Below, one piece after another: positions 1-64,000 of a stretch of 64,000 nt of DNA. The position numbers were made by a program, and so were the translations under genes. The notes beneath the pieces were generated by a model. The model was not told the origin of the DNA. It ran no database searches and saw only the letters and a program-made list of their open reading frames with translations. This stretch comes from Polyangiaceae bacterium (lineage in GTDB: Bacteria > Myxococcota_A > Polyangia > Polyangiales > Polyangiaceae): contig JABSRN010000008.1 in NCBI GenBank assembly GCA_013214025.1, forward strand, positions 1-64,000. Reading direction: 5' to 3'. Within the stretch, counting starts at the first letter, position 1, and the number at the start of each line of letters is the position of its first letter.

Positions 1-48
1 GGTGGCGGCGGTGGTCGCGGCGGCGGCGGCGGCGGCGGACGTTACTAG
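1..48 (+). CDS. C-terminal tail of a glycine-rich protein (partial)
   Basis: The frame starting at base 1 encodes only Gly and Arg, then ends in Arg-Tyr and a TAG at 46-48. This resembles the Gly/Arg-rich tail of small bacterial RRM RNA-binding proteins, but no RRM residue lies inside the window, so the family is a guess. The run of GGC codons is a slippage-prone repeat. A strong hairpin follows immediately, which supports this being the true end of a transcribed gene. Confidence 0.5.
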   Translation, partial: GGGGGRGGGGGGGRY

Positions 49-60
49 TCCCCTACGCTA

Positions 61-120
61 ACCCAAACGGATTTGAAGCCGGCCCAGTTTCGACTCGGGG
101 CCGGCTTCGTCCGTTTGGGT
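61..120 (+). terminator. Long intrinsic-terminator-like hairpin
   Basis: The outer arms ACCCAAACGGA and TCCGTTTGGGT and the inner arms GAAGCCGGCCC and GGGCCGGCTTC pair with a small internal offset and an 11-base loop. The result is one long stem covering the whole interval. It sits 12 bases after the stop codon of the upstream Gly-rich gene. There is no clear U-tract after it. Confidence 0.65.
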
Positions 121-184
121 GCCGAGGCCCGATGGTAGTGTGCGGGCCCCGAGCGCCGGGCTATGCATTCGCCCGAAGTAGCGC

Positions 185-1306
185 ATGAAAAAAATTCGAT
201 GGAAGCGACTTACCCTGCTGCTGGCCGCAGTCGTGACGGCGGGTGGTAGCGCTTTCCTAGTGACGGGCCGCACTGCCGGTATGGTTCGTGCGGTCTTACC
301 CAATTTTCCCCAGCTGCCAGGAGCCCAACGGCGCTTGACGATGGGTCAACAGAGCGGGCCTCTGTATTTCGAGACGACGACACCGCACGCCCTGGACGTG
401 ATTTACGGTGACCTATCGGGAGCGATTCCGACCACCGGTATTGGAGAACTGTTTCTCCCCGCCGGGGCGTCATCCGAGGCGAAGGTCCCGGCACTTATTC
501 TGATCCCGGGTAGCGGTGGCATCACACCCGGTCGAGAACGCCGCTACGGAGCGGAATTCTCCGCTGAGGGCTACGCCGTGATGGTGATCGACTACTACCG
601 GCCGAGAGGGCTGGGCACAGGTTCGCCCTACCTGCTGAATGTCTTGGGAGTATCCGAGTTTGACGCCGTCGCAGACGCCTACGCCGCACTGAAGCTACTC
701 AGTAGTCATCCGGGAATTGACGGCGACCGAGTAGCAGTTATCGGCTTCTCCTATGGCGGCATGGCTGTGCGCGTGAGCATGGATCGCCGGGTGCGGGATG
801 CCTTGGTTCCAGGGCACAAGGGATTCGCGGCATACGTCGACTTCTACGGGCCGTGTTTTCAGCGCCGAATCAGCGACCAGCTCACAGGGGCCCCCTACTT
901 GAGCTTCCGGGGGACCCGCGACCTGTCCAACGATCTGCCCGTGTGCAAGGAACGCGAGCGGAGCTTGCGGAAATTGGGCATTGATGTGGAGGCTCACGTG
1001 TTTGAGGGCGCGGGTCACGGTTGGGATACCGACCGCCCGGCGCGTTTGGAGCCAGACATGCCGTACGTCGTTGGCTGTGAAGTGTCCTACGATGCGGACG
1101 GCCACTCCCTCTTGGACGGCGAGTACATGGTCAAGGTGGCACGGGGCAGTTCGCGGGAGGAACACATCGCCGAGCGACTTTGGCGGGGCGGAAAGATGAG
1201 CGCGTGCGTGCACCGAGGCTATTGGATGGGGCAACACCAACCGGCGCGTGTACTCAGCGATCAGCTTTTGCGACGATTCTTGAGCCGCACTCTGCTGCAA
1301 AAATAG
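185..1306 (+). CDS. Dienelactone hydrolase-like alpha/beta hydrolase, membrane-anchored or secreted
   Basis: 373 residues. A basic start (MKKIRWKR) followed by a hydrophobic stretch at 9-25 is a signal peptide or signal anchor, so the enzyme should act outside the cytoplasm. The nucleophile elbow GFSYGG at 187-192 puts the catalytic Ser at 189. The oxyanion-hole loop is PGSGG near 108-112, and the likely catalytic His lies in GAGHGWD near 280. Order and spacing fit the dienelactone hydrolase branch of the alpha/beta hydrolases, but the nucleophile is Ser rather than the Cys of true dienelactone hydrolase. The substrate is unknown. The gene stands alone, after a terminator. Confidence 0.8.
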   Translation: MKKIRWKRLTLLLAAVVTAGGSAFLVTGRTAGMVRAVLPNFPQLPGAQRRLTMGQQSGPLYFETTTPHALDVIYGDLSGAIPTTGIGELFLPAGASSEAKVPALILIPGSGGITPGRERRYGAEFSAEGYAVMVIDYYRPRGLGTGSPYLLNVLGVSEFDAVADAYAALKLLSSHPGIDGDRVAVIGFSYGGMAVRVSMDRRVRDALVPGHKGFAAYVDFYGPCFQRRISDQLTGAPYLSFRGTRDLSNDLPVCKERERSLRKLGIDVEAHVFEGAGHGWDTDRPARLEPDMPYVVGCEVSYDADGHSLLDGEYMVKVARGSSREEHIAERLWRGGKMSACVHRGYWMGQHQPARVLSDQLLRRFLSRTLLQK

Positions 1307-1383
1307 GCGCAATCGCCGTGGACCGCGACTTGTGGCTCACCAGCAGACCCCGCTCCGCAGGCTCCTGGTGCTAGGGTGAATGC

Positions 1384-2211
1384 ATGCTTTCTTCTACTCT
1401 GTCGGTCCGTTGCGCGCGTCGCTTCCTGGTCGGCGTAGTGGGTGCCAGCCTGTGGGCTTGCACGACAGAGGAGTTGCCGACGTCTCGCTTGTTGGACGCA
1501 GGTGAGGATAGCTCTGCGGTGGACGCAGATGACTCCGGAGCGCCGGGTGTAAACGTCGAAGGGTCTGCCTCTGATACTGGAATCGTGAGCTTGGACGCCT
1601 CGGACGTGGTGCGGCTGGACTCAAGATCGGACGTCAGGGCGCCCCTGGCGCAGTGTGAGATCGGTGTGCCCGATTTTACCGGACTGGCCTTCGCGGACAT
1701 CGGTGCGGACCGGCTTTTCCCGATCAGCGGTGGCGGACAGAGCTTCATGAGCATGATGCTTGGCTTGCGCGTGACGGGGCTCGGGGATGACTTGATGGTC
1801 TATGTAAAGAGTTTTGTTACTGGTCAGGAGCCTGAGGACGCGGGCATGTCTGAACCGTCGGCTCGGGACGCGGCGGCGGATTCAAGTCTGACTGACGCGG
1901 CCGACCCGGAGGCGGGGACTGATAGCGGTGGCGATGCAATCGTCGACGCGAGCTTGGACGCTGTAGGCCCCGTGTTTGGCGCAGCAGACACGGACTGGCA
2001 CGCTCGGCCCGTAGACGCTGATTGTGGAGACGACGGGGTTTGCCGTTGGGTACCACTGATTGTCCCGTTGCTGGGCGTGGCCCCGGAAAGTGAACTGGAG
2101 TGTCTACCGGTGACCTTGCGAGTCAATGTGGACAACGGTGCGATGTACTGCACGACGACAGTTAGCGGCGTGCTGACTCGGGAACTCACGGCGAATTCAT
2201 GTACGGATTGA
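1384..2211 (+). CDS. Putative lipoprotein with Asp/Ala-rich segments
   Basis: 275 residues, no recognised family. The N-terminus is a lipoprotein signal peptide with lipobox ASLWAC (Cys26). Two low-complexity Asp/Ala/Ser/Gly stretches, about residues 38-80 and 150-200, flank a more ordered segment. Such spacers after the lipid anchor are common in myxobacterial surface lipoproteins and probably tether a folded part away from the membrane. The C-terminal part has paired cysteines that could form disulfides. AGGGTG upstream of the ATG may serve as ribosome-binding site. It is followed in the same direction by the multiheme cytochrome gene. Confidence 0.65.
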   Translation: MLSSTLSVRCARRFLVGVVGASLWACTTEELPTSRLLDAGEDSSAVDADDSGAPGVNVEGSASDTGIVSLDASDVVRLDSRSDVRAPLAQCEIGVPDFTGLAFADIGADRLFPISGGGQSFMSMMLGLRVTGLGDDLMVYVKSFVTGQEPEDAGMSEPSARDAAADSSLTDAADPEAGTDSGGDAIVDASLDAVGPVFGAADTDWHARPVDADCGDDGVCRWVPLIVPLLGVAPESELECLPVTLRVNVDNGAMYCTTTVSGVLTRELTANSCTD

Positions 2212-2290
2212 GTATCGCGCAGCCTGACCCGTGCGAGCGGCCTGCTGCGGACGCTTGCTATCACCGCGGTTCTCCATTCCGGGGACCGTC

Positions 2291-4378
2291 ATGAAACGTT
2301 CGGCCCTCTGGGGAGGGCTTATCGTCGCGGTGGCGGTGAACTGCAGCGGCGATAGCACGCCGAGGTCGAGCGTTCCGACCGTTGACGCATCGGTCGATGC
2401 GCCAGCGTTGCCTCCTCCAGCACCCATCGAAGGGTGTCAAACGCCGAGTTGTCATGGGGGAGGAGACGGCAGTGTGGGTATCGAAAATGCTCACGCCGGC
2501 TATCCGCTCAGCTGCACTCAATGTCACGGCGGCGACCCCGAATCCCAACTCAAAGAAGGCGCGCACGTTGCTATCACTCAGCCGTTCTTGTTGGAGCGAG
2601 CTGGCTACATCAAGAATTTGTCTGTCAACGAGCTCGATGACGTGGACCCCGGAGTTTTACGCTTCAAAAATCCCGGGGATTATCGGGTCGCCCATATCAG
2701 CTGTGGCAGTAGCTCTTCTGCGAACACGGGGAGCGGTTGCCACCAAAAGAAGGTCGACACCGCTAAGCGCAGCATCATGACCACATTTGCCGGTCACTTC
2801 GGCCCTGCACGGTTCCAGGCGGGCATGCAAGATCAGGTGGCTCAGTACGCGAGCCGCGCCATTGAGACACTGTATCCGAACCAGCCGATTCCGGCGGGAG
2901 CGGTGCCCTCCCTCAAACAAGCCCACCCGCCAGCTGATGACGCCCCCAGGGATGAGATCGCGACTGCGATGGATCATTATCTCACTAAGAACTGCACCCG
3001 ATGCCATCAGGCGAGCTTCGGGGCAAATGACGCTCCGGGGAATTTTCGTTCCTCTGGCTGTACGTCTTGTCATATGGTTTATGCCAACGATGGCAAGAGC
3101 GACTCCGCTGATCCGGTGGCCATTCGTAATCGCGCGCCTCATCCTGTGCGGCACGAATTGACTCTCGACATCCCGAGCTCGCAATGTGAGCACTGCCACT
3201 ATCAGGGAGCTCGCATTGGTCTGCGATATCGCGGCGTGATGGAGTGGGGGTTTTCGGACCAAACGCCACCCTTCGACAATATCGGCGAGTCTTTGCATGG
3301 CCACCAGCCTGAGTTTTATCTCCAGGACGCTGAGGCCTACCCTCCGGATCTCCACCACACGGCTGGCCTAGCCTGTGCCGACTGTCACGTCGGCAGAGAC
3401 GTGCACGGGGATGGTAACTTGTACTCCAACGCCAAGCTGCAGGTGTCGATTCGCTGCGAGAACTGTCACGGTAACATTGATGCGAGCATCACACCCGGCA
3501 AGGCGACGGCGCCGTTGCTACCGGGTGGGCTGGCGTCACCGGAGTGCCAGCCAGAGACCACCGCTGAAAATTCGGCGGAGTTTCTCAACTGCAACGGGGA
3601 TCCGATCCGAAACCTTCAGCGAAGCGAGGACGGTGAAATAACTCTGCGGCTGCACTCAGGGGGCACCCGACCCGTTTCTCAGGTTCACGACATATTGGAA
3701 TCTGACCAAGCCAGTGCTGCGATGCGGCGTGCCATGGGTCGGAACAGCACCACGGGTGCCAGCCATACAGAACAGATGGAGTGTCACACCTGCCACACTC
3801 ACTCACGACAATACTGCTTCGGCTGTCACGTCACGATGGACTACTCCGTGCAGCGGAAGGATCATTTGACGGGCGTGACGACCTTCGGCGCGGAGTACGT
3901 GGAGCGCTCGAACACGTCGATCGATCTATATTTTCTGGGTAAAAATTCCCGAGGCAAGATCAGCTCGTTGTGCCCGTCGATGCAGGTCTTCATGAGCGCG
4001 ACTGAGCGCGACGAAGTCGGCGAGCGCATCTCGCTGTTCGAAAACCGTGCGCGGACGACCCAGTCTGGCAAGGTCGGGTTCAACTGGGCGGCGGATGCTC
4101 CCCACGGTACTTCATCGCGGCCGAAGGCCTGCAACGTCTGCCACGCGGACGCGGCCGACGGCTGTTCGACGACTCAGGCTAAAGAAACCTACGGTTTTGG
4201 TACGGGCAGGTTTAGCCACACCGACTCCGAGGGCCGCACCCATGATCTGACCCAGCTGATCGATACCGACGGAGTCCCTCTGTACGATTTCGCTCACATG
4301 GGGCAGGGCGCAATCCCGATGGCACAAATCCAGCGAGCACTCTCGGTGTGTGCAGACGACGAAGCGGTTGTTCCCTAA
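2291..4378 (+). CDS. Multiheme c-type cytochrome lipoprotein (9 CXXCH plus 2 atypical sites)
   Basis: 695 residues from the ATG at 2291. That start is chosen because it gives a short lipoprotein signal with lipobox AVNCSG (Cys18); an in-frame GTG further up would spoil it. Nine canonical CXXCH heme sites are visible: CTQCH, CTRCH, CTSCH, CEHCH, CADCH, CENCH, CHTCH, CFGCH and CNVCH. CQTPSCH is a CX4CH site. A Cys and a Cys-His separated by 11 residues (around 2700-2745) look like a CX11CH site. Many extra His residues could be distal ligands. By analogy with octaheme and larger cytochromes it should be an envelope electron carrier or oxidoreductase, anchored by lipid. No partner quinol oxidase is adjacent, so direction and substrate are unknown. 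Confidence 0.85.
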   Translation: MKRSALWGGLIVAVAVNCSGDSTPRSSVPTVDASVDAPALPPPAPIEGCQTPSCHGGGDGSVGIENAHAGYPLSCTQCHGGDPESQLKEGAHVAITQPFLLERAGYIKNLSVNELDDVDPGVLRFKNPGDYRVAHISCGSSSSANTGSGCHQKKVDTAKRSIMTTFAGHFGPARFQAGMQDQVAQYASRAIETLYPNQPIPAGAVPSLKQAHPPADDAPRDEIATAMDHYLTKNCTRCHQASFGANDAPGNFRSSGCTSCHMVYANDGKSDSADPVAIRNRAPHPVRHELTLDIPSSQCEHCHYQGARIGLRYRGVMEWGFSDQTPPFDNIGESLHGHQPEFYLQDAEAYPPDLHHTAGLACADCHVGRDVHGDGNLYSNAKLQVSIRCENCHGNIDASITPGKATAPLLPGGLASPECQPETTAENSAEFLNCNGDPIRNLQRSEDGEITLRLHSGGTRPVSQVHDILESDQASAAMRRAMGRNSTTGASHTEQMECHTCHTHSRQYCFGCHVTMDYSVQRKDHLTGVTTFGAEYVERSNTSIDLYFLGKNSRGKISSLCPSMQVFMSATERDEVGERISLFENRARTTQSGKVGFNWAADAPHGTSSRPKACNVCHADAADGCSTTQAKETYGFGTGRFSHTDSEGRTHDLTQLIDTDGVPLYDFAHMGQGAIPMAQIQRALSVCADDEAVVP

Positions 4379-4502
4379 CGGCGTGCTGACGTAATTCTTC
4401 CCGGGACAGTGCGAAAATCTTCCTTCGCACGACGGCGTACCCATTGTCACCCGGCCGAATGAGCTAGGATTGATATGGCGCCAAGGTCCGAAGGGACGAT
4501 GG

Positions 4503-5444
4503 ATGGAATGGTACACCAGGGCTAGCGCTCTAGGATTTATCAGTGTTTTCGCGAACAGCGCATGCGGTGCGGACGCGAAAGATCCCCGGCATGTGGTTGT
4601 TCTTTACCACGTCTGTTCCGCGAGCAGCGAATGTGAGGATGCGGCGGCCGACACACCTGATCAAATCCGTCGCCCGGATGCGACGTTCCCGGATGTCACC
4701 ATAGTCGTCCCGCCGGGTTGCGGTGAAGAGACGGTGCCGGGCTGGCAAGACTATCCGCCCTGCTCGCACGGTGTCTGCATGCCCACGGAGGAGTTCCCGC
4801 CGGCGCTGCATAATTACCTTCCGGTGGATAGCTGCGATACCGATCAGCGCTGTGCACCGGAGTACATCGCCAAGACGGGGGGGGATTTCGAGCTGGAGCG
4901 CTGTAAGTCAATCGGCGATGCGGAAGGACGTTGCGTCCCTGAACGGAGCCCCGTCGTCGGAAACTACCTGCCACATATCCCACAAGACAACTGTTCCCGC
5001 GAGGGGGACGTCTGCATGCCATGTTTCCATCCGACGACCAGCGAAGATCTCGGCATTTGCTCGAGCGAGATTTCCTGCAGCGATCCGGGTGCGACGGTTG
5101 AGCCGACGCCGCTGCCGGAGTGTTGCGGAGGTGTAGGATTTTGTACCCCGACGAATGCTCTCGGCAGTTCAACCACCGAAATGAAACCGCGCGACTGCCA
5201 GTACGCTGGGACGGTCTGCGCGCCGCGCGAAAAGCTCGATGGCCTGGGGGGGGAGGACAAACCCGAACTACGATATTGCGAGACCGGCAAGGGTGAGGAC
5301 GGGAGGTGTCTCAACGAAGACTGTTTTCTCAAGGAACTGGGAGCATTCCAACGGGGGGCCCTCAACCAGGATGGCTGTCGATCCGGGGAGCTTTGTGTCC
5401 CTTGCGAAACCGGCATAAGCGACTCGACCGGCGTTTGTGACTGA
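4503..5444 (+). CDS. Cysteine-rich putative lipoprotein
   Basis: 313 residues from the ATG at 4503, preceded by AAGGGA 8 bases upstream; an in-frame TTG at 4470 is less likely. The hydrophobic start runs into a lipobox-like NSACG. The mature part carries many cysteines in loosely repeated blocks of the type C-x-P followed by a Thr/Glu-rich stretch and D-x-C, such as GVCMPTEEF, GDVCMPCF, VGFCTPT, GTVCAPRE and GELCVPCE. These suggest five or so small disulfide-bonded modules. No known family was recognised. Its position after the multiheme cytochrome, same strand with a 124-base gap, may reflect co-export rather than joint function. Confidence 0.6.
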   Translation: MEWYTRASALGFISVFANSACGADAKDPRHVVVLYHVCSASSECEDAAADTPDQIRRPDATFPDVTIVVPPGCGEETVPGWQDYPPCSHGVCMPTEEFPPALHNYLPVDSCDTDQRCAPEYIAKTGGDFELERCKSIGDAEGRCVPERSPVVGNYLPHIPQDNCSREGDVCMPCFHPTTSEDLGICSSEISCSDPGATVEPTPLPECCGGVGFCTPTNALGSSTTEMKPRDCQYAGTVCAPREKLDGLGGEDKPELRYCETGKGEDGRCLNEDCFLKELGAFQRGALNQDGCRSGELCVPCETGISDSTGVCD

Positions 5445-5452
5445 CAAGCGCT

Positions 5453-5469
5453 CCGGCCGGTTCGGCCGG
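5453..5469 (+). terminator. GC hairpin after lipoprotein gene
   Basis: CCGGCCG and CGGCCGG form a perfect 7-bp stem with a 3-base loop, 8 bases after the stop codon. No U-run follows, so it is only a possible terminator. Confidence 0.35.
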
Positions 5470-5576
5470 TCTCCTGAGTCTGCCAATATAGGCAAATTGA
5501 TTAGATTCTTCAGGCCTTGACACGTCGCGTTGCCCGTTGGGAATGACGCGGACGACATGGTACCCTTGGGGGATTC

Positions 5577-7385
5577 ATGAGTGGTCGAGAGTCACGAGGG
5601 TTGCGAGTCATCGACGACTCCGACGACGGCCCTAGGCGAATTGATCGCTACGATCTCGTTGCCGAAATCGCTTCAGGTGGAATGGCCACGGTGTACCTCG
5701 CGCGCCGGACCGGCTTGGGGGGCTTTCAGCGGTACGTCGCCCTCAAGAATCTACATCCGCACTTGGCGGGTAACCCAGAGTTTACGGCCATGTTTCTGGA
5801 TGAGGCCCGCTTAGTGGCGAACATCCACCACCCGAATGTGATCGGCATTCAGGAAATTGGCAGAGCCGGTGGCGGTTTCTATCTGGTGATGGATTACGTG
5901 AAGGGCGGCACTCTTGCCCAGGTCATGGCTTGGGCGGTCGGGCGGAACGAAGTCCCTCCCGTAGGCATCACCATCCGAATCATGTTGGATCTGTTGGCGG
6001 GCCTGCATGCGGCACATGAACTGACGACTGAGAACGGAGAATATGTTGCGCTGATTCACCGCGATGTATCGCCCCAGAATATTCTGGTTGGTGCCGATGG
6101 CGTGACTCGTATCGCCGACTTCGGTGTCGCTCGAGCCACCAATCGGCTCGGCGAGACAAGCGGTGGTCAACTCAAGGGTAAGCTCGCCTACATGGCGCCA
6201 GAGCAGGCTCGCGGCGAGTCCGGAATCACCCGGCAAGTGGATATTTTTGCGGCGGGGATTTGCCTCTGGGAAGCACTGAGTGGAGAGCGATTGTTCAAGG
6301 GCGAAAACGAGGCGGCCTCGCTAGTGAAGGTACTCAATAACTCCGCGCCCAATCTGCACCAAAGCTATCGGTCCGTTCCGGAGGCCATATCCTTGGTCTG
6401 CAATCAAGCGCTGGAACGGAACGTCGCGGATCGATATCGCGATTGCGCGGAATTTCATCGGGAGCTACTCGCCGCAGCACGCGCTTCCGGGAGTCTCGGG
6501 ACTACTCAGGATGTCGCCGAATTCATTGGCATGGCGATGGCCGATGAATTGCGCAGTCACGAGGATGCCATACGCACATGGAAGGGCAGTAGTACCTTGA
6601 ACCGGCGGGTGGAATTGTTGCGGGCGGCGTCCCCCAGTGTTGCGCCGCTCAGCTCCATCGTACCGCCCGCGTGCGGTCCGCCTGTGAGCGGTGTTCCGCC
6701 GCCGTCGGCGAGCGATGCTCCGGAAGAGGCGAACACGGCACCTCCGGAGTCGGTTCCTCCGAATTTTTCCCCACTATCGGGAGGACTTGCATCGCTGTCT
6801 CCGGATGACCGGGAGACGACGATGCCGCCCCCGGACGCGCTGGGCAGTGTGTCCGTACCGGAGCTCCCGGAAGGCAGCTCCTCGCTTCCGCCATCGGGGT
6901 CTCAGAGCCTGTCGAGCCGTCCGCCCTTGGCTCTGGACCCTGGCGAATATCAAGGCACGCAGATCGATTTTGATCAGAGCACTTGGCCCATCGTAGTTAT
7001 TCGATTTCCGAAAGGGGATTACTCAGCGGAAATGGGGGCTTTCTTTACTCGAATCCTGGCACTCGCGAACGGCCCCGAGCCATTCGTGTTGATTATCGAT
7101 CTTCGCTCCGCATCCATTTCTTCGGCAGGGGGTCGAAGAGAGTCCGCAGAATTTGTGAAGAATGCGATCGACCTTTCGCGCATTCGAGGCGCAGCGCTCA
7201 TCTCCAATGCCCGGATGATTCGCGGCGCCATCAAAGCCATTTTCTGGTTGGCTCCGGTCCCGGTTCCGGTTTGCGTATTCCGGGATACCGCAGAGGCCCA
7301 GGCCTGGGCGGAGGAACGGGCGACCGAACTGACCGCGGAGCGAGAGGCCGAGCTGCTCTACAAGTCTACGCGTCCGGGGCCGTGA
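5577..7385 (+). CDS. Ser/Thr protein kinase with C-terminal STAS/SpoIIAA-like domain
   Basis: 602 residues. The kinase domain covers about 24-300: Gly loop IASGGMATV (31-39), ATP-anchoring Lys57 in VALK, catalytic HRDVSPQN (161-168), DFG (181-183) and APEQ in the activation segment. HRDVSPQN instead of HRDIKPEN is typical of a myxobacterial kinase branch and is considered active because the Asp and Asn are kept. A Pro/Ser-rich linker (about 345-455) leads to a 130-residue alpha/beta domain (about 465-590) with a hydrophobic strand ending in IIDLRSA, resembling SpoIIAA/STAS-like domains. No transmembrane helix is evident, so it is probably cytoplasmic. The C-terminal module suggests a partner-switch type of interaction; that role is inferred. 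Confidence 0.85.
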   Translation: MSGRESRGLRVIDDSDDGPRRIDRYDLVAEIASGGMATVYLARRTGLGGFQRYVALKNLHPHLAGNPEFTAMFLDEARLVANIHHPNVIGIQEIGRAGGGFYLVMDYVKGGTLAQVMAWAVGRNEVPPVGITIRIMLDLLAGLHAAHELTTENGEYVALIHRDVSPQNILVGADGVTRIADFGVARATNRLGETSGGQLKGKLAYMAPEQARGESGITRQVDIFAAGICLWEALSGERLFKGENEAASLVKVLNNSAPNLHQSYRSVPEAISLVCNQALERNVADRYRDCAEFHRELLAAARASGSLGTTQDVAEFIGMAMADELRSHEDAIRTWKGSSTLNRRVELLRAASPSVAPLSSIVPPACGPPVSGVPPPSASDAPEEANTAPPESVPPNFSPLSGGLASLSPDDRETTMPPPDALGSVSVPELPEGSSSLPPSGSQSLSSRPPLALDPGEYQGTQIDFDQSTWPIVVIRFPKGDYSAEMGAFFTRILALANGPEPFVLIIDLRSASISSAGGRRESAEFVKNAIDLSRIRGAALISNARMIRGAIKAIFWLAPVPVPVCVFRDTAEAQAWAEERATELTAEREAELLYKSTRPGP

Positions 7386-7684
7386 GCGTTTTGTCCTCAC
7401 TCGCCGCGCGGGCGACGGTGGACCGGCTTTTCGGATCAGAAGGGCACGAACGCTTGGATCTGCGGCATGCTGAGCGGCGAAGAGCGCGGAATTAGTCAAC
7501 TTGGGTCATTAACCGAGCACGATTGTCTGTTCCGCCGGTTTGCCAGAACCCCAAGCGTGAATATTTCCAGCACTGATGTCAGTCGGCGTCACGAGCGAGG
7601 CAGTGCCGGTCTCGACCCGGTGCGTTATTTCGACAACCCTTCGATGGTCTACGGCGTATTCAGCTACGCTGGCGCGATCCTGCT

Positions 7685-9199
7685 ATGAGCTCTACGCGAA
7701 GCGACTCTCCCGCCGAGGAGGTGCCTAAGGTTGGCGACTTGATCGCGGACAAGTATCGAGTCGATGGCCTGCTGGGCGAGGGTGGCATGGGCGCGATTCT
7801 GGCGGCGACCAACGAGCTGACGGGCAAAGCCGTGGCCATCAAGTGGTTGTTGCCTATCTTGTCGGCAAGCAAAGAGCACTCGGAGCGATTTGCCCGGGAA
7901 GCGAAGGCGGCCGCACGCATCGACCATCCAAACGTCGTCACCGTCTTCGATGTGGGCAGGCACAATGGTTCGATGTTCCTCGTCATGGAGCGGCTCTACG
8001 GTCGTGACCTGTCTGTTGTGATGCGTGGGGGACCGGCGAGTCCCGCAGAGTTCTTCGGCATGATGCTGCCAGTCATGCGTGGCGTGGCCGCCGCCCATCG
8101 TGAGGGGATAGTCCACCGAGATATTAAGCCGGCAAATATCTTCCTCTGCACAGATCGCGACGGCAATCCGCGGCAGCCCAAGGTGGTTGACTTCGGCATC
8201 TCTCGATTCATCGATCAGACTCCAGGAACGACGCTCACTCAGGATGGATCCATCGTCGGGACTCCCAACTACATGGCCCCGGAGCAGATCCGCAGCGCGA
8301 GATCTGCGGACGCCCGCTGCGACATCTACGCCTTGGGCGTGATTTGTTACCGGGGACTGTCGGGCAAATTGCCCTACGAAGCGCGCAGCTTGACGGAGCT
8401 GATATTCAAGATTGTCGATGAAGAGGGCATCCCGCTCGGACAGGTTTGTCCGGATCTCGACCCGGGCATCCTGTTGGTGATTGGCCGAGCCACGGCACAC
8501 AATCCGAAGAATCGTTATTCGACGGTGGAAGAGTTTGGCGAGGCCTTGGAGCCGTTCGCGGGTGGGGGGGGCATGCGTACATCCTCCGTGTGGATGGGCT
8601 CGGAAGTCCCAGCGGAGAAGGCGAGATTTCGTCCCAGTCCGGCGGTGCCGGCGGCGCGAGAGCGCCCGTGCATTTCTCCGTCCCCCGAGACTGTACGCGA
8701 AGGCATCCGTCGCGGCGAAACGACGTCACGTCCTGTCTCCGTGCCCGCCGATAGTGCATCGTCCGGCGGGAAGTCCCAAACCGTACCGACGGGGGAGAAT
8801 CCGACCCAATTGAGTCGGGGACCTGTCTACGCTGTGCTGGCGGTCGCTCTCGCCGTCCTCATCGGCGGCGCTGGAGCGCTACTGACTGGCGAATCAGACG
8901 GAGCGGCGGGACGTTCTGTGCATGCGCCTCCTACGGGCGCTGGTGTCGATATCCCTCCTGCCCCTCTCGGATCTGGATCACCGGCAACGGAGTCGACTCT
9001 ACACATCTCTCCAGACGATGCGGCGGCTCCCTCAGTTCCCCAGCCTGGAGCGACCCCGAAGGCTGCCGCTGTCGCGCCGGCTCCCAGCGTGACCTTCGCA
9101 CCCACGCCTAAGCCCGGGCCGAAGCCCCACGTGAACCCCACAACGCAGCCACACAAGGCGAAGAGACGGGTGGAGCGCAACCCTTACCTCCGACCGTAG
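7685..9199 (+). CDS. Membrane-anchored Ser/Thr protein kinase
   Basis: 504 residues. The cytoplasmic kinase domain (about 24-290) has GEGGMGAI (31-38), Lys53 in AIK, HRDIKPAN (144-151), DFG (169-171) and APEQ, so all catalytic residues are present. A Ser/Pro-rich juxtamembrane segment follows, then one transmembrane helix around 380-402 (Ala/Val/Leu-rich) and a Pro/Ala/Lys-rich extracytoplasmic tail ending in RNPYLRP. There is no recognised sensor domain such as PASTA; the low-complexity tail could contact the cell wall. It is separated from the preceding kinase gene by 299 bases in which I see no gene, so the two are probably separate transcription units. Confidence 0.87.
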   Translation: MSSTRSDSPAEEVPKVGDLIADKYRVDGLLGEGGMGAILAATNELTGKAVAIKWLLPILSASKEHSERFAREAKAAARIDHPNVVTVFDVGRHNGSMFLVMERLYGRDLSVVMRGGPASPAEFFGMMLPVMRGVAAAHREGIVHRDIKPANIFLCTDRDGNPRQPKVVDFGISRFIDQTPGTTLTQDGSIVGTPNYMAPEQIRSARSADARCDIYALGVICYRGLSGKLPYEARSLTELIFKIVDEEGIPLGQVCPDLDPGILLVIGRATAHNPKNRYSTVEEFGEALEPFAGGGGMRTSSVWMGSEVPAEKARFRPSPAVPAARERPCISPSPETVREGIRRGETTSRPVSVPADSASSGGKSQTVPTGENPTQLSRGPVYAVLAVALAVLIGGAGALLTGESDGAAGRSVHAPPTGAGVDIPPAPLGSGSPATESTLHISPDDAAAPSVPQPGATPKAAAVAPAPSVTFAPTPKPGPKPHVNPTTQPHKAKRRVERNPYLRP

Positions 9200-9247
9200 C
9201 TCAGCCGGCGCGCTCCCGCGCAGAATTCTACTCTCGCTCCGCGTCGA

Positions 9248-10357
9248 TCAGAGCGTGTCTAGTTGCAGTTCGTATGCGACGTAATTCGTCTCGTCGGAAC
9301 TGATGCGAATGAAGTAATCACCTGCCGGTAGGTCGGAAAGATAAAATGCTGGGCAGGCTCCTGATTCACTCCGCCCTGCACTCTGGAGCAGTCCCGCTGT
9401 GCGTAGCGCGTCGGCATCTGCGTTCCAGAGCTCGAGCTGGAGGGATGGGCTCGCACAGTTCGTTTCATCCATATTCATCACGAACGAAGCGTAACTGTCT
9501 GCCATCACGCTGAGCTTGAAGAAGTCCGCCCGGCAGCCGCCAATTTGCCCCCGTAGGGTTCGGGAGTCTCCCGGAGTGACTGCCAGCAGCACGTTGGCTC
9601 CGTAGCTGTCGTCGTTTGGCTCCACTTCGTCTGCGCTCGCCTCCAACAGTTCCGTGCGGCACCAGGCGTCACAACCGTCACCGTTGAGCGTGTTGTTGTC
9701 GTCACAGCCCTCACCGTGCTCTTCGATGCCGTCCCCGCAGACAGGATGGACCGCCAATAAAAGGACGCGGTTGGATGCCACGGGATCGATACCCTCGATC
9801 CCGATCACGTAGTCGTCCTCCGACTCCGCGATGAATGTAAAATGTTCGGCTTCCCCCGCAGCGCAATCGTCGGCGGCACTGAGACAGCTACGTGGGTCGC
9901 AACCCGAGGATACGAAGATCGCCATGTCAGCTATGGGTTCCGAGTTCAGATGAAAGTGCCATCGGTCGCCGGCTGCTGCGTGTACCTTGAAGTAAGCGTC
10001 CGATCCATAGAGCACGCCCTCAGAAATATCACAGGCGCCGGTCTCTCGCTCGGCTGAGGTCAGAGTGCTGACGTCGATGCTGGCGCTCCGACTGGAGCCC
10101 TCGAACAGCGGGAGGAGGTCCGCTGCGCTGCAGGTGTCGACAACTTCGAGCCCTGGCAGGGGGGCCGTGTCGGGTGCTGTTTCCGAGCCCCCCGCCCCCG
10201 AGGCATCGGCGTCGGGCTGGCTTCCGGCGTCATCAATTTCGGCGAACGAGCCGTCGACGTTGAGCAGGGCCTCCATCTCGGCGTCGAATTCATCGCAGCC
10301 TGGTGCCATCGAGCTGACGATGGCGAGCCCAGCAGCCACGCGGTAAATACTGAGCAT
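9248..10357 (-). CDS. Lipoprotein with Myxococcus Cys-rich repeat and PPC-like domain
   Basis: 369 residues. Lipoprotein signal with lipobox MAPGC (Cys21), then an Asp/Ala-rich spacer. In the middle is one Myxococcus-type cysteine-rich repeat (CGDGIEEHGEGCDDNN followed by NGDGCDAWC). The C-terminal 125 residues begin with EPNDD and end in GDYFIRIS, the pattern of bacterial pre-peptidase C-terminal (PPC) beta-sandwich domains; an earlier segment (about 80-200) may be a second such sandwich. It is a cell-surface protein of unknown job. Its ATG overlaps the TGA of the upstream gene by one base (TGATG), so the two are translationally coupled. Confidence 0.8.
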   Translation of the reverse strand: MLSIYRVAAGLAIVSSMAPGCDEFDAEMEALLNVDGSFAEIDDAGSQPDADASGAGGSETAPDTAPLPGLEVVDTCSAADLLPLFEGSSRSASIDVSTLTSAERETGACDISEGVLYGSDAYFKVHAAAGDRWHFHLNSEPIADMAIFVSSGCDPRSCLSAADDCAAGEAEHFTFIAESEDDYVIGIEGIDPVASNRVLLLAVHPVCGDGIEEHGEGCDDNNTLNGDGCDAWCRTELLEASADEVEPNDDSYGANVLLAVTPGDSRTLRGQIGGCRADFFKLSVMADSYASFVMNMDETNCASPSLQLELWNADADALRTAGLLQSAGRSESGACPAFYLSDLPAGDYFIRISSDETNYVAYELQLDTL

Positions 10358-11340
10358 CAGAAACGCCCGCTCACGCTGAAACTTGCGAACTGTCGGGTGA
10401 CGATCACGCTGACCGTGGGCTCGGCGTGATCGGCGTCATGCCAATCGGTGAGGAATGCGAGCACGCCGGTAGTGGCTAGCAATGCGCCGGTCAGCGCGCC
10501 GAGTACGGTCGTTCGGGTGTCCTTGCCCTCTCCGTCGTCGAATCCGGCGCGGGTAGGAGTGGCGCGGTAGTCGTCACGTGCGCTCACTAGATCCCAGTAT
10601 GACCAGAGGGTGATGCCTCCCACAGCTGCCGTGGTAGCGGCTGAAACATAGAATACGACGGGTGAGATACTGGGTTTTTTGGCTGGCGGTTCGACTCGGA
10701 CAGAAGGAGGAGCCGGGGGGGCATCGCTTGGTACGGGCTCGTCGGGGAGCGTTGGAGGGGGCTCCGAACTCAGTGTGATGGTCATCGTCGCGCCCGCCAC
10801 CAGAGTCAGTATTCGCTCTACCTTATTGCCATCCGCCAGCGCCGCCAGCAGCTGGTGGTCTCCCGCGCTCAAGTAGACGACGTGGTTGACTGCAGCGTGG
10901 GTGGTGGCGGCGAGTCCGTCGACGACCAGGGAACAGGCTTCCGAACAATGGACGCTGAGCCGGCCTAGCTCAGGTCGTGCTTGGTCGAGCACCTCGTTGG
11001 CCAAGCTGGCTGAATCGGCGTCACCTGGGTAGACTCGTAAGAGTTCTTCGGCGCCTTCGGCGGCTTGGGCCAGCTGTCCTGCTGAGAGCCTGGCGCGCAC
11101 CGCGCTTCGGAGTGCAGGGGCGGCAGGGGCTATTCGGTTGGCGAGCTCAAACAATTCGGCGGCTCGCCCGAACTGTTCCGCCAATTCGGCTTCTTGTGCT
11201 TGGGAATATGCTTGAGAAGCCGCCATGACGTCGTCGGCGCGGGCCGGGAGCGGGCCGAGACACAAAACTAAGGTGACGCTGAGGAGCCCGGCTCGCCAGG
11301 GGGGCCGCGTTAGCCAGAGTGAACAGTCCGCGCCAGTCAT
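10357..11340 (-). CDS. Secreted TPR-like protein with PEGA-like domain and two C-terminal TM helices
   Basis: 327 residues from the ATG at 11340; a TTG at 11379 would add 13 residues before an already complete signal peptide (cleavage near ARA-DD). Residues about 30-130 are Ala-rich helical repeats of TPR type (AAELFELANRIAP, AAEGAEELLRVYP). Next is a beta-rich stretch around 135-205 (LSVHCSEACSLVVDG) like the PEGA domains that often follow TPRs in myxobacterial envelope proteins. Then come a Pro-rich linker and two hydrophobic helices. It is coupled to the downstream lipoprotein gene, so the pair probably forms one envelope assembly. Function unknown. Confidence 0.7.
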   Translation of the reverse strand: MTGADCSLWLTRPPWRAGLLSVTLVLCLGPLPARADDVMAASQAYSQAQEAELAEQFGRAAELFELANRIAPAAPALRSAVRARLSAGQLAQAAEGAEELLRVYPGDADSASLANEVLDQARPELGRLSVHCSEACSLVVDGLAATTHAAVNHVVYLSAGDHQLLAALADGNKVERILTLVAGATMTITLSSEPPPTLPDEPVPSDAPPAPPSVRVEPPAKKPSISPVVFYVSAATTAAVGGITLWSYWDLVSARDDYRATPTRAGFDDGEGKDTRTTVLGALTGALLATTGVLAFLTDWHDADHAEPTVSVIVTRQFASFSVSGRF

Positions 11341-11503
11341 GAGCGCCCGATCTCTAGTCCAGGCCGACAGGGGGGGCAATGGTGCCCGCCCTGTCCCGGC
11401 TGGGGGCTGAAGGCCGTCGGAATCAGTGAATCATGGCCGAATAGCTACCTCCTTGGATTGACGCTCCCACTGCGTCCCGCCACGGAGGAGCTCGGAGAAA
11501 ACG

Positions 11504-11885
11504 ATGATCCGGATCTACGGCCTCGACGAACACTTGAAACCTCGGCGGCAGCTAATGTCGGATGCGATTCACGCCTCCATGGTGGCGGTCTTGGGATTGC
11601 CGGAAAACAAACGTGCGCATCGATTCATCCGGCTGGATCCTGGGTTTTTTTGTCCCGGAAGGGCGGTCGGGGCGTTACACGGTCATTGAGATATCGCTCA
11701 TCGCTGGCCGCGAGGTGAAGACCCGGAAGGCGCTAATTCACGACTTGTTCGCTCGATTCGACGCGGACCTGCAGATTACCTCCATCGATTTGGAAATCAC
11801 CATCAACGAGCAACCGGCAAGCGACTGGGGTTTTCGTGGCATGACGGGTGATGAAGCCATCCTAAACTATCCCGTCAAGGTGTGA
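11504..11885 (+). pseudogene. Tautomerase-family gene interrupted by a 1-base frameshift in a T run
   Basis: The frame from ATG 11504 (preceded by CGGAG) encodes MIRIYGLDEHLKPRR and continues to HRFIRLDPGFF. It then runs out of frame at a run of seven Ts (11645-11651) and stops at 11687-11689. The next frame continues the same protein (VPEGRSGRYTVIEISL to the TGA at 11883-11885), giving about 126 residues in total. The joined product matches the small tautomerase/4-oxalocrotonate-tautomerase-like family: HRF near 45, a PEGR-x-RYTVIEI strand, an ALI helix and a late NWG-like motif (here DWGFRGMTGDE). Removing one T restores the frame exactly. It could be a real recent mutation, a phase-variable tract, programmed slippage or a sequencing error. 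Confidence 0.8.
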
Positions 11886-11961
11886 ACCAGAGCGGGTAGC
11901 CGTGTCCCGATCCCGTCGTGACGCGAAAAACCTCGTAAGAAAGCGGCTGTTGGGGCCCAAA

Positions 11962-11991
11962 TTGTGCCGAATGCGTTCGTCTTTGTATTGT
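11962..11991 (+). promoter_or_regulatory. Possible sigma-70-like promoter before the desaturase gene
   Basis: TTGTGC and TATTGT separated by 18 bases lie 73 bases upstream of the desaturase ATG. Both hexamers match the consensus only partly, so this is a weak guess. Confidence 0.25.
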
Positions 11992-12064
11992 CGGCCGGGT
12001 TGTGCGATGTCCGGGGCCGAGCCGCGGAACGAACTTTGTTTGTCCGCGACCGGTCGAGCTAGAA

Positions 12065-13033
12065 ATGTTACCGCGACGAACCGAAGATTACAGAACGCTG
12101 TTCTGGACCTGCGTGTTGGCGCCGGCCTTAGTCGTTCTGCACTATTCCCGTCCCGAACTCGGTCCCTACCTTTGTGCGCTTAGCTGTTACTTCGGTCTCG
12201 CCTGCGGAGTGATTGCTCACAATCACATGCACCGACCCACCTTCGGTGAGAAACTCCCCAATACGTTGTTCTCGTCGTGGATTTCGGTGTTCTACGGATA
12301 CCCTGTGTTCGCCTGGTTGCCGACACACAACATGAATCATCACAAGTTCGTCAACAAGAACGGCGACGCGACGATCACCTGGCGTTTCACCAACAAACAC
12401 AATGCGGTGGTCGCCGGCACTTATTTTTTCGTGAGCGCCTATTACCAGGGGGCTTGGATTCAGTCCTTCATCAAGAAGGCGCGAACCCAGAAACCAGCTC
12501 TGTTCAGGCGAATCGTTCTTCAGTACTCCACCGTGTACGGTGTGCAAGCGCTGATGCTGGGCGTGGCCATTGCACGGCACGGCCTGTCCGTTGGTTTCTT
12601 CGTCTGGTTGTTCGCCATGGGCATCCCAGCAATTTTTGCGCTCTGGGCGATCATGCTCTTTAACTACACTCAGCATGTGCACACGGATCCGTGGAGTGAC
12701 TGGAACCATTCAAGAAATTTCGGGAGCTGGTCTCTCAATTTTTTCTTGTTCGGTAACGGCTTCCACACGATTCATCACGAAAAGCCCAGCTTGCATTGGT
12801 CAGATGCAAGGGCAGAACACGCGAAGGTCGCCCACAAGATGAGTCCGGAGCTCATCCAGCGAAGCTTCTGGTGGTTCATGTTCAAGCAGCATTTCTTAGC
12901 TATTCTGTTCCCGAAGTTGGGAACTGTGCAGATGGGCCGCGCTCCTTTTGATCCACCGGAGGGGGCTCCGGAGCCCGACGAAGCCGCCCAAGTTGTCTTG
13001 TGCGAAGCGGGCTCCAACGCCGTGAAGGTTTAG
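12065..13033 (+). CDS. Membrane fatty acid desaturase (di-iron)
   Basis: 322 residues from the ATG at 12065; an in-frame GTG at 12002 would add a non-conserved leader. The three histidine clusters that hold the di-iron site are present in order: HNHMH (52-56), HNMNHH (88-93) and HTIHH (234-238), plus a further HVH at 204-206. Hydrophobic segments around 12-50, 115-130, 155-200 and 220-232 give the usual membrane layout. The enzyme should introduce a double bond into a fatty acyl chain using O2 and an electron donor. The convergent neighbour encodes a cytochrome b5 and flavin-reductase fusion, a type of protein that could supply electrons, though the two genes are not co-transcribed. Regioselectivity is unknown. 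Confidence 0.88.
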   Translation: MLPRRTEDYRTLFWTCVLAPALVVLHYSRPELGPYLCALSCYFGLACGVIAHNHMHRPTFGEKLPNTLFSSWISVFYGYPVFAWLPTHNMNHHKFVNKNGDATITWRFTNKHNAVVAGTYFFVSAYYQGAWIQSFIKKARTQKPALFRRIVLQYSTVYGVQALMLGVAIARHGLSVGFFVWLFAMGIPAIFALWAIMLFNYTQHVHTDPWSDWNHSRNFGSWSLNFFLFGNGFHTIHHEKPSLHWSDARAEHAKVAHKMSPELIQRSFWWFMFKQHFLAILFPKLGTVQMGRAPFDPPEGAPEPDEAAQVVLCEAGSNAVKV

Positions 13034-13048
13034 CGAGCCCAAGGCTCG
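13034..13048. terminator. Small hairpin between convergent genes
   Basis: CGAGCC, a 3-base loop CAA and GGCTCG form a perfect 6-bp stem in the 20-base space between the desaturase and the redox fusion gene. No U-tract is seen on either strand. Confidence 0.3.
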
Positions 13049-13053
13049 AGGGC

Positions 13054-16000
13054 TCAGCGCTCCCCGATCGCGAACTTGATGGCCGTGCTCTCGCTCTGGG
13101 TCGCGAGGGAATAGTGAAAGTCGTCGCGATTGAGACGGTTGACCTGCAAGACACCGATGGCGCTCTCGAGTAACACGGCGGTTCTCGCAAAATGTCCGAC
13201 CAGCTCACGCCGCAGGCGGGCCATGGTGCGTTCGAAGTCTGGATCGTTGCGAACGGGGGCGTTGCGCAGATCGACGACCAGCCCAAATTGCGAATGCGCG
13301 CGGCTGCGGCATTGCAGAATTTGTTCGTTCTGCGTGGATAGCTCGCCGAGGCTTCGGAGAGCGACTGGCATCCGCCTCAATACGACCAGTTTGCGCTCTG
13401 TGAACTCTTCGAGGATCCAAAGATGGCTGGTGACGAGCCGTAGCGGCGGAGCGTGCGCGGCGCGAATGGGCGGGGGCGGCATGGTCCGGCGCAGTTCAAA
13501 CTGCTTCTTCGATCTGAGCTCGTCGCAGACCCGAGAAAAGTATCCCGCCACCACGTCAATAGTGCTCCGCCCGGCATGCATCAACGAACGGGCACCGCGT
13601 TCAGTGGTGCGCTCTCCATGCTGTTCAAATACGGAAAGACCAGCGATCAATATAATTTTCAGATCCGATAACAAGCGTAAATCTTGCGATTCGAGGTGCT
13701 CCAACATGTCTACCAGAGTCTTCGGCTCGGGAAGATCGTTGGCGGGGGTGACCATGAGCTCGCGGGCGAGGGCCTCGCACCACACTCCGTCGTCGGATTT
13801 GCGAAGGTCGGATATTCGATTAGTCGCCCACATCGCATCGGCAGCGGGAGCGAACAGTCCCTGAGTCAGAGTCCACAGTCCCGGGAGTGTTTCGTCCAGC
13901 AATAGATCGAGATGACTCCGGTAGAATCGTTGGTGAGATTCGATACTCCGGGAAGTCTTGTAGGGTGTGCGCTCGGATTCCGGATCCCCCCGTACACTGG
14001 TTGCCGTCTGGAGTGCCTGGTCCGCACGTAAAGCATTCTGCATTTCCACCACCAAGTGAAGCGCGTGTTCCCAAGCACGGTGCACATTGACGGGAGAGAT
14101 GGTGCGCACGCCGCTCGGTCCGCTGACGACGGCCTCTTCCCGGCCTAGTTGCAATCGTTTGACGGCACCGATGCGATACATCTGTTGCATCGCGATAATT
14201 TCAGCCCGTGATTGATGTGCTCGTTCGAAGCCTTCTGAGGCGTCCATGCCCGCGTAGGCTCTGAGAATTCGCGCCCCGCCCGGATGCAGATTAATGAACT
14301 CGGTGACGTCGTACACAGCACCGTCGATGATCAGCCAGTATCCGTGTGTCTCATCGTTATGGCGGGCGACGTCTGACACATGATAAAAAATGGGTCCGTT
14401 CTCGGCCTGCGCGGAGTCGCTGTAGATCTCCATCAGAAGACGCCCCTCCGCTACCAGGCCGTAGAGAACGTTTTTTGCGGCGAGCTCTCGCTCTTCTGCA
14501 TCGCCTGCATGGAAGCGCTCTAGCATTCGTTGCAAGGAATTCAGTACGGTCTTGGCGAATCCGCTCCGTCCGCAAATGTAAACATTCGCTCCCTGCCCGC
14601 CGTGGCTCTGGCTGAGGAGCAAGTCCCAGAGGCGCTCTGCATTGTCGGGATCCAACATTCGCTCCTCGATCCGACACGGGGTGCCGGCGGTCGTGACGAG
14701 GCCGTGCTCTGGGTCATGCCGAATGGAGACGTCGTCGCGGGAGAAGGTGACGTCGAGTCGGAAGCCCCCGGCCTCGAGAGCCGCGGTGAATTCGTCGGCG
14801 TATTGAAAATCTTCACGGGACTTGAGCCCGAGAAATAGCCATGTCAGCGAAGCTTCCGAGCGGGTCCGATCGGCGATGAAACTTCGGAAAGGTGATACGC
14901 CGGTGCCGCCAGCAAGCAGGACCACCGGTCGCCGAGGATCGGAAGGCAGCTGAAACCGAGGTGGGCGCTGCACAAAAAACGCGACTCTCTGCTGATCGGA
15001 ATCCGCTAAGAAGGCTGACGCAGTTCCCTCGCAAGCGGTGTCAGTTTGCTTGGACTGATAGCGCAGTCTCCCGACCGTCAGCTGCAGTCTCTTCGCCGCT
15101 TCGATTCGCGCACCCCCTGTGATGGAGGAGATGGAGTACATGCGAAAGCGCTCTGGCGGAATCAGCCGGGAGAGCTTGTCGTTGGCCCCGCGGGCATGGT
15201 GCCACAGCCCTCGAGGATCGAATCCGTCTGCTCTGAGTGCGTCTAGAATTTCCCAGAGCTCCCAGTCTTCTGTTGTCAGCTGGGAAATGGTGCCCCGCAG
15301 GATGGGGCTCTGGGAGCGGGCATGCAGGGCTTCTGCCACTCGTAGCGTAACGGGACGGATGCGCCCGTAGCGAAGGATATCGCGGGCGGGCAGGGTGTTC
15401 GAGCCTCGGCTGTCGAGGTGGGAACGACGGGCTTCCAGCCATTCTGGAGTCAGCGAGATGGCCTCGTCGCCGCTTGCCCCGAGTGCTAGAAGGGTACGTT
15501 CGACCAAGCGGTCCGTGTTCTGGGGCAGGATGCCGCAGCGATCGCCGGGCTCATATCGCACGCCCGTGCCTTCCACGTCCAACTCCAGATGGTACACTCC
15601 ATGTGTCATCTGGGTCGGATCTACAATGGGCTTGATGGTCGCTTCTTGCACAGGTTGAGGTAGACGGACGACTCGCTCCTTACGCGAAGCTTCGAGGGCG
15701 TTGTCGATTTCGTCCCAGGTTCGATCCTTGAACATGCCATCGAATCCGCCGATCGTTACGCTCCGCCCGACTTTGAACGCGATTTCGATGTAGCTGTAGA
15801 CCTTCATCTTGTGTCGGCCGAGAAAGCCATTCTCGCCGGCGTAGACTTGGAAGGTTTCTCGGAATGCGCCTGCGAGTAGGTCGGAGTCGGTTCGCTTGAT
15901 GTACTCCCCAATGGACACCTCAGTGAGCGAGACTAGGTACTCGCGCCACGCCAGAGGGTAGGTATTTCGGAGCTCTTTGATTTCGCGACCTAGGAATGTC

Positions 16001-17877
16001 GCGTGGTCCTTCCGCCCGAAGAAGATATCCATTGCGTTGAAAATCGGCGATGAGGTCCCGCTCGGTCCCTGCACATCGGGGTGAAAGGGCACCGCGAAGG
16101 GGGCGACAGTTTTGGCCCACACAACCGGGTCAACGTGACTGCCGCTACGAGGGTTTGGATTGATTTTTAGCAGAGATCCGTAGACGATGCGGGACAGTAC
16201 GGCGTGCATCGAGAGCAGTTGGGCTTCCAGTGATTCCGGATCGTCTTGAAGTACGGCTTCCTGAGCGTTGGCCATGGCTAGAACAATGGGGCCGCTACGA
16301 GCTAGGATTTCAGTCTGAGTAAGATAAAATGTGCGTTCCTCCTTGTTGTCCACGGTCGGCACGAGCAGGCGCATGTTCTCGATACAGACTGGATCGGGAA
16401 GCGATGGGTTCAACAGCCGCCAGTTGTAGACGATAAGGTCGATGTAGTTGATGACCTCAGGACCCCGGTCCAGACGCTGCCGAACCACCTTCCAAGGTTT
16501 GGAGAGCGCGTGAGGGAGAACGTCCGGTGGCTGAGGCTCGACATACCAATACGCGTGGGACAGAATCGCCAGTATTGAACTCGCGCGAAGCAGGTCGCCA
16601 GCGCTCAGATTTTCTTCGCCGGCGTCGAGCACGGGCAGCTCTTCGATTCGCCGTCGGAGGTGCAGGCTTCGGTACAGGTCGGGTAACTCCCCGGCGATCT
16701 GGTCCCAAGCGGCGTAGGCCGACGACAGGGACAGCCGCGGTTGTTGCTGCGGCATGAGTCCGTGGGACGCGGACAAGAACCCGGCATTTTCGTTGCCGGC
16801 AACTTGGTTTCGTTGTTCGGCACGCGCAATCGCGATGGACGCCGGCGCGATGGGCACGTCCTCGGGGGAACCGGGGTCAAGGCTGATGGATTCGCGTCGC
16901 CCCGCCAGGATGACCGGGGGCGGGCGAGAACTGATTCGAGTTGGCCCGACTAAGGGAGTTTGACGAGCCCCGCTTTCCATACGGCCTGCGTATTTGTACT
17001 CGCGGTCGAACTCGTGAAGAAAATTGTTGAGATAGCTTCGCTGGCTGTCAGTGAGTTCTCCGGTGTCGACGAACTTCTGTTCGTTGCCGCTACTGGTGTC
17101 CATACGGCGCAGGAAAAGTAGCGTGCAGTCTTTCCCTGCCAGCAGGCTTCTTAGGTAGTGGTGCGATTCCCTTGCCGCGGACATGTCGAAGACGTGACCG
17201 TGCAATGCCGCGTAATGAGTGGATGCGGCTAGCTCCTTCTCTGAGATTAGGCTCGAGTTAGCTGGGGGAATAAATGTGGCATTGTCGGGGGAGGGGCAGA
17301 CTTTGGTCTCTTCGAGAGCGCTGATGTAGCTTGGCTCGATGCGCATTTCCTTGGCGCCCCGTACGAGGATATTCAAGTAGCGCTGGGAGGGGCGACAGCT
17401 GTCGTCCAATCGTTCTTGTCGTCCGACGTAGAGAAATGCGCGGACTCTGCGCCCGCTGTATGTAACTACGGATTGCTCGACTCGCTCGTAGCTGATCCCC
17501 ACAGCTTCCAGTCTGTCGAGTTGCGCCAGATCTGCATCCCGGCAGGCATGCAGCACGCCGTGCACATCGCTACCTGCCTTCCGCTGTACATTTCCAGTTC
17601 CCCCCTCGATTGGGAAGAAGTCTGGCAAGTTGAATCGAAGTTGCCAGTTGTGGAGGACAGCGGGCTCCGACGCGAGCGGAGTGCCGCCTTTGGCTCGCAA
17701 GGAAGCGACGCTGAGGTTCGAGCCGTAGCCGAAGTAGTAAAACACGTAGGGGAGGGGGAGAAAGAGAGCCCATAAACTACGGCGCGCGCAGCGGCGGGTC
17801 AATCTTGAGGTGACGGCTGTGCGTACGGTGCAAAGCGCGGGAGCGATTGGTTGGGATGGCCTTCCCGGTTTAGTCAT
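13054..17877 (-). CDS. Giant redox fusion: GGCT-like, IDO-like, P450-reductase-like, cytochrome b5, STAS-like
   Basis: 1,607 residues from ATG 17877; a TTG at 17910 adds 11, and no start has a good ribosome site. Order seen: (1) about 45-180, gamma-glutamylcyclotransferase-like, opening FYYFGYGSNL; (2) about 380-720, indoleamine-2,3-dioxygenase-like helices with PSGTSSPIFNAMD (605-617) and a likely heme-binding His689 in GRHKMKVYSYIE; (3) about 745-1150, FAD/NADPH reductase of the cytochrome P450-reductase type, with RMYSIS for FAD, GGTGVSPFR (990-998) and YICG for NADPH, but no flavodoxin part; (4) about 1160-1245, cytochrome b5 with HPGG (His1198) and a second His at 1221; (5) a helical link and a STAS/SpoIIAA-like end with VVDLRNAPVRNDPDFE near 1534. 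Each domain call is by eye. Electrons could flow NADPH to FAD to b5 heme to the IDO-like heme; that is inferred. Substrate unknown. Confidence 0.75.
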   Translation of the reverse strand: MTKPGRPSQPIAPALCTVRTAVTSRLTRRCARRSLWALFLPLPYVFYYFGYGSNLSVASLRAKGGTPLASEPAVLHNWQLRFNLPDFFPIEGGTGNVQRKAGSDVHGVLHACRDADLAQLDRLEAVGISYERVEQSVVTYSGRRVRAFLYVGRQERLDDSCRPSQRYLNILVRGAKEMRIEPSYISALEETKVCPSPDNATFIPPANSSLISEKELAASTHYAALHGHVFDMSAARESHHYLRSLLAGKDCTLLFLRRMDTSSGNEQKFVDTGELTDSQRSYLNNFLHEFDREYKYAGRMESGARQTPLVGPTRISSRPPPVILAGRRESISLDPGSPEDVPIAPASIAIARAEQRNQVAGNENAGFLSASHGLMPQQQPRLSLSSAYAAWDQIAGELPDLYRSLHLRRRIEELPVLDAGEENLSAGDLLRASSILAILSHAYWYVEPQPPDVLPHALSKPWKVVRQRLDRGPEVINYIDLIVYNWRLLNPSLPDPVCIENMRLLVPTVDNKEERTFYLTQTEILARSGPIVLAMANAQEAVLQDDPESLEAQLLSMHAVLSRIVYGSLLKINPNPRSGSHVDPVVWAKTVAPFAVPFHPDVQGPSGTSSPIFNAMDIFFGRKDHATFLGREIKELRNTYPLAWREYLVSLTEVSIGEYIKRTDSDLLAGAFRETFQVYAGENGFLGRHKMKVYSYIEIAFKVGRSVTIGGFDGMFKDRTWDEIDNALEASRKERVVRLPQPVQEATIKPIVDPTQMTHGVYHLELDVEGTGVRYEPGDRCGILPQNTDRLVERTLLALGASGDEAISLTPEWLEARRSHLDSRGSNTLPARDILRYGRIRPVTLRVAEALHARSQSPILRGTISQLTTEDWELWEILDALRADGFDPRGLWHHARGANDKLSRLIPPERFRMYSISSITGGARIEAAKRLQLTVGRLRYQSKQTDTACEGTASAFLADSDQQRVAFFVQRPPRFQLPSDPRRPVVLLAGGTGVSPFRSFIADRTRSEASLTWLFLGLKSREDFQYADEFTAALEAGGFRLDVTFSRDDVSIRHDPEHGLVTTAGTPCRIEERMLDPDNAERLWDLLLSQSHGGQGANVYICGRSGFAKTVLNSLQRMLERFHAGDAEERELAAKNVLYGLVAEGRLLMEIYSDSAQAENGPIFYHVSDVARHNDETHGYWLIIDGAVYDVTEFINLHPGGARILRAYAGMDASEGFERAHQSRAEIIAMQQMYRIGAVKRLQLGREEAVVSGPSGVRTISPVNVHRAWEHALHLVVEMQNALRADQALQTATSVRGDPESERTPYKTSRSIESHQRFYRSHLDLLLDETLPGLWTLTQGLFAPAADAMWATNRISDLRKSDDGVWCEALARELMVTPANDLPEPKTLVDMLEHLESQDLRLLSDLKIILIAGLSVFEQHGERTTERGARSLMHAGRSTIDVVAGYFSRVCDELRSKKQFELRRTMPPPPIRAAHAPPLRLVTSHLWILEEFTERKLVVLRRMPVALRSLGELSTQNEQILQCRSRAHSQFGLVVDLRNAPVRNDPDFERTMARLRRELVGHFARTAVLLESAIGVLQVNRLNRDDFHYSLATQSESTAIKFAIGER

Positions 17878-18140
17878 TTTCGATTCGTTCGAATTAGGGA
17901 GAGGACGCAACCCCGAGGGGAAGCGACGAGTATATCGCTGCCGGTTCAGCGCTCCTGGGCGGCCTTGTAGCTTTCCGATAAGGGGGTGCCGGTCGGGAGG
18001 CCGACAGTCGAGCGTCCCTTCGTCCAGTGCTGTCCCTGGGGCGGACGACGATACTTGTGGTGATGTGAGGACGGGATAGTTCTGTCCGAGAAGTCGGGGT
18101 CAGCCGCCGGATTCCGGAGTCAGTCTGATCAGAAAATGAG

Positions 18141-19787
18141 CTAATTCGTCGTGCCCACGCTCACCAACAAGCTCTCGCGCAGTTGCAGGGACTGGTGAAT
18201 TGCATTATTGAGCGTGCCCTTGTCTATGGGTTTCTCTAATAACCGGATCCCTCGATCGGATATGAACTGGAGAGCTCGCACAGTGGTCGCGCCGCCGGTG
18301 CAGAATACGAAGCGGCGCCGTAGCTGTGGCGCCAGCAGCGCGGCCTTTTCGTAAAACTCGATGCCGTTAACTATTGGCATCATCAGGTCGCACAGAATCA
18401 TGTCGAAGTTTTGATCGTCTTTGAGAAGATCGAGCGCGTCCTGTCCATCGTAGGCGACGAGTACATCGTGATACCGCCCCAGTGAGCGTCGGTAGGCGCG
18501 GACCAGCGCGACCTCGTCGTCCACTATCAAGATGCGAGCACGAACGGGGTCGGGATTCGGTACCCCGGTGGGTCGAACGGTTGCGGGGGCGAGCCCGGTT
18601 TCGGCGGGAAGCATGATTTCGAACCGAGCGCCTTGAGTGTAGGCGGGGTCCACCACGAGGCTGCCCTGATGTTGTCGGAGAATGTCGGAGCACAAGGACA
18701 GACCCAGTCCGGTCCCTCGATCGACGGACTTCGTGGTGAAAAACGGGTCGAATATTCGCTCTCGCATGAGCGGATCCACTCCCGGGCCGTCGTCTGTGAC
18801 GCTGAGTCGAATTCCCTCCGGAGTATCCGCCGACTCGACCACGATACTACCACTACCCCCGCCGCCGTCTTCGATTGCGTGGGCGGCATTCATCAGCAGG
18901 TTGACGAGGACTTGGACCAACTTGCCGCGGTCGGCTGCGAGAGTTTTCGTCGAGTTCAAACGGCGTTGGAGGGTGGCCGAATGGCGAACCTGCGCCCGCA
19001 CGAGATTGAGCGCGGTGATGACGGACTCGTTGGGATCGAAACGCTCAACGTCTTCACGATCGATTCGCGCGAAGGCGCGAAGCCCTTTCACAATCGTGGC
19101 TATGCGCCCCAGGCCTTCCAAGCAGTCCTCGACGCATTCGCCGGTTTCCGACAGGAATGTTCCTAGGATATCTTTCTTGTCGACATAGTCGTCGGAGTCC
19201 CTGAGCTTCTGGAGACTCTGAATCCCGTTGGCGAGCAACTCGAGATTTGTCAGCACGTAGGCGGCCGGGTTATTCACCTCATGGGCAATGCCAGCGGCCA
19301 ACTGTCCGACGGCTGCGAGTCGAGCGGAGTGGCTCAGCTGAGACTTGGCGTCGTGAAGATGGTCGTAGGTGTCACGGAGCTCACGTTTCCTATCTTCACG
19401 AGCTGAGACGTCGCGGACAAAGGTGATGTAGAGCCTTTTGCCGTCTATTTCGTAGCGGTGGCTCCGCAGATCGGCCCGAAAGATGCTGCCGTCCTTGCGC
19501 TGCAGTTCAATTGCATTTCGGGTCACGCTGTGCGCTTGCGTAATAGCGGAACTGATTTCGTCCACAATCTCGGATGAGCCTGGCGGATGAAGTTCTCGCC
19601 CCACTTTTCCGTGGAGTTCTGACGCTTCGTAGCCGAAGAGCTTGCACGCGCGTTGATTGACTTCAACGAACTCCGCCGAGTCGAAATCTGTGACGAAGAT
19701 GGCGTCGGAAGAGCACTCCACCAACGCGCGAAAGCGACATGCATCCGCGGACAGTTCCATTTTATCCGTCGGGGCACCGTCAGACAT
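18141..19787 (-). CDS. Hybrid sensor histidine kinase: PAS, HisKA, HATPase, receiver
   Basis: 548 residues from ATG 19787 (a TTG at 19817 is the longer option). A PAS domain covers about 17-130 (FRALVECSSDAIFVTD to ITFVRDVS). The dimerisation helix holds phospho-acceptor His169 in GIAHEVNNP, the form found in NtrB-like kinases. The HATPase part has NLLMNAAHA, DDGPGV, FFTTK and GTGLGLSL boxes. A receiver occupies 418-548 with DD in ILIVDDE, phospho-Asp467 in CDLMMP and Lys in EKP. There is no transmembrane helix, so it is a soluble sensor; the PAS ligand is unknown. With an attached receiver and no output domain it probably feeds a phosphorelay whose partner is not in the window. Confidence 0.9.
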   Translation of the reverse strand: MSDGAPTDKMELSADACRFRALVECSSDAIFVTDFDSAEFVEVNQRACKLFGYEASELHGKVGRELHPPGSSEIVDEISSAITQAHSVTRNAIELQRKDGSIFRADLRSHRYEIDGKRLYITFVRDVSAREDRKRELRDTYDHLHDAKSQLSHSARLAAVGQLAAGIAHEVNNPAAYVLTNLELLANGIQSLQKLRDSDDYVDKKDILGTFLSETGECVEDCLEGLGRIATIVKGLRAFARIDREDVERFDPNESVITALNLVRAQVRHSATLQRRLNSTKTLAADRGKLVQVLVNLLMNAAHAIEDGGGGSGSIVVESADTPEGIRLSVTDDGPGVDPLMRERIFDPFFTTKSVDRGTGLGLSLCSDILRQHQGSLVVDPAYTQGARFEIMLPAETGLAPATVRPTGVPNPDPVRARILIVDDEVALVRAYRRSLGRYHDVLVAYDGQDALDLLKDDQNFDMILCDLMMPIVNGIEFYEKAALLAPQLRRRFVFCTGGATTVRALQFISDRGIRLLEKPIDKGTLNNAIHQSLQLRESLLVSVGTTN

Positions 19788-20213
19788 GATGACCTGACAA
19801 CTTAGTCGTTGATGCAAAGGACTTCAATGTGGGTCGGTCCGGTGGTGCGTTTTCCGCAGACCGAGCTTCAGACGCGGTGCGGCACTGACTAACTTTTGAC
19901 TGGCTAGCCCAAAGTTGGTCAGTGCAAGCCACTGGATCTCCGGCAGGATAGCTAGGGACGGGTGCAGCAGAGGTGCCCGCTTGCCGTTTGCCTACACCGT
20001 GCCGGCCCCCATCGCTACCGTTGCGGCGGATGGCCAGACCAGGAGCTTGGGCGGAGTCGGCGTGAGCCCAGCGAGCCCCGCCCCAGCCCCGCTCGGAATC
20101 ACGCACCAAGCCACTGGAGGTGAATCCTCTATCAAGTCCATCTCCGGCTGTTCGAATTGCCGCGACGCCGTGCCTTCGCCCGACTAAAGTCCGGGATCGG
20201 AAAGGAACAGTTC
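19788..20213. other. 426-base intergenic region with one strong hairpin
   Basis: This space lies between the divergent histidine kinase and FecR-like genes and should hold both promoters. I see no gene or RNA family. A long inverted repeat near its kinase-proximal side is listed separately. A purine-rich GGAAAGGA just before 20214 is the likely ribosome-binding site of the FecR-like gene. Confidence 0.5.
19882..19925. repeat. 17-bp inverted repeat with 10-base loop
   Basis: Arms GCACTGACTAACTTTTG (19882-19898) and CCAAAGTTGGTCAGTGC (19909-19925) pair at 15 of 17 positions, and the two others can form G-U pairs in one RNA strand. It is 95 bases upstream of the kinase start on its strand. Possible roles are an attenuator or leader hairpin of the kinase mRNA or a protein-binding palindrome. 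Confidence 0.6.
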
Positions 20214-21680
20214 TTGTTGTTAACAACATCCTCAGGTCCAGTCGAGTGTCGCTCTTCCACGGATCGCCATAGCTATGGGAGGGGAGTTACGCGCCCGCGG
20301 CGGACCGCTGCGTTCGGATTGCTGCTTGTCTGCTGCGCCGTGATCTTGGCGTCCGCCCCGCGACTGGCGGCAGCGAAGTTGCCTTATGGGGTGACGGTAT
20401 TATCTGGCACTTTGGTGGAGGGCAGGCGATGGACAACGACGGGGCCGGATGCGGTCATTCTCCGAATCGGAGCGGACTCAACGATCAAGATCAGCCCGGA
20501 TTCGCGCCTCAGGCTGGAACATTTTATCAAGCTGTCCCTGGGCGACCGCCGCAAGACGCACACCCTCTTGCTCCGCCTTGAGCACGGAAAGGTGGAGACG
20601 AATTTGCCAGACAAGAAGCAGATCGTCGTGGCGGTACTGGTGCGGGGGCCGAACGCGCTGAGCACAGTTGCGATGCGCGGGCGCTCGGTGACCGCAGCGC
20701 GTGACGGCAAGCTCGCGGCCGCAGCGCATACGCACTCGATGATGACTGCACACAAGGGGCATTGGGACGATTTGGGGGCTGGACTGACGGCGCTGGGGGT
20801 CAGGCGAGAGGGATATTCGTCCGCCGTGGCGCTTTTGAGCAGGCCGAAGGACCCTCGCCTGGGACAAGCTATTGTTGGCGCGTTTGAGACTGGGCAGGCA
20901 TTCACGAACGCGATAGTGGAAGCGGTACCCAATGCACGTAGTTATCATTTTCAGGTTCGCGAGGACGGAAAGTTGGTCGCTAGCGCGCGTAGCGACACGC
21001 TTGAAGCGAAGCTGACGGGGATACCGCCTGGGGTATTTTCGGTGAGCGTCAGCGCCCTTGATGAGATGGGGCTGGAGAGCCCGGCATCTCGCGGTACTAC
21101 CTTCCGAGTGGTGGGCGTCAAGCTGCCTGAGGACGCAGTTCAATCCGAGGACGGAACCATCTTCCTCGCTCATCATCAGGGATTGCAACTGGTGGGCATC
21201 TTGGGATTGGAGGCTGGCTTCGGCCAGTACCCCTATTTCGTCCCAGCGCCGGAGCGGGTGGGGCTTACTCGTCAAAGACCCACCACGATGATCCTGAGAG
21301 ATCCGCGTACGCACGATTCTGTTCAGATGCGGCTGCGTCCGCGACAGCTGACCGCCACCACGACTTTCCACGCGGTCGGACAGGAGTGGCCAAAGGACGG
21401 CTTGGGTGTCGAGGTCAAGCTTGCAGACTCGTCTGGCCGCGCCATCGACGAGAGCTCTGAACCCAACATCGAGCTGTCGTTCAACGCTCGGGCCGTAGCC
21501 GCGACTTGGGAACAAGACGGCGACGTCAGAACCACGACATTAAAGATGCCTCAAGGGGTGGGGCCGTGGGCTGTTCGGTTGGATATCACCGACGCCTGGG
21601 GCCAGAATATCGGGCACGAGATTCTGGAGCTGGATCGACCTAAGCCCGCGGTCAGGGGCGCGAACCCGGCTATTCGCTGA
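20214..21680 (+). CDS. Secreted FecR-domain protein
   Basis: 488 residues from the TTG at 20214, picked because GGAAAGGA sits 7 bases upstream; TTG at 20157 or a later start are alternatives, so the N-terminus is uncertain. After a basic stretch there is a signal peptide (hydrophobic LLLVCCAVILASAP, AxA near LAAA). The following 110 residues have the FecR pattern: LSGTLVEGRRWTT, ADSTIKISPDSRLRLE and LLLRLEHGKVETNLP. The remainder is beta-rich, possibly with fibronectin-like repeats around 230-300. In other myxobacteria such proteins are periplasmic scaffolds rather than sigma regulators; no sigma factor is adjacent here. Confidence 0.65.
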   Translation: MLLTTSSGPVECRSSTDRHSYGRGVTRPRRTAAFGLLLVCCAVILASAPRLAAAKLPYGVTVLSGTLVEGRRWTTTGPDAVILRIGADSTIKISPDSRLRLEHFIKLSLGDRRKTHTLLLRLEHGKVETNLPDKKQIVVAVLVRGPNALSTVAMRGRSVTAARDGKLAAAAHTHSMMTAHKGHWDDLGAGLTALGVRREGYSSAVALLSRPKDPRLGQAIVGAFETGQAFTNAIVEAVPNARSYHFQVREDGKLVASARSDTLEAKLTGIPPGVFSVSVSALDEMGLESPASRGTTFRVVGVKLPEDAVQSEDGTIFLAHHQGLQLVGILGLEAGFGQYPYFVPAPERVGLTRQRPTTMILRDPRTHDSVQMRLRPRQLTATTTFHAVGQEWPKDGLGVEVKLADSSGRAIDESSEPNIELSFNARAVAATWEQDGDVRTTTLKMPQGVGPWAVRLDITDAWGQNIGHEILELDRPKPAVRGANPAIR

Positions 21681-21700
21681 GCGCGGCGTCCCGCGCCGCG

Positions 21701-22150
21701 TCAACGTACGGATGAAATGCGGTCATTGCTGTCGAGTAGAGAGCTGAGTTCTCCACTTTGCGTCAGTCGCTCCAGATCGCTGGCACCGCCGATCAGTACT
21801 CCTTTTACGAACACCATCGGGAAGGTTGGCCACCCCGTCCACATCTTGAGGGCGTTGCGGCGACGCCATTTCCCCAAGTAGCTGCCGTAAATTAACATTT
21901 GGGGTGTCAGGCCCTTCGCTTCCACTAGTCGTCGAGCTTTCGCCACGTGTGGGTTTTGTTTTAGCCCCACGATGACAATGTCATACTCGCTCAGGGCGGA
22001 CTCCACTTCTTCGACGATGTCTCGTTGGTTGTTTGCAATCCTTTCGCGTATGGCGGCGTGGATTCGCCTTGGTTCCAGGATGAATCTACTGTCGTCGGCT
22101 TGGCTTGTCTGGTTCACGGCGCGCACGTTAGTCCCGGCGAACGAGACCAT
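21701..22150 (-). CDS. Glutaredoxin-fold protein lacking all cysteines
   Basis: 149 residues from ATG 22150. The C-terminal 100 residues follow the monothiol glutaredoxin pattern: strand DIVIVGLK, helix KARRLVEAKG, the conserved WPTFPMVFVKGVLIGG (cis-Pro loop and GG glutathione-binding turn) and a last helix. The redox site, normally CPYC or CGFS, reads NPHV (66-69), and there is no Cys anywhere in the protein. Thiol chemistry is therefore ruled out; a binding or structural role is more likely. The first 45 residues have no recognised pattern. The gene is divergent from the M50 protease gene across 88 bases. Confidence 0.75.
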   Translation of the reverse strand: MVSFAGTNVRAVNQTSQADDSRFILEPRRIHAAIRERIANNQRDIVEEVESALSEYDIVIVGLKQNPHVAKARRLVEAKGLTPQMLIYGSYLGKWRRRNALKMWTGWPTFPMVFVKGVLIGGASDLERLTQSGELSSLLDSNDRISSVR

Positions 22151-22238
22151 CAAGTGTCGGTGGCGGCACCCAGGAAATCACAGGGTCAGCCGCTTCTTGG
22201 GGGGCGGCGTCACAGAAAGCTTGACGAGCACCTCGCCC

Positions 22239-23237
22239 ATGACGCAGGACGGACCGGTGAAGTGCTCGCGCTGCGAATCTGTCTTGGATGAGGCGGCTCT
22301 GGTCTGCCCCCAATGTCATACGCTATGCCACGGCGCAGAGCTAGATCGCCTGGCTGAGCGAGCTCGTGCTTTTGCCATGAGCGAGGATGTTTCGGAGGAG
22401 CGGCAGGTACTGGAGCGCATGCTGCGCTTTCTGCCGGCGGCCGCAGCCCAACACGAGGCGATTACGCGTCGCCAGAAACAGCTCGACCACCAGTCACGCC
22501 GGCCTGGGATGGGGAAGCTGGCGGGACTGGGTGCCGTTGCCATGCTCCTCTGGAAGTTCAAGTTCGCTTTGGTGTTTCTGCTCAGCAAGGGGAAACTGCT
22601 ACTGCTAGGCCTGACCAAGGCCAAGACCTTGTTCTCGATGCTCTTCGCGATGGGGGCCTACTGGACGATTTGGGGGTGGCCCTTCGCCATCGGGTTTGTT
22701 CTGAGCATTTACGTGCACGAAATGGGTCACGTGGCGGCGCTTCGACGGCTCGGCATCGCCGCCAGCGCGCCTATGTTCATCCCCTTCGTCGGGGCATTTG
22801 TTCGCTTGCATCAGGCTCCGCGGAGCGCTCGCGAAGATGCCGTGATTGGGTTGGCGGGACCGGTTTACGGCACGGCGGCGGCTCTGCTTTGCCTCGGAGT
22901 CCATACGATGACGGGTCTATCGGTGGTTGGGGCCATCGCGCGTACCGGTGCTTGGATCAACCTGTTCAACCTGATTCCCGTCTGGCAATTGGATGGAGGG
23001 CGAGGTTTCAACGCGATGACCGCCAAGCAGCGGAACATTCTTACCGCGGTGGTCGCGGGGGCATGGTTCTTTAGTGGCGAGAACATGTTGCTGCTCGTCT
23101 TGATTGGGTGTGCCTACCGATTGTTCATGACTTCATCAGCCGAGAAGCCCGACGACCGAGCGACTTGGACCTATGGGGCGCTGGTCGTCGTGCTGACGAT
23201 GCTCTCACAAATCCAACTGGAAGAACTGGCGCCCTAG
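22239..23237 (+). CDS. Zinc-ribbon M50 (site-2 protease-like) membrane metallopeptidase
   Basis: 332 residues from ATG 22239. An N-terminal zinc ribbon (Cys9, Cys12, Cys23, Cys26) is followed by a short helical region and about six membrane helices. The metal site HEMGH (160-164) lies in one helix and the third ligand, Asp250, in NLIPVWQLDGG, both characteristic of the M50 family. Members cleave substrates within or next to the membrane, for example in sigma-factor release; the fused zinc ribbon might recruit a soluble partner. No anti-sigma factor is adjacent. The longer in-frame extension upstream overlaps the divergent gene and shows no conserved pattern. Confidence 0.85.
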   Translation: MTQDGPVKCSRCESVLDEAALVCPQCHTLCHGAELDRLAERARAFAMSEDVSEERQVLERMLRFLPAAAAQHEAITRRQKQLDHQSRRPGMGKLAGLGAVAMLLWKFKFALVFLLSKGKLLLLGLTKAKTLFSMLFAMGAYWTIWGWPFAIGFVLSIYVHEMGHVAALRRLGIAASAPMFIPFVGAFVRLHQAPRSAREDAVIGLAGPVYGTAAALLCLGVHTMTGLSVVGAIARTGAWINLFNLIPVWQLDGGRGFNAMTAKQRNILTAVVAGAWFFSGENMLLLVLIGCAYRLFMTSSAEKPDDRATWTYGALVVVLTMLSQIQLEELAP

Positions 23238-23466
23238 AGTTGTTCCAAGAATATTCGGCGGGCCATAGCGTGTGGAAGCAGTTGGCACTCAGTTGCGAGT
23301 GCCAGCTGGGGGAGGCCGAAAAGCGGGGAATGGGTGGTACCCGACGGCGGAGCTTTCGATTCGAATATGCATGAGCCGCTTCAGCGAGCCATCCGACCCA
23401 CAATGGGGGCGGTGGCGCAGTTGGAGTTTGGCAGCGCGCCGCGGTTCGCGGTGATTCGATGAGCCT

Positions 23467-23640
23467 CTAGTTCTTTGTATTGTTGTTATCGTTCAATTCG
23501 GAGTCGATATCTTTGACCCCTCGCTTGAAATTTCGAATGCCCTCGCCGAGGCCTCGCCCGAGCCCGGACAGCCTGCCGGCGCCAAAGAGCATGAGCACGA
23601 GGGCCGCAACTATCAGGATCTGCATGGGGCTAGCTAACAT
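23467..23640 (-). CDS. tatA: Sec-independent translocase subunit TatA
   Basis: 57 residues. One membrane helix (about 7-20, ILIVAALVLMLFG) is followed by a hinge and an amphipathic helix rich in Gly and Lys/Arg (GRLSGLGRGLGEG, then IRNFKRGVKD), and a short polar Asn-rich tail. The FGAGRLSGLGRGLG segment is the TatA signature (F-G-x-x-K/R-L-P-x-L-x-x-x-x-G); here Ser replaces the usual Pro. TatA oligomers form the pore for folded proteins with twin-arginine signals. tatB and tatC are not in the window, as is common when tatA is unlinked. The 229 bases on its downstream side (23238-23466) show no gene. Confidence 0.85.
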   Translation of the reverse strand: MLASPMQILIVAALVLMLFGAGRLSGLGRGLGEGIRNFKRGVKDIDSELNDNNNTKN

Positions 23641-23792
23641 CTCGTTACTTTCTACGTAGAATGGCTCGATCTGGGTCGTTGAATTTAGTCTAGCTTAGCA
23701 TCGCGCTAGGGGAGAGTTAGGCAATGCTGTCCTCTGGCAGATTCTGGGGTTGGGGGAGTGTCATTGACAGAATTGTGGAGTAGGGTCCCCCC

Positions 23793-24335
23793 ATGATTCG
23801 CAGACTTTTCGGTATTTCTGTCGCTATTGGCTGTCTGATGAGCGTCGGTCGCGCCTCCGCAGATCAACCTCCGCCGCCTACCCGCAGCCAAGCGGCACAA
23901 CGACTGCCGCAGACACTCGGCCCCAAGGGGAAGCCCGCGCTCAGCAAGAAGCCATTATTGAGAGGGGGCCCCGGCGGACGGCCTGAGCGTGCCCGTGAAA
24001 GAGTCAGCGTCGAAGAGCGCCGGAAGCGATCGATGGAGCGCTGGGAAAAGAGTCGATCGAAACGGAGGTACAGGCGTCAAATTCGCATGTATCAACGCTA
24101 TGGTGCAGAGCTATTGAAGCAGGACGATGTTGCCAAAGAGCAACAGGTCAATGCTCAGCGTGTGGCTGAACTTCAGCACATCCTGCGGCTAGCTACTCAG
24201 GCAAACGATCGGGCATCCCGAGAAACGGCCCGGGCTGTGATGCGCCAAGAGAAGCGTCGACACAACCTGCGGATGCGAGACTTACAGAAGCTCTACGGCA
24301 AGTCGAAATTGCCCACGTCAGGAGGAGCGAAATGA
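23793..24335 (+). CDS. Small basic secreted coiled-coil protein
   Basis: 180 residues. Signal peptide of about 24 residues ending RASA-DQ, then a Pro/Gln-rich stretch. From about 70 on it is a highly charged helical region full of Arg, Lys, Glu and Gln, probably coiled coil. The layout recalls periplasmic CpxP/ZraP-like metal- or stress-binding proteins, but no LTxxQ motif is visible, so that is only a resemblance. The stop overlaps the next start by four bases (ATGA), so the two are translated together. Confidence 0.6.
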   Translation: MIRRLFGISVAIGCLMSVGRASADQPPPPTRSQAAQRLPQTLGPKGKPALSKKPLLRGGPGGRPERARERVSVEERRKRSMERWEKSRSKRRYRRQIRMYQRYGAELLKQDDVAKEQQVNAQRVAELQHILRLATQANDRASRETARAVMRQEKRRHNLRMRDLQKLYGKSKLPTSGGAK

Positions 24336-24790
24336 ATCATTTTCGCGCACTCGCGACCGTCAGTCTAGTCGCGGCCATGGTCGGTACTTTTGCATGTAGT
24401 AAGAAGTCGGAGCCGAAGCCGGAACCCGCTTCTGCCTCGAGCACGTCAGTCGCTGCGGCTACGCCGCCCGCCCCGTCCGTAGGTAGGCGCGGAAATCGCG
24501 CGCCAGATCCTAGCCAAGAAGAAGTCGAATTTATCCCCGTCCAGGAAGATTTCGAGATCAAGGCTCAGGCGCGTATCACCAAGGCGACCTACAAGAGTGT
24601 CCTGACTAAGCTGAAGGGCGCCGTCACTGATGCGGAAAATTCGGATCGGGTTGGCCGGGGAGCGCCAGCGATTCGGGCGAAAACCGACAAGGCACCAGGG
24701 GCGTTGAAGCCTACGCTTTCTCCCAAGACCCGACTCCCGGCGGCAGCGAAGCTCCCCACAACGGCTGCTGTTCCTGCACCGACAAAGTAA
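24332..24790 (+). CDS. Small putative lipoprotein, coupled to upstream gene
   Basis: 152 residues. Lipoprotein signal with lipobox GTFAC (Cys22), a Lys/Pro/Ala/Ser-rich spacer, and a short ordered segment (VEFIPVQEDFEIKAQARI, then a helix with KSVLTKLKGAV). The end is low-complexity Ala/Pro/Lys. No family recognised. GGAGG upstream of the ATG, inside the preceding gene, is a good ribosome-binding site. The pair probably acts together in the envelope. Confidence 0.6.
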   Translation: MNHFRALATVSLVAAMVGTFACSKKSEPKPEPASASSTSVAAATPPAPSVGRRGNRAPDPSQEEVEFIPVQEDFEIKAQARITKATYKSVLTKLKGAVTDAENSDRVGRGAPAIRAKTDKAPGALKPTLSPKTRLPAAAKLPTTAAVPAPTK

Positions 24791-25026
24791 CGCCGCCGAT
24801 CAGTGGCTGCGGGCTGTTTAAATCGCTGCAAAGTCGCAAGTTGTTGGCATACATGTTGGGCGTGTCTCGCTAGGAAACCAGTAGCGCTACATTCCTGTAT
24901 TGTTGGAAGAACGGGCTCTGGCTGTAACCGCTGAACTCATCCAATAAAACGTGGACTAAGCACTTTCCGGACGAGGGTGCCGTGCGATACTGCGTTTCCT
25001 CTACGGGGGCGCGACTTTTAGGGCAA

Positions 25027-27402
25027 ATGGCAAAAGAAGAGAACATCCCCTTAGATTCTCAGACAGGCGAGCCGCGGTACAACGCAATCGCTCGGTTTAT
25101 TGGCTTCAATCCTTGGCTGATCCTCAGCGTGTCCATTGTCATGACGTGGGCAGCGATGACGACGCTGTACGATTTTGAGAAGAGCGAGCCCCGACTGCAG
25201 ATCGATCCGTCGGTCAACGCACTACTGAGTCGCGATAGCGACGACGTGGCGTTCTACCAGGCGGTAAAGGACGAATTCGGCAACGAAAACACCGTCGTAG
25301 CGGCTCTCATCGCGGAGGACCCCTTTTCCGCCGCGCATGTCGCCGAAGCGAAGAAAATAGTCGCGGAACTTGAGCTGTTCAAGGACGTCGAAGAGGTTCG
25401 CAGCTTGGCGAACTCCATCGATCCTCAGCTGATCGGTGAGGACGTGATTACCGAAGACTTCTTTGACCAGCGAGAAGGCTTTGACACCAGCCCTGCTGCG
25501 CTCCGAAAACGAGCGTTGGCGCATCCGCTGTACTCCCACAGCCTCGTGGCGGACGATGCGAGCGGTCTTGCGCTGATGGTGCAAATTGGGAACCTAAGCG
25601 ACAAGAAGTTTATGCGCAGTAACCTCGATCACCGCATACGAGCGGTGATGGAGAAGCATTGGACGGGCTCGGGCGTGTTGGTGGGCGGAATGCCACCGGT
25701 CAAAGCAGAAACAAGCCGATTGCTGGTCAAGACCATCACCCGGAATCTGCCAGCCGTCTTCCTCATGGGCTACGTGATCTTCGCGATCGCTTTTCGGAGC
25801 CTCCGGAAGGCCATCGTTCCCCTTGTCACCATCGGCATCTCCTTGACGTGGACCTTGGCGATCATGGCTTGGGACGGGCATCAGATGAATGTGGTGACCA
25901 CGATTGTCCCCATTTTACTGCTGACATTGGGTTTCGCGTACGTGATGTACATGTTGTCGGAACACCAGAATCTTGCCCGCGAAAAGGCGGGCCGGGTCAG
26001 TCATCGCATGCTGGTGTCTCAGGCGTTGCAAGAGGTGTCGTTGCCCATTGCCATGACGGCGTTGACCACCATGGCCGGGTTCTTGGCGTTGACCGTCAGT
26101 CCGCTCAAGGCGATTAGGGATTTCGGCTACTATTCAGCTGTGGGCGTTGTTGCCTCGGCGCTCGCCTCTGTCATCGTCGCACCTCCCCTCGTGTCGATTC
26201 TCGGTGCTACCAAGCCTCCCGACGTCAGCAGGTTTAGTAAGTTCGCTGGCTTTCTGGCGGACATCGTGTCGAACCGCACACGGTTGGTATTCATCGGTAG
26301 TGGCATCGCTGGTGCGCTGGCCCTGGGGGGTGCCCTTCAAATTGCCGTAGACGTCGATATCGTGGGCAACTTGAGCCCGACCACCCAGGTGCGAGCCGAT
26401 TCCGACGAAATCAATCGAAACTACGGCGGAGTCGTCCCGTTTTACGTCGTCATCGACGCCGAAGAAGTCGAGGCCTTCGACGAGTACAAGAATCTCATCG
26501 CGGTCAGAGAGTTCCAGGATTGGCTGGAGAAGCAGCCTGAAACTGGAGACACGAGCTCCTTGGCGGATTTTGTCCGCATGCTCTACGTTGCCTTCGCGGG
26601 CGACGAATCGAAACTCAATCGTCTGCCCAATGACGCAAGCCTCACAGCGCAGCTCCTCATGTTCGTTGAACCCGAGGAGCGGCGTCCGTTCATCGATGAG
26701 GAGCGCAAACGCGCTACCGTGCTCGTCCGTTCGAAGAAGTCACACTCCGCCGAGCTGAGGAGCCTGATTAAGCGGGTGGAGACTCGTCTCAAGCAATTGC
26801 CCAAGAATCTGAAGGCTCGGGTGACGGGCGATACCATCATGCTGGCGGAGGCCGCGGACGACATCGCGCGTGGTCAGATCGAAGGCCTTGCCATCGCCTT
26901 TGGGGCGATATTCTTAATCCTACTAGCGTATCTGCGGTCCCCGGCCCTCGCGGGCATCGTGCTGGTGCCGAATGTATTTCCGGTACTGTTTTACTTTGGG
27001 CTCTTGGGGTGGAGCGGAACGCCGCTGAACAACAGCACCGCGCTTCTCGCGTGCGTAGTGCTCGGCATCGCAGTCGATGACACCATCCATTTCGTTATTC
27101 GGTATCGCCGCGAAGGGGCGGAGAATAGCGACTCCCATGCAGTCGCGCGGATCTGTCTTGAGGCCATTGGGCGCCCGGTGACTTACACATCAGTGCTTCT
27201 GGTAGCTGGATTGTTGATTCTAGGATTGAGCGATCTGAAAAATCTGCGGGAGTTCGGTGTGCTTGGCGCCACGACCTTGGCCTTTGCTTGGGTGGTGGAT
27301 CTCACGCTCACGCCCGCTTTATGTGTTCGGTTCCGCATCGGGCAGCCGGAAGAGGCTCCGGAAGCGCCCGAACTGTCTCAGAGCACCCAGTCGGTGGCGT
27401 GA
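25027..27402 (+). CDS. RND-superfamily (MMPL-type) exporter
   Basis: 791 residues from ATG 25027; a GTG at 24982 is possible but adds a non-conserved leader. One membrane helix at about 30-50, a soluble loop of about 180 residues, then a block of five helices (about 240-400). A second soluble loop and a second five-helix block (about 620-780) repeat the plan, the standard duplicated RND/SSD arrangement. Typical stretches include GIAVDDTIHF, with the acidic pair in the second block that marks proton-coupled members. Relatives export lipids or other hydrophobic compounds. No membrane-fusion or outer-membrane partner is adjacent, fitting the single-component MMPL branch. Substrate unknown. Confidence 0.85.
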   Translation: MAKEENIPLDSQTGEPRYNAIARFIGFNPWLILSVSIVMTWAAMTTLYDFEKSEPRLQIDPSVNALLSRDSDDVAFYQAVKDEFGNENTVVAALIAEDPFSAAHVAEAKKIVAELELFKDVEEVRSLANSIDPQLIGEDVITEDFFDQREGFDTSPAALRKRALAHPLYSHSLVADDASGLALMVQIGNLSDKKFMRSNLDHRIRAVMEKHWTGSGVLVGGMPPVKAETSRLLVKTITRNLPAVFLMGYVIFAIAFRSLRKAIVPLVTIGISLTWTLAIMAWDGHQMNVVTTIVPILLLTLGFAYVMYMLSEHQNLAREKAGRVSHRMLVSQALQEVSLPIAMTALTTMAGFLALTVSPLKAIRDFGYYSAVGVVASALASVIVAPPLVSILGATKPPDVSRFSKFAGFLADIVSNRTRLVFIGSGIAGALALGGALQIAVDVDIVGNLSPTTQVRADSDEINRNYGGVVPFYVVIDAEEVEAFDEYKNLIAVREFQDWLEKQPETGDTSSLADFVRMLYVAFAGDESKLNRLPNDASLTAQLLMFVEPEERRPFIDEERKRATVLVRSKKSHSAELRSLIKRVETRLKQLPKNLKARVTGDTIMLAEAADDIARGQIEGLAIAFGAIFLILLAYLRSPALAGIVLVPNVFPVLFYFGLLGWSGTPLNNSTALLACVVLGIAVDDTIHFVIRYRREGAENSDSHAVARICLEAIGRPVTYTSVLLVAGLLILGLSDLKNLREFGVLGATTLAFAWVVDLTLTPALCVRFRIGQPEEAPEAPELSQSTQSVA

Positions 27403-27452
27403 GCTCCGGTCAGTGCTTGAGTACAGAATAGCGCAGGCGGCGCAGCGCGATC

Positions 27453-28679
27453 GTGGGGGGCGGTTTGGCTGAGCCGTTCACCCCTTATCAAAGGCGGCTG
27501 CTTGCATTCTTGAGCGTCGCGACCTTTTTTGAGGGCTACGATCTGATGGCGCTCGGGCAAATTTTGCCCACGATTCGGGTGGAAATGTCCCTGACCCGGT
27601 CGGACGCAGGACTGTTGTTCACTGGGATCAACATCGGCGCGGTGCTGGCGTATTTTCTGGTGCGTAAGGCTGACCAATGGGGTCGTAAGACGGTGCTGGC
27701 TGTCACCATCGCGGGCTACACTCTAGCCACTCTGTTCACCGGACTCTCGACGAACATTGTCATGTTCGCGGTGTGCCAGCTCTTCGCGCGCTTCTTCCTG
27801 ATTGCAGAATACGCGACGAGCATGATCATTGCGTCAGAAGAGTTTCCTGCCGAGCGCCGGGGCATGGCGATGGGTACGGTGAGTGGATTTGCAGTGTTGG
27901 GCGCCGTTACATGTGCCGGAGTCGTGCCGATGCTGCTCCAATCCGAATGGGGGTGGCGAACCGTTTACTTCGTCGGCGTGTTGCCGTTATTGGGCATGGC
28001 CTACCTTCGCCGAGGGCTCAAAGAGACGGCCCACTTTGAGGCGGTTGAACAACGCGAAGCGCCGTTCGACTGGCTGCATATCTGGCGCACCCCGTATCGG
28101 GCGCGAGTCATTCAAATGGGAGCCATTTGGTTTCTTGCTTATGTCACAGCGCAAAATCTCATCGCTTTCTGGAAGGATTTTGCGATGACCGAACGTGGGC
28201 TGACGAGCGCAGAGAGCGCCAAGGTCATCGTACTCGCAGCTACAGTCTCCATCGTGCCAGTGTTTCTGACGGGCAAGCTGGTCGACGTCATCGGTCGCCG
28301 CCGTGGGGCCGTGTTGGTGTTCGTGACTGCAGCAGTGGGTAGCTACGCAAGCTACTCAGCGCATGGATTCTGGCCTCTCACGGTAGCCATGGTGCTCGGG
28401 GTGTATGCAGCGAGTGCCTTCTTGCCCGTGCTGACAGCGTTCACGACCGAGCTTTTTCCTACGGAACTTCGCGGCGACGCATTCGCCTGGTCGAATAACC
28501 TAATTGGGCGCTCAAGCTGGATCATTTCGCCGGTAATTCTCGGGAACCTCGCGGAAGTTTACGGCTGGGGCCCAACGATGAGCGCGACTGCGTTTTTTCC
28601 GCTGCTGTCACTGGCGTTGATTTTGCTCCTGTTGCCTGAGACCCGCGCATTAGATATCAAGGCGGGAGCGCCGATCTAG
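27453..28679 (+). CDS. Major facilitator superfamily transporter
   Basis: 408 residues, about 12 membrane helices. The start FFEGYDLMALGQILP resembles the D-x-x-D-region helix 1 of the aromatic-acid/sugar-porter branch, and the loop between helices 2 and 3 has the signature DQWGRK. The equivalent in the second half is VDVIGRRRG, and PETRALD closes the last helix, a pattern typical of sugar-porter and metabolite:H+ symporters. It starts with GTG at 27453; TTG at 27465 is also possible. It lies 50 bases behind the RND gene and may be co-transcribed. Substrate cannot be named. Confidence 0.85.
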   Translation: MGGGLAEPFTPYQRRLLAFLSVATFFEGYDLMALGQILPTIRVEMSLTRSDAGLLFTGINIGAVLAYFLVRKADQWGRKTVLAVTIAGYTLATLFTGLSTNIVMFAVCQLFARFFLIAEYATSMIIASEEFPAERRGMAMGTVSGFAVLGAVTCAGVVPMLLQSEWGWRTVYFVGVLPLLGMAYLRRGLKETAHFEAVEQREAPFDWLHIWRTPYRARVIQMGAIWFLAYVTAQNLIAFWKDFAMTERGLTSAESAKVIVLAATVSIVPVFLTGKLVDVIGRRRGAVLVFVTAAVGSYASYSAHGFWPLTVAMVLGVYAASAFLPVLTAFTTELFPTELRGDAFAWSNNLIGRSSWIISPVILGNLAEVYGWGPTMSATAFFPLLSLALILLLLPETRALDIKAGAPI

Positions 28680-28772
28680 AACAGTTCGCCTCCCACGACC
28701 GGACGCGGGACAACGAATTAGGTCTGAACCGTCAGCCCCGCTTCTCGGTCGACGCCTTCGGTCGAGTGCCAA

Positions 28773-29732
28773 TCAGGCGTAAAATTTCGCGAAGGTGGCG
28801 ACAAATTCGGGGACCATTGATGCCGGCAAACTGTTGATGCCGGCAGCGGCTTTGCGACCCCCGCCGGTCGGGAATTGACGACAAACCTCGTCCGCTCCTG
28901 CCTTGTTGTTGAGCGGTGCCCGGACGCTCACCAAAAAATTACCGTCGTCCGCTTCTGTGATGACGGCATGGGCGCGACCGGGGGTCTTGTTTGCTAGGTC
29001 GTTTCCCAACACGCCACTGACCCGACGGGCCCAGGCCTCGTTGGGTAGTTGAAATACCGCGATTCGAGGCGTCTCTGTGTGTGGGCTAAGGTCGCGCGTT
29101 TGAAGCATGTCATCGCGATAGCCGGTCTCCAGGCGTTGAAATATATCCGGGCATTCAGCGAGAAAATCCAGAGGGCTCTCATATCGGACTGTGCCCTGGA
29201 ATAACTCTCTGGGATCGAAGTGCAGATCCTCAAGAGAAGAGCCGTAGCTGTTGTAGTTGAGATATATCCCGAGAGCTTCCAGCCGCGACGCATCTGAAGC
29301 CGAGAGCTCGAGTGATTGCGCGAGCGTAACCGCCTCCGATTTTAGGTTGTCACCGAAGGCACCGACTACGGCCCAGATCGCTCTCTGTCCGCTCAGGTGC
29401 TGATTGACCAACAAACTTGTGCACACGTCCGGCGACGTGTTGATACAGGAGCGAAAATTCGGCGAAATGGGGATCGCTCCGGCGAAGTGATGGTCCACGT
29501 AGAAGATTTCTGCCCCCAATGTGAGGGCCTCGTCCACGGCGCCTCGATTCTTGTCGAGGGATACGTCGAGCACCGTCAGCTTGTCGCCGGCCGACACCTT
29601 GGCGCGCCTGACCAGAGCGGTGTCCCGCTTGACTCCGGTGATGAGTTCGCTCTTAAGCGGGTGCACGCTTCGCAGCTGGATTAGAGCGCAGATGCCGTCG
29701 GCATCGCCGTTGAAAATATCGATGTTGTTCAT
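28773..29732 (-). CDS. DHH-family phosphoesterase
   Basis: 319 residues. The DHH domain is clear: FNGDADGICAL (7-17), VLDVSLD near 54-60 and the family-naming DHH at 80-82. A DHHA1-type end has GGGRKAAAG near 290-300. All Asp/His metal ligands look intact, so it should be an Mn-dependent phosphohydrolase acting on a small nucleotide or nanoRNA. It is next to the APS kinase gene (80 bases apart, same strand). Since NrnA-type DHH enzymes remove pAp left by PAPS-using reactions, a role in pAp recycling is plausible; that is inference from context. An oligoribonuclease role is the alternative. Confidence 0.8.
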   Translation of the reverse strand: MNNIDIFNGDADGICALIQLRSVHPLKSELITGVKRDTALVRRAKVSAGDKLTVLDVSLDKNRGAVDEALTLGAEIFYVDHHFAGAIPISPNFRSCINTSPDVCTSLLVNQHLSGQRAIWAVVGAFGDNLKSEAVTLAQSLELSASDASRLEALGIYLNYNSYGSSLEDLHFDPRELFQGTVRYESPLDFLAECPDIFQRLETGYRDDMLQTRDLSPHTETPRIAVFQLPNEAWARRVSGVLGNDLANKTPGRAHAVITEADDGNFLVSVRAPLNNKAGADEVCRQFPTGGGRKAAAGINSLPASMVPEFVATFAKFYA

Positions 29733-29812
29733 GGATGACGACTAGTCAGGCAGCTGATGCTGCGGCGGGGGTAGGAAAGATGGAGAGCGTTGAAGAACTG
29801 ACTGCCCAGAAG

Positions 29813-30541
29813 TCAGAGCCCGGATTTTCGTTTGCGTAGGAGGGCCATGACTTCGTCAGCTGCGGCTCCAATACTCATGTTCGTCGTATCCACTCGTAGT
29901 TCGGGATTTACTGGCTCTTCGTATGGGTCGTCGATGCCGGTAAAATACTTGATCTCACCTTGCCGGGCCTTCTGGTAGAGCCCCTTCACGTCTCGTCGCT
30001 CACATTCTTCCAGGGGAGTCGCTACGTGAATTTCGATGAAGTCAGAGCAGAGCGAGCGGACGAATTGCCGCGATTCTTCGTAGGGCGCGATGAACGACGC
30101 CAACACAAACACGCCATTCTTTTCTAGAAGGGATGCGAGAAATCCGACTCGCCGCACATGAGCATCCCGTTCGGGACGGGAAAATCCGGTTTTCGGGAAT
30201 ACCCGCCGAACGATATCGCCATCCAGTGTTTCGACTCGCAGCCCTTCTTTTGCCATTCGGCGGTGCACCTCTTCGGCCAGTGTGCTTTTGCCGGCTCCAG
30301 AAAGACCTGTGAACCAGAGTACCGCCGGTTTTACCTCGCGAATACCGAATGTTATTTTTGTCCAGGCTCGTTCGTGGATGAAACTGATTACGAACTTGAT
30401 GACGATCTCGATGCCGCCTATCGCAGCGGCGAGCGCCAGCTCTTTCGTGAAATAGTAGACGATGGCCGCTGTTGTGAGAGTGGCCCAAAAGCGCCAGGAC
30501 ACACTTTTTGCTACGGAGCGAAGTTGGCTTTCCTTGTACAT
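29813..30541 (-). CDS. cysC: Adenylylsulfate (APS) kinase with N-terminal DUF2061 membrane domain
   Basis: 242 residues. Residues 1-65 form a two-helix DUF2061 module (SVAKSVSWRFWATLTT, then a hydrophobic pair with EIVIKF). Residues 70-242 are APS kinase: Walker A GLSGAGKST (79-87), LDGD, FSRPERDAHVRR, a FIAPYE substrate lid and the KGLYQKARQGEIKYFTGIDDPYE region. The reaction makes PAPS from APS and ATP. The DUF2061 part would tether the enzyme to the inner membrane, perhaps supplying PAPS to a membrane sulfotransferase or keeping it near exopolysaccharide synthesis; that is inferred. No sulfate adenylyltransferase is adjacent, so assimilation in the usual operon form is not shown here. Confidence 0.9.
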   Translation of the reverse strand: MYKESQLRSVAKSVSWRFWATLTTAAIVYYFTKELALAAAIGGIEIVIKFVISFIHERAWTKITFGIREVKPAVLWFTGLSGAGKSTLAEEVHRRMAKEGLRVETLDGDIVRRVFPKTGFSRPERDAHVRRVGFLASLLEKNGVFVLASFIAPYEESRQFVRSLCSDFIEIHVATPLEECERRDVKGLYQKARQGEIKYFTGIDDPYEEPVNPELRVDTTNMSIGAAADEVMALLRKRKSGL

Positions 30542-30871
30542 TGATTCCTAGGGGCGTCGGGGCGCCGGAGAACTGCTGTCGGAGCGTTTGGCTGTGCTGG
30601 GGAGGCGTGCCAGGACTGGCTTCGGTCGGGAGGACTCCCATGACTCGTGGTGTTCTGCCAGCGGTGAGATCGCGGACGGTGCGGCCGGAAATATACCAGG
30701 GCGGGGGCAGCCGGCTCGGTGATATTTACTCAAAACTTCGCATGGCGCTGTGCGTAAAGCCGTTATTCGGTGCGCGGGGAGGAAAACCTTCCCGGCACAG
30801 CGTCTACGAATAGCGCAGCGCAGCGCGAGAGGCTCCGGTTGGCACAGGGGGCTCTCCCTGGGAGCACGTCG
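30542..30871. other. 330-base intergenic region, no gene seen
   Basis: This lies between the SDR gene and the APS kinase gene, both on the minus strand, and must include the APS kinase promoter. Neither strand shows a convincing coding frame, and no strong palindrome or RNA pattern stands out. Confidence 0.4.
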
Positions 30872-31672
30872 TTAGGTGACGTCTGCGGCGCGGATCAAGC
30901 GACGATAGATTGCGGGAGCGAAGCGGCGAATATACCCGCCGATGATTTCCCCTCCGCCGATCCAGAGTTCGGGCTGTTGACGGGCGATTCCACGCAGTAC
31001 GCGCGCGGCGCATTCCTGTTGGCTCATGCCCTTTGCCTGCCCCTTGTCCATCTTGCCGTGGGGCTGCCCGTCTGGGCCGAGAGCATTCAAACTGATGTTG
31101 GTCTTGATGAAGCCGGGGCAGACCATCATGATGGATATTCCGTCGTCGTGGACTTCTGCGCGCAGGCATTCGAAGAAACCGTGCAACGCGTGTTTGGAGG
31201 CGGCGTATGCCGAACGCAAGGGCGTGCCGCAGTAGCCTGCCAGGCTGCTGACAACCACGAACTGTCCGCTCTTTCTCTTCAACATGCTGGGGAGCAAGGC
31301 TTTCGTCAACGCCACGGTGCCCAAGTAATTGGTGTTCATGATCCGCTGATCGACATCGATCCCTGTATCGGCGACCAGTCCTCGCTGACTGATGCCGCCG
31401 TTGTGGATCATGATGTCGATGGGGCCGAAGTGATTCTCAGCGACAGTGACTTTCTCTGACATGACCTCAAACTCGCAGAGATCGAGGGGCAGAACGGCGA
31501 TGCGATCTGGCGCGGAGCAGCTCTCCTTGACGCGATTCAATTCGCTCTCTCGTCGGGCGGATAGGATCAGCTTGGCCCCGGCATCGCACAGAGCCCGGGC
31601 CAATCCTTCCCCGATGCCTGACGATGCGCCGGTGATCCAGATGACTTTGTCAGAGTACTGCTTGCTGGTCAT
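30872..31672 (-). CDS. Short-chain dehydrogenase/reductase
   Basis: 266 residues from ATG 31672, which has GGCGGA just upstream; a GTG at 31693 is less likely. Classical SDR pattern: cofactor loop TGASSGIG (14-21), NGG for NAG, catalytic Ser in VVVSSLAGY, YAASK with the catalytic Tyr and Lys, and PGFIKT after it. An Arg-rich ARRE after the second strand suggests NADP preference. The C-terminal extension with a helix ending RRFAPAIYRRLI is typical of membrane-associated lipid SDRs. It is preceded on the same strand by the acyltransferase gene (46 bases apart), so a lipid substrate is reasonable but unproven. Confidence 0.85.
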   Translation of the reverse strand: MTSKQYSDKVIWITGASSGIGEGLARALCDAGAKLILSARRESELNRVKESCSAPDRIAVLPLDLCEFEVMSEKVTVAENHFGPIDIMIHNGGISQRGLVADTGIDVDQRIMNTNYLGTVALTKALLPSMLKRKSGQFVVVSSLAGYCGTPLRSAYAASKHALHGFFECLRAEVHDDGISIMMVCPGFIKTNISLNALGPDGQPHGKMDKGQAKGMSQQECAARVLRGIARQQPELWIGGGEIIGGYIRRFAPAIYRRLIRAADVT

Positions 31673-31718
31673 GATTCCGCCGTAGAACGGCACAGCCTGG
31701 CTGTAAACAATCCGAAGC

Positions 31719-32957
31719 CTAGCTTTCGTCCAGGAAGGCGCCGTTGCCCCCCGCGCGTCTCACCCAGGCTTTCGTGAAGAATTGCCATTTTAATACAGAT
31801 TCCCTCGGTAGAACCGGCTCGATAATCTTGTCACCCACCAACAGCTGTAGTCTTCGCTTGATATCGATGGAAACGGCCTGGATCGATTCGAGAGGGAGTG
31901 AGTAGTCCGTCCCGGCGACACGAAGTTCGGTTGGCGTAAGCTGAAGCTTGCCCGCCGCCAGAGGCAACATTTCACTGCCCCCGGCATCGTAGACCGTCAG
32001 TACTTCGCTCTCTAGGAGCACGCCGTGGTTTCGAAACAGGGACGCCGAGGGTACGTAGTCTACTGAGAAATGTTGATGCAATCGCTCGCGCGCCGCGATG
32101 ATAGATAGGCTCTCGGATCGCGACACAGCGATCAAGTGATTCGTGGTGTCCACGCGCCAGCGAGCAGTGCAGCTAGTGCACTGGAGAAAATTTCCGCGGG
32201 CGCTAAGACCTTCTAGATAGTAACATTTGGGGCAAGCGAATAGGACATTGGTGAGCCCCTCGGCGAGTCGTTTGCCGGTTACAGGCCAACGTTTGCAGCT
32301 CAGCGGATCCACGCGAATTCGAGTGTCGACGTAGGAAAATATTTCGTCGAGTGGGGTCCTTCTGTCGAAGGATTTGGGCGTGTCGTACTCGACGTGAACA
32401 TGACCATAGCGGCTACCATTGCCCCAGCGCGGCATGCCTCGGTCGGCGTTGATGATGCGTGCCGTGACCACTGGAAGGCCAATCAGTCGGATCAATTTGT
32501 CGATTCCAGGTACCAAAGGAAGGGGAGTCCCATCCCAGGTGCGCGCGCCTTCGGGAAAGAGCGCGACGGAGCCCCCCAGCTTTGCCCAGCGTCTCAGCTT
32601 TTTTACGGCAGTTGCGTCGCTGGAAAATTTTCGCTTCGGTACGGTCCCTCCGGATTGCAACAGGCGCCCGAGGAAGGGCTCACGCATCGCCGATTGGGTG
32701 GCCATGAAATGAATCGGGCGCATCACCCCGCCGCTCAGCCACAGTGGATCCCAGAGCGCAGAGTGATTCGCAAGAAAGAGGAAGGGTTCGTCCTTTGGGA
32801 TCTTGTCTCCCCCGTCAAAACTGAAAGTGCCAACTCGGCGAACGATGGGCCGCATGAGGTGTCGGGAAAACTGGAAGTTGCGGATGACCTGGCGTCTTCC
32901 GGCCTCGGAGGGTTCGATGGTCGGGATCGCGGGGGGATATTTGATGACGTGACTCAC
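31719..32957 (-). CDS. PlsC-like acyltransferase with zinc ribbon and C-terminal extension
   Basis: 412 residues, GTG start at 32957 with AGGAG 8 bases upstream. The acyltransferase domain (about 45-210) has the catalytic NHSALWD (His65, Asp70) and the glycerol-phosphate-binding FPEGART (134-140). A zinc ribbon with CPKC (242-245) and CTSC (260-263) follows, then a beta-rich region of 110 residues resembling a PH-like or GRAM-like fold. Standard PlsC proteins stop near 240 residues, so the last 170 are an unusual addition. It should esterify a lyso-phospholipid or related acceptor at the membrane. Its GTG overlaps the stop of the decayed kinase upstream by four bases, so it was once coupled to that gene. 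Confidence 0.8.
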   Translation of the reverse strand: MSHVIKYPPAIPTIEPSEAGRRQVIRNFQFSRHLMRPIVRRVGTFSFDGGDKIPKDEPFLFLANHSALWDPLWLSGGVMRPIHFMATQSAMREPFLGRLLQSGGTVPKRKFSSDATAVKKLRRWAKLGGSVALFPEGARTWDGTPLPLVPGIDKLIRLIGLPVVTARIINADRGMPRWGNGSRYGHVHVEYDTPKSFDRRTPLDEIFSYVDTRIRVDPLSCKRWPVTGKRLAEGLTNVLFACPKCYYLEGLSARGNFLQCTSCTARWRVDTTNHLIAVSRSESLSIIAARERLHQHFSVDYVPSASLFRNHGVLLESEVLTVYDAGGSEMLPLAAGKLQLTPTELRVAGTDYSLPLESIQAVSIDIKRRLQLLVGDKIIEPVLPRESVLKWQFFTKAWVRRAGGNGAFLDES

Positions 32958-35238
32958 GGATGGCTCCTGGCCCGAAGACTGGGCCTAGGCTTTCTACCAT
33001 GGAACCTCAGATCTGGAGGAACTGCTATGGAGGAACGTTCAGACTCATGAGGGCGGATCTGGGAAATCGATTGGGATGGCGAGCCGCGGAATCGACGCCG
33101 AGATGAATGCTGCCAATTGAGCGTTGGCGAGCTGGCGGCTCTTTCTTCGGCAGCGATACGACCGCTGCGAGCAACCGGGAGAGTGGCGGTGAAGGTGGAA
33201 CCTTTTCCCACCTCCCCCTGGGCCGAAAGTTTTCCGGAGTGCGCGTCCACGATTCGACGAGCCGTGGCCATGCAGCGACACCGCTGCCTTTGACTTGGGA
33301 GTTCGTGACCAAGCGCCTGTAAGGGGCGAATATCGCGTCGGCGAATTCGTGGTCGATGCCGATACCATTGTCGGTTACCGTGAGCTGGCACGTTTCGCCG
33401 TCTTCGCATAACCCTCCCTCGACGGCGATGACTGGAGGTGCTTGGGCGCGGCGGTACTTGAGTGCGTTGCCCACCAAATTCTGGAGAAGTTGCCTGAGTA
33501 ACACTTCAATTCCTTCCATTGTCGGCAGCTCGCCGACTGTGATACTCGCGTCGCATTCATCGACGAATATAGAGAGAGCGGCCGACACGTCGTCCACTAC
33601 GTTGTTGAGGTCGACCGGGTGGAATGTGGAGCCCTTTTTGCCTGCCATCGCGTAGTCGAGTAGGCCATTCATGAGCCGTTGGATTCTTGTCGCGGAGTTT
33701 TAGAGTTTCTTCAACTTCATCCGGGCGTCGTCGCTGAGTTCGGCGCCGTCTTCTTCGATGAGCAGCTCCGTCCATAGGCGAATATGACGCACTGGGGCTT
33801 GCAAACCGTGAGAGACCGCGCGAGCAAACTCGAACAGCGCGGCATTGCTTCGCTTCAGTTCAGCCTTCTGTCGGTGCAACTGGAGGAACACGGACACTTT
33901 CGAAGATACGTTGGAGAGATCTAGAATGTCGTTAATGAGCGAGAGACAACTCTTGTCTGCTGCTGTGTACCGCTTCAGCCGTTTCCACTTAATTCGGTCT
34001 GAGGTTCCCTGTTCGGTTCTCGGCGAGGGCGCTGGACAGAATCAACATGCTGTTGAGCGGCGTGCGCAGCTCGTGTGACATATTGGACAGAAACTTGCTC
34101 TTGAAACGGTCGGCGCGCACGAGTTCTTGGGTTTGTGCAGTCAAGGTGGATTGGATATTCTTCAGCGCCAGCTTTTGTTGAGCGATATCGGCATTCCGCC
34201 GTTCCAAGTCGTCCGTCTGTTGCTGCAGTTCTAGATTGTAGCCCTGAAGTTCACGGCTACGGTTTTGGAGCTGTTCTTCGGAGCTTCGCAAGGCCTCGGC
34301 CCGTTGATTCGACGCGTGGTTGATGCTCTCGAGTTCCATTTGCTGTTGTTGAAATGCGCGAGCTTGTGCTCGGGATTCATTCAACAGCTCGCTCATATTC
34401 GCCAGACTGGCGACGTGGGCAGCATCGTCGGCGGATGGAGCGCCCGGTAGAACCAGGCGAATACTTTTAGGAAGAAGGGCTGTGCGCGAATGGCCGAGCA
34501 ATCGCTTCACGGATTCACTCGCCGATTGGACGATTCGTAGTGCGTGTATTGTGAGGGTCGGAGCCGGGCTGGCATGGGTGGCGGCTTGGCTGAACGCGGC
34601 CTGCTCTTCGCCGGTAACGCGAACACTCGTGGTGTAGCTCTCGACCACTAGCGCCGAATCCAGCTGAAGCAGGCGGTGCAACGCATCGATGGCGTCTGGA
34701 GAGGTCGGACTGGATGAGCCGGATCGACCCTGAGCTATGAGCCACTCTTGCATGTGGTTCAATCCCGGCAAATGAAACGTGACCGGCGCATGTTGTTGAG
34801 CCAGGGCGGCGCTGATTTGGTGGCGCGTGGCGAAAAAGCTGTCGGCGAGCCGCCCCGTTCTCAGCATGCTCCAGTATTCGGCCCCGAGCAGTTTCCGGAC
34901 CACCGAGCTGCTGGCGTCGCGGCTGAACGGGCCCCAGCTCGTGCTAGCGGGCCATGGGAGCCATTCTTTGCCTTCGCGGGGTCCAGCTCTTCGCCAATCT
35001 TCTGCAGCGCGGCCAGCCTGGCGTCATTCCAGCCGAACTTCGCGCGGAGACTTGCGTCAGAATCGGGAGAGAAGAGACCGTCAGCCATTTGGAATCGAGT
35101 GAAGGAGGCTCGAGGCGGACCCGGAGCCGTGTACTCAGGAGCAGCCGGACTGGAGCTTTGTTTAGCGGTCTTGACCGGAGTGGCGCTAGAATCCCTTAGG
35201 TCGGGGGGGCTCAGCACCTTCAGCTCAGAGGACCGCAT
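32954..35238 (-). pseudogene. Decayed multi-domain sensor histidine kinase (at least five lesions)
   Basis: Read on the minus strand, kinase pieces appear in order in shifting frames. A helical N-terminal segment (METRMR at 35238 or nearby) changes frame between about 34990 and 34903. The next frame runs through a sensor-like region and coiled coil to His[14 protein letters not shown], then meets TAA at 33989-33991. A frameshift near 33940-33955 leads to LINDILDLS and then KVSVFLQLHRQ, the usual end of a receiver domain. A second H-box AVSHGLQAPVRHI follows, then TAA at 33700-33702, then the HATPase part (NLVGNALKYR, DNGIGID). A last frameshift near 33266-33283 separates KGSGV from ATARRIVDAHSGKL. 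The first HATPase and most of a receiver are missing, suggesting an internal deletion. The N-terminal domain may be protoglobin- or RsbR-like; uncertain. Confidence 0.85.
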
Positions 35239-35240
35239 CC

Positions 35241-35885
35241 GTGTCTCCAAATAACGCTAACCCCTCCGCTGACTTGGCGGTGGGCACTAAGAACTCTGGT
35301 CCTCTCGACGAGCAGCAGCTGCAGCTCATCGAGCGTGCCAGGATGGAGCAGCGTGGATTCCGGCGCGCGACTGGCTTGGCGCAGTTCAATGTGTGGATGT
35401 TGGTGGTAGGGGCTTTCCTGATCTTGATATCCAGTTTGAATTTGTCTGGCGCGGTCGCAGCGTTTGCGGTGGCGGGCGCGGCGTGGAACGAGGAACGAGG
35501 TAGACTCGCCCTCGCCCGGCTTGAGGTACGGGGTGCGCGCATTCTCTGTCAGAATCAGTTGATCGTTCTCGGCGCCGTGGTGCTGTATTGTTTGGTCAGT
35601 CTAGTCAGTCTCGCCACGGGGCCGGACCCGTACCAGGAGCTCATGGCGAAGGCGCCGGCGCTCGCATTCGAGTTGGAGCAAAGCCCTGGGGCTACAGCCA
35701 TGGCGAGTCCCATCGGCGAGCTCGCTCGTACTCTTGGAATAGTGATGTACGGTAGCGTCCTCGTCGTCAGCGTGCTGGTCCAAGGTTTATCGGCTCGGTA
35801 TTATCGGGACACCGCGCGCCGTGTGAAGCGCTTCCACGAAACCACTCCCGTGTGGGTTGTTGAGGTATTGCTCCGGGGCGCTTAG
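35241..35885 (+). CDS. Membrane protein of unknown function
   Basis: 214 residues. GTG start with AGAGGA 9 bases upstream. A soluble N-terminus of about 45 residues is followed by a hydrophobic hairpin (about 50-80), a short loop with Glu/Arg, another helix at about 105-128, a periplasmic or cytoplasmic loop, and a final helix near 165-185. The C-terminus is basic and ends with HETTPVWVVEVLLRGA. No family recognised. It is divergent from the dead kinase gene with almost no gap. Confidence 0.6.
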   Translation: MSPNNANPSADLAVGTKNSGPLDEQQLQLIERARMEQRGFRRATGLAQFNVWMLVVGAFLILISSLNLSGAVAAFAVAGAAWNEERGRLALARLEVRGARILCQNQLIVLGAVVLYCLVSLVSLATGPDPYQELMAKAPALAFELEQSPGATAMASPIGELARTLGIVMYGSVLVVSVLVQGLSARYYRDTARRVKRFHETTPVWVVEVLLRGA

Positions 35886-35998
35886 TATTCTGACCGCGCC
35901 TGATGGAGCGACGCCAGCGCTGGCGGTCTGGTCCTTAGCAATACGGTAACCAGGCCTCTGCGCTCGAGCTGCGGGCTGACGGGCTACGTGCTGACGGG

Positions 35999-36208
35999 CT
36001 ACGCGCTGACGAACAGCGGCAGCGAGAGGCTGCGGCGCTCGGCGCTCGCCGACTCATCTACGATAACCTCGCTCACTGTGCGAGCACAGCCACCGCAGTC
36101 GGTGCCAGCTCCGCAGGCACTGGCGATGCTTCGACGAGAATCGCATCCGGCCCGAACGTGGGCGCGGATTGTCTTGTCGGAGATGGCTCGGCAGTGGCAG
36201 ACGATCAT
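35999..36208 (-). CDS. bfd: Bacterioferritin-associated ferredoxin (BFD-like [2Fe-2S])
   Basis: 69 residues from ATG 36208 (MIVCHCRAISD), with AGGAA upstream. The four cluster ligands are Cys4 and Cys6 (CHC) and Cys38 and Cys41 (CGGC), with the spacing of the BFD family. Two additional cysteines (22 and 32) and a Ser/Glu tail are not usual. BFD docks on bacterioferritin and passes electrons to the heme so that stored Fe(III) is released as Fe(II). The gene is divergent from bfr, and the 316 bases between them (36209-36524) carry Fur-box-like palindromes, which supports iron-dependent control. Confidence 0.88.
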   Translation of the reverse strand: MIVCHCRAISDKTIRAHVRAGCDSRRSIASACGAGTDCGGCARTVSEVIVDESASAERRSLSLPLFVSA

Positions 36209-36239
36209 GATGCTGTTCCTATCTCCCATACCATATATT

Positions 36240-36270
36240 ATTGAAAGTGACTTTCAATGTCATTTTCAAT
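36240..36270. promoter_or_regulatory. Two overlapping Fur-box-like palindromes upstream of bfd
   Basis: ATTGAAAGTGACTTTCAAT at 36240-36258 is a perfect 9-1-9 palindrome. It overlaps TTTCAATGTCATTTTCAAT at 36252-36270, which reads ATTGAAAATGACATTGAAA on the other strand. Both are 19 bp, offset by 12, AT-rich islands in GC-rich DNA, and resemble Fur sites. They lie 31-62 bases upstream of the bfd start. Confidence 0.75.
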
Positions 36271-36442
36271 AAGACTGACGGGTATGACTATTGTCGTTTG
36301 ATTACAGACTGTTACGAATGTCTCTCCCGTGACATAGTGCATCGGCCGCTTGGGCGGAGCGAGAGCCGTTGCTTTCGGGCGATTTCGGGGGGGACTGGGT
36401 CGCCGGGCGGCTGTCCAGAGGACGCTCAGAACAAGAATTGTT

Positions 36443-36461
36443 GAAAACGACAATCATTTTC
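36443..36461. promoter_or_regulatory. Fur-box-like site upstream of bfr
   Basis: GAAAACGACAATCATTTTC matches the 19-bp E. coli Fur consensus at 15 of 19 positions by direct comparison. It lies 63 bases before the bfr ATG. Confidence 0.75.
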
Positions 36462-36524
36462 GGAAGTTTCGGTTGAGCTAATGGTGGGCGAAGCTAGCAT
36501 CAGACTAGATAGGGAGAGGCGATC

Positions 36525-36995
36525 ATGAAGGGCGATGCAGATCTGATTCGGACACTTAACGAAGTCCTCACTGCGGAACTGACGGCGATTAACCAGTATT
36601 TCATTCACCACAAGATGTGTGAGGACTGGGGCTACGCGCGGTTGAGCAGCAAGAAGCGGGAAGAGTCCATCGAGGAGATGAAGCATGCGGATGCCATCAT
36701 CGAACGGATTCTGTTCCTCGATGGCGTGCCGAACATGCAGCGAATGTCGCCTGTGAAGGTAGGCGAGACGCCCATCGAGCAGCACCGCTTGGACCTCGCA
36801 GTTGAGCTGGACGCGGTGAAGCGCCTCAACGACGCGGTCGCGTTGGCCGCGGCCAAATCCGACAACGGCACAAGAGATCTCTTCGAGAAGATTTTGAAGG
36901 ATGAAGAAGAGAGTGTTGATTGGCACGAGGCCCAGTTGTTCCTGGTTGAACAACTTGGCGAGTCCGCGTATCTGGCCGAGCAAATCCACGGTTAA
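36525..36995 (+). CDS. bfr: Bacterioferritin, with one ferroxidase ligand replaced
   Basis: 156 residues, the family's normal length, aligning without gaps to E. coli Bfr through the fourth helix. The start MKGDADLI is conserved, and GGGAGAGG upstream is a strong ribosome site. Heme-binding Met52 and ferroxidase ligands Glu18, Glu51, His54, Glu94 and Glu127 are present. The sixth ligand, His130 in E. coli Bfr, is Ser130 here (DEEESVDW instead of DEEGHIDW). The protein should still form the 24-subunit iron-storage shell and bind heme, but the di-iron site may be altered. Control by Fur is likely from the site upstream. Confidence 0.93.
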   Translation: MKGDADLIRTLNEVLTAELTAINQYFIHHKMCEDWGYARLSSKKREESIEEMKHADAIIERILFLDGVPNMQRMSPVKVGETPIEQHRLDLAVELDAVKRLNDAVALAAAKSDNGTRDLFEKILKDEEESVDWHEAQLFLVEQLGESAYLAEQIHG

Positions 36996-37010
36996 CTGGG
37001 GCGGGCGCGA

Positions 37011-37038
37011 AGCCCTATCCGACCGATAGTTTAGGGCT
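37011..37038. terminator. Hairpin between convergent bfr and ald
   Basis: AGCCCTA and TAGGGCT pair around an inner TATC/GATA in the 50-base space between the two stop codons. It could end transcription from either side. No long T-run is present. Confidence 0.4.
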
Positions 37039-37045
37039 AGTAGGA

Positions 37046-38140
37046 TCAGCCGTGGGGCAGATCTGGGAAGGCTGCCGCCACGTCGCGGTTTATGAGCTGG
37101 TGATGACGTGTGTTCAGCGCGGCAGCGTGGCCTGGGCTGATCTTGATAAACGCATCGAGCCCACTGGCTGCCAGTCGTCGCACGTACGGCAGGGTTGCAT
37201 TGCATAGGGCGTGGGTGCTCGTTCGACCGACCGCTCCTGGCATGTTGGCGACGCAATAATGCAGGACGTCGTCCTGAACGAACACCGGATCGCTGTGAGT
37301 GGTAGGCCGCGAGTGCTCTGAGCAGCCCCCTTGGTCGATGCAGACATCCACCAATACGCTACCGGGCTTCATCTTCATGATCTGTTGAGCTCCGAGTAGT
37401 TTGGGGGCCTCTCTGCCAGGCAATAACACAGCTCCAATGACCAAATCAGCTTGGCTGATGTGTAGATCGAGAGCATGGGGGTCGGAGAACACGGTCGTAA
37501 CATTGGGGGGAAGCTGCTGGGAGAGCGTGCGAAGCGTGACGAGATCGATGTCCATGATGACCACTTCCGCGCCTATGCCTGCAGCGATCATCGCGGCGTT
37601 GCTTCCCACAACGCCTCCGCCGAGCACCACCACTCGGCCTCTCTCCACACCGGCCACACCGGCCAGTAGGATGCCTCGGCCTCCTCGGGGCTGCTCGAGA
37701 TACGTGGCTCCCGCCTGGATGGACATGCGCCCGGCGATTTCGCTCATGGGCGTGAGCAGCGGCAGGGTTCCGGCTGCGTCACGCAATGTTTCGTAGGCGA
37801 TGGCAGTGAACCCAGAATTCAAGCAGCTTTCGGTCAGGGCCAACGAACCGGCGAAGTGAAAGTAGCCAAATACGATTTGTTCGGGGCTCAAGAGCTGAAT
37901 CTCGTCTTCTTGAGGCTCTTTGACTTTTACGATTAGCTCGGCGCGTTCAAATAGGGCGTTCCGATTGACGATAGTGGCGCCCACGGATTCGTAAGCCTCG
38001 TCCGAAAAGCCACTGCCGATCCCCGCGCCGCGTTCGACTAGCACGTAGTGGCCATCTCGCCCCAACATGTCGGCTCCTACGGGGCGCAGGGCTATCCGGT
38101 ACTCGTCGGGTTTCGTTTCTTTGGGGACGCCCACGATCAT
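37046..38140 (-). CDS. ald: Alanine dehydrogenase
   Basis: 364 residues from ATG 38140; a longer frame to 38260 gives an unconserved 40-residue leader that overlaps the next gene. N-terminal MIVGVPKETKPDEYRIAL and GAGIGSGFSDEAY are family hallmarks. Lys74-type KVKEP, His96-type FGYFHFAGS, the NAD-binding VVVLGGGVVGSNA, and the late NMPGAVGRTST are all present, so substrate and cofactor sites look intact. It catalyses reversible NAD-dependent deamination of L-alanine to pyruvate and ammonium. It lies downstream of the reductase-dioxygenase fusion on the same strand (65-base gap), suggesting shared use in amino acid breakdown. Confidence 0.93.
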   Translation of the reverse strand: MIVGVPKETKPDEYRIALRPVGADMLGRDGHYVLVERGAGIGSGFSDEAYESVGATIVNRNALFERAELIVKVKEPQEDEIQLLSPEQIVFGYFHFAGSLALTESCLNSGFTAIAYETLRDAAGTLPLLTPMSEIAGRMSIQAGATYLEQPRGGRGILLAGVAGVERGRVVVLGGGVVGSNAAMIAAGIGAEVVIMDIDLVTLRTLSQQLPPNVTTVFSDPHALDLHISQADLVIGAVLLPGREAPKLLGAQQIMKMKPGSVLVDVCIDQGGCSEHSRPTTHSDPVFVQDDVLHYCVANMPGAVGRTSTHALCNATLPYVRRLAASGLDAFIKISPGHAAALNTRHHQLINRDVAAAFPDLPHG

Positions 38141-38205
38141 GGTGACCGTTAAGCGTAGGCTGTTTCCAGGATTCGTCCAGCGCGGGAGGGCGCGCTCCGT
38201 GTTCG

Positions 38206-40647
38206 TTATGGGGCGTTGGGGTCGAATCTTGCGGGGAAGCCCGCTCTGCGTTTGAGCCACCCGGAGTCTCGGTTCTCCGCCCGCCGGGCCCAGTCGGATT
38301 GGGCAAATGGCAAGCTCGACTCAAACTGGTAGAAACACTGCGATTGGGACGAAATGTTCTTGGTGGCGTCGGATTTTTCGTCGGTCGCGCCAATGGCTTG
38401 AGCGTAACTTTCGGGACTCGGTCCGTGCGCGGTCATGGCCGGGGAGAGCCAGGGTGCGGCGGCTGTGTCTTGCCCCGCTCTCAGGATGATCCCGTTGTAT
38501 TCAGTCGCCGCGTTCCGGTGGAAGTATGGCAATCGAAGAGTGTGCTCGGTGTTCTCCCTACGGGTTGGGAACACCACCAAGGCTCCGATCGCCGTGCCAT
38601 CGAGGCGACGACAGGTTAACAGAGTGTAAATGGAAGGGTCTGGGTGATCGAAACTGACGTTACTGACCGGGCAAAAATTATCCAGCGCGTATTTGTAGGG
38701 GCAAAGGTTGCCGTGCCACGCGACGACGTCGAAGGGGGAATGCGCCTGTGTCGATTCAAATAGTTGACCGCCATACTTGGTGACGATTTGGTAGCGGGGG
38801 CATACGCGATCTTCGAACTGGGCCACCGGCGCTTCGAAGTGACGTTCGTCCGCCAGCCCGTTGCTACCCATAGGGCCTCTGTCCGGGAGCCGGAAGGAAG
38901 TCTGGAAGATTTCAAAAATTGAGCCGAAAGCGGCCGCCGCGATCAGTTCGACGCGGATTCGGATGCCTCGCGGGATCAGGCAAATTTCCCCTGGGGACAG
39001 GGAGAAGCTGCCCATCTCCGTATGAATGGTCATGGCTCCCAGTTCGGGGACAATGAGTAACTCGCCATCGGCACTGGTGAAGGCGCGGTCCGTCATGCTG
39101 GTGTTCGCAGCAAAGCGATGAATCGCGTAGCCTGGGCTGCTACCATTGGTGCCGTGCCCGCCCATGGTGACGAGGCCATCCACAAAGTCGGCTGACGTTG
39201 ATAGCGGTAGGTTCTTCCACCGGACAAGACTCGGATCGACCTTCCGTCCTCCCGACGCCATACCCGCGTGTTGCAGGCGTATGAATTCCGCGGCGTTTAC
39301 GCTCGGGCGAATGCGATAGAGCCAGCTTCTTTTGCTGGACTGCCGGGGAGCGCTGAATGCGGTTGTGTTGATTTGCTCGGTGTATAAGCCGAAAGGCACA
39401 TGCCGAGGATTATTTTGATCGCGTGGCAATGCGCCCACGATGGCTTCGGATTCGTGATGGGCGCCAAAGCCTCTTAGGGTCTTCTCCGGCAGAACCATGT
39501 TGGGCGTGGCGGGAGGGCGGGGGAAACTGGAAATCGCAGAGCTGTCGTTGGGGGGCAACACGCTATGGGAGCGGCTGGACGCGTCGGCGGGTCGTCGCCC
39601 GTGAAACGCGGCAATCAATAATTCGCTCAGGTTGTCAGGGTCGACGACTCGCGGGCTAGGGATTTTCGTCTGAAGTGCCAGCTGGACCACTCGTTCCAAA
39701 TCATCGGGTCGCAGACCCAGCGATCTCAGATCCGTGGGGGCATGCACCGATTCCGCGAGATCGAATAGACAGGCGGCAGGATCGTCAACACCGAGGGCGC
39801 GTCCAATCGCCTCGGTTGCATCCGGCGCGGCGTCTCGGAAAAAGTCCACCACATAGGGGAGGACGACTGTATGAGTCTGCGAATGTGGGGTGCCAAAACT
39901 TCCGCCTAGTACGTGGCAGAGTCGGTGGTGGAGGCCCAACACGGTCGTACTCAGACATGAGCCCGCCAAACAGGCCCCGAACAGCGCCAGTTCCCGAACA
40001 TGCAATTCAGATGTACGCTCCGGTAGCTGGGAAATACTGGAGCTGAGGACGGCGATGGCCTCCTCCGCGATCAGCGGAGTGATGGGATCGCGTTGACTCC
40101 CATAGAGGGCGCTCACCGCGTGGGCAGTCGCGTTGAAGAGGCTTGAGATGCTGGCCGCCAGCGGCAGTTCCAGCGTGAGTTCGGGATCGTATATCACCAG
40201 CGAGGGTCGGACTCGTTCGTCTCGCCCGGTCTGTTTGCGCCCGTCGTCAGAAATCCCGTACACCGCCGTCATTTCTGAGCCGGCGTAGGTGGTGGGGATA
40301 GCTACGAACTGCAGGTCTCGAGTGAGAGCTATCGCTTTGCCGAGACCGGTGGCTGAGCCGCCGCCAATGGTGACGATACAGTCGGCGTCCACACGCTGGA
40401 CTTCCTTACGCCCCGCTTCAACGGCGCTTCTGGGCACATGTTCCCGGGCGATGTCCAGCAAGCCCACGCAGACCGTCCCCAGCTGGGCGACGACCTTAGA
40501 CGCCATTTCTTGCCGACCCGGTGTAGTGACTACGACCACACGGGTTGCCTTGAGCCTCGCCAGATGGTTATTCAAGTGTGCCAGCGCTCCGCTTCCGAAT
40601 ACGACACGGCTCGGAAGTGAAGACGTCTCAAACTGCTGGCTAGCCAT
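38206..40647 (-). CDS. Fusion: maleylacetate reductase domain plus homogentisate 1,2-dioxygenase domain
   Basis: 813 residues from ATG 40647 (GGTGGAG just upstream). Residues 1-355 match maleylacetate reductase of the iron-ADH superfamily: NAD site GGGSATGLGKAIAL (95-108), PTTYAGSEMT (118-127) and metal/active-site region LHHRLCHVLGG (239-249) with THTVVLPYV. A 35-residue Ser/Pro linker follows. Residues 390-790 match homogentisate 1,2-dioxygenase: GFGAHHESEAIVGALP, PFGLYTEQINTTAFSAPR, FDHPDPSIYTLLT (666-678) and iron ligands His710 (FHRN), Glu716 and His741 (AHGP). A His six positions before the last ligand in known enzymes (human LH-xxxxx-H) is Ser here. Both halves look catalytically complete otherwise. 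The joint reaction is inferred: ring opening followed by reduction of the maleyl double bond. Confidence 0.85.
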   Translation of the reverse strand: MASQQFETSSLPSRVVFGSGALAHLNNHLARLKATRVVVVTTPGRQEMASKVVAQLGTVCVGLLDIAREHVPRSAVEAGRKEVQRVDADCIVTIGGGSATGLGKAIALTRDLQFVAIPTTYAGSEMTAVYGISDDGRKQTGRDERVRPSLVIYDPELTLELPLAASISSLFNATAHAVSALYGSQRDPITPLIAEEAIAVLSSSISQLPERTSELHVRELALFGACLAGSCLSTTVLGLHHRLCHVLGGSFGTPHSQTHTVVLPYVVDFFRDAAPDATEAIGRALGVDDPAACLFDLAESVHAPTDLRSLGLRPDDLERVVQLALQTKIPSPRVVDPDNLSELLIAAFHGRRPADASSRSHSVLPPNDSSAISSFPRPPATPNMVLPEKTLRGFGAHHESEAIVGALPRDQNNPRHVPFGLYTEQINTTAFSAPRQSSKRSWLYRIRPSVNAAEFIRLQHAGMASGGRKVDPSLVRWKNLPLSTSADFVDGLVTMGGHGTNGSSPGYAIHRFAANTSMTDRAFTSADGELLIVPELGAMTIHTEMGSFSLSPGEICLIPRGIRIRVELIAAAAFGSIFEIFQTSFRLPDRGPMGSNGLADERHFEAPVAQFEDRVCPRYQIVTKYGGQLFESTQAHSPFDVVAWHGNLCPYKYALDNFCPVSNVSFDHPDPSIYTLLTCRRLDGTAIGALVVFPTRRENTEHTLRLPYFHRNAATEYNGIILRAGQDTAAAPWLSPAMTAHGPSPESYAQAIGATDEKSDATKNISSQSQCFYQFESSLPFAQSDWARRAENRDSGWLKRRAGFPARFDPNAP

Positions 40648-40801
40648 TGGCTCCACCAGCTTTCCACGATTGCTGCCCGAGCAAAAGAGCTTGTGGGGCG
40701 GGCCCGCTTCGGCGTGTTCTCTCACCTATGTGAGCGGCAACGGACAGTTCCGTATGGAAGGTGTCGGTTCTTCCCGGTTCTGCCGCTGTTTGCGCTAGAA
40801 T

Positions 40802-42226
40802 TTGTGCGGTCCATTGACTAAAGATGCCGAGCCCATCGAGACTGACCCTGCCCAATTGGTGCTTGGGCAATGCAGTGCGTATGTCCAGGCCCTGTTCGAG
40901 CTGGGAGCCGAGGGCGCAACGGGCATCTTGGACGTCAGTTCCGCCGGCCAAGCCACCACGATCTATTTGCGACGCGGAGTGGCGTGTTTTGCGGAGACCG
41001 CCGTCTTGGGTGACTCGCTGGGTCGACTGATGGTCGAGCAGGAAATGATCGATCAGGATCAATACCGGCAAGTGGTCGAACGGATGACCGATGTCGTGTT
41101 TGAAAGCGAACAACTTCGCTTTGGCGAAGTGGCCGTTCAGCTTGGCTTTGCCTCGCACAAGGTGGTGGACCGAGCGCTGGGAAGTCAGGCCCGCCGGCGC
41201 GTGGTGCGATGTGTGGAGGCGTCCGAGGTGTCCGTTTCCTTCTGTGAGGATCGCGAAGCGGCGTTCGCCGTTCCCAACTATCCCTGTCCTGCCGACATTA
41301 TCGTGTTGGCAGGGGTGCGCGAGTACTTCGACGTGGCTCGTTGCCTGTCGATTTTGGACGCGATCGGTGGGGTTTTTCCCGGCTTGACGATGCCCCAGGA
41401 AGAGTTCGTGAAAAAGCTCCGACTGACGGCATCGGAAAGTGAGTTTACATCTGAGATCGACGGCTTTCGTACGGTGTCGGAGTTGGTGGGCACCGATCGA
41501 GAGACTCAGACGAACCTGCTGTGTGCCCTCGCGATTGGCGGAAATCTGCGACTTTCCCGAACACCGATTACCGAAGCAGCTCCGCAATCGACCGATGGCG
41601 AGGGCGAAGAGGAGTCTCCTTCGTCCACCACAACTCAGCTCTCCGGTACAGAAGAGCTGAAATCGAAACTTGCGGTGCCGAGGCGGAAGGCGATGGCGTC
41701 TCGCCCTGATGCTCGACGCTTAGCTGCTTCTCTAGCTCGGGCGCGAGGGGTGCGATTGCCGTCGAAGACCCGACCGAAAAAGGTGATGCGTCGTCCTTCT
41801 CTGCATCCAGCTCCAAGTAAACCGCGGGATGAAAACCGCGCAAAAATCCAGGCGGAGAATGCGTTCCAGCGTGGCTTGCGATATTACACGCGAGATAACT
41901 TCAGCAAGGCGCTGCCGCTATTTGAGCTGGCGAGTCAATTGTTCCCAAATGCCAACGAGTATCGAGTCTATGAGGGCTGGGTCGCGCTTGAGCTTGCCCA
42001 AGGAGATGAGGCCGCCGCTGAAGAGAAGCGCGAGCTGCTCCTCCCCAAGGTGAAAGCATGGATCAAAGAAGACCGGGCGAACGGCTTCGCTCAGTACCTG
42101 ATGGGGCGAGTGCTCTTGATGAAAGGCGATAACGCGGCCGCGAAGAAAGCGTTTAAGGTCGCCATGAACTTGAACCCAAAAGATCGTGACGCCGAACGCT
42201 ACTTTCGGGTCCTGTCACGGCGCTGA
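40802..42226 (+). CDS. DUF4388 (PATAN)-TPR protein
   Basis: 474 residues. The start is uncertain; TTG at 40802 is the first possible in-frame codon. Residues about 20-145 follow the PATAN/DUF4388 pattern: ALFELGAEGATGILDV, IYLRRGVACFAET, LGDSLGRLMVEQ and FGEVAVQLGF. A middle part (about 150-260) is undetermined, then a basic Arg/Lys/Pro linker. At 345-474 there are TPR-type helices (AFQRGLRYYTRDNFSKALPL, GRVLLMKGDNAAAKKAFKVA). PATAN proteins in myxobacteria are cytoplasmic adaptors in signalling, often tied to two-component or motility circuits; the specific partner is unknown. It is divergent from the fusion enzyme gene. Confidence 0.75.
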   Translation: MCGPLTKDAEPIETDPAQLVLGQCSAYVQALFELGAEGATGILDVSSAGQATTIYLRRGVACFAETAVLGDSLGRLMVEQEMIDQDQYRQVVERMTDVVFESEQLRFGEVAVQLGFASHKVVDRALGSQARRRVVRCVEASEVSVSFCEDREAAFAVPNYPCPADIIVLAGVREYFDVARCLSILDAIGGVFPGLTMPQEEFVKKLRLTASESEFTSEIDGFRTVSELVGTDRETQTNLLCALAIGGNLRLSRTPITEAAPQSTDGEGEEESPSSTTTQLSGTEELKSKLAVPRRKAMASRPDARRLAASLARARGVRLPSKTRPKKVMRRPSLHPAPSKPRDENRAKIQAENAFQRGLRYYTRDNFSKALPLFELASQLFPNANEYRVYEGWVALELAQGDEAAAEEKRELLLPKVKAWIKEDRANGFAQYLMGRVLLMKGDNAAAKKAFKVAMNLNPKDRDAERYFRVLSRR

Positions 42227-42472
42227 GCGCACGCGGGAAACGCAGCGAACTAACCGGGAGATGTTTCGGTTCGGCACGATGTTTCTCCTAAGGTGTTTTG
42301 CGTAGTCGTTGTTGTGAACTCGGCGCGCGGCGGCTCTTTGGCGTGACTTTTTAGGCAGTTTGCGTGAGGGCGCATGCTTGCGCCGCGGGCCGCTCGATAA
42401 TGCGCTGCGCTGCGTGGAGTAGCGTCCATGCGTGTGCCGGGCTGCGTCAGCGACTTCTTGCTATTCTAGAGA

Positions 42473-43447
42473 ATGGGAATTCGTCCGGTAGCAGCGGCAT
42501 GGAGGAGAGGGATTGTCTGCACTGTAACGCTCGCGATATCGCTGGGCTGTTCGCCGCGAAAAATTGGGGACGCGGAAACCCCCGACGCGTTGAACGAGAA
42601 CGTGGAGGTAACGATCACATGGCAGCGATTGCGCATACTGACGTACAATGTTGCAGGGCTTCCGGCGAAGCTCTCGTCCAGCGAGCCTGACAAGAACACG
42701 CATCTGATGAGTCCCTTGCTGAATCGCTATCAGCTGGCGCTGGTACAGGAAGACTTTTCGTACCATCCCGAGCTGGCATCGGCCGCCGACCACCCCCATC
42801 AAAGTGAGCCGTCACGCCGGAGTACGTTATTTGGATTGGGCGACGGGCTGAACCGGTTCTCGAGTTTGGTGTTTCAGGGATTCGAACGACATCCTTGGAC
42901 GCACTGTCATGGCCGCTTCTCCGACGGCTCAGACTGCTTCACGAAAAAAGGCTTCACTGTTGCGCAGCACCGATTGGGACCGGGCGCGTGGGTCGACGTA
43001 TACAATGTGCATCTCGACGCTGGACATTCTTCCGGCGACCGTGTCGCGAGGGCTCATCAAGTCGAGCAGTTGTTGAGCGTCATTATCAGCCGATCAGCTG
43101 GGGCGGCGGTGATTGTTGCCGGCGATACGAACCTTGGCAGCGACGATGGAGCGTTGTTGCTCCGGCTGCAGGAAACAGCGGGGCTGACGGATTCTTGTCG
43201 AGTCCTTCAATGCGCCGAGTCTCGAATCGATCGGGTGCTGTTCCGCAGCTCTTCCGAGCTTCAGCTCCGCGCGCTTTCCTATCGGGTGGACGAAAAGTTT
43301 CGAACCTCCGACGGACGAGATCTGTCGGATCACCAGGCGATTGGCGTGCAATTTGGCTGGGCCGCTGCGCCCAGCCTGCGGGCTGAGCTCAGCCGGGGAT
43401 CCCGCGGAGAACCCCCAGAAGGGGCTGTTCCGGCTGCGGCGGATTGA
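42473..43447 (+). CDS. Endonuclease/exonuclease/phosphatase-family lipoprotein
   Basis: 324 residues. Lipoprotein signal with lipobox ISLGC (Cys26). The EEP fold motifs are present in order: LTYNVAGLP, the metal-binding Glu in LVQEDF, YNVHLDAG with the catalytic region, GDTNLG, SRIDRVLF, and the final DLSDHQAIG with the Asp-His pair. An outward-facing EEP enzyme with these motifs is most like the sphingomyelinase C/phosphodiesterase group, but a DNase or inositol phosphatase cannot be excluded. It ends with an Arg/Gly/Pro tail. Its neighbours do not hint at a pathway. The 246 bases upstream (42227-42472) show no gene. Confidence 0.8.
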   Translation: MGIRPVAAAWRRGIVCTVTLAISLGCSPRKIGDAETPDALNENVEVTITWQRLRILTYNVAGLPAKLSSSEPDKNTHLMSPLLNRYQLALVQEDFSYHPELASAADHPHQSEPSRRSTLFGLGDGLNRFSSLVFQGFERHPWTHCHGRFSDGSDCFTKKGFTVAQHRLGPGAWVDVYNVHLDAGHSSGDRVARAHQVEQLLSVIISRSAGAAVIVAGDTNLGSDDGALLLRLQETAGLTDSCRVLQCAESRIDRVLFRSSSELQLRALSYRVDEKFRTSDGRDLSDHQAIGVQFGWAAAPSLRAELSRGSRGEPPEGAVPAAAD

Positions 43448-43471
43448 CACCCGCCGCCCGGGTGCCGGCCG

Positions 43472-45727
43472 CTACTTTCGTTGACTGTCGAGAGCCTGCA
43501 CGACGGTGTAGGTCGTGATGTTGACGATCTCGGCGACTGTCGCGGCTACGGGAACGACGCTGACGGGTCCGCCCATGCCAATGACCAGCGGACCCAGAGC
43601 TTCGGCATCCGTGAGCTTTTCGAGCAACTTGTAGGCGATGTTTCCGCTCGTCAGATCAGGGAACACCAATACGTTCGCCGCACCGTTCAAGACGGAGTGC
43701 GGGAAGTCTTCGCTCACCTTCTTGGGGTCGACGGCGGTATCCGCTTGCATCTCCCCGTCAATTTCTAAGTCCGGGCGTTTTTTGCGAACGATCTCGATCG
43801 CTTGTTGCACAATCTTGACCTTGGGGTCCCCGTAGTGCTCGCCAAAGTCGGAGTACGAAAGCATGGCGACTCGAGGAACAACGCCGAAGGTCTCCGCGGC
43901 GCGCGCGGTGTTCAAGGCGATCTCCGCGAGAGTCTCCGCGTCGGGCTCGATGTTGACCGTGCAATCTCCGAAAAAGATCTTCCGGTCCTTGAACAGCATG
44001 GCGTAAGCGCCGGACACGACACCGCTCTTGTCGTCGCGACCGAGGACACGCAGTGCGGGGCTGAGCGTTTGTTTGTAGGGCCGACTGATACCGCCGACCA
44101 TTCCTGCTGCCAGGCCCTGCTTGACCATCATGGCGCCGTAGTAGGTATGGGTCTTCAGGGCGGTACGCGCTGACTGGAACGTCATGCCGCGACGTGCGCG
44201 CTGTTTCCAAAGCGCTTTGGCGAGGTCTTCGAAGTTGTCGGCAGCCTCTACGTCAATGGTCTCCATGTCCTCAATGTTGACGTTTGCTTCCTTGCCCCGT
44301 GCCTCGAGGCGGTCGGCTCGACCCAGCAGCACTGGCGTGCAGATTCCTTCGTCCAGGAGGATTCGGGCAGCCCGCAGTATTTGCTTGCTGGAGCCGTCCG
44401 GGAACACGATCTTCGGGCGCGTTTTTGCCGTTTTGGCCCGCGTGATGAGCGGCTGCATAATGCCCCGCGCGCGTTCGACGAGTGCTTGAAGTTTGTTACG
44501 GTAGGCGTCGTAGTCCTTGATGGGATGGCGGGCGACGCCGGACTCTTCGGCTGCTTTGGCGATAGCCGGCGCGACCCAAGTCAGCACTCGCGGGTCGAAG
44601 GGTTTCGGGATGATGTAATCAGGGCCGAACACCATGTGCTCGACGCCGTAAGCGCTCAGCACGTCGTCGGGCACGTCCTCGCGGGTCAGTGCCGCTAATG
44701 CCCGTGTGGCCGCCGCCTTCATCGGTTCTGTAATCTTGGATGCGCCGCAATCGAGGGCACCGCGAAACACGAACGGGAAGCCGAGAACGTTGTTTACCTG
44801 GTTGGGGTAGTCGGAGCGACCGGTCGCGAGGATAGCGTCGGGGCGGGCCGCCTTGGCTTCCTCGTAGGGCACCTCGGGATCGGGGTTCGCCATGGCAAAG
44901 ATGATTGGTCTGTCGGCCATCGGCTTGATCTGCTCGCCGGTGAGGATATTACCGACACTGAGTCCGACGAATGCATCGGCGCCGACGAGGGCCTCGGCGA
45001 GGTCCTTCGGGTTCCGGTCGGAGGCGAAGTACTGCTTTCCCTCGTTCAAATCGGTGCGGCTTTTCGTCACGGCTCCCTTGCTGTCGAAGAGGATGATGTT
45101 TTCCCGTTTGGCGCCCAACGCCTCGTAGAGCTTACCGCACGCGATGGCCGCGGCTCCCGCGCCCGAGAAGACCACCGTGGTCTTCGCGATGTCACGCCCC
45201 GTAATTTCGACGGCGTTCAAAAAGGCAGCGGCAGAAATGATGGCGGTGCCGTGTTGGTCGTCGTGGAAGACCGGGATGTCGAGCTTCTCTTGAAGCAAAC
45301 GCTCGACCTCAAAACATTCCGGGGCCTTGATGTCTTCTAGGTTGATGCCACCGAAGGTGGGGGCCATTGCCACACAAGCCGAGACGATCTCGTCGACAGT
45401 TGTTGCATTGAGCTCAATGTCGAAAACATCGATGTCCGCGAACTTCTTGAACAGGTTCGCTTTGCCCTCCATGACAGGTTTGCCTGCCATCGGACCAATG
45501 TTACCGAGTCCGAGCACTGCGGTGCCGTTCGTGATGACGGCGACCAGATTGCCTTTGGCCGTGTACTTGTACACGTTGGCGGGATCATCGACGATCGCCA
45601 TGCATGCCTCGGCGACACCCGGGGTGTACGCGAGCGACAGATGCCGCTGAGTCGTCAGTGGCTTGGTCGCTGCGACCTCGATTTTTCCTGGGCGACCTTG
45701 GGAGTGGTACTCGAGGGCGTCGGACAT
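43472..45727 (-). CDS. maeB: NADP-dependent malic enzyme with phosphotransacetylase-like C-terminus
   Basis: 751 residues, the typical MaeB size. The N-terminal 430 residues are malic enzyme: [34 protein letters not shown] and the NAD(P) loop [11 protein letters not shown]. The C-terminal 320 residues resemble phosphotransacetylase ([31 protein letters not shown]), a module that usually regulates through acetyl-CoA rather than catalysing. AAGGA lies 10 bases upstream of the ATG. The enzyme turns malate into pyruvate and CO2 with NADPH made. It is convergent with the EEP lipoprotein gene and divergent from glycerate kinase. Confidence 0.93.
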
Positions 45728-46176
45728 CTAGTTTTCCTTCAAAGGCGGATGGAGGACGCGTTCAGGCGTCATCGGTAGTTGTGGTTGCCCGCGGCGGGGC
45801 GATGAGGGACCGTTTATACTTCCCCAGTAGCTGCGAAAGCTACGATTCTAGTGGCTTCTCGGTTCGACATTTCGCATGTCGGGGACGTTTCGGAAACCTG
45901 CCGTTCTCGGCCCGCGTGGAGTTGCCGTGTGCTCCGACTCACATCCACGCGCGCGAACGGCTCGGTTCTGGCCGCCGCGGACTCAAATTGGGAGCTAGCC
46001 CGCAGGTCTTTCTCGGTCGATATCATAACACAAACCTTCTGAAAGTGACCCGCGGATCATGTTTTGATGGTGCTTCTCCGACATGCATAAGCGGCTGCGG
46101 GCGGAGGGGGCACGTCACCCCGAATCGGAGTAGATTGCTTGTTTAGGTCTGCGTCCGCGCGGCCGGATTCGACATC
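45728..46176. other. 449-base divergent intergenic region with small perfect hairpins
   Basis: It sits between divergent maeB and glycerate kinase genes. Two perfect 6-bp stems with 5-base loops lie 19 bases apart: GTAGCT/AGCTAC (45829-45845) and CGACAT/ATGTCG (45865-45881). GTTTCGGAAAC follows at about 45887. No coding frame here looks real, and no RNase P, SRP, 6S or tmRNA signature was found. It may be a structured leader or simply chance. Confidence 0.4.
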
Positions 46177-47262
46177 ATGAAATCCAAACGTGCTCCGACT
46201 GTGTTGATCGCTCCCCAGGCGTTCAAGGGCAGTTTGGGGCCGCTGGTGGTCGCCGAAGCGATGAAGCGCGGAGTGCGGCGTGCGATTCCTAATGCCGAAG
46301 TCGTTCTGCTACCGGTCGCCGACGGCGGAGATGGGCTGATCGACGTTCTTCGCCGGGCGGATTCCCAATGCGATTCCCATGAGGTTCGGGGACCGCTGGG
46401 AGAACCTGCGGTCGCGACGATCCTGTGGTTGGATTCACGAACTGCGGTGATCGAATCGGCAGCCGCCTGTGGGCTCCGGCTACTGGATCCGAGTCGATTG
46501 GACCCGCTGCGCGCGTCCACCTTTGGCGTCGGTGAATTGATGAACTGCGCGCTCAGCGAGGGCGCGCTGACGATCATCGTGGGGCTCGGCGGGAGCGCTA
46601 CGGTCGATGTGGGCTTGGGCATGGCGTCGGCGTTGGGTTGGCGTTTTCTCGACCGGGCAGGCGAGCCAGTTCGGCTCGGCGGCGGTCATCTCGGTGATGT
46701 GGAATCGGTGGTCCCAGGTACTCCGTTTTTGCCTCGGGTTATCGCTCTCGCTGATGTCAATAATCCGTTAACCGGGCCTAACGGTACGGTCGACATGTTT
46801 GCCGCGCAGAAAGGTGCAGGGCGCAAAGAACTTAGCTTGCTCAGCGGCGCTGTCGTGCACCTGGCGTCGTTGCTCCGCGCCGAATACCCGGAATTCGGCA
46901 ACTGCGCTGGTGCCGGGGCTGCTGGTGGATTGGCCGCTGGTCTCGCGACGTTCTTGTCAGCGGAGGTCGAGCCGGGGGCGACTTGGGTGATGCGACGTTT
47001 GGGTTTTGAAGCGCGACTTCGCGAAGCGGATCTGGTGCTGACCGGAGAAGGCAGTTTCGATGAGACGTCGTTACTTGGCAAGGGGACGGGGCGCGTGGTG
47101 GAGCTCGCGCGTGCGCGAGGGGTAGCGGTCGCGGTGGTTGCCGGTCGCGGAACGACTCAGCGCGGCGTGCGCGTGTATGCCGGAAGCGGAGAGCCAGTGA
47201 GAGAGCCCGACATAGTGAGACTCTCGGAGCGGGCGGTCATGGACGCGTTCCCGGCGAGATAG
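46177..47262 (+). CDS. Glycerate kinase (GK-I family)
   Basis: 361 residues. Family signatures are clear: APQAFKGSLGPLVVAEAM at the start, LPVADGGDGLIDVL, the glycine-rich IVGLGGSATVDVGLGM (the ATP/phosphate region), DVNNPLTGPNG, FAAQKGA and LTGEGSFDETSLLGKG. The reaction phosphorylates D-glycerate with ATP, giving 2- or 3-phosphoglycerate (GK-I members usually make 2-phosphoglycerate). It would feed glyoxylate- or serine-derived carbon into glycolysis. No glyoxylate genes are adjacent, so its route of supply is unknown. Start at ATG 46177 fits the family's N-terminus. Confidence 0.92.
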   Translation: MKSKRAPTVLIAPQAFKGSLGPLVVAEAMKRGVRRAIPNAEVVLLPVADGGDGLIDVLRRADSQCDSHEVRGPLGEPAVATILWLDSRTAVIESAAACGLRLLDPSRLDPLRASTFGVGELMNCALSEGALTIIVGLGGSATVDVGLGMASALGWRFLDRAGEPVRLGGGHLGDVESVVPGTPFLPRVIALADVNNPLTGPNGTVDMFAAQKGAGRKELSLLSGAVVHLASLLRAEYPEFGNCAGAGAAGGLAAGLATFLSAEVEPGATWVMRRLGFEARLREADLVLTGEGSFDETSLLGKGTGRVVELARARGVAVAVVAGRGTTQRGVRVYAGSGEPVREPDIVRLSERAVMDAFPAR

Positions 47263-47276
47263 TTGGTGTGCCCTTT

Positions 47277-47312
47277 GTGCGGCAGTATTCAATCGTGCGG
47301 CAGTATTCAATA
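47277..47312. repeat. 18-bp tandem duplication across a gene end
   Basis: GTGCGGCAGTATTCAATC at 47277-47294 is followed directly by GTGCGGCAGTATTCAATA at 47295-47312 (17 of 18 identical). The second copy contains the stop codon of the membrane protein gene on the minus strand and, with three more bases, forms the perfect palindrome CAGTATTCAATACTG (47301-47315). Confidence 0.85.
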
Positions 47313-49226
47313 CTGATAGAAGATCTCGAAGTCCGGCGGGGCGCCGATGACGCGAATGAACCCGGCGCGATCTCCTGGCGTGTTGGCGCGTTCCACGCGG
47401 CAACCTGGCCGGCAGCGCAAATTCTCAAGCCAGTGGAAGCGTAGAACGACGGGTTTGGTGGGCGTACTCATCTGTCGAAACTTTAACAAATTGAGTCCCT
47501 GGGACGCCAGAAGGCCGCTCCCAGAGGCAAAGTAATCCGGCGTTTGGAGAGCCCGGTATACGCGATGGTCGCCGTGCTCAAACACTAGCTCTATCAACTT
47601 GCTGCGCAGCTGGAGTGGTTGAGGCCCGTGATGGACCACGTATTGGACAGCGTAGCTTTCTAAGTATCGATCAAAGCGACTACCGCCCGTCGTGGTGGCA
47701 CCGAGATTCTGACGCAGGGGATGCGCGTCGACGTGGGGCACGAAGCGTTGGGGGATCCCGCCCAAGGTCGCTAGATGAGTGGTCGCAGCGAGATATTCAG
47801 AGAGCACCCAATCCGTGATAGCGACTCGGCCGTAGGGCGATTGCTTTAGCAAGAAGCTACGGATTGCCCGGTAGCTCTCCGGCGGGCTGGAGTGACCGCG
47901 ATAAAGTAGCGTGGGTTCAAACGAGATTGTCGAAGTGGGGGTGTGCCCCGGGGGCAGCAAATTCGGGACGAAGAGTAGGCTGCTTCGAAGCAAGCGGGGA
48001 GCGACCACTACGCCGACTAAGCAGATCGCAATCACTGAAGTCTGCTGCCCGCTTCGCCAGGTCGTTGTTTTCGACAGCTGTTCGAGAAACACCGCCGCCG
48101 GCAAGCTCAGTGCGAGGAGTAGGGGGCCGAGCTGGCGGTAGGGTTGCGTGGATTGCATCGCAGGGATTAGAGCACCACAGTAGGCGATCGCTACGCCGAC
48201 GAGCGCCCAGACCGAGAAGATGGCTGCGAGCGGATTTCGGTCCTGTCTCCAGCGCACGATTTGATATCCCGCGAATACATAGGTAAGCCAGCGCCAGGCA
48301 GTGCGCACCGGTTCCCCGGTCATGAGCACATCCGGCATGATGTCGAATGCGTCGAGAATCAGTTGCTGCGGGCCCGGCTTCAGGAACGCCACGATCTCGG
48401 ACATGTAATGTCGAAACTCAAGAGCGGGAGACAACCAAACGAGGCAAGTGCTGGCGGATAGGCAGCCGGCCAACGCCAGATGAACGCGCGACGCCAAACC
48501 GAGTCGCTTCCGGTAGGTCCAGACGGTGACAAGCGCCGGCCCCAGGATAGCAAAGACCGAGAAGGGATGAACGAGGGCGAGCAGCCCGCCTGTGACGCCC
48601 GTGAGCGCGAAGCGCCGGGCCGACGGACGACGACAGGCATCGAAGAGGAGAGCGATGAACAAGACACAGAGGTAGCTGGCGGCTGCCCAGGAGATCATCC
48701 CGACGTACCAGAACCAGTGGAGTAGAGAGTCGAAGAACCAAAGCACGGCCGAGACGACCACGACAATGCAGCGGCGCGGCTGGCTGAGACCGAACCGGTA
48801 CGCCGCCCAGTACATGCTGACGGGCATCAAGAGGTGCACCAGTGCGACGTACACATTGTAGGCGGTGGTCGCGGGGACCTGAAACCTAGCCAACGCAATG
48901 ACGAATAGCTCTGCGCTCTTGCTGGTCAGATCCTCCAGCGTACCCGCTGGCTGCCCAGCGAGAACGAAAGGGTCGTAGCTATGTAAAGTGCCCCAGCCGT
49001 TGAACGCTTCGAGAGCGCGCGCCATTTGGTAGGCATGGAGCGAGTAGTCGAAGGTAATGATCGGCTCGTCAGAAAAGACCACCGCCGGTGGGACGAAATA
49101 GGCCATGATGGCGAGATAGAGGAATCCGAAACCGAGCAAGAATAGCCGGTGCGGGGCGCCGGACATCGGGCGCCCCTCGGGGACTCTTTCCGGCGCGCTG
49201 GGGTCAGGTCGTGCCACCGATTCCAC
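47307..49226 (-). CDS. Large membrane protein, GT-C glycosyltransferase-like
   Basis: 639 residues, GTG start 3 bases after the upstream stop; ATG 49166 is an alternative. About 10-11 membrane helices occupy residues 28-460. The first periplasmic loop starts with DEPIITFDYSLHAYQMARALEAF, where an acidic residue early in loop 1 is the usual catalytic feature of GT-C enzymes. A soluble C-terminal domain of about 180 residues follows. It resembles uncharacterised membrane proteins annotated with mannosyl- or arabinosyl-transferases, but no specific family was recognised. Last gene of a four-gene operon (54882 to 47307), so probably involved in building a surface glycolipid or polysaccharide. Confidence 0.65.
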   Translation of the reverse strand: MESVARPDPSAPERVPEGRPMSGAPHRLFLLGFGFLYLAIMAYFVPPAVVFSDEPIITFDYSLHAYQMARALEAFNGWGTLHSYDPFVLAGQPAGTLEDLTSKSAELFVIALARFQVPATTAYNVYVALVHLLMPVSMYWAAYRFGLSQPRRCIVVVVSAVLWFFDSLLHWFWYVGMISWAAASYLCVLFIALLFDACRRPSARRFALTGVTGGLLALVHPFSVFAILGPALVTVWTYRKRLGLASRVHLALAGCLSASTCLVWLSPALEFRHYMSEIVAFLKPGPQQLILDAFDIMPDVLMTGEPVRTAWRWLTYVFAGYQIVRWRQDRNPLAAIFSVWALVGVAIAYCGALIPAMQSTQPYRQLGPLLLALSLPAAVFLEQLSKTTTWRSGQQTSVIAICLVGVVVAPRLLRSSLLFVPNLLPPGHTPTSTISFEPTLLYRGHSSPPESYRAIRSFLLKQSPYGRVAITDWVLSEYLAATTHLATLGGIPQRFVPHVDAHPLRQNLGATTTGGSRFDRYLESYAVQYVVHHGPQPLQLRSKLIELVFEHGDHRVYRALQTPDYFASGSGLLASQGLNLLKFRQMSTPTKPVVLRFHWLENLRCRPGCRVERANTPGDRAGFIRVIGAPPDFEIFYQY

Positions 49227-49229
49227 GCC

Positions 49230-51164
49230 CTAAGAATCGGTCTTCAGCCGATAGATGTCGAGCTTTTGGGCCGAGTGATTAAAAACGGTGTCGAAGCTGC
49301 CGATGCGGCGATAGCGGGTGGGAAGTAGTTTGCCGATCACGTGCTGGATCACCGTTTCAGCTGCGCTGTTCGCTGACCAAATTCGGAAAAATCGCTGCCA
49401 CTGCGCTGAGTTTCGTGGGTGGACGACCACCACAGTGGGCGGATTTTGGTCGAGGCTCGCGATGTCGTCGACAGTGAGCCGGCCGGGGTACTGGTCGACA
49501 AATACGATAGCGCCGCGCAAATGGGGGCGGCGCCGTCCGATCAAGCTACTCAGCTGTATGTCCTCCGGGAGTACCAGCACCGTCCCTTCTGATCCTGCAG
49601 ATTTACGGGCGAGGGCTGCTGCCTCCTCGATAATCACGCCGCGATCATTGAGCCACAGCCCTTGCCAATGGGTACCATCGGCGGCCTTCGTTCGCGCTAT
49701 CGTGGCGCGGTCAAACTTGTTCCCAAAGATGCTCAAAAGCAAAAGCAGAAAAACGAAATGCTGCAGCCACGTGAGCCGCGCAGCCTGGAGGCCACAAAAC
49801 ATCGCGACGAGGGCGATGACGATGATGGGGTTGTTGTCGTAAAAGGGTCGCAGTTCTGGCGCACTGGTGTTGTGTAGCAGCGAGCAGCACAGGCTGACGA
49901 TGACCAGACACTGAAAAGTCTCCTGGCGACCGAGCGGAAGCGCCCCGGAGGCGCGCGGAGACCTAGAGTCGCCTTCACGGCCGAAGTCCTGCGCCAAGCG
50001 CAGCACGAAAAATGCCGTGACGAACACCAAGCCAAAGGACGGCAGGGATTTGAGCCTGTCCCATTGATGTACCCAGTTTGGCGGCATGGGTCCGAATCCG
50101 CTTTGTGATAAGTAGACGGCGCCACCGAAGCTAAGGAGCACGCCCGCGACGATCACGATAGTGGAGCCAGCGCTGAATCCGTCGTCTCGCGGTGATGTGG
50201 GGAATCGGAGCGTTCCGTGATGGCGAATGAGTCGCGCCCCGACCCACAACAATGCCAAGGAGGCCATGAATGAGGCGGGGTAGGCGCTTTCGATAACCAG
50301 ATATCCGAATAGGTTAGTTAGAAGCTGTAAGCTTCCCCCTTTGAGTTGGGAGGCGTCTGGAAAGGTCGCCTGAAGAAACTGAGCTGGGCTGCTTCCGATA
50401 CTAAGTAGCGTCAAGAGTACGCAGGCGCTGCCGGCGATGAGCCCCCGCGCGAAACCCAGAGCCGAGCGGAGTAGATCGCGCTGCCCCTCAGTGTCGTTTC
50501 GCTTGCGGTAGAGGAGGCAGCGATACAAGAACACCGCGAACCAGCCAGCGACGACACCCACCGCCGTGCTTTGTTTGAAGACCAGGGTGGCGGTAGCGAA
50601 GGCCCCGGCGAGCGTCCAGAAACGTAGACGCCGGGGTGCTTCGGTGCTTAGCGCCCAGGCTCCGGCGGCGATGCTGAGCCACGCGGTGCACTGGGCTGTG
50701 GCGTCGTAGGCGCATTCCTTGTTGAGTTGGATCAGTGTCGCAAAGCTGGCTATCGCCACCAAGGTAGCGATGCGCCGCGAGCAGAGGCGAACCGCGATGG
50801 TGTAGCCCACGCCGCTCGTGACCAGTTGGAGGATGGCGATGAGCCACAGTTCTTGGAGTAGGCGATATTCACCGAACCACTTTTGGATGAAGCCGAGCAC
50901 CAAAAAGCTGCCTGGGGGAATGGGGAGAACGTAGTCGTCATAGGCGATCTCTCCGTTTGCCCAGCGCGCGCCCAGCGGACCGCTCCAGCCCGTGAATTCG
51001 GCGTCGCCGAAATGATTGTTCGTTAGTCGCGGAACAAACTGATAATTGAAGCCGAGGAACACTACGGCGCAAAAGGCGAGCAAGGCAAACGCGATCATTC
51101 GGTCGCGCGCGCTGATTTCGCGGGCTCGCCCGCTGCCCGAGCCGGAGCTGGACGGCGCGATCAC
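49230..51164 (-). CDS. GT-C-like membrane protein, paralogue of upstream gene
   Basis: 644 residues; GTG start in a GTGA overlap with the upstream stop and AAGGAG 7 bases before it. One N-terminal helix is followed by a periplasmic loop (DAEFTGWSGPLGARWANGE, then DDYVLPIPPGSF), about 10 more helices, and a soluble end of about 150 residues with VLVLPEDIQLSSLIGRRRPH. The loop and the soluble domain match the next gene (51161-53128) closely in pattern, so the two arose by duplication. Acidic residues in loop 1 and the helix layout suit a lipid-linked-sugar glycosyltransferase. Donor and acceptor unknown. Confidence 0.7.
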   Translation of the reverse strand: MIAPSSSGSGSGRAREISARDRMIAFALLAFCAVVFLGFNYQFVPRLTNNHFGDAEFTGWSGPLGARWANGEIAYDDYVLPIPPGSFLVLGFIQKWFGEYRLLQELWLIAILQLVTSGVGYTIAVRLCSRRIATLVAIASFATLIQLNKECAYDATAQCTAWLSIAAGAWALSTEAPRRLRFWTLAGAFATATLVFKQSTAVGVVAGWFAVFLYRCLLYRKRNDTEGQRDLLRSALGFARGLIAGSACVLLTLLSIGSSPAQFLQATFPDASQLKGGSLQLLTNLFGYLVIESAYPASFMASLALLWVGARLIRHHGTLRFPTSPRDDGFSAGSTIVIVAGVLLSFGGAVYLSQSGFGPMPPNWVHQWDRLKSLPSFGLVFVTAFFVLRLAQDFGREGDSRSPRASGALPLGRQETFQCLVIVSLCCSLLHNTSAPELRPFYDNNPIIVIALVAMFCGLQAARLTWLQHFVFLLLLLSIFGNKFDRATIARTKAADGTHWQGLWLNDRGVIIEEAAALARKSAGSEGTVLVLPEDIQLSSLIGRRRPHLRGAIVFVDQYPGRLTVDDIASLDQNPPTVVVVHPRNSAQWQRFFRIWSANSAAETVIQHVIGKLLPTRYRRIGSFDTVFNHSAQKLDIYRLKTDS

Positions 51165-53128
51165 GGAGACTCCTTGGAGGGACCAGAACTCTTACGAACC
51201 CAAATGTCCATCGTTCCCTGACGCCAGAAATATACCGAGCGAAAGCTAGCCTTGCGTTCGTAGTGCTGGGGGAGCAGCTTGAACAGGAATTCGTACATCA
51301 CGCGGTGGGTCGCGCTATCAACGCTCCAGGTGCTGAACACGCGCTCCCAAAGGACCCGTTCGTTGGGGTGGACGACCACTACCTTGGGTAAATCACGCCG
51401 CAGGGCCAGCAGATCATCACTGAGCAGACGCGCTGCGTATTGATCAACGAACAGCACGGCGCCTCTTATGGTCGGGCGGGGGCGGTTGAATAGACCGACG
51501 AGCTGCACGTCTTCAGGGAGAACGAGAACCGTCTCGTCCGCCGCGGCGAGTGACTGAACCGTCCGCGCTGCTCGGAGCATCTCGGCTCCGCGTTCGTTGA
51601 CCTGAAGACCCATCCAATGCCCCCCGAGTACGGGAGTTTGGGCGCCCAGGGCACGGTTCATCTTGATGCTGAACAATGGCAATAGAGACAGCGCGAATAT
51701 TCCGAATGCCGCCCCCGGCAAGCGCGTACGACTGATGATGAGGTGCAGTGCGAGGAAGGCGAAGGGGATATTCGGGTTGTTGTAATAGAAGGGATAGAAT
51801 CTGACGAAGGAGGTGTTGTAGATCAGTGAGCAGACCATGGCGGTCAAACCCACGGCGACGAACACATGTCCTCGATCGCCGAGCCCGCCTGCTCGATGCC
51901 GTTCGCTGGGGCCACTTGGCGGAAGCTGTCGGGCGTAGAACAGGTGAACGACCAAGAATAAACATCCGAAGCCCAATCCGAATGCGGGTAGTAGACGGAG
52001 CCCTTCTGTGCCCGCGAGAATTATCGGTGGTATCGACGAGATGTTCGCGGCGAGTAGTAGAATCGCTGCGCCGAAGGTACAGAACAGGACTGTTGCGATG
52101 AGCCACGCGGCGGCGACGGTTAGATCGCCTGGGTCTTCGCACTCCTTGTTCAGACTGAGCGGCTGAGCTCTGCTGGATCGAAATCCAGCGTATATCATCA
52201 GGCCTAGAAATAGCAGTGAGCCCCGGTAGGCATCGAAATTGAACAGATAGCTCAATACGTTGAGCAGCAGAGGCAGCTTGCCACCCTTGAGTCCCGACGC
52301 GTCGCTGAATACCGCTTGAATAAAGGGCCCCATGCCGCTGTCCAGCGACCACAACAGCGCCCATAGCAGAGCGACGCCAAGGCCGAGCCCGTAGCTAAAA
52401 TGCTTCACATCCGTCCGGCGCCAGCCGAAGGCTTGCCCCACCGCAGCGCCCAGGGGCGCGCCGATGTCCTGGCGCAGCCTGTAGGTATCGACGAAGATTA
52501 GGTAGGCAAGGCCGAAGAGCCATCCGGCACCGATGCCGACTGCTGTGCTTTGCTTGAAAATCAGCGTTGCCGATGTCAGGAATCCGGCAGACAACCACCA
52601 TCGCGCGCTTTTCGCCGGCTCCGACCGAAAGGCGTACAACCCCGTGGTGACACTGGCCCAGGCGCAGAGTTGCGAGGTGTGGTCATACAGGCATTCTTTG
52701 GGCAGCTGCATCGCTGTAATCAGGCTTCCCGCGGCGACAAAAATGGCTGTGCGGGGGGAACTCAGCTGAGCTGCGATGGCGTAGGCGAGCCATGCCATCA
52801 ACAAGTGGCAGATAGAGGCCGCCCAAAGTTCCTGAATCAAGATCGCCTGTCCCGTGAGCTGCTGCACGAGCGCCAGCAGCACGAAGCTGCCCGGCGGGAT
52901 TGGAAATACAAAGTCGACGTAGGGGATTTCCCCGGCGACGAAGCGTTCCGCGATGGGCCCTACCCAGCCGGTGAATTCCCGGTCTCCAATGACGTTATTG
53001 TTGAGTCTCGGGACGTACCACCAGCAGAGCGCTAGAAATAGGGCGCTCTGCCACGCGAGCAGGCGATGAGCCCTTGCCCACTCGGCGGCTGAAGCTGTGT
53101 CATTGCTGGGGGACGACGAATCGTTCAT
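51161..53128 (-). CDS. GT-C-like membrane protein, paralogue of downstream gene
   Basis: 655 residues; ATGA overlap with the upstream stop. It shares with its neighbour DREFTGWVGPIAERFVAGE, the DFVFPIPPGSF loop, KECLYDHTSQLCAW, the TATLIFKQSTAVG-type membrane stretch, and the soluble end with VLVLPEDVQLVGLFNRPRP and a VVVHPNERVLW strand. About 11 membrane helices. The retained acidic residues in loop 1 (near residue 72) suggest both copies are active, perhaps adding successive sugars. This is inference from GT-C family behaviour. Confidence 0.7.
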   Translation of the reverse strand: MNDSSSPSNDTASAAEWARAHRLLAWQSALFLALCWWYVPRLNNNVIGDREFTGWVGPIAERFVAGEIPYVDFVFPIPPGSFVLLALVQQLTGQAILIQELWAASICHLLMAWLAYAIAAQLSSPRTAIFVAAGSLITAMQLPKECLYDHTSQLCAWASVTTGLYAFRSEPAKSARWWLSAGFLTSATLIFKQSTAVGIGAGWLFGLAYLIFVDTYRLRQDIGAPLGAAVGQAFGWRRTDVKHFSYGLGLGVALLWALLWSLDSGMGPFIQAVFSDASGLKGGKLPLLLNVLSYLFNFDAYRGSLLFLGLMIYAGFRSSRAQPLSLNKECEDPGDLTVAAAWLIATVLFCTFGAAILLLAANISSIPPIILAGTEGLRLLPAFGLGFGCLFLVVHLFYARQLPPSGPSERHRAGGLGDRGHVFVAVGLTAMVCSLIYNTSFVRFYPFYYNNPNIPFAFLALHLIISRTRLPGAAFGIFALSLLPLFSIKMNRALGAQTPVLGGHWMGLQVNERGAEMLRAARTVQSLAAADETVLVLPEDVQLVGLFNRPRPTIRGAVLFVDQYAARLLSDDLLALRRDLPKVVVVHPNERVLWERVFSTWSVDSATHRVMYEFLFKLLPQHYERKASFRSVYFWRQGTMDIWVRKSSGPSKESP

Positions 53129-54882
53129 GGTCGCTCCCCACGAAGAGTGATGCGCTCGCCCCGGGGCGGCAGTTGGATGCGTTCATACCCCGCGTCCCGC
53201 CAGGCGGCCCACACGAGGTTCGGATGATTCAGGGGATAGGCGAATCGAAACGACGCAGCCAGCGGAGAGCCGTCGGCTGTGGCCTCCAGAACGGTGATGT
53301 CAACACCGCGCAGGGAGATCACAGTCCCCGATGGCAGCGGGTGGGCTTCACCCCGATAGATGCGGTTGAAGGCACGGGAGAAAAAACCGCCTGTTGGTCG
53401 AACGATTATCGTGTGTCTATCCACGGTTTCGATGGAGGTAGCCGCAAGAGTTCCGCAGAAAAACAGCAACCGCTTGGCGATAGGGAGATCACGAGTCAGT
53501 CGCATCACCGCGGTCATCGAGCCGTAGTAATAGTCCGGGCTGTTCAACACCATCAGGGATTGCCGCGACGGCTCGTCCACCAATCCGTACAATCGGTCGC
53601 CGCTGGCCCGCAATTCCGAATCGTAGCGATCCATCTTGAGCGTGCGGAAGGGAAGCAGGACCGGGGCGATCCCCAAGTGCAGAACTGCAAAGGCCGCGGC
53701 CAGCGATTGAAAGGGGAGGCGGCGGTATCCGGGCTGGGGGGCTCCCTGGCTCGCACGTTCTAACACCTGAGCGACCAGCGCCATGGCTCCGATTCCAACG
53801 AAGAACAGCAGTCGATCTTCGGGGAATGTCGCGCAGATGGGAGGCAGACAGCCGACCATGCCGAGTGCGAAGAAGCGACTCTCCCGCTGTTCACGGAGCA
53901 TAGGCCACAGGATAACGGTGATCGCGAGCATGCCTGCGGCGGTCAGCTGGGTGAAACGCTGTGCCGCCAGACCCTCAAGTTCTAGCCACCAGCCGGAGAA
54001 GGGGGCTGCGAATTGCGAGAACAAGAATAGCTGCGGACGCTCAAGCCACACCTTGGCGTAGGCGAAGGGCTCGCGAAGGGGGTGTACGTACAGTCCTGAG
54101 CCGAAGGTGTAGTGCCCTAGCTCGCGGTAAATCAGGGCCCAGCCCAGGACCACCCCGAGCCACGGAAGTGCCGCCCCGCAGCGGGTACGAAGCCCGCGCT
54201 CCATGGTCAGATTGTGCGCCACAAGGTAACCGACCGCACCCAGCGCGAACTCCGCGCAACCGAGGGCGATGCTGAGCGCTGCGATGGAACCGAATAGCGC
54301 TTTCCGGCTGCCGTGTTTCCGCCAACGGATGTGTGACCAAATTGCGAGTACACCAAATAGGGCCGCTAGCACAGTGTTGCGATTCGCTAACCAACCGACG
54401 GCGTGCCCGTGGGCGTCATCGATGGCGTACAGGAGTGCAGCGAGTCCCGCCACCCAGGTGTGCCCCAGAACCTCCCGGAACAGGAGCGCGGCCGCGGCGG
54501 CGAGGGAGCCGTACCAAAGCACGCTTTGCAGGTGCATGAGCCATTCGTGATCGGGCCACGCGTGGTAGTCGAGGTGGTGAGTCCACGAACTCAGTGGCCT
54601 CCAGAAGGAAACGCCGAACTCGTGGTGGGTGATCCACGGGTAGAACCCGGACACCTTATTGTCCATATTCGCGCGCAGGATTTCGTCTCGCGCGGGGAGC
54701 TTGTCGTGGCCGTAGAGGTTGACCTGTCGGGGCAGATCCATCCCGAGGGAGTGTTGCTTGAAAACGCGGTCTTCGGTCGCCAGGCCTGTGGTGACGGAAA
54801 CCAGCGTCAACAACATCGCGATGACAGCCACCCATCGGCCGATCTTTGGCGAGGCTAGAAACAGGGCGACGCGCTCGTACAT
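53125..54882 (-). CDS. Multi-pass membrane protein, first gene of GT-C-like operon
   Basis: 585 residues, about 10 helices. The first long periplasmic loop has HHEFGVSFWRPLSSWTHHLD, and the next helices contain AIDDAHGHAVGWLANRN, a pattern seen in uncharacterised TPR-less relatives of protein O-mannosyltransferase-like (TMTC/PMT) proteins. The C-terminal 130 residues form a soluble domain without a clear match. No good ribosome site lies before the ATG at 54882. It overlaps the next gene by four bases, so all four genes should be made in fixed ratio. Confidence 0.65.
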   Translation of the reverse strand: MYERVALFLASPKIGRWVAVIAMLLTLVSVTTGLATEDRVFKQHSLGMDLPRQVNLYGHDKLPARDEILRANMDNKVSGFYPWITHHEFGVSFWRPLSSWTHHLDYHAWPDHEWLMHLQSVLWYGSLAAAAALLFREVLGHTWVAGLAALLYAIDDAHGHAVGWLANRNTVLAALFGVLAIWSHIRWRKHGSRKALFGSIAALSIALGCAEFALGAVGYLVAHNLTMERGLRTRCGAALPWLGVVLGWALIYRELGHYTFGSGLYVHPLREPFAYAKVWLERPQLFLFSQFAAPFSGWWLELEGLAAQRFTQLTAAGMLAITVILWPMLREQRESRFFALGMVGCLPPICATFPEDRLLFFVGIGAMALVAQVLERASQGAPQPGYRRLPFQSLAAAFAVLHLGIAPVLLPFRTLKMDRYDSELRASGDRLYGLVDEPSRQSLMVLNSPDYYYGSMTAVMRLTRDLPIAKRLLFFCGTLAATSIETVDRHTIIVRPTGGFFSRAFNRIYRGEAHPLPSGTVISLRGVDITVLEATADGSPLAASFRFAYPLNHPNLVWAAWRDAGYERIQLPPRGERITLRGERP

Positions 54883-55116
54883 TTTTCAGGGGAGGGCGCT
54901 CGGGCCGGGGACACCAAGAACGACCCTCGGATAACAAAGCTTTCCCGGTGCATCTAGGAAATGCTCCCCCGCGGCCGGTGTCGACGGGTGGGGGATCGGT
55001 GCCGGGTGCTCGAGGAGTGCCGGTTTTAGGCATTCATTGCTCTTGCGGTGCCCCCTCCGGACAGATTGTGTCCTAGCAGGGGAGTCGGAGCTTCTGCCGG
55101 GCCGCCCACCGGTGGT

Positions 55117-56376
55117 ATGTCTGTGTCTGTGAGATTCGTTCACGCCAGTGATTTGCACCTGGACAGCCCTCTGCGAGGGTTGGCGCGCTACGAGGGCGCG
55201 CCCGTGGAGGCCATCCGGGGCGCGACGCGATTGGCCCTTGAGCAGATCGTCGAGCTTTGCATCGGGGAGGACGCGCAACTACTGCTCATCGCGGGCGACG
55301 TTTATGACGGCGATTGGAAGGACTATTCCACGGGGCTGTTCTTTGCCGGGCAGATGTCGCGATTGCGTCACGCGGGCATCCGGGTGGTGATGCTGCGCGG
55401 CAACCACGACGCGAGCAGCCAGATAACGCGACATCTCCGGCTCCCGGACAACGTGGTGGAGCTATCAACCAAGAAGCCGGTTACGCACGTTTTCGAAGAT
55501 ATCGGGGTGGCCGTGCACGGTCAGGGTTTTGCCACTCGCGTGGTGGACCAGGATCTCGCGGCGAACTACCCGGCTGCGGTCGCGGGCTTGTTCAACATCG
55601 GACTGCTCCACACGTCTGTCAGCGGTCGTCCGGGCCATGAGCCCTATGCCCCGTGCAGCATCGAGACCCTGAAGAACCTCGCGTACGATTATTTCGCGCT
55701 CGGTCATGTGCACCAGAGGGAGGTGCTCTCCGAAAAGCCGTGGGTCGTTTTCTCGGGAAATCCCCAGGGGCGTCACATGGCGGAGACAGGCGCGAAGGGC
55801 GTCACCCTAGTTCAGACAGAAGAGCAGCGCGTGATCTCGGTGGAGCATCGCGACACGGATGTGGTCCGCTTCGAGCAGCTCAAGGTTGAGGTGAGCTCGG
55901 TGCGGGCTGCCGAAGAGGTACCGGAACGTGTACTTCTGGCCTTAGAAGAGGTGTCGGCGGCAGCCCAGGGCCGGACAGTGGCGGTGCGTCTGATCTTGAG
56001 CGGTCGAACGGTGGCCCATGGCGCGCTGACCAGCGATCCACAGCGCTGGGAGCAAGAGCTGCGATCCGTCGCGAACGATGTGGGAGGAGACGGGCTGTGG
56101 ATCGAGAAGATCTCTTTCCGTACCCAAGGGCAGTATGACAGGGAACGTCTCGCCCAACGCGATGACGCCATTGGTCAGCTGGTTCGTTCTTTGACCAGTC
56201 TCCACAGCGACGAGCAACGATTGGATTCGCTCTTGCAGGAGTTCACGTCCCTCCGTCTTCCGGCGGAAGTTCGAGAAATGGCGAGTATCAGCACGCCGGA
56301 CGACTTGCGCGCAGTTCTCGGTGATGTGCAAGAGATGCTGTTAGCGCGCCTGCTCGATCACGCGGAGGACGCGTGA
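55117..56376 (+). CDS. SbcD/YhaO-like DNA-repair metallophosphoesterase
   Basis: 419 residues from ATG 55117; an earlier in-frame ATG/GTG adds an unconserved leader. Metal-binding motifs of Mre11/SbcD nucleases are complete: DLHLD (12-16), GDVYDGDW, RGNHD, LLHTS and GHVH. The capping domain follows, and the last 60 residues are helical. Overall it matches the YhaO branch. With the ATPase encoded right behind (GTGA overlap) it should process DNA ends or hairpins. Both proteins are cytoplasmic. Confidence 0.88.
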   Translation: MSVSVRFVHASDLHLDSPLRGLARYEGAPVEAIRGATRLALEQIVELCIGEDAQLLLIAGDVYDGDWKDYSTGLFFAGQMSRLRHAGIRVVMLRGNHDASSQITRHLRLPDNVVELSTKKPVTHVFEDIGVAVHGQGFATRVVDQDLAANYPAAVAGLFNIGLLHTSVSGRPGHEPYAPCSIETLKNLAYDYFALGHVHQREVLSEKPWVVFSGNPQGRHMAETGAKGVTLVQTEEQRVISVEHRDTDVVRFEQLKVEVSSVRAAEEVPERVLLALEEVSAAAQGRTVAVRLILSGRTVAHGALTSDPQRWEQELRSVANDVGGDGLWIEKISFRTQGQYDRERLAQRDDAIGQLVRSLTSLHSDEQRLDSLLQEFTSLRLPAEVREMASISTPDDLRAVLGDVQEMLLARLLDHAEDA

Positions 56377-59300
56377 AAATACTAGAGCTGTGCCTTCAGG
56401 CCTTCGGTTCTTTTTCTGAACGTCGTCTGGACTTTGGAGACGGTCGCGGCCTCTTCGTCGTCTATGGGCGAAACGAGGCCGGCAAGAGCACGGCCCTGCG
56501 GGCGGTTACGGATCTGCTCTACGGGATTCCGCCGAAGACTCGGGACGCACACATGCATGCGATGAAGGACCTCCGAATAGGGGCCAAATTGCAGAACGGG
56601 TCGACAGAGTCGGTGGAGCTGATTCGCCGCAAGGGACTAAAAGGCACACTGTTGTCGCCCAGCGGTGCCGTGCTGGACGATGCGGTGATGGACGCCGTGC
56701 TGGGCGGTGTGAATCGAGCGATGTTTGAGTCTGTGTTCGGGCTCACGAACGACAGCCTGCGAGCTGGCGCCCAGGCCTTGCTGGAGGGCAGCGGCAGCGT
56801 TGGCGAAAGCCTTTTTGAAGCTGGTGTAGGTACTGCGGGTGTCCACCAAATCGTCGGCAGCCTGAAGGAAGACGCCGACGCCCTGTTCACGCCCCGAGGC
56901 CGCGGGCGCAAACACATCAACAGTGCGCTCACCGAGCTCAAGGAGCTGCGCGCCCAATTGACCGGGAGCATGTTGGGGGCCAAGGCTTTTCTCGAACAAG
57001 AAGCGAGCCTGACCGAGGCGCGAGAAAAACAACTGTCTCTGAGCGAAGGACGCTCGCGCCTCGATGTCGAACGACACCGTTTGATGCGACTGCGGCGTGT
57101 ATTGCCGCTGCTCGGGCGACTGCGGCAATGGGAACTGGAGCGTGATGCCCTGGGCGAGATTCGCCCGGCGATCGTAGAGGGCTCCCGCGTTCGCCAGGCA
57201 GCGTTGACGGAAACGCGGGAGTGCGAGGCGCAGATCGTCCGCTTGAGTTCCGAGCTCAGCGACCAGCGGGAGCGTGCCGACGCGATCGGGCCCGAGAAGG
57301 AGCTGCTCCGCGTTGACGAAAGCGCCATCGATGAATTGTCCACTGAGCTGGGGAAGTATCAGTCTTGGCAGCGAGATATCCCGCTGCGCCGGGGCGAACT
57401 ACGGGCTCTAGAAGAGGACATCGACACGCTGCGGAGCCAGGTCGGCGCCAATGGTCGCGAGGACGGCACCAGCAATCGCGAGGACGGCACCAGCAATCTG
57501 GTAGACTTGATTCTAGCCGGGCGGGTCAGGACACTGGCGGCGAAGCAGAGCGGCCTGGAGCGCGATCGAGCTCACGCGAGTTCTCAACTGCGCGCGAATG
57601 AACGCCGGCTGGCCAATTTACCCAAGGGGACTAAGGGGGCTGAGATCCGAACGACCGCGGGACTTCGCGGCGCTGTGAACGCAGCGCGGGGCGCACGGGA
57701 GTTGGTTCGACGCAGAGAAGAGCAGCGAGCGGTACTGGAGCAGGGCCGGCTTCATTTTCAGTCGAGGATTGAGGCCTTGGGCATCAGTGCCGGATTTGTC
57801 GATGGAGCGCGCGCGCCCGCGGTGCCGTCCGCGGAAGCTCTGGAACGAGCCATTGCGGCAACCCAGCGGCTCGATCAAGAGCGCTCGCGGCTGTCGGACG
57901 AACAGCGCGCTGCCGAAACGCGACTGAGGGAGGTCGAGCGAGACATCGACAAGCTCACTCGGGCCGGCGATGTCCCCACCGAGGAAGTACTGGATCGCGC
58001 TCGGCAGAATCGGGACGAGAGTTTCGCGCCGGTTCGAGAAGCCGCTGCCGGGCGAGCGGAGCCCGTGGATTCGGCGGACTACGAGCAATCCGTGCGCGAA
58101 GTGGATCACGTAGCGGACCGCTTGCGCCGGGAAGCGGAGCGGGTGGCTCGCCTCGTCGCCGATGAAGCCGAATTGACGCATCTGAATAAGCTGGGGAAAG
58201 ATTTTACCGAGCGGCGAGAGGCGGCTGATGAGGCGGAGCGCGATGCTCATTCAGCATGGCGGTCACTCTGGGCCGCTGATTTTTCAGAGCTAGCCAATTT
58301 CGACGTCCCGCCTCCCGTAGATGCCCGCCCTTGGCTTAGGCGATACGATGAGCTCTGCCGGATGCTGCCGGAAATGGAGCGCCACCGCGTCGACGTAGCC
58401 AAACACGCTCAAGAATGTTCCAACTTACGAACAGCATTATCCGCTGAACTGGCTCAGCTTGAGACAAACGATGTTGGCGGGTCGGGAGGCGATGAGCTGA
58501 TCAGCCTGCTAGTCCGCGGGGAAGAGCTTTGTCGGCGTGAGGCCGACAGCGAACTGGAGCGTTCGCGCCTCTTGGCAGAACGAACATCCTTGGAAGAGGC
58601 TCGGCAGCTGGCACGAGCTGAGGCAGACGAAGCCGCCGCGTCCTACGGGAGTTGGTCGACGGAGTGGGGCGAGGCGATGCAGCAGCTGAACTTGCCCAGC
58701 ACGGCGACTCCCGACGAAGCGACTGCGGTGCTGGAGCACTACAGCCGCTTGGACAACAAGAACGAGCAGATACGAAAAATGCGCCGCCGTATCGACGGCA
58801 TGTTGCAACTCGCTGGCGAGTTCGAATCGCTCCTGGCCCGGGTTTCGGGGCTGTCGTCCAGCCCCGACGGCGGGATGCCGCAGGAACAAGCCCGCGCGGT
58901 GATCGCCGAATATCGTCAGGCGCGTCAGATGGCGACTGACGGCCGACGGTTGGCCGGCGAAATTCGAGAGAAACGCCTACAGCTCGAAGAATACGAGCGC
59001 CGAAAATCTCAGGCCGCCCAGCAGCTCGAAGACTTGATGTTGGCGGCGAGCTCCGAAACAAGAGAGGTCAAGTCTCTGGACGATCTCGTTGCCGCTGAGG
59101 AGCGGGCTGCGCGGGCTATTGCCCTCGACGGTCAGATCGTTGAGCAGCAACGGGAACTGGACGTGGAGGGCGAAGGCGCCAAGCTCGAAGATTTGGTGGC
59201 TGAGAGCTCGGCGGTCAACCGGGACGAACTAGCTGCGCGGCTCGATCAAATCGAAGAAGAAATGCGCTCGCTAGATGAAGCCATCGAACAAAATGCCACC

Positions 59301-59897
59301 TTCATCGGTCGGGTCGAGACCGGGCTGCAGCATATGGGGGGGGATCCGGCGGCCGACATCGCGTCCGCCTTCGCCCAGCAAGCAGCGAAGACCGCTGATT
59401 TTGTTCAGCGCTATGTGCGATTGCGGTTGGGTGCGCTGATCTTGGATCAGGAAATCGAGCGCTACAAAGAGTTGAATCAGGGTCCGATTTTGAAACGCGC
59501 CAACGAGCTATTTCCGGTGCTCACCGTGGGTCACTATACGGGGCTCCGAATCGGCCGCGACGACAAGGATGAGCAGCGTCTGGTCTGTGTCCGGGCGGAC
59601 TGCAAGGAGGTTGAGATTTCCGGTCTGAGCTCCGGCACGGCTGATCAGCTGTATCTCGCACTTCGCTTGGCGAGTCTTGAGCGCTTTGGCGCCGTCAACG
59701 ACCCGATGCCGGTCGTGCTGGACGATATCCTGCTCCATTTCGACGATGAGCGAGCGGCGGCGGCGCTGAGCGTTCTGGGTCAGTTTTCCCGACATTGTCA
59801 GGTGCTGTTTTTTACTCATCATGAACGGTTATTGGACCTCGCCCGGCAGGTCGTAAAACCGGAGATATTTCACGAAATTCGTCTCGAAACCCAGTGA
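56373..59897 (+). CDS. SbcC/YhaN-like AAA ATPase with long coiled coils
   Basis: 1,174 residues, GTG start overlapping the previous stop. N-terminal ATPase half: MKILELCLQAFGSF, Walker A GRNEAGKST (32-40). The central 900 residues are coiled coil with breaks; there is no obvious Cys-x-x-Cys zinc hook, which fits the YhaN branch rather than Rad50. C-terminal half: signature-like ISGLSSGTADQLYLALRLA, then Walker B with VVLDDILLHFDDERA, and a final FFTHHE switch His. A 21-bp tandem duplication near residue 365 repeats REDGTSN in the first coiled coil. It partners the YhaO-like nuclease. Confidence 0.88.
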   Translation: MKILELCLQAFGSFSERRLDFGDGRGLFVVYGRNEAGKSTALRAVTDLLYGIPPKTRDAHMHAMKDLRIGAKLQNGSTESVELIRRKGLKGTLLSPSGAVLDDAVMDAVLGGVNRAMFESVFGLTNDSLRAGAQALLEGSGSVGESLFEAGVGTAGVHQIVGSLKEDADALFTPRGRGRKHINSALTELKELRAQLTGSMLGAKAFLEQEASLTEAREKQLSLSEGRSRLDVERHRLMRLRRVLPLLGRLRQWELERDALGEIRPAIVEGSRVRQAALTETRECEAQIVRLSSELSDQRERADAIGPEKELLRVDESAIDELSTELGKYQSWQRDIPLRRGELRALEEDIDTLRSQVGANGREDGTSNREDGTSNLVDLILAGRVRTLAAKQSGLERDRAHASSQLRANERRLANLPKGTKGAEIRTTAGLRGAVNAARGARELVRRREEQRAVLEQGRLHFQSRIEALGISAGFVDGARAPAVPSAEALERAIAATQRLDQERSRLSDEQRAAETRLREVERDIDKLTRAGDVPTEEVLDRARQNRDESFAPVREAAAGRAEPVDSADYEQSVREVDHVADRLRREAERVARLVADEAELTHLNKLGKDFTERREAADEAERDAHSAWRSLWAADFSELANFDVPPPVDARPWLRRYDELCRMLPEMERHRVDVAKHAQECSNLRTALSAELAQLETNDVGGSGGDELISLLVRGEELCRREADSELERSRLLAERTSLEEARQLARAEADEAAASYGSWSTEWGEAMQQLNLPSTATPDEATAVLEHYSRLDNKNEQIRKMRRRIDGMLQLAGEFESLLARVSGLSSSPDGGMPQEQARAVIAEYRQARQMATDGRRLAGEIREKRLQLEEYERRKSQAAQQLEDLMLAASSETREVKSLDDLVAAEERAARAIALDGQIVEQQRELDVEGEGAKLEDLVAESSAVNRDELAARLDQIEEEMRSLDEAIEQNATFIGRVETGLQHMGGDPAADIASAFAQQAAKTADFVQRYVRLRLGALILDQEIERYKELNQGPILKRANELFPVLTVGHYTGLRIGRDDKDEQRLVCVRADCKEVEISGLSSGTADQLYLALRLASLERFGAVNDPMPVVLDDILLHFDDERAAAALSVLGQFSRHCQVLFFTHHERLLDLARQVVKPEIFHEIRLETQ
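57456..57497 (+). repeat. 21-bp perfect tandem duplication in yhaN-like gene
   Basis: CGCGAGGACGGCACCAGCAA plus T occurs twice in a row (57456-57476 and 57477-57497). It encodes the heptad REDGTSN twice, in frame, and inserts one heptad length into a coiled-coil region. Confidence 0.9.
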
Positions 59898-60122
59898 CAA
59901 TCCTTGGCTCGGTGCTGAATCTTGCGAGCGGGCCAGCGTGGAGTGATGGGCAGCCGCCTTGCTTTCGGGGGGTAGAGTTTCCAAATGTTTCGGCATTTCG
60001 GGACCTTGCGTCCCGGCTGACTTGAGTGAAAGTGGTCTGGGGACTAAGCTCCGCGCCCGGTCGATCCATAGCGCAGTGCCTCATGCCGGGGCGACACCGC
60101 TCGGCCACAGGAGAGCCCCAGA

Positions 60123-62801
60123 GTGCACACGTTTAAGCCCGAATCCCAGGACACAGACGCCGTCGAGACCCGAGAGTGGATCGAATCCCTGGAGGCCGTC
60201 GTCGAGACGTCGGGCACGAGCAGGGCGCGCTACGTGCTCAAGCGTCTCCTGGAGTCGGCGCGCCGGGAAGGAATCATCCCCGAGGGCCAGCTGACGACGG
60301 ATTATATCAATACGATTCCAGCGGATGAAGAGCGCAAATATCCTGGGGACTCGGGGATCGAGAAGCGCATCCGTCGCATCATTCGATGGAACGCGGTCGC
60401 GATGGTTCACCGCGCGAACAAGAATTCCGACGGCATCGGGGGGCATTTGTCGTCCTACGCCTCAAGCGCGAGCCTCTACGAGGTCGGTTTTAATCATTTC
60501 TTCCGCGGCAAGGAGGGTGAGGGCACCGGCGACCAAATTTACTACCAGGGCCATGCCGCTCCGGGCATCTACGCGCGCGCCTTCCTAGAAGGCCGACTGA
60601 GCGTCGATCAAATGGAGCGATTCCGTCGCGAATCCGATCGCGGTGTGGGCGGGCTCTCGTCGTATCCGCACCCTCGCCTGATGCCCGCGTTTTGGGAGTT
60701 CCCCACCGTCAGCATGGGTCTCGGTCCTCTGCACGCCATCTACCAAGCGCGCTTCAATCGTTATCTGCACAATCGTGGCATCGTGGACACCAGCAAATCG
60801 CGAGTCTGGGCATTCTTGGGCGACGGCGAAACGGACGAGCCAGAATCCTTGGGTAGCCTCAGCATCGCGGCTCGTGAGGGGCTCGACAATCTGAACTTCG
60901 TCATCAACTGCAACCTGCAGCGGCTCGACGGCCCGGTGCGTGGCAACGGCAAGATCATTCAAGAGTTGGAGGCGGTGTTCAGCGGTGCCGGCTGGCGCGT
61001 CATCAAGGTCATCTGGGGTCCCGAGTGGGACGCCCTGCTCGAACGAGATGAGCACGGCTTGCTGCGACGTCGCATGAACGAAGTCGTGGACGGCTCCTGG
61101 CAGAAGTACACCACCTCGCCCGGCTCCTACACGCGCTCGCATTTTTTCGGGACCGATCCCCGACTGCTCGAATTGGTCGAACACATGGACGATGACCAAA
61201 TCCGTCGTTTGCGCCGCGGTGGCCACAGCTACCGAAAGTTGTTCGCGGCCTACGAGGCTGCGGTGCAGTCGGATGGTCGTCCCACGGTTATTCTCGCCCA
61301 CACGGTCAAGGGTTGGACGCTGGGACAAGGTTTCGAGGGCAGTAACGTTACTCACGGCAAGAAGAAGATGGAGGATAAGGAGCTTCGCAAGTTCCGCGAC
61401 GAACTCCACTTGCCGATCTCCGACGAGAAGCTATCCGAGGCCCCGTTCTTCCACCCGGGTCGCGATAGCGAAGAAGTCGAATACATGTTGGAGCGCCGAG
61501 CAGAGCTGGGCGGCTGCATTCCCAAGCGTCGCAACCGCGAAGTGGTCGAGCTGGATCTGCCGGGCCCCGATCTTTACGGTGAGTTCTACAAAGGCATGGC
61601 CAAGGGCGCGGCGTCCACCACGATGGTGTTCGCTCGTCTGCTGTCCAAGTTCCTACGGGATAAGGCCATCGGCCCCCGCGTGGTGCCTATCATCCCCGAC
61701 GAAGCTCGTACCTTCGGTATGGACGCATTGTTCAGTCAGGTCGGCATTTATGCAGCCCATGGCCAGCTCTACGAGCCCGTCGATGCAGGGCGTTTGCTCT
61801 ATTACCGAGAGGCCAAGGACGGCCAGGTACTAGAGGAGGGCATCACCGAAGCCGGTAGCATGGCGTCCTTCGTCGCTGCGGCGACTGCCTACTCGGTTCA
61901 CGGCGAGCCGATGATTCCGTTTTACATCTTCTATTCGATGTTCGGTTTCCAACGTACCGGCGATCAGATGTGGGCCTGTGGCGACGCCATGGGGCGCGGC
62001 TTCTTGCTCGGTGCCACCGCCGGCCGAACGACTCTCAACGGAGAGGGCCTTCAGCACGAAGACGGCCACAGTCAGCTGCTGGCGAGCACCGTCCCCAATA
62101 TCGTGACCTACGATCCCGCTTTTGCCTTCGAGCTGGCGACCATCGTGGAAGACGGCATGCGACGCATGTACAAAGAGCACGAGAAAATTTACTACTATAT
62201 CACTCTGCAGAACGAGGCGTACCCGATGCCGGCCATGCCGGGTCCGGTGAAGCAGAACATCCTGCGGGGCCTGTATCGCTTCCAAGAAGGCGCCGAGGGC
62301 AAGAAGCACAGGATCCAACTCTTCGGCTCCGGATCCATCTTGCGTTGCGTGCTCAAGGCAGCCGAAATTCTCGCTGAGAAGTACGACGTGTCGGCGGACG
62401 TGTGGAGCGTCACCAGCTACAAGGAGCTGCGACGGGACGCACTCAACTGCGAACGCCACAACCGTTTGCACCCCGCCGACGAGCCCAAGATCCCCTACAT
62501 CACCCGTGCTCTTGAGAAGGCCGAAGGTCCCGTGGTCGCGGCCTCAGATTACATGACCCTGGTGCAAGATCAGATCTCCCGGTGGATCCCGAACCGTTTC
62601 GTCTGTCTCGGAACCGACGGTTTTGGTATGAGCGACACGCGCGAGGCGCTGCGTCGTCATTTCGAGGTGGACGCCGAGTGCATCGTGTTGGCGGCCCTAG
62701 ACGGGCTGCGCATGGACGGAAAAATCGAAGCGTCCGTCGTCGTGCAGGCCTTCGAAGATCTCGGTGTCGATCCGGAGAAGATCGCCCCGATCTCGATCTA
62801 G
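60123..62801 (+). CDS. aceE: Pyruvate dehydrogenase E1 component, homodimeric type
   Basis: 892 residues, GTG start with AGGAG 14 bases upstream. Typical AceE features: RANK and GGHLSSYASSASLYEVGFNH near 97-124, QGHAAPGIYARAFLEGRL, GGLSSYPHPRLMP, and the thiamine-diphosphate motif GDGETDE (233-239) with NCNLQ (262-266). The transketolase-like middle and C-terminal domains follow (TTLNGEGLQHEDGHS, GTDGFGMSDTREALR). It decarboxylates pyruvate and passes the acetyl unit to E2 lipoate. E2 and E3 genes are not within 1.2 kb downstream, where the strand changes; they must be elsewhere. Confidence 0.95.
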   Translation: MHTFKPESQDTDAVETREWIESLEAVVETSGTSRARYVLKRLLESARREGIIPEGQLTTDYINTIPADEERKYPGDSGIEKRIRRIIRWNAVAMVHRANKNSDGIGGHLSSYASSASLYEVGFNHFFRGKEGEGTGDQIYYQGHAAPGIYARAFLEGRLSVDQMERFRRESDRGVGGLSSYPHPRLMPAFWEFPTVSMGLGPLHAIYQARFNRYLHNRGIVDTSKSRVWAFLGDGETDEPESLGSLSIAAREGLDNLNFVINCNLQRLDGPVRGNGKIIQELEAVFSGAGWRVIKVIWGPEWDALLERDEHGLLRRRMNEVVDGSWQKYTTSPGSYTRSHFFGTDPRLLELVEHMDDDQIRRLRRGGHSYRKLFAAYEAAVQSDGRPTVILAHTVKGWTLGQGFEGSNVTHGKKKMEDKELRKFRDELHLPISDEKLSEAPFFHPGRDSEEVEYMLERRAELGGCIPKRRNREVVELDLPGPDLYGEFYKGMAKGAASTTMVFARLLSKFLRDKAIGPRVVPIIPDEARTFGMDALFSQVGIYAAHGQLYEPVDAGRLLYYREAKDGQVLEEGITEAGSMASFVAAATAYSVHGEPMIPFYIFYSMFGFQRTGDQMWACGDAMGRGFLLGATAGRTTLNGEGLQHEDGHSQLLASTVPNIVTYDPAFAFELATIVEDGMRRMYKEHEKIYYYITLQNEAYPMPAMPGPVKQNILRGLYRFQEGAEGKKHRIQLFGSGSILRCVLKAAEILAEKYDVSADVWSVTSYKELRRDALNCERHNRLHPADEPKIPYITRALEKAEGPVVAASDYMTLVQDQISRWIPNRFVCLGTDGFGMSDTREALRRHFEVDAECIVLAALDGLRMDGKIEASVVVQAFEDLGVDPEKIAPISI

Positions 62802-62845
62802 CCCGACGCTATCTCGGCGCGACGTCCCACCCCCCCTCTACGGTG

Positions 62846-62882
62846 GGCGGCCCCTTGGAGTTAAGGGGTCGCCTCCATTTTG
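62846..62882. terminator. Intrinsic terminator shared by aceE and mutT
   Basis: GGCGGCCCCTT and AAGGGGTCGCC form an 11-bp stem (one G-U) with a 6-base loop, followed by TCCATTTTG. It starts 45 bases after the aceE stop and spans the stop codon of the convergent mutT gene, so it can serve both. Confidence 0.75.
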
Positions 62883-63280
62883 TTCTGTGCCCAGGCAATT
62901 ACGTGGGGCCAAAGTTCCGAATTTGCCGCAGGAAACGTGTGCTTAGCGGAGTCGAGCGGCTCTATCCAGCGGAGCTCAGTCACCTCCCGACACGCGGCGT
63001 TCTCTCGACCCGACTGAAGGGAGCAGCCCACTGCTACCAGTTCGAGCGTCCGATCGGGATAGCGGTGCGTGATACGGGCGATGACAGCGTCGGGTGTGCC
63101 GACCAGTCCGACTTCTTCCTGCAGCTCGCGGATGGCGCAGACCTCGATAGTCTCGTCCGCTTCGCGCTTGCCTCCGGGAAATTCCCAGAGACCCCCCAGG
63201 TGAACGTTCTCGGGCCGACGCGTCACCAATATTCGTCCCGCGTCCCAGACGACGGCCAAACCAATCTCGACGATTTTCAT
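62861..63280 (-). CDS. mutT: Nudix hydrolase, MutT-type (8-oxo-dGTP diphosphatase-like)
   Basis: 139 residues. The Nudix box is complete: GGKREADETIEV followed by CAIRELQEEVGL, matching G-x5-E-x7-REUxEExGU. WEFPGGK before it is typical of MutT. The start MKIVEIGLAVVWDAGRILVTRRP fits the family. Its ATG overlaps the mutY stop by four bases, so the two repair genes for oxidised guanine are translated together: MutT cleans the nucleotide pool, MutY removes A opposite 8-oxoG. Confidence 0.9.
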   Translation of the reverse strand: MKIVEIGLAVVWDAGRILVTRRPENVHLGGLWEFPGGKREADETIEVCAIRELQEEVGLVGTPDAVIARITHRYPDRTLELVAVGCSLQSGRENAACREVTELRWIEPLDSAKHTFPAANSELWPHVIAWAQNKMEATP

Positions 63281-64000
63281 AGGTCAGATTTCTCGAGCGC
63301 GCGTGCGATACGTCGCTGAGCGGCGGGCATGGGCAGCTCTTCGAGATCGTCGGGATGCACCCAGCGGGCCGCAGATCGGGGCCGAAGCTTACCGCTGATT
63401 TTAGTAGCAGCGAACGCTTCGACCTCGATGCGGTATCGGGTCACGGCGTGGTGAAAGCTCATCAGCGCTTTCCGATCTTGTATTTCGAGCCCCAGGGGAG
63501 CTAGCAGTTTATTGATGGTGCTGGGGATTTGGGTCTTAGTCAGCACGTCCATGTTCGGAAACTCCCACATGCTCGGCCAACGGCGGGCATCCTGCGGTCG
63601 TTGAACGACCAACACTCGTGATCTGCGGGTGGCGACGACGGCGATATTACGAACCCGAGTGACAGCAGCGGCTTTGGGCAAGGCTGGAAGCGAGGCGGTG
63701 CGGTTGAGCCTGTGCGCTTCGCAGACCCGGCTCAAGGGGCAATCGGAGCAGCGCGGCTTCTGGGGGGTGCAGACCAGCGCGCCTAGTTCCATCAACGCCT
63801 GGTTGAAGGCGCCCGCCTGGCCCTTCACGATCAGGGATTCAGCTATCTCCCACAGAGTGTTCTTGAGCGGCGCGCGCGTTGGATCCGTGTCGAGCGCAAA
63901 GAGGCGACACAACACCCGCACCACGTTGCCGTCGACGATGGGCACGTCTTGGCGGAAGGCGATGCTAGCAATCGCGCCGGCGGAATACGGGCCAATGCCC
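63277..64000 (-). CDS. mutY: A/G-specific adenine DNA glycosylase (5' end outside window)
   Basis: At least 241 C-terminal residues; the frame is open to the window edge. The helix-hairpin-helix GIGPYSAGAIASIAF begins at the edge, followed by catalytic Asp in VPIVDGNVV. The 4Fe-4S ligands are in C-x6-C-x2-C-x5-C (CTPQKPRCSDCPLSRVC). The C-terminal 125 residues form the Nudix-like 8-oxoG recognition domain (VLVVQRPQDARRWPSMWEFP, HAVTRYRIEVEAF). The N-terminal part of the glycosylase fold is missing only because the window ends. Confidence 0.95.
   Translation of the reverse strand, partial: GIGPYSAGAIASIAFRQDVPIVDGNVVRVLCRLFALDTDPTRAPLKNTLWEIAESLIVKGQAGAFNQALMELGALVCTPQKPRCSDCPLSRVCEAHRLNRTASLPALPKAAAVTRVRNIAVVATRRSRVLVVQRPQDARRWPSMWEFPNMDVLTKTQIPSTINKLLAPLGLEIQDRKALMSFHHAVTRYRIEVEAFAATKISGKLRPRSAARWVHPDDLEELPMPAAQRRIARALEKSDL

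Follow-up and report, generated by a model that had tools for sequence, protein, structure and literature searches.

The window, by which we mean the whole 64,000-nucleotide stretch analysed here, carries on its minus strand a single long gene that joins an indoleamine 2,3-dioxygenase (IDO)-type heme domain to a reductase, a cytochrome b5 and further domains. The gene is located on contig C163; the genome spans 5.8 Mb and is 97% complete. Translation of the window revealed zero internal stops in the minus-strand frame across 13054-17877 and many in the plus-strand frame, which confirms the uninterrupted frame of about 1,600 residues described in an earlier note on this DNA. The ORF extends over 13054-17910 (-), and the end given in that note, 17877, is its first ATG. 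Because homologues begin at the residue coded at GTG 17745, this is the probable start; the single long frame stands, and the protein is probably 1563 aa long rather than ~1,607. Residue numbering throughout is that of the 1563-aa protein. From N- to C-terminus, the order is GGCT-like, MAPR/PGRMC1-like b5 fold, IDO, FAD/NADPH reductase, cytochrome b5, helical and STAS-like. The features of the locus are as follows.

12002-13033 (+): fatty acid desaturase (Pfam PF00487), convergent with the fusion gene
13054..17745 (-): whole fusion gene, 1563 aa; probable GTG start 17743-17745, stop 13054-13056 (translation, homologue starts)
17266..17745 (-): GGCT-like (GGACT/AIG2) domain, residues 1-160 (Pfam PF06094 1e-9, PF13772 1.5e-10)
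16972..17253 (-): MAPR/PGRMC1-like cytochrome b5 fold, residues 165-258 (profile search)
15661..16803 (-): IDO-type heme domain, residues 315-695 (structure comparison; Pfam PF01231 1.9e-33, the alignment covering only the first half of the domain)
16315..16317 (-): Q477, at the human IDO1 S167 position in the distal pocket (profile alignment)
16102..16104 (-): A548, aligned with R231 of human IDO1, the substrate carboxylate Arg (profile alignment)
15811..15813 (-): H645, aligned with H346 of human IDO1 and the predicted proximal ligand of the heme (profile alignment to human IDO2)
14416..15633 (-): CysJ/CPR-type FAD + NADPH reductase without an FMN/flavodoxin domain, residues 705-1110 (PF00667, PF00175)
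14152..14394 (-): cytochrome b5, residues 1118-1198, with axial His H1154 (HPGG) and H1177 (Pfam PF00173 9.4e-22)
13471..14148 (-): conserved helical domain, residues 1200-1425 (family profile matches; long helices predicted)
13057..13428 (-): STAS/SpoIIAA-like domain, residues 1440-1563 (Foldseek, structure comparison)
18141..19817 (-): PAS-histidine kinase-receiver protein, encoded directly upstream of the fusion gene (Pfam)

Full-length relatives that share 42-50% identity over about 1,520-1,550 residues were found in independent assemblies, which rules out a unique chimera or assembly error; one of them sits on a single 10.3-Mb contig. An order-wide search returned eight relatives. Among the named genomes, a scan using a single protein gave no match and a scan using the IDO alignment gave 30 loci, with Polyangiaceae and Sandaracinaceae MAGs among the relatives; these point to Polyangiales-like myxobacteria as the order to which the window belongs. 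We assigned architectures by per-domain profiles and identified the IDO-reductase-b5-helical core in eight phyla (Myxococcota, Bdellovibrionota, Chloroflexota, Actinomycetota, Pseudomonadota, Cyanobacteriota, Bacteroidota and Armatimonadota), several of which are supported by MAGs, where a misbinned contig is possible.

The full seven-part form occurs in Polyangiales and in one Oligoflexus MAG (L087), the N-terminus of G080 being truncated by a contig end. An Oligoflexales MAG (L066) has the form without STAS, and the Polyangiaceae relative L062 combines the core with STAS and has neither GGCT nor MAPR. The core form was found in Chloroflexota, an actinomycete MAG, an alphaproteobacterial MAG, cyanobacteria, Aquimarina and Fimbriimonas; in L104, from the same phylum as the window, it is followed by a C-terminal sequence resembling two cyclic-nucleotide-binding domains. 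Actinomycetota of the genera Geodermatophilus, Modestobacter, Streptomyces and Herbidospora have an IDO-b5-helical form that lacks the reductase, and in a Saprospiraceae MAG (L074) IDO and b5 are adjacent separate ORFs. In a 44-row tree, one branch (support 100/99) sets all 32 fusion-family IDO domains apart, and another (support 100/97) carries the standalone IDOs. The fusion is thus no one-off but a family in eight phyla, with a single IDO clade at its origin.

A viral scan gave no confirmed relative, and among the matches listed in a plasmid search only the reductase part was matched, none covering 80%; a viral or plasmid origin was set aside on these results. The same phylum as the window also contains a second, deeply separate IDO-like group (L105:3603-6545, L106:5803-8682 and L107:5866-7905) with C-terminal sequence resembling cyclic-nucleotide-binding domains. 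In the window's own genome, contig C176 encodes a canonical standalone IDO of 381 aa (L058:6177-7319) with the Arg and the GTGGT loop, directly preceded by a 172-aa gene and a universal-stress-protein-like gene.

All parts named in the earlier note were found, and two further ones, the MAPR-like region and the helical domain, had been overlooked, the former having been counted with the GGCT-like start. The GGCT-like domain has the GGACT/AIG2 hallmarks YGSN at 7-10 and a catalytic-type Glu80. It is dispensable, since this Glu is missing in L063 and the entire domain is absent from L062. The adjoining region gave weak but family-specific profile matches (1t0g, 2.6e-4; 1j03, 2.7e-4; PGRMC1 4x8y, 9e-4), by which residues 165-258 are a second, degenerate, b5 fold of MAPR/PGRMC1 type. 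Y197 is near the Tyr of the PGRMC1 alignment but out of register with it, and L063 has Phe at this position; as the heme ligand is uncertain, we leave this domain out of the proposed electron chain.

The helical domain had no match to any sequence family, only coiled-coil-like chance matches in a sequence search of solved structures, and no convincing fold match among those listed in a structure comparison. A separate ORF of ~210 aa in G017 (L114:114-743; profile E 1.6e-23) corresponds to this domain and has no IDO or STAS parts. The STAS-like domain matched no Pfam model; its predicted structure is assigned to the SpoIIAA type by Foldseek (prob 1.0) and aligns to 2q3l with Z 10.4 and rmsd 3.0 over 114 residues. 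Numerous separate paralogues of it occur in related genomes, often as ORFs of 140-280 aa (L008, L010, L014, L017-L020, L023, L025). The GGCT- and STAS-like ends, which the earlier note took for possible binders of substrate or a partner, are both present, but they are clade-specific and absent from most relatives, and so the core reaction does not require them. The STAS, GGCT and MAPR-like parts may be clade-specific regulatory or partner-binding additions.

The predicted model of the IDO domain aligns with human IDO2 (9uz1; Z 24.4, rmsd 5.3, 337 residues), and it does so with both IDO2 and IDO1 out to their C-termini, at pLDDT <50 for residues 544-563 and 651-685. Seven of seven family members tested matched PF01231, the family profile aligns with human IDO1 across about 300 residues, and a broader profile matched human IDO2 at 1.1e-67 across 373 positions. 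The proximal heme His (H645 in the window) is kept in 30 of 30 family members. The IDO-like heme domain proposed earlier was thus borne out: the fold was found, its heme His is conserved, and the domains were not placed in unrelated folds.

The residue assignments in the pocket rest on alignment, the model being of low confidence along the active site; the human IDO1 numbers (R231, S167, H346) are the established ones. At the R231 position the family has Ala (28/30) or Gly (2/30) and never Arg, the residue of standalone IDOs, and at the S167 position it has Gln in 28 and Thr in 2 of 30 members. W543 and K545 are invariant (30/30). The active-site loop reads mostly SVTIGGF in the family versus VGTGGTPFM in standalone IDOs, in a register that is less sure than that of the other positions. 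Both the Arg and the GTGGT loop are retained in standalone bacterial IDOs, that of the window's own genome among them. Loss of R231 disfavours an amino-acid substrate held as in IDO.

These observations bear on the possibility that the protein is a genuine tryptophan/indoleamine 2,3-dioxygenase in which the reductase and b5 serve solely to reduce ferric heme, so that catalysis can start and be rescued. IDO is the closest heme fold, the reductase could simply keep the heme in its ferrous state, and IDO1 can be reduced in vitro by CPR and b5, with NADPH-CPR supporting catalysis by the human enzyme whether or not cytochrome b5 is present (PMC13142367). However, the Arg is replaced in all 30 members, the Ser by Gln or Thr, and the GTGGT-type loop by a TIGGF-type sequence; moreover, the genome already has an Arg-keeping standalone IDO. 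Kynureninase, a PF04199-type (Cyclase-type) formamidase and TDO were not found in this 97%-complete genome, and the absence of the first two also counts against this reading. We therefore regard it as distinctly unlikely. As the main reading, a tryptophan dioxygenase of the kynurenine pathway was rejected because of the altered pocket and the pathway genes not found.

The reductase matched FAD_binding_1 (1.2e-8) and NAD_binding_1 (1.3e-8) in Pfam, and a Pfam search of the protein gave no match to a flavodoxin/FMN domain. Its nearest counterparts are CysJ (1e-37) and CPR, matched solely outside their flavodoxin half, from the FAD part onward, in agreement with the reductase without flavodoxin described in the earlier note. 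In the window the motifs are RMYS, GGTG, SR and CG; the RxYS (FAD), the GGTG and CG (pyridine nucleotide) and the 2'-phosphate-type S/T-R are kept in nearly all members, with L085 deviating in several motifs. The cytochrome b5 with its HPGG was likewise correctly recognised, and both axial His are kept in all b5-bearing relatives compared.

Cytochrome b5 is present in every family form, and the reductase is missing from some. Because b5 persists where the reductase is lost, and because the Saprospiraceae MAG encodes IDO and b5 as separate neighbouring ORFs, b5 is the likely direct electron donor to the IDO heme. Cytochrome b5 often serves as donor to desaturases, and it could feed another partner than the IDO heme. 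The reductase-b5 part might thus donate to a separate enzyme, such as the PF00487 desaturase encoded next to it at 12002-13033 (+). That gene is convergent with the fusion, not co-directional, and homologues were not found beside other fusion loci, the one downstream in the window being the only case, whereas the IDO domain itself is the conserved partner at all loci. Donation to a separate enzyme is accordingly very improbable, and the adjacent desaturase was rejected as acceptor, since this neighbour is not conserved.

Examination of the genomic context revealed no conserved biosynthetic neighbour across the loci that would name a substrate. The kinase upstream of the fusion has a counterpart directly upstream of the L062 relative, with 50.9% identity over 511 aa to the window kinase (blastp). 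A CBS-domain gene lies immediately upstream of the fusion at five loci of four phyla (L064:6682-7200, L065:6783-7409, L071:6592-7476, L085:3651-4121 and L069:5858-7507), with 49-77% identity among loci. In Limnofasciculus baicalensis a standalone-type IDO gene (L081:3476-4600) directly follows the fusion and is itself followed by an amidohydrolase; in Chrysosporum bergii (L075) an amidohydrolase is also close to the fusion.

The upstream kinase and the CBS, STAS and cyclic-nucleotide-like parts suggest that the family may be under regulation. They could also indicate that the protein does not oxygenate a substrate but is a redox or gas (O2/NO) sensor, an NO dioxygenase or an NADPH oxidase, in which case the NADPH-reduced IDO-like heme would signal or react with small molecules. 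Signal modules do occur in or beside members: STAS in the window clade, CBS at the five loci, PAS-kinases upstream at two loci and the C-terminal pair of cyclic-nucleotide-binding-like domains in L104. The NADPH-FAD-heme logic also has a precedent in the flavohemoglobin-like NO dioxygenases. However, the conserved distal pocket, with its invariant W543 and K545, and the large IDO fold suggest a specific substrate, and no other NO-related gene was seen adjoining the fusion gene. We consider a role of this kind unlikely.

From sequence and predicted structure, the explanation that we favour, and consider reasonably probable, is a self-sufficient IDO-type heme oxygenase with electron flow from NADPH through FAD and b5 to heme. 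As predicted from its modules, NADPH would pass a hydride to the FAD of the CysJ/CPR-type module, the reduced flavin would hand electrons one at a time to the fused cytochrome b5, and b5 would in turn reduce the IDO-type domain's His-ligated heme, at which O2 could then be bound and a substrate oxidised. The complete chain proposed in the earlier note is plausible in that its components are in one polypeptide; the electron flow itself we infer. Of the NADPH-driven dioxygenase or oxygenase suggested there, the oxygenase outline is retained, and tryptophan dioxygenation is unlikely given the replacements at the R231 and S167 positions.

L-tryptophan bound in the manner of IDO is probably not the substrate, which may be aromatic. 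Dioxygenases are redox neutral and require electrons only for priming. Since the protein carries an electron supply of its own, conserved across phyla, monooxygenation, with two electrons per turnover, appears likelier than redox-neutral dioxygenation, and the family is more likely a monooxygenase acting on another substrate than a tryptophan dioxygenase. Several reports on related enzymes bear on this. Human IDO has monooxygenase activity and forms a monooxygenated product (PMC12921851). In the IDO/TDO-like MarE the electron donor steers the reaction to monooxygenation, and so does the active-site loop, which differs from GTGGS (PMC12312684). PrnB provides yet another reaction outcome; CPR and b5 were tried there and gave no product (PMC11791213).

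By the residues compared, the fusion protein belongs to the IDO fold family but lies outside the tryptophan dioxygenases. It has in common with indoleamine 2,3-dioxygenases (human IDO1/IDO2 and bacterial standalone enzymes) the fold, the proximal heme His, the Y126 position and the domain length, and differs in its Ala/Gly at R231, Gln at S167 and TIGGF-type loop, in being joined to reductase and b5, and in forming a separate clade. It resembles CysJ and NADPH-cytochrome P450 reductase (CPR) in its FAD and NADPH domains with connecting region, but it has no flavodoxin/FMN domain, and b5 comes after. Nitrate reductase and Ncb5or also hold b5 and flavin/pyridine-nucleotide modules in one chain; in the fusion, however, the reductase is of the CysJ/CPR type and the terminal acceptor would be an IDO-type heme. 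PrnB, MarE, TyrH and SfmD, compared by description only, share the IDO/TDO-type His-ligated heme and reactions beyond dioxygenation (PMC11791213, PMC12312684); in those papers none is described as having a reductase and b5 of its own.

We found no published description of an IDO-reductase-b5 fusion in the open-licence papers searched. We suggest, tentatively, that the family is the first self-sufficient His-ligated heme oxygenase: an IDO-derived subfamily of eight phyla, fed by NADPH, FAD and b5, monooxygenase-type and acting on a substrate other than tryptophan. The donor that reduces IDO in cells is debated, the in vivo role of CPR and cytochrome b5 having been called unclear (PMC13142367); a natural fusion found across phyla is independent evidence for b5 as a natural donor, and offers one purifiable protein for testing b5-to-IDO-heme donation. 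A true monooxygenase would add an NADPH-driven, self-sufficient member to the His-heme aromatic oxygenases, and possibly a biocatalyst. Like the self-sufficient P450s such as P450 BM3, the fusion joins an NADPH reductase to an oxygenase heme domain, with an IDO-type rather than a P450 heme and with b5 where BM3 has an FMN domain; if our reading is true, it would be the IDO-superfamily counterpart of P450 BM3.

Follow-up and report, generated by a model that had tools for sequence, protein, structure and literature searches.

A maleylacetate reductase–homogentisate dioxygenase-like fusion from a Polyangiaceae bacterium and its possible part in a bacterial route for 2-substituted hydroquinones

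The described route that most resembles the gene analyzed here is the methoxyhydroquinone pathway of A. niger. As set out in the pathway account of PMC8336404, the homogentisate dioxygenase (HGD) homologue MhdA converts methoxyhydroquinone into 4-hydroxy-6-methoxy-6-oxohexa-2,4-dienoate, the authors' candidate reductase for the next step is a maleylacetate reductase (MAR) homologue that is expected to yield monomethyl 3-oxoadipate, and 3-oxoadipate should then be formed by the carboxylesterase OmeA, whose gene lies beside mhdA. The relevant part of PMC13094099 also has MAR serving the methoxyhydroquinone route and cites an analogous bacterial pathway as described; the methoxyhydroquinone dioxygenase of P. 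chrysosporium and Pseudomonas SG-MS2 are cited there and in PMC12607616. Likened by described activities, the A. niger route and a three-domain bacterial fusion presented below both combine an HGD-family cleaver, a MAR-family reductase and a carboxylesterase. However, the former is fungal and uses separate proteins, whereas the bacterial fusion links the domains in a single polypeptide as MAR–(esterase)–HGD, and the copy that we started from has two of the three domains and lacks the esterase.

Each half of this copy also has well-known relatives. HmgA (TIGR01015) shares with it the bicupin fold, a 2-His-1-carboxylate Fe site and about 40% identity, but our protein falls below the equivalog cut-off, lacks equivalents of His365 and Tyr350, is fused to MAR and is not encoded beside HPPD or FAH. 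MARs of the GraC, PcpE and LinF kind have the same fold, are about 40% identical to our protein and have His172 and the HH..CH motif in common with it; our protein differs from them in its Arg for Lys238 and in carrying a ring-cleaving domain on the same chain. The lin/pcp and p-nitrophenol pathways resemble our proposal in that hydroquinone cleavage is followed by MAR, but their enzymes are unfused, and we take their dioxygenases to lie outside of the HGD family.

The window analyzed is a stretch of 64,000 nucleotides from a Polyangiaceae bacterium (contig JABSRN010000008.1, positions 1 to 64,000). A first-pass annotation had described a MAR joined to an HGD by a Ser/Pro linker, and this fusion of a MAR and an HGD-family half is genuine, as judged from a single open frame, Pfam matches, predicted folds and recurrence in other genomes (Table 1). 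The minus-strand frame is open throughout 38206-40725, with no stop between the halves. The ATG at 40647, with GGTGGAG just upstream, is the likely start and gives 813 residues. Pfam places Fe-ADH/ADH_Fe_C at residues 12-347 and HgmA_N/HgmA_C at 391-805, all far above cut-off. The AlphaFold model (mean pLDDT 84.7, pTM 0.53) has two confident domains that flank the linker, which is disordered. On structure comparison of this model, the nearest solved fold to the reductase half is the MAR 3w5s (Z 52.2, rmsd 1.3, 343 residues), and that to the dioxygenase half is human HGD 1ey2 (Z 48.7, rmsd 2.7, 400 residues).

Table 1. Position and properties of the fused gene and its parts in the window
Feature	Position	Strand	Remarks
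Whole fused gene, MAR–HGD	38206..40647	minus	813 aa; frame open to 40725
MAR-like domain, residues 1-357	39577..40647	minus	LHHRLCH motif; PcpE Lys238 equivalent is Arg, His172 equivalent kept
Ser/Pro-rich linker, residues 356-387	39487..39582	minus	pLDDT < 50; Abhydrolase_2 here in three-domain relatives
HGD-like bicupin domain, residues 390-813	38206..39480	minus	Fe ligands present, as is a His292 equivalent; no equivalent of His365 or Tyr350

Two other readings of the architecture were ruled out. The idea of two separate in-frame genes is at odds with the inner ATG at 39498, where the dioxygenase half would start and where the upstream sequence CCGCCCTCCCGCCACGCCCAAC contains no purine-rich ribosome-binding stretch, and with the recurrence of the fusion in many genomes. 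An assembly accident is excluded since the same domain order occurs in one frame across other genera and families. At the 3' end of the gene, an alanine dehydrogenase frame (37046-38260) overlaps the fused gene only with its upstream GTG start. Its match to the alanine dehydrogenase family starts at residue 41 (about 38140), which makes an overlap of the two genes improbable.

Looking for the fusion in related genomes, as had been proposed, proved productive. BLAST on open frames detected a one-frame fusion in 20 of 183 genomes of the order, of which ten have the MAR–HGD form (G000, G009, G043, G050, G071, G128, G135, G136, G139 and G141) and ten carry a further domain in the middle (G044, G070, G075, G098, G099, G126, G131, G149, G150 and G177). 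This additional domain is an α/β-hydrolase (Pfam PF02230, Abhydrolase_2) in which, by eye on the alignment, the Ser of GFSQG is kept in 24/24 rows, Asp in 23/23 and His in 22/22 of the rows that cover them. A sample of 377 genomes from the phylum yielded eight further confirmed three-domain cases (L108-L111 and L113-L116). MAR and the HGD-like protein are encoded as two adjacent genes in G006; in G302 and G437 of the phylum sample they are again unfused neighbours. Excluded from the 20 is G058, where two fusion pieces with a shared stretch lie at the ends of two contigs, probably a three-domain form split between them. L112 was also left out of the fusion count, its MAR–hydrolase and HGD being in different overlapping frames, and at the short-flank loci L097, L098, L100 and L102 the absence of a domain carries no weight.

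A separate scan of genome contigs returned only canonical HGDs and one paralogue from LB400. MAR and HGD were joined in one place in none of the best 25 of 483 matching plasmid records, and of three plasmid neighbourhoods inspected, the two annotated Sphingobium ones are ordinary tyrosine clusters and the one from Cupriavidus carries no annotation. All parts of the fusion are of known kinds, while the open-licence papers that we searched hold no description of the MAR–HGD fusion, the three-domain form or the dioxygenase subfamily.

The dioxygenase half matches human and P. putida HGD by sequence with 39-40% identity to true HGDs and scores about 425 bits (422.7-425.1) against TIGR01015, below the equivalog cut-off of 510.75. 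The Fe ligands His335, Glu341 and His371 (human numbering) are H, E and H in the window, and 38, 38 and 37 of the 38 MAR-linked rows in a 46-row alignment retain them. The picture is different at two other positions. The equivalent of His365 is His in 8/8 canonical rows but in 0/38 MAR-linked ones, which have Thr (31) or Ser (7, as in the window), and the equivalent of Tyr350 is Tyr in 7/8 canonical rows and 0/38 MAR-linked rows. The pertinent part of PMC4019311 gives proposed catalytic roles to both outer-shell residues His292 and His365 of human HGD, and the window keeps an equivalent of the former. Consequently, the earlier statement that nearly all catalytic residues are present holds for the Fe ligands, HGD His292 and MAR His172, but not for MAR Lys238, HGD His365 and Tyr350. 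The window copy also has an unusual shortened active-site loop, and PDB entry 9pz4 is likewise without the canonical HGD loop. In a maximum likelihood tree of 47 rows, the 38 MAR-linked dioxygenases (fused, adjacent and hydrolase-fused ones plus a few with short flanks or without MAR) form one branch against the 8 canonical HGDs with support 99/95. The window's dioxygenase sits there on a long branch, its position within the clade being left unsettled by the tree. Retention of the Fe ligands together with loss of the His365 and Tyr350 equivalents argues, on the alignment, that this clade keeps its reaction centre and has a different predicted substrate wall.

There is some variation among these dioxygenases. 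For example, the His292 equivalent is Trp (AWWGN) in the three-domain fusion L088:7261-10482 and Gln in L098. Additionally, L048 and L089 (from G038 and G180) encode HGD-like proteins that belong to the MAR-linked clade, with no MAR found beside them; in L048 the next frame upstream contains a flavin-reductase-like domain.

The reductase half matches the solved MARs 3jzd (E=2e-85), 3hl0 and 3w5s in a sequence search. It has about 40% identity to MARs and contains the HH..CH motif. Both His172 and Lys238 of PcpE are essential according to the section of PMC5741723 that deals with them. The first is kept in 41/41 MAR rows of our alignment and the second in 28/41; the window has Arg at the latter position, which keeps the charge, as does L077, another intact two-domain member. 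The window's MAR half forms a long branch in the MAR tree. One three-domain group frequently lacks Lys238, which, as a guess, could mean a substrate with one charged end fewer, such as a methyl ester.

The opening of aromatic rings yields reactive products that do not last long. The layout of the fusion implies, as the first-pass annotation had also noted, that a ring-opened product is passed to a C=C reductase, and the altered active site and separate clade make it likely, on sequence grounds, that the fused enzyme works outside of the tyrosine/homogentisate pathway by cleavage followed by reduction. In our proposal, the C-terminal domain would be a para-diol dioxygenase acting on a 2-substituted hydroquinone and giving a beta-keto product of the maleyl type, whose C=C bond the N-terminal MAR domain of the same polypeptide would reduce with NAD(P)H. 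Domain for domain, the three-domain bacterial fusion corresponds to the three fungal activities, and the family therefore would act on 2-substituted hydroquinones, among which methoxyhydroquinone, derived from vanillate and guaiacyl lignin units, is the leading candidate; that it in particular is the natural substrate we regard as tentative, at somewhat less than an even chance. Methoxyhydroquinone would be cleaved to 4-hydroxy-6-methoxy-6-oxohexa-2,4-dienoate and this reduced to monomethyl 3-oxoadipate, the ester then being split into 3-oxoadipate and methanol, a step that would fall to the fused esterase in the three-domain forms and to a separately encoded one in the window's genome. The two-domain member of the window would perform the first two steps, with the fusion handing the unstable cleavage product straight on (putative channelling). 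The fusion, its conservation, the domains, the altered site and the tyrosine cluster discussed below are computed, and the three-step chemistry is that of the fungal literature; the substrate, the direction and the channelling we infer.

Taken as a whole, a bacterial family of mega-enzymes that on one chain cleave methoxyhydroquinone, reduce the product by MAR and de-esterify it to 3-oxoadipate and methanol, with the window as an esterase-less variant, is a possible explanation that we put forward with reserve. Counting against it are several features of the window copy, namely the missing esterase, the shortened loop, Arg in place of Lys238 and long branches in both trees. There is also no match to pcaJ/scoB (the 3-oxoacid CoA-transferase B subunit) in the window's genome and no aromatic neighbour of the kinds searched within the window, and to these are added the retention of Lys238 in just 28/41 rows and the two genomes with a single HGD that are described below. 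If true, the family would give bacteria an equivalent of the guaiacyl-lignin route of fungi, and the window form would have lost, or never had, the esterase. It would suggest a guaiacyl lignin route in a bacterial group for which the literature that we searched describes none. A cleaving, a reducing and often a de-esterifying enzyme on a single chain would constitute a natural pathway fusion, and the three-domain members make it testable in a single expression construct. The fusion also sets apart a subfamily whose members probably go by the wrong name, “homogentisate dioxygenases”, in databases and for which there is a sequence test, Ser/Thr-Pro replacing the SLH motif.

Gene neighbourhoods were counted at 28 fusion loci, ten with the two-domain form and 18 with three domains. 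An AMP-forming CoA ligase occurs near 13/28, a GST near 9/28, a citryl-CoA-lyase-like protein near 8/28, a small VOC protein near 6/28 and pirin near 4/28. A XylR-type query matched at 4/28, the match at L074 being partial, and Pfam confirmed XylR_N (sigma-54 activator) in proteins of L075, L088 and L052. BLAST with a single LB400 query detected no vanillate-hydroxylase-like FAD monooxygenase near the fusions. At L086 and L113, which belong to different families, the three-domain fusion is directly followed by 3-oxoacid CoA-transferase A and B, an arrangement that by sequence would fit 3-oxoadipate and equally acetoacetate. As a separate observation, the CoA ligase, citryl-CoA-lyase-like, GST and small VOC set recurs beside three-domain fusions (L079:1401-5256, L080, L085, L109 and others).

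The substrate may also be a different para-diol. Hydroquinone or a chloro-, methyl- or hydroxy-hydroquinone may be cleaved to maleylacetate or an analogue that MAR then reduces, with the hydrolase of the relatives removing another group or acting on lactones. The MAR half is indeed nearest to true MARs, the GSTs beside the fusions recall LinD/PcpC, and the middle hydrolase has a weak MhqD match (27 bits). Para-diol cleavage of hydroxyquinol would, moreover, yield maleylacetate directly. We nevertheless consider this reading unlikely, as the esterase is left without an explanation for hydroxyquinol or hydroquinone, and a semialdehyde dehydrogenase was not noticed in passing among the neighbours listed. 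Furthermore, the LinE/PcpA dioxygenases are, we assume, of the VOC fold and not cupins.

The first-pass annotation itself had favored homogentisate as substrate and a bypass of the isomerase and FAH. Spelled out, homogentisate would be opened to maleylacetoacetate, MAR would reduce this to succinylacetoacetate, and C-C hydrolysis of the latter (by the hydrolase in three-domain forms) would give succinate and acetoacetate. The HGD fold and the identity to true HGDs are in its favor, and the CoA-transferase encoded next to two of the three-domain fusions might act on acetoacetate. However, homogentisate is not supported as substrate by a clade of its own that has lost His365 and Tyr350 in 38/38, nor by the surroundings, with HPPD and FAH near 0/28 fusion loci; the context control for the latter is a biased one since L054, L103 and L105 were picked for their tyrosine genes. 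A bypass finds as little support in the window's own genome, where contig C84, a different contig from that of the fusion, has a cluster of PAH, an FAH-like protein, maiA, HPPD and a short HGD-like protein. Its maiA scores 254.8 bits (cut-off 171) and its HPPD 269 bits, just below the cut-off of 277, while the short HGD-like protein (L054:2518-3738, ~400 aa) has 54 bits to TIGR01015 and is assigned as HGD by context. An ordinary hmgA-maiA-fahA set, together with silence of the fused gene, had been named as the combination that would speak against the bypass, and the set is there as FAH-like, maiA and short HGD-like genes on C84. Nor are most fusion genomes devoid of maiA, as the bypass had led one to expect. 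Among the 22 genomes that encode MAR and HGD fused or as an adjacent pair, HPPD is present in 20, a maiA match in 20 (19 above cut-off) and a second HGD-like gene in 18. The pathway's presence in the window's genome and in most fusion genomes also rules out that the fusion replaces a missing tyrosine pathway.

Two genomes point the other way. G071 and G075 have HPPD, MAI and FAH with the fused HGD as their sole HGD, and homogentisate activity of the fused protein is possible there. When lists were compared by eye, HPPD without another HGD occurred in 6 of the 114 order genomes with HPPD, 2/19 with the fusion and 4/95 without it, so the argument from G071 and G075 is weak, the same state being found in four non-fusion genomes. 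We therefore regard the bypass as improbable. The short HGD type is of interest in its own right; it adjoins HPPD in many members of the order, and the C84 protein as query matches 114/183 order genomes at E<=1e-8, canonical and fused HGDs being among the matches. This seems to be a common kind of HGD that tends to go unrecognised.

Equally improbable is that the window copy is a divergent, perhaps inactive relic kept by chance, for the long branches, the shorter loop, the replacement of Lys238 by Arg and the lack of both aromatic neighbours in the window and a pcaJ match in the genome are set against a frame open across 2.4 kb, two folds intact with high confidence, a full set of Fe ligands and MAR histidines, and the same Arg in the intact two-domain member L077.

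Two further loci carry related genes in other settings. At L117:4338-8231 (G466), an aldehyde-dehydrogenase-like protein (by eye), CoA-transferase A/B and a lone MAR stand in a row that resembles a hydroquinone-type lower pathway. An HGD paralogue on chromosome 3 of Paraburkholderia xenovorans LB400 (L037:2071-7266) has His for Tyr350; its gene is grouped with those for an FAD monooxygenase, an alpha/beta hydrolase and an amidohydrolase, and together they are perhaps another non-homogentisate ring-cleavage cluster.
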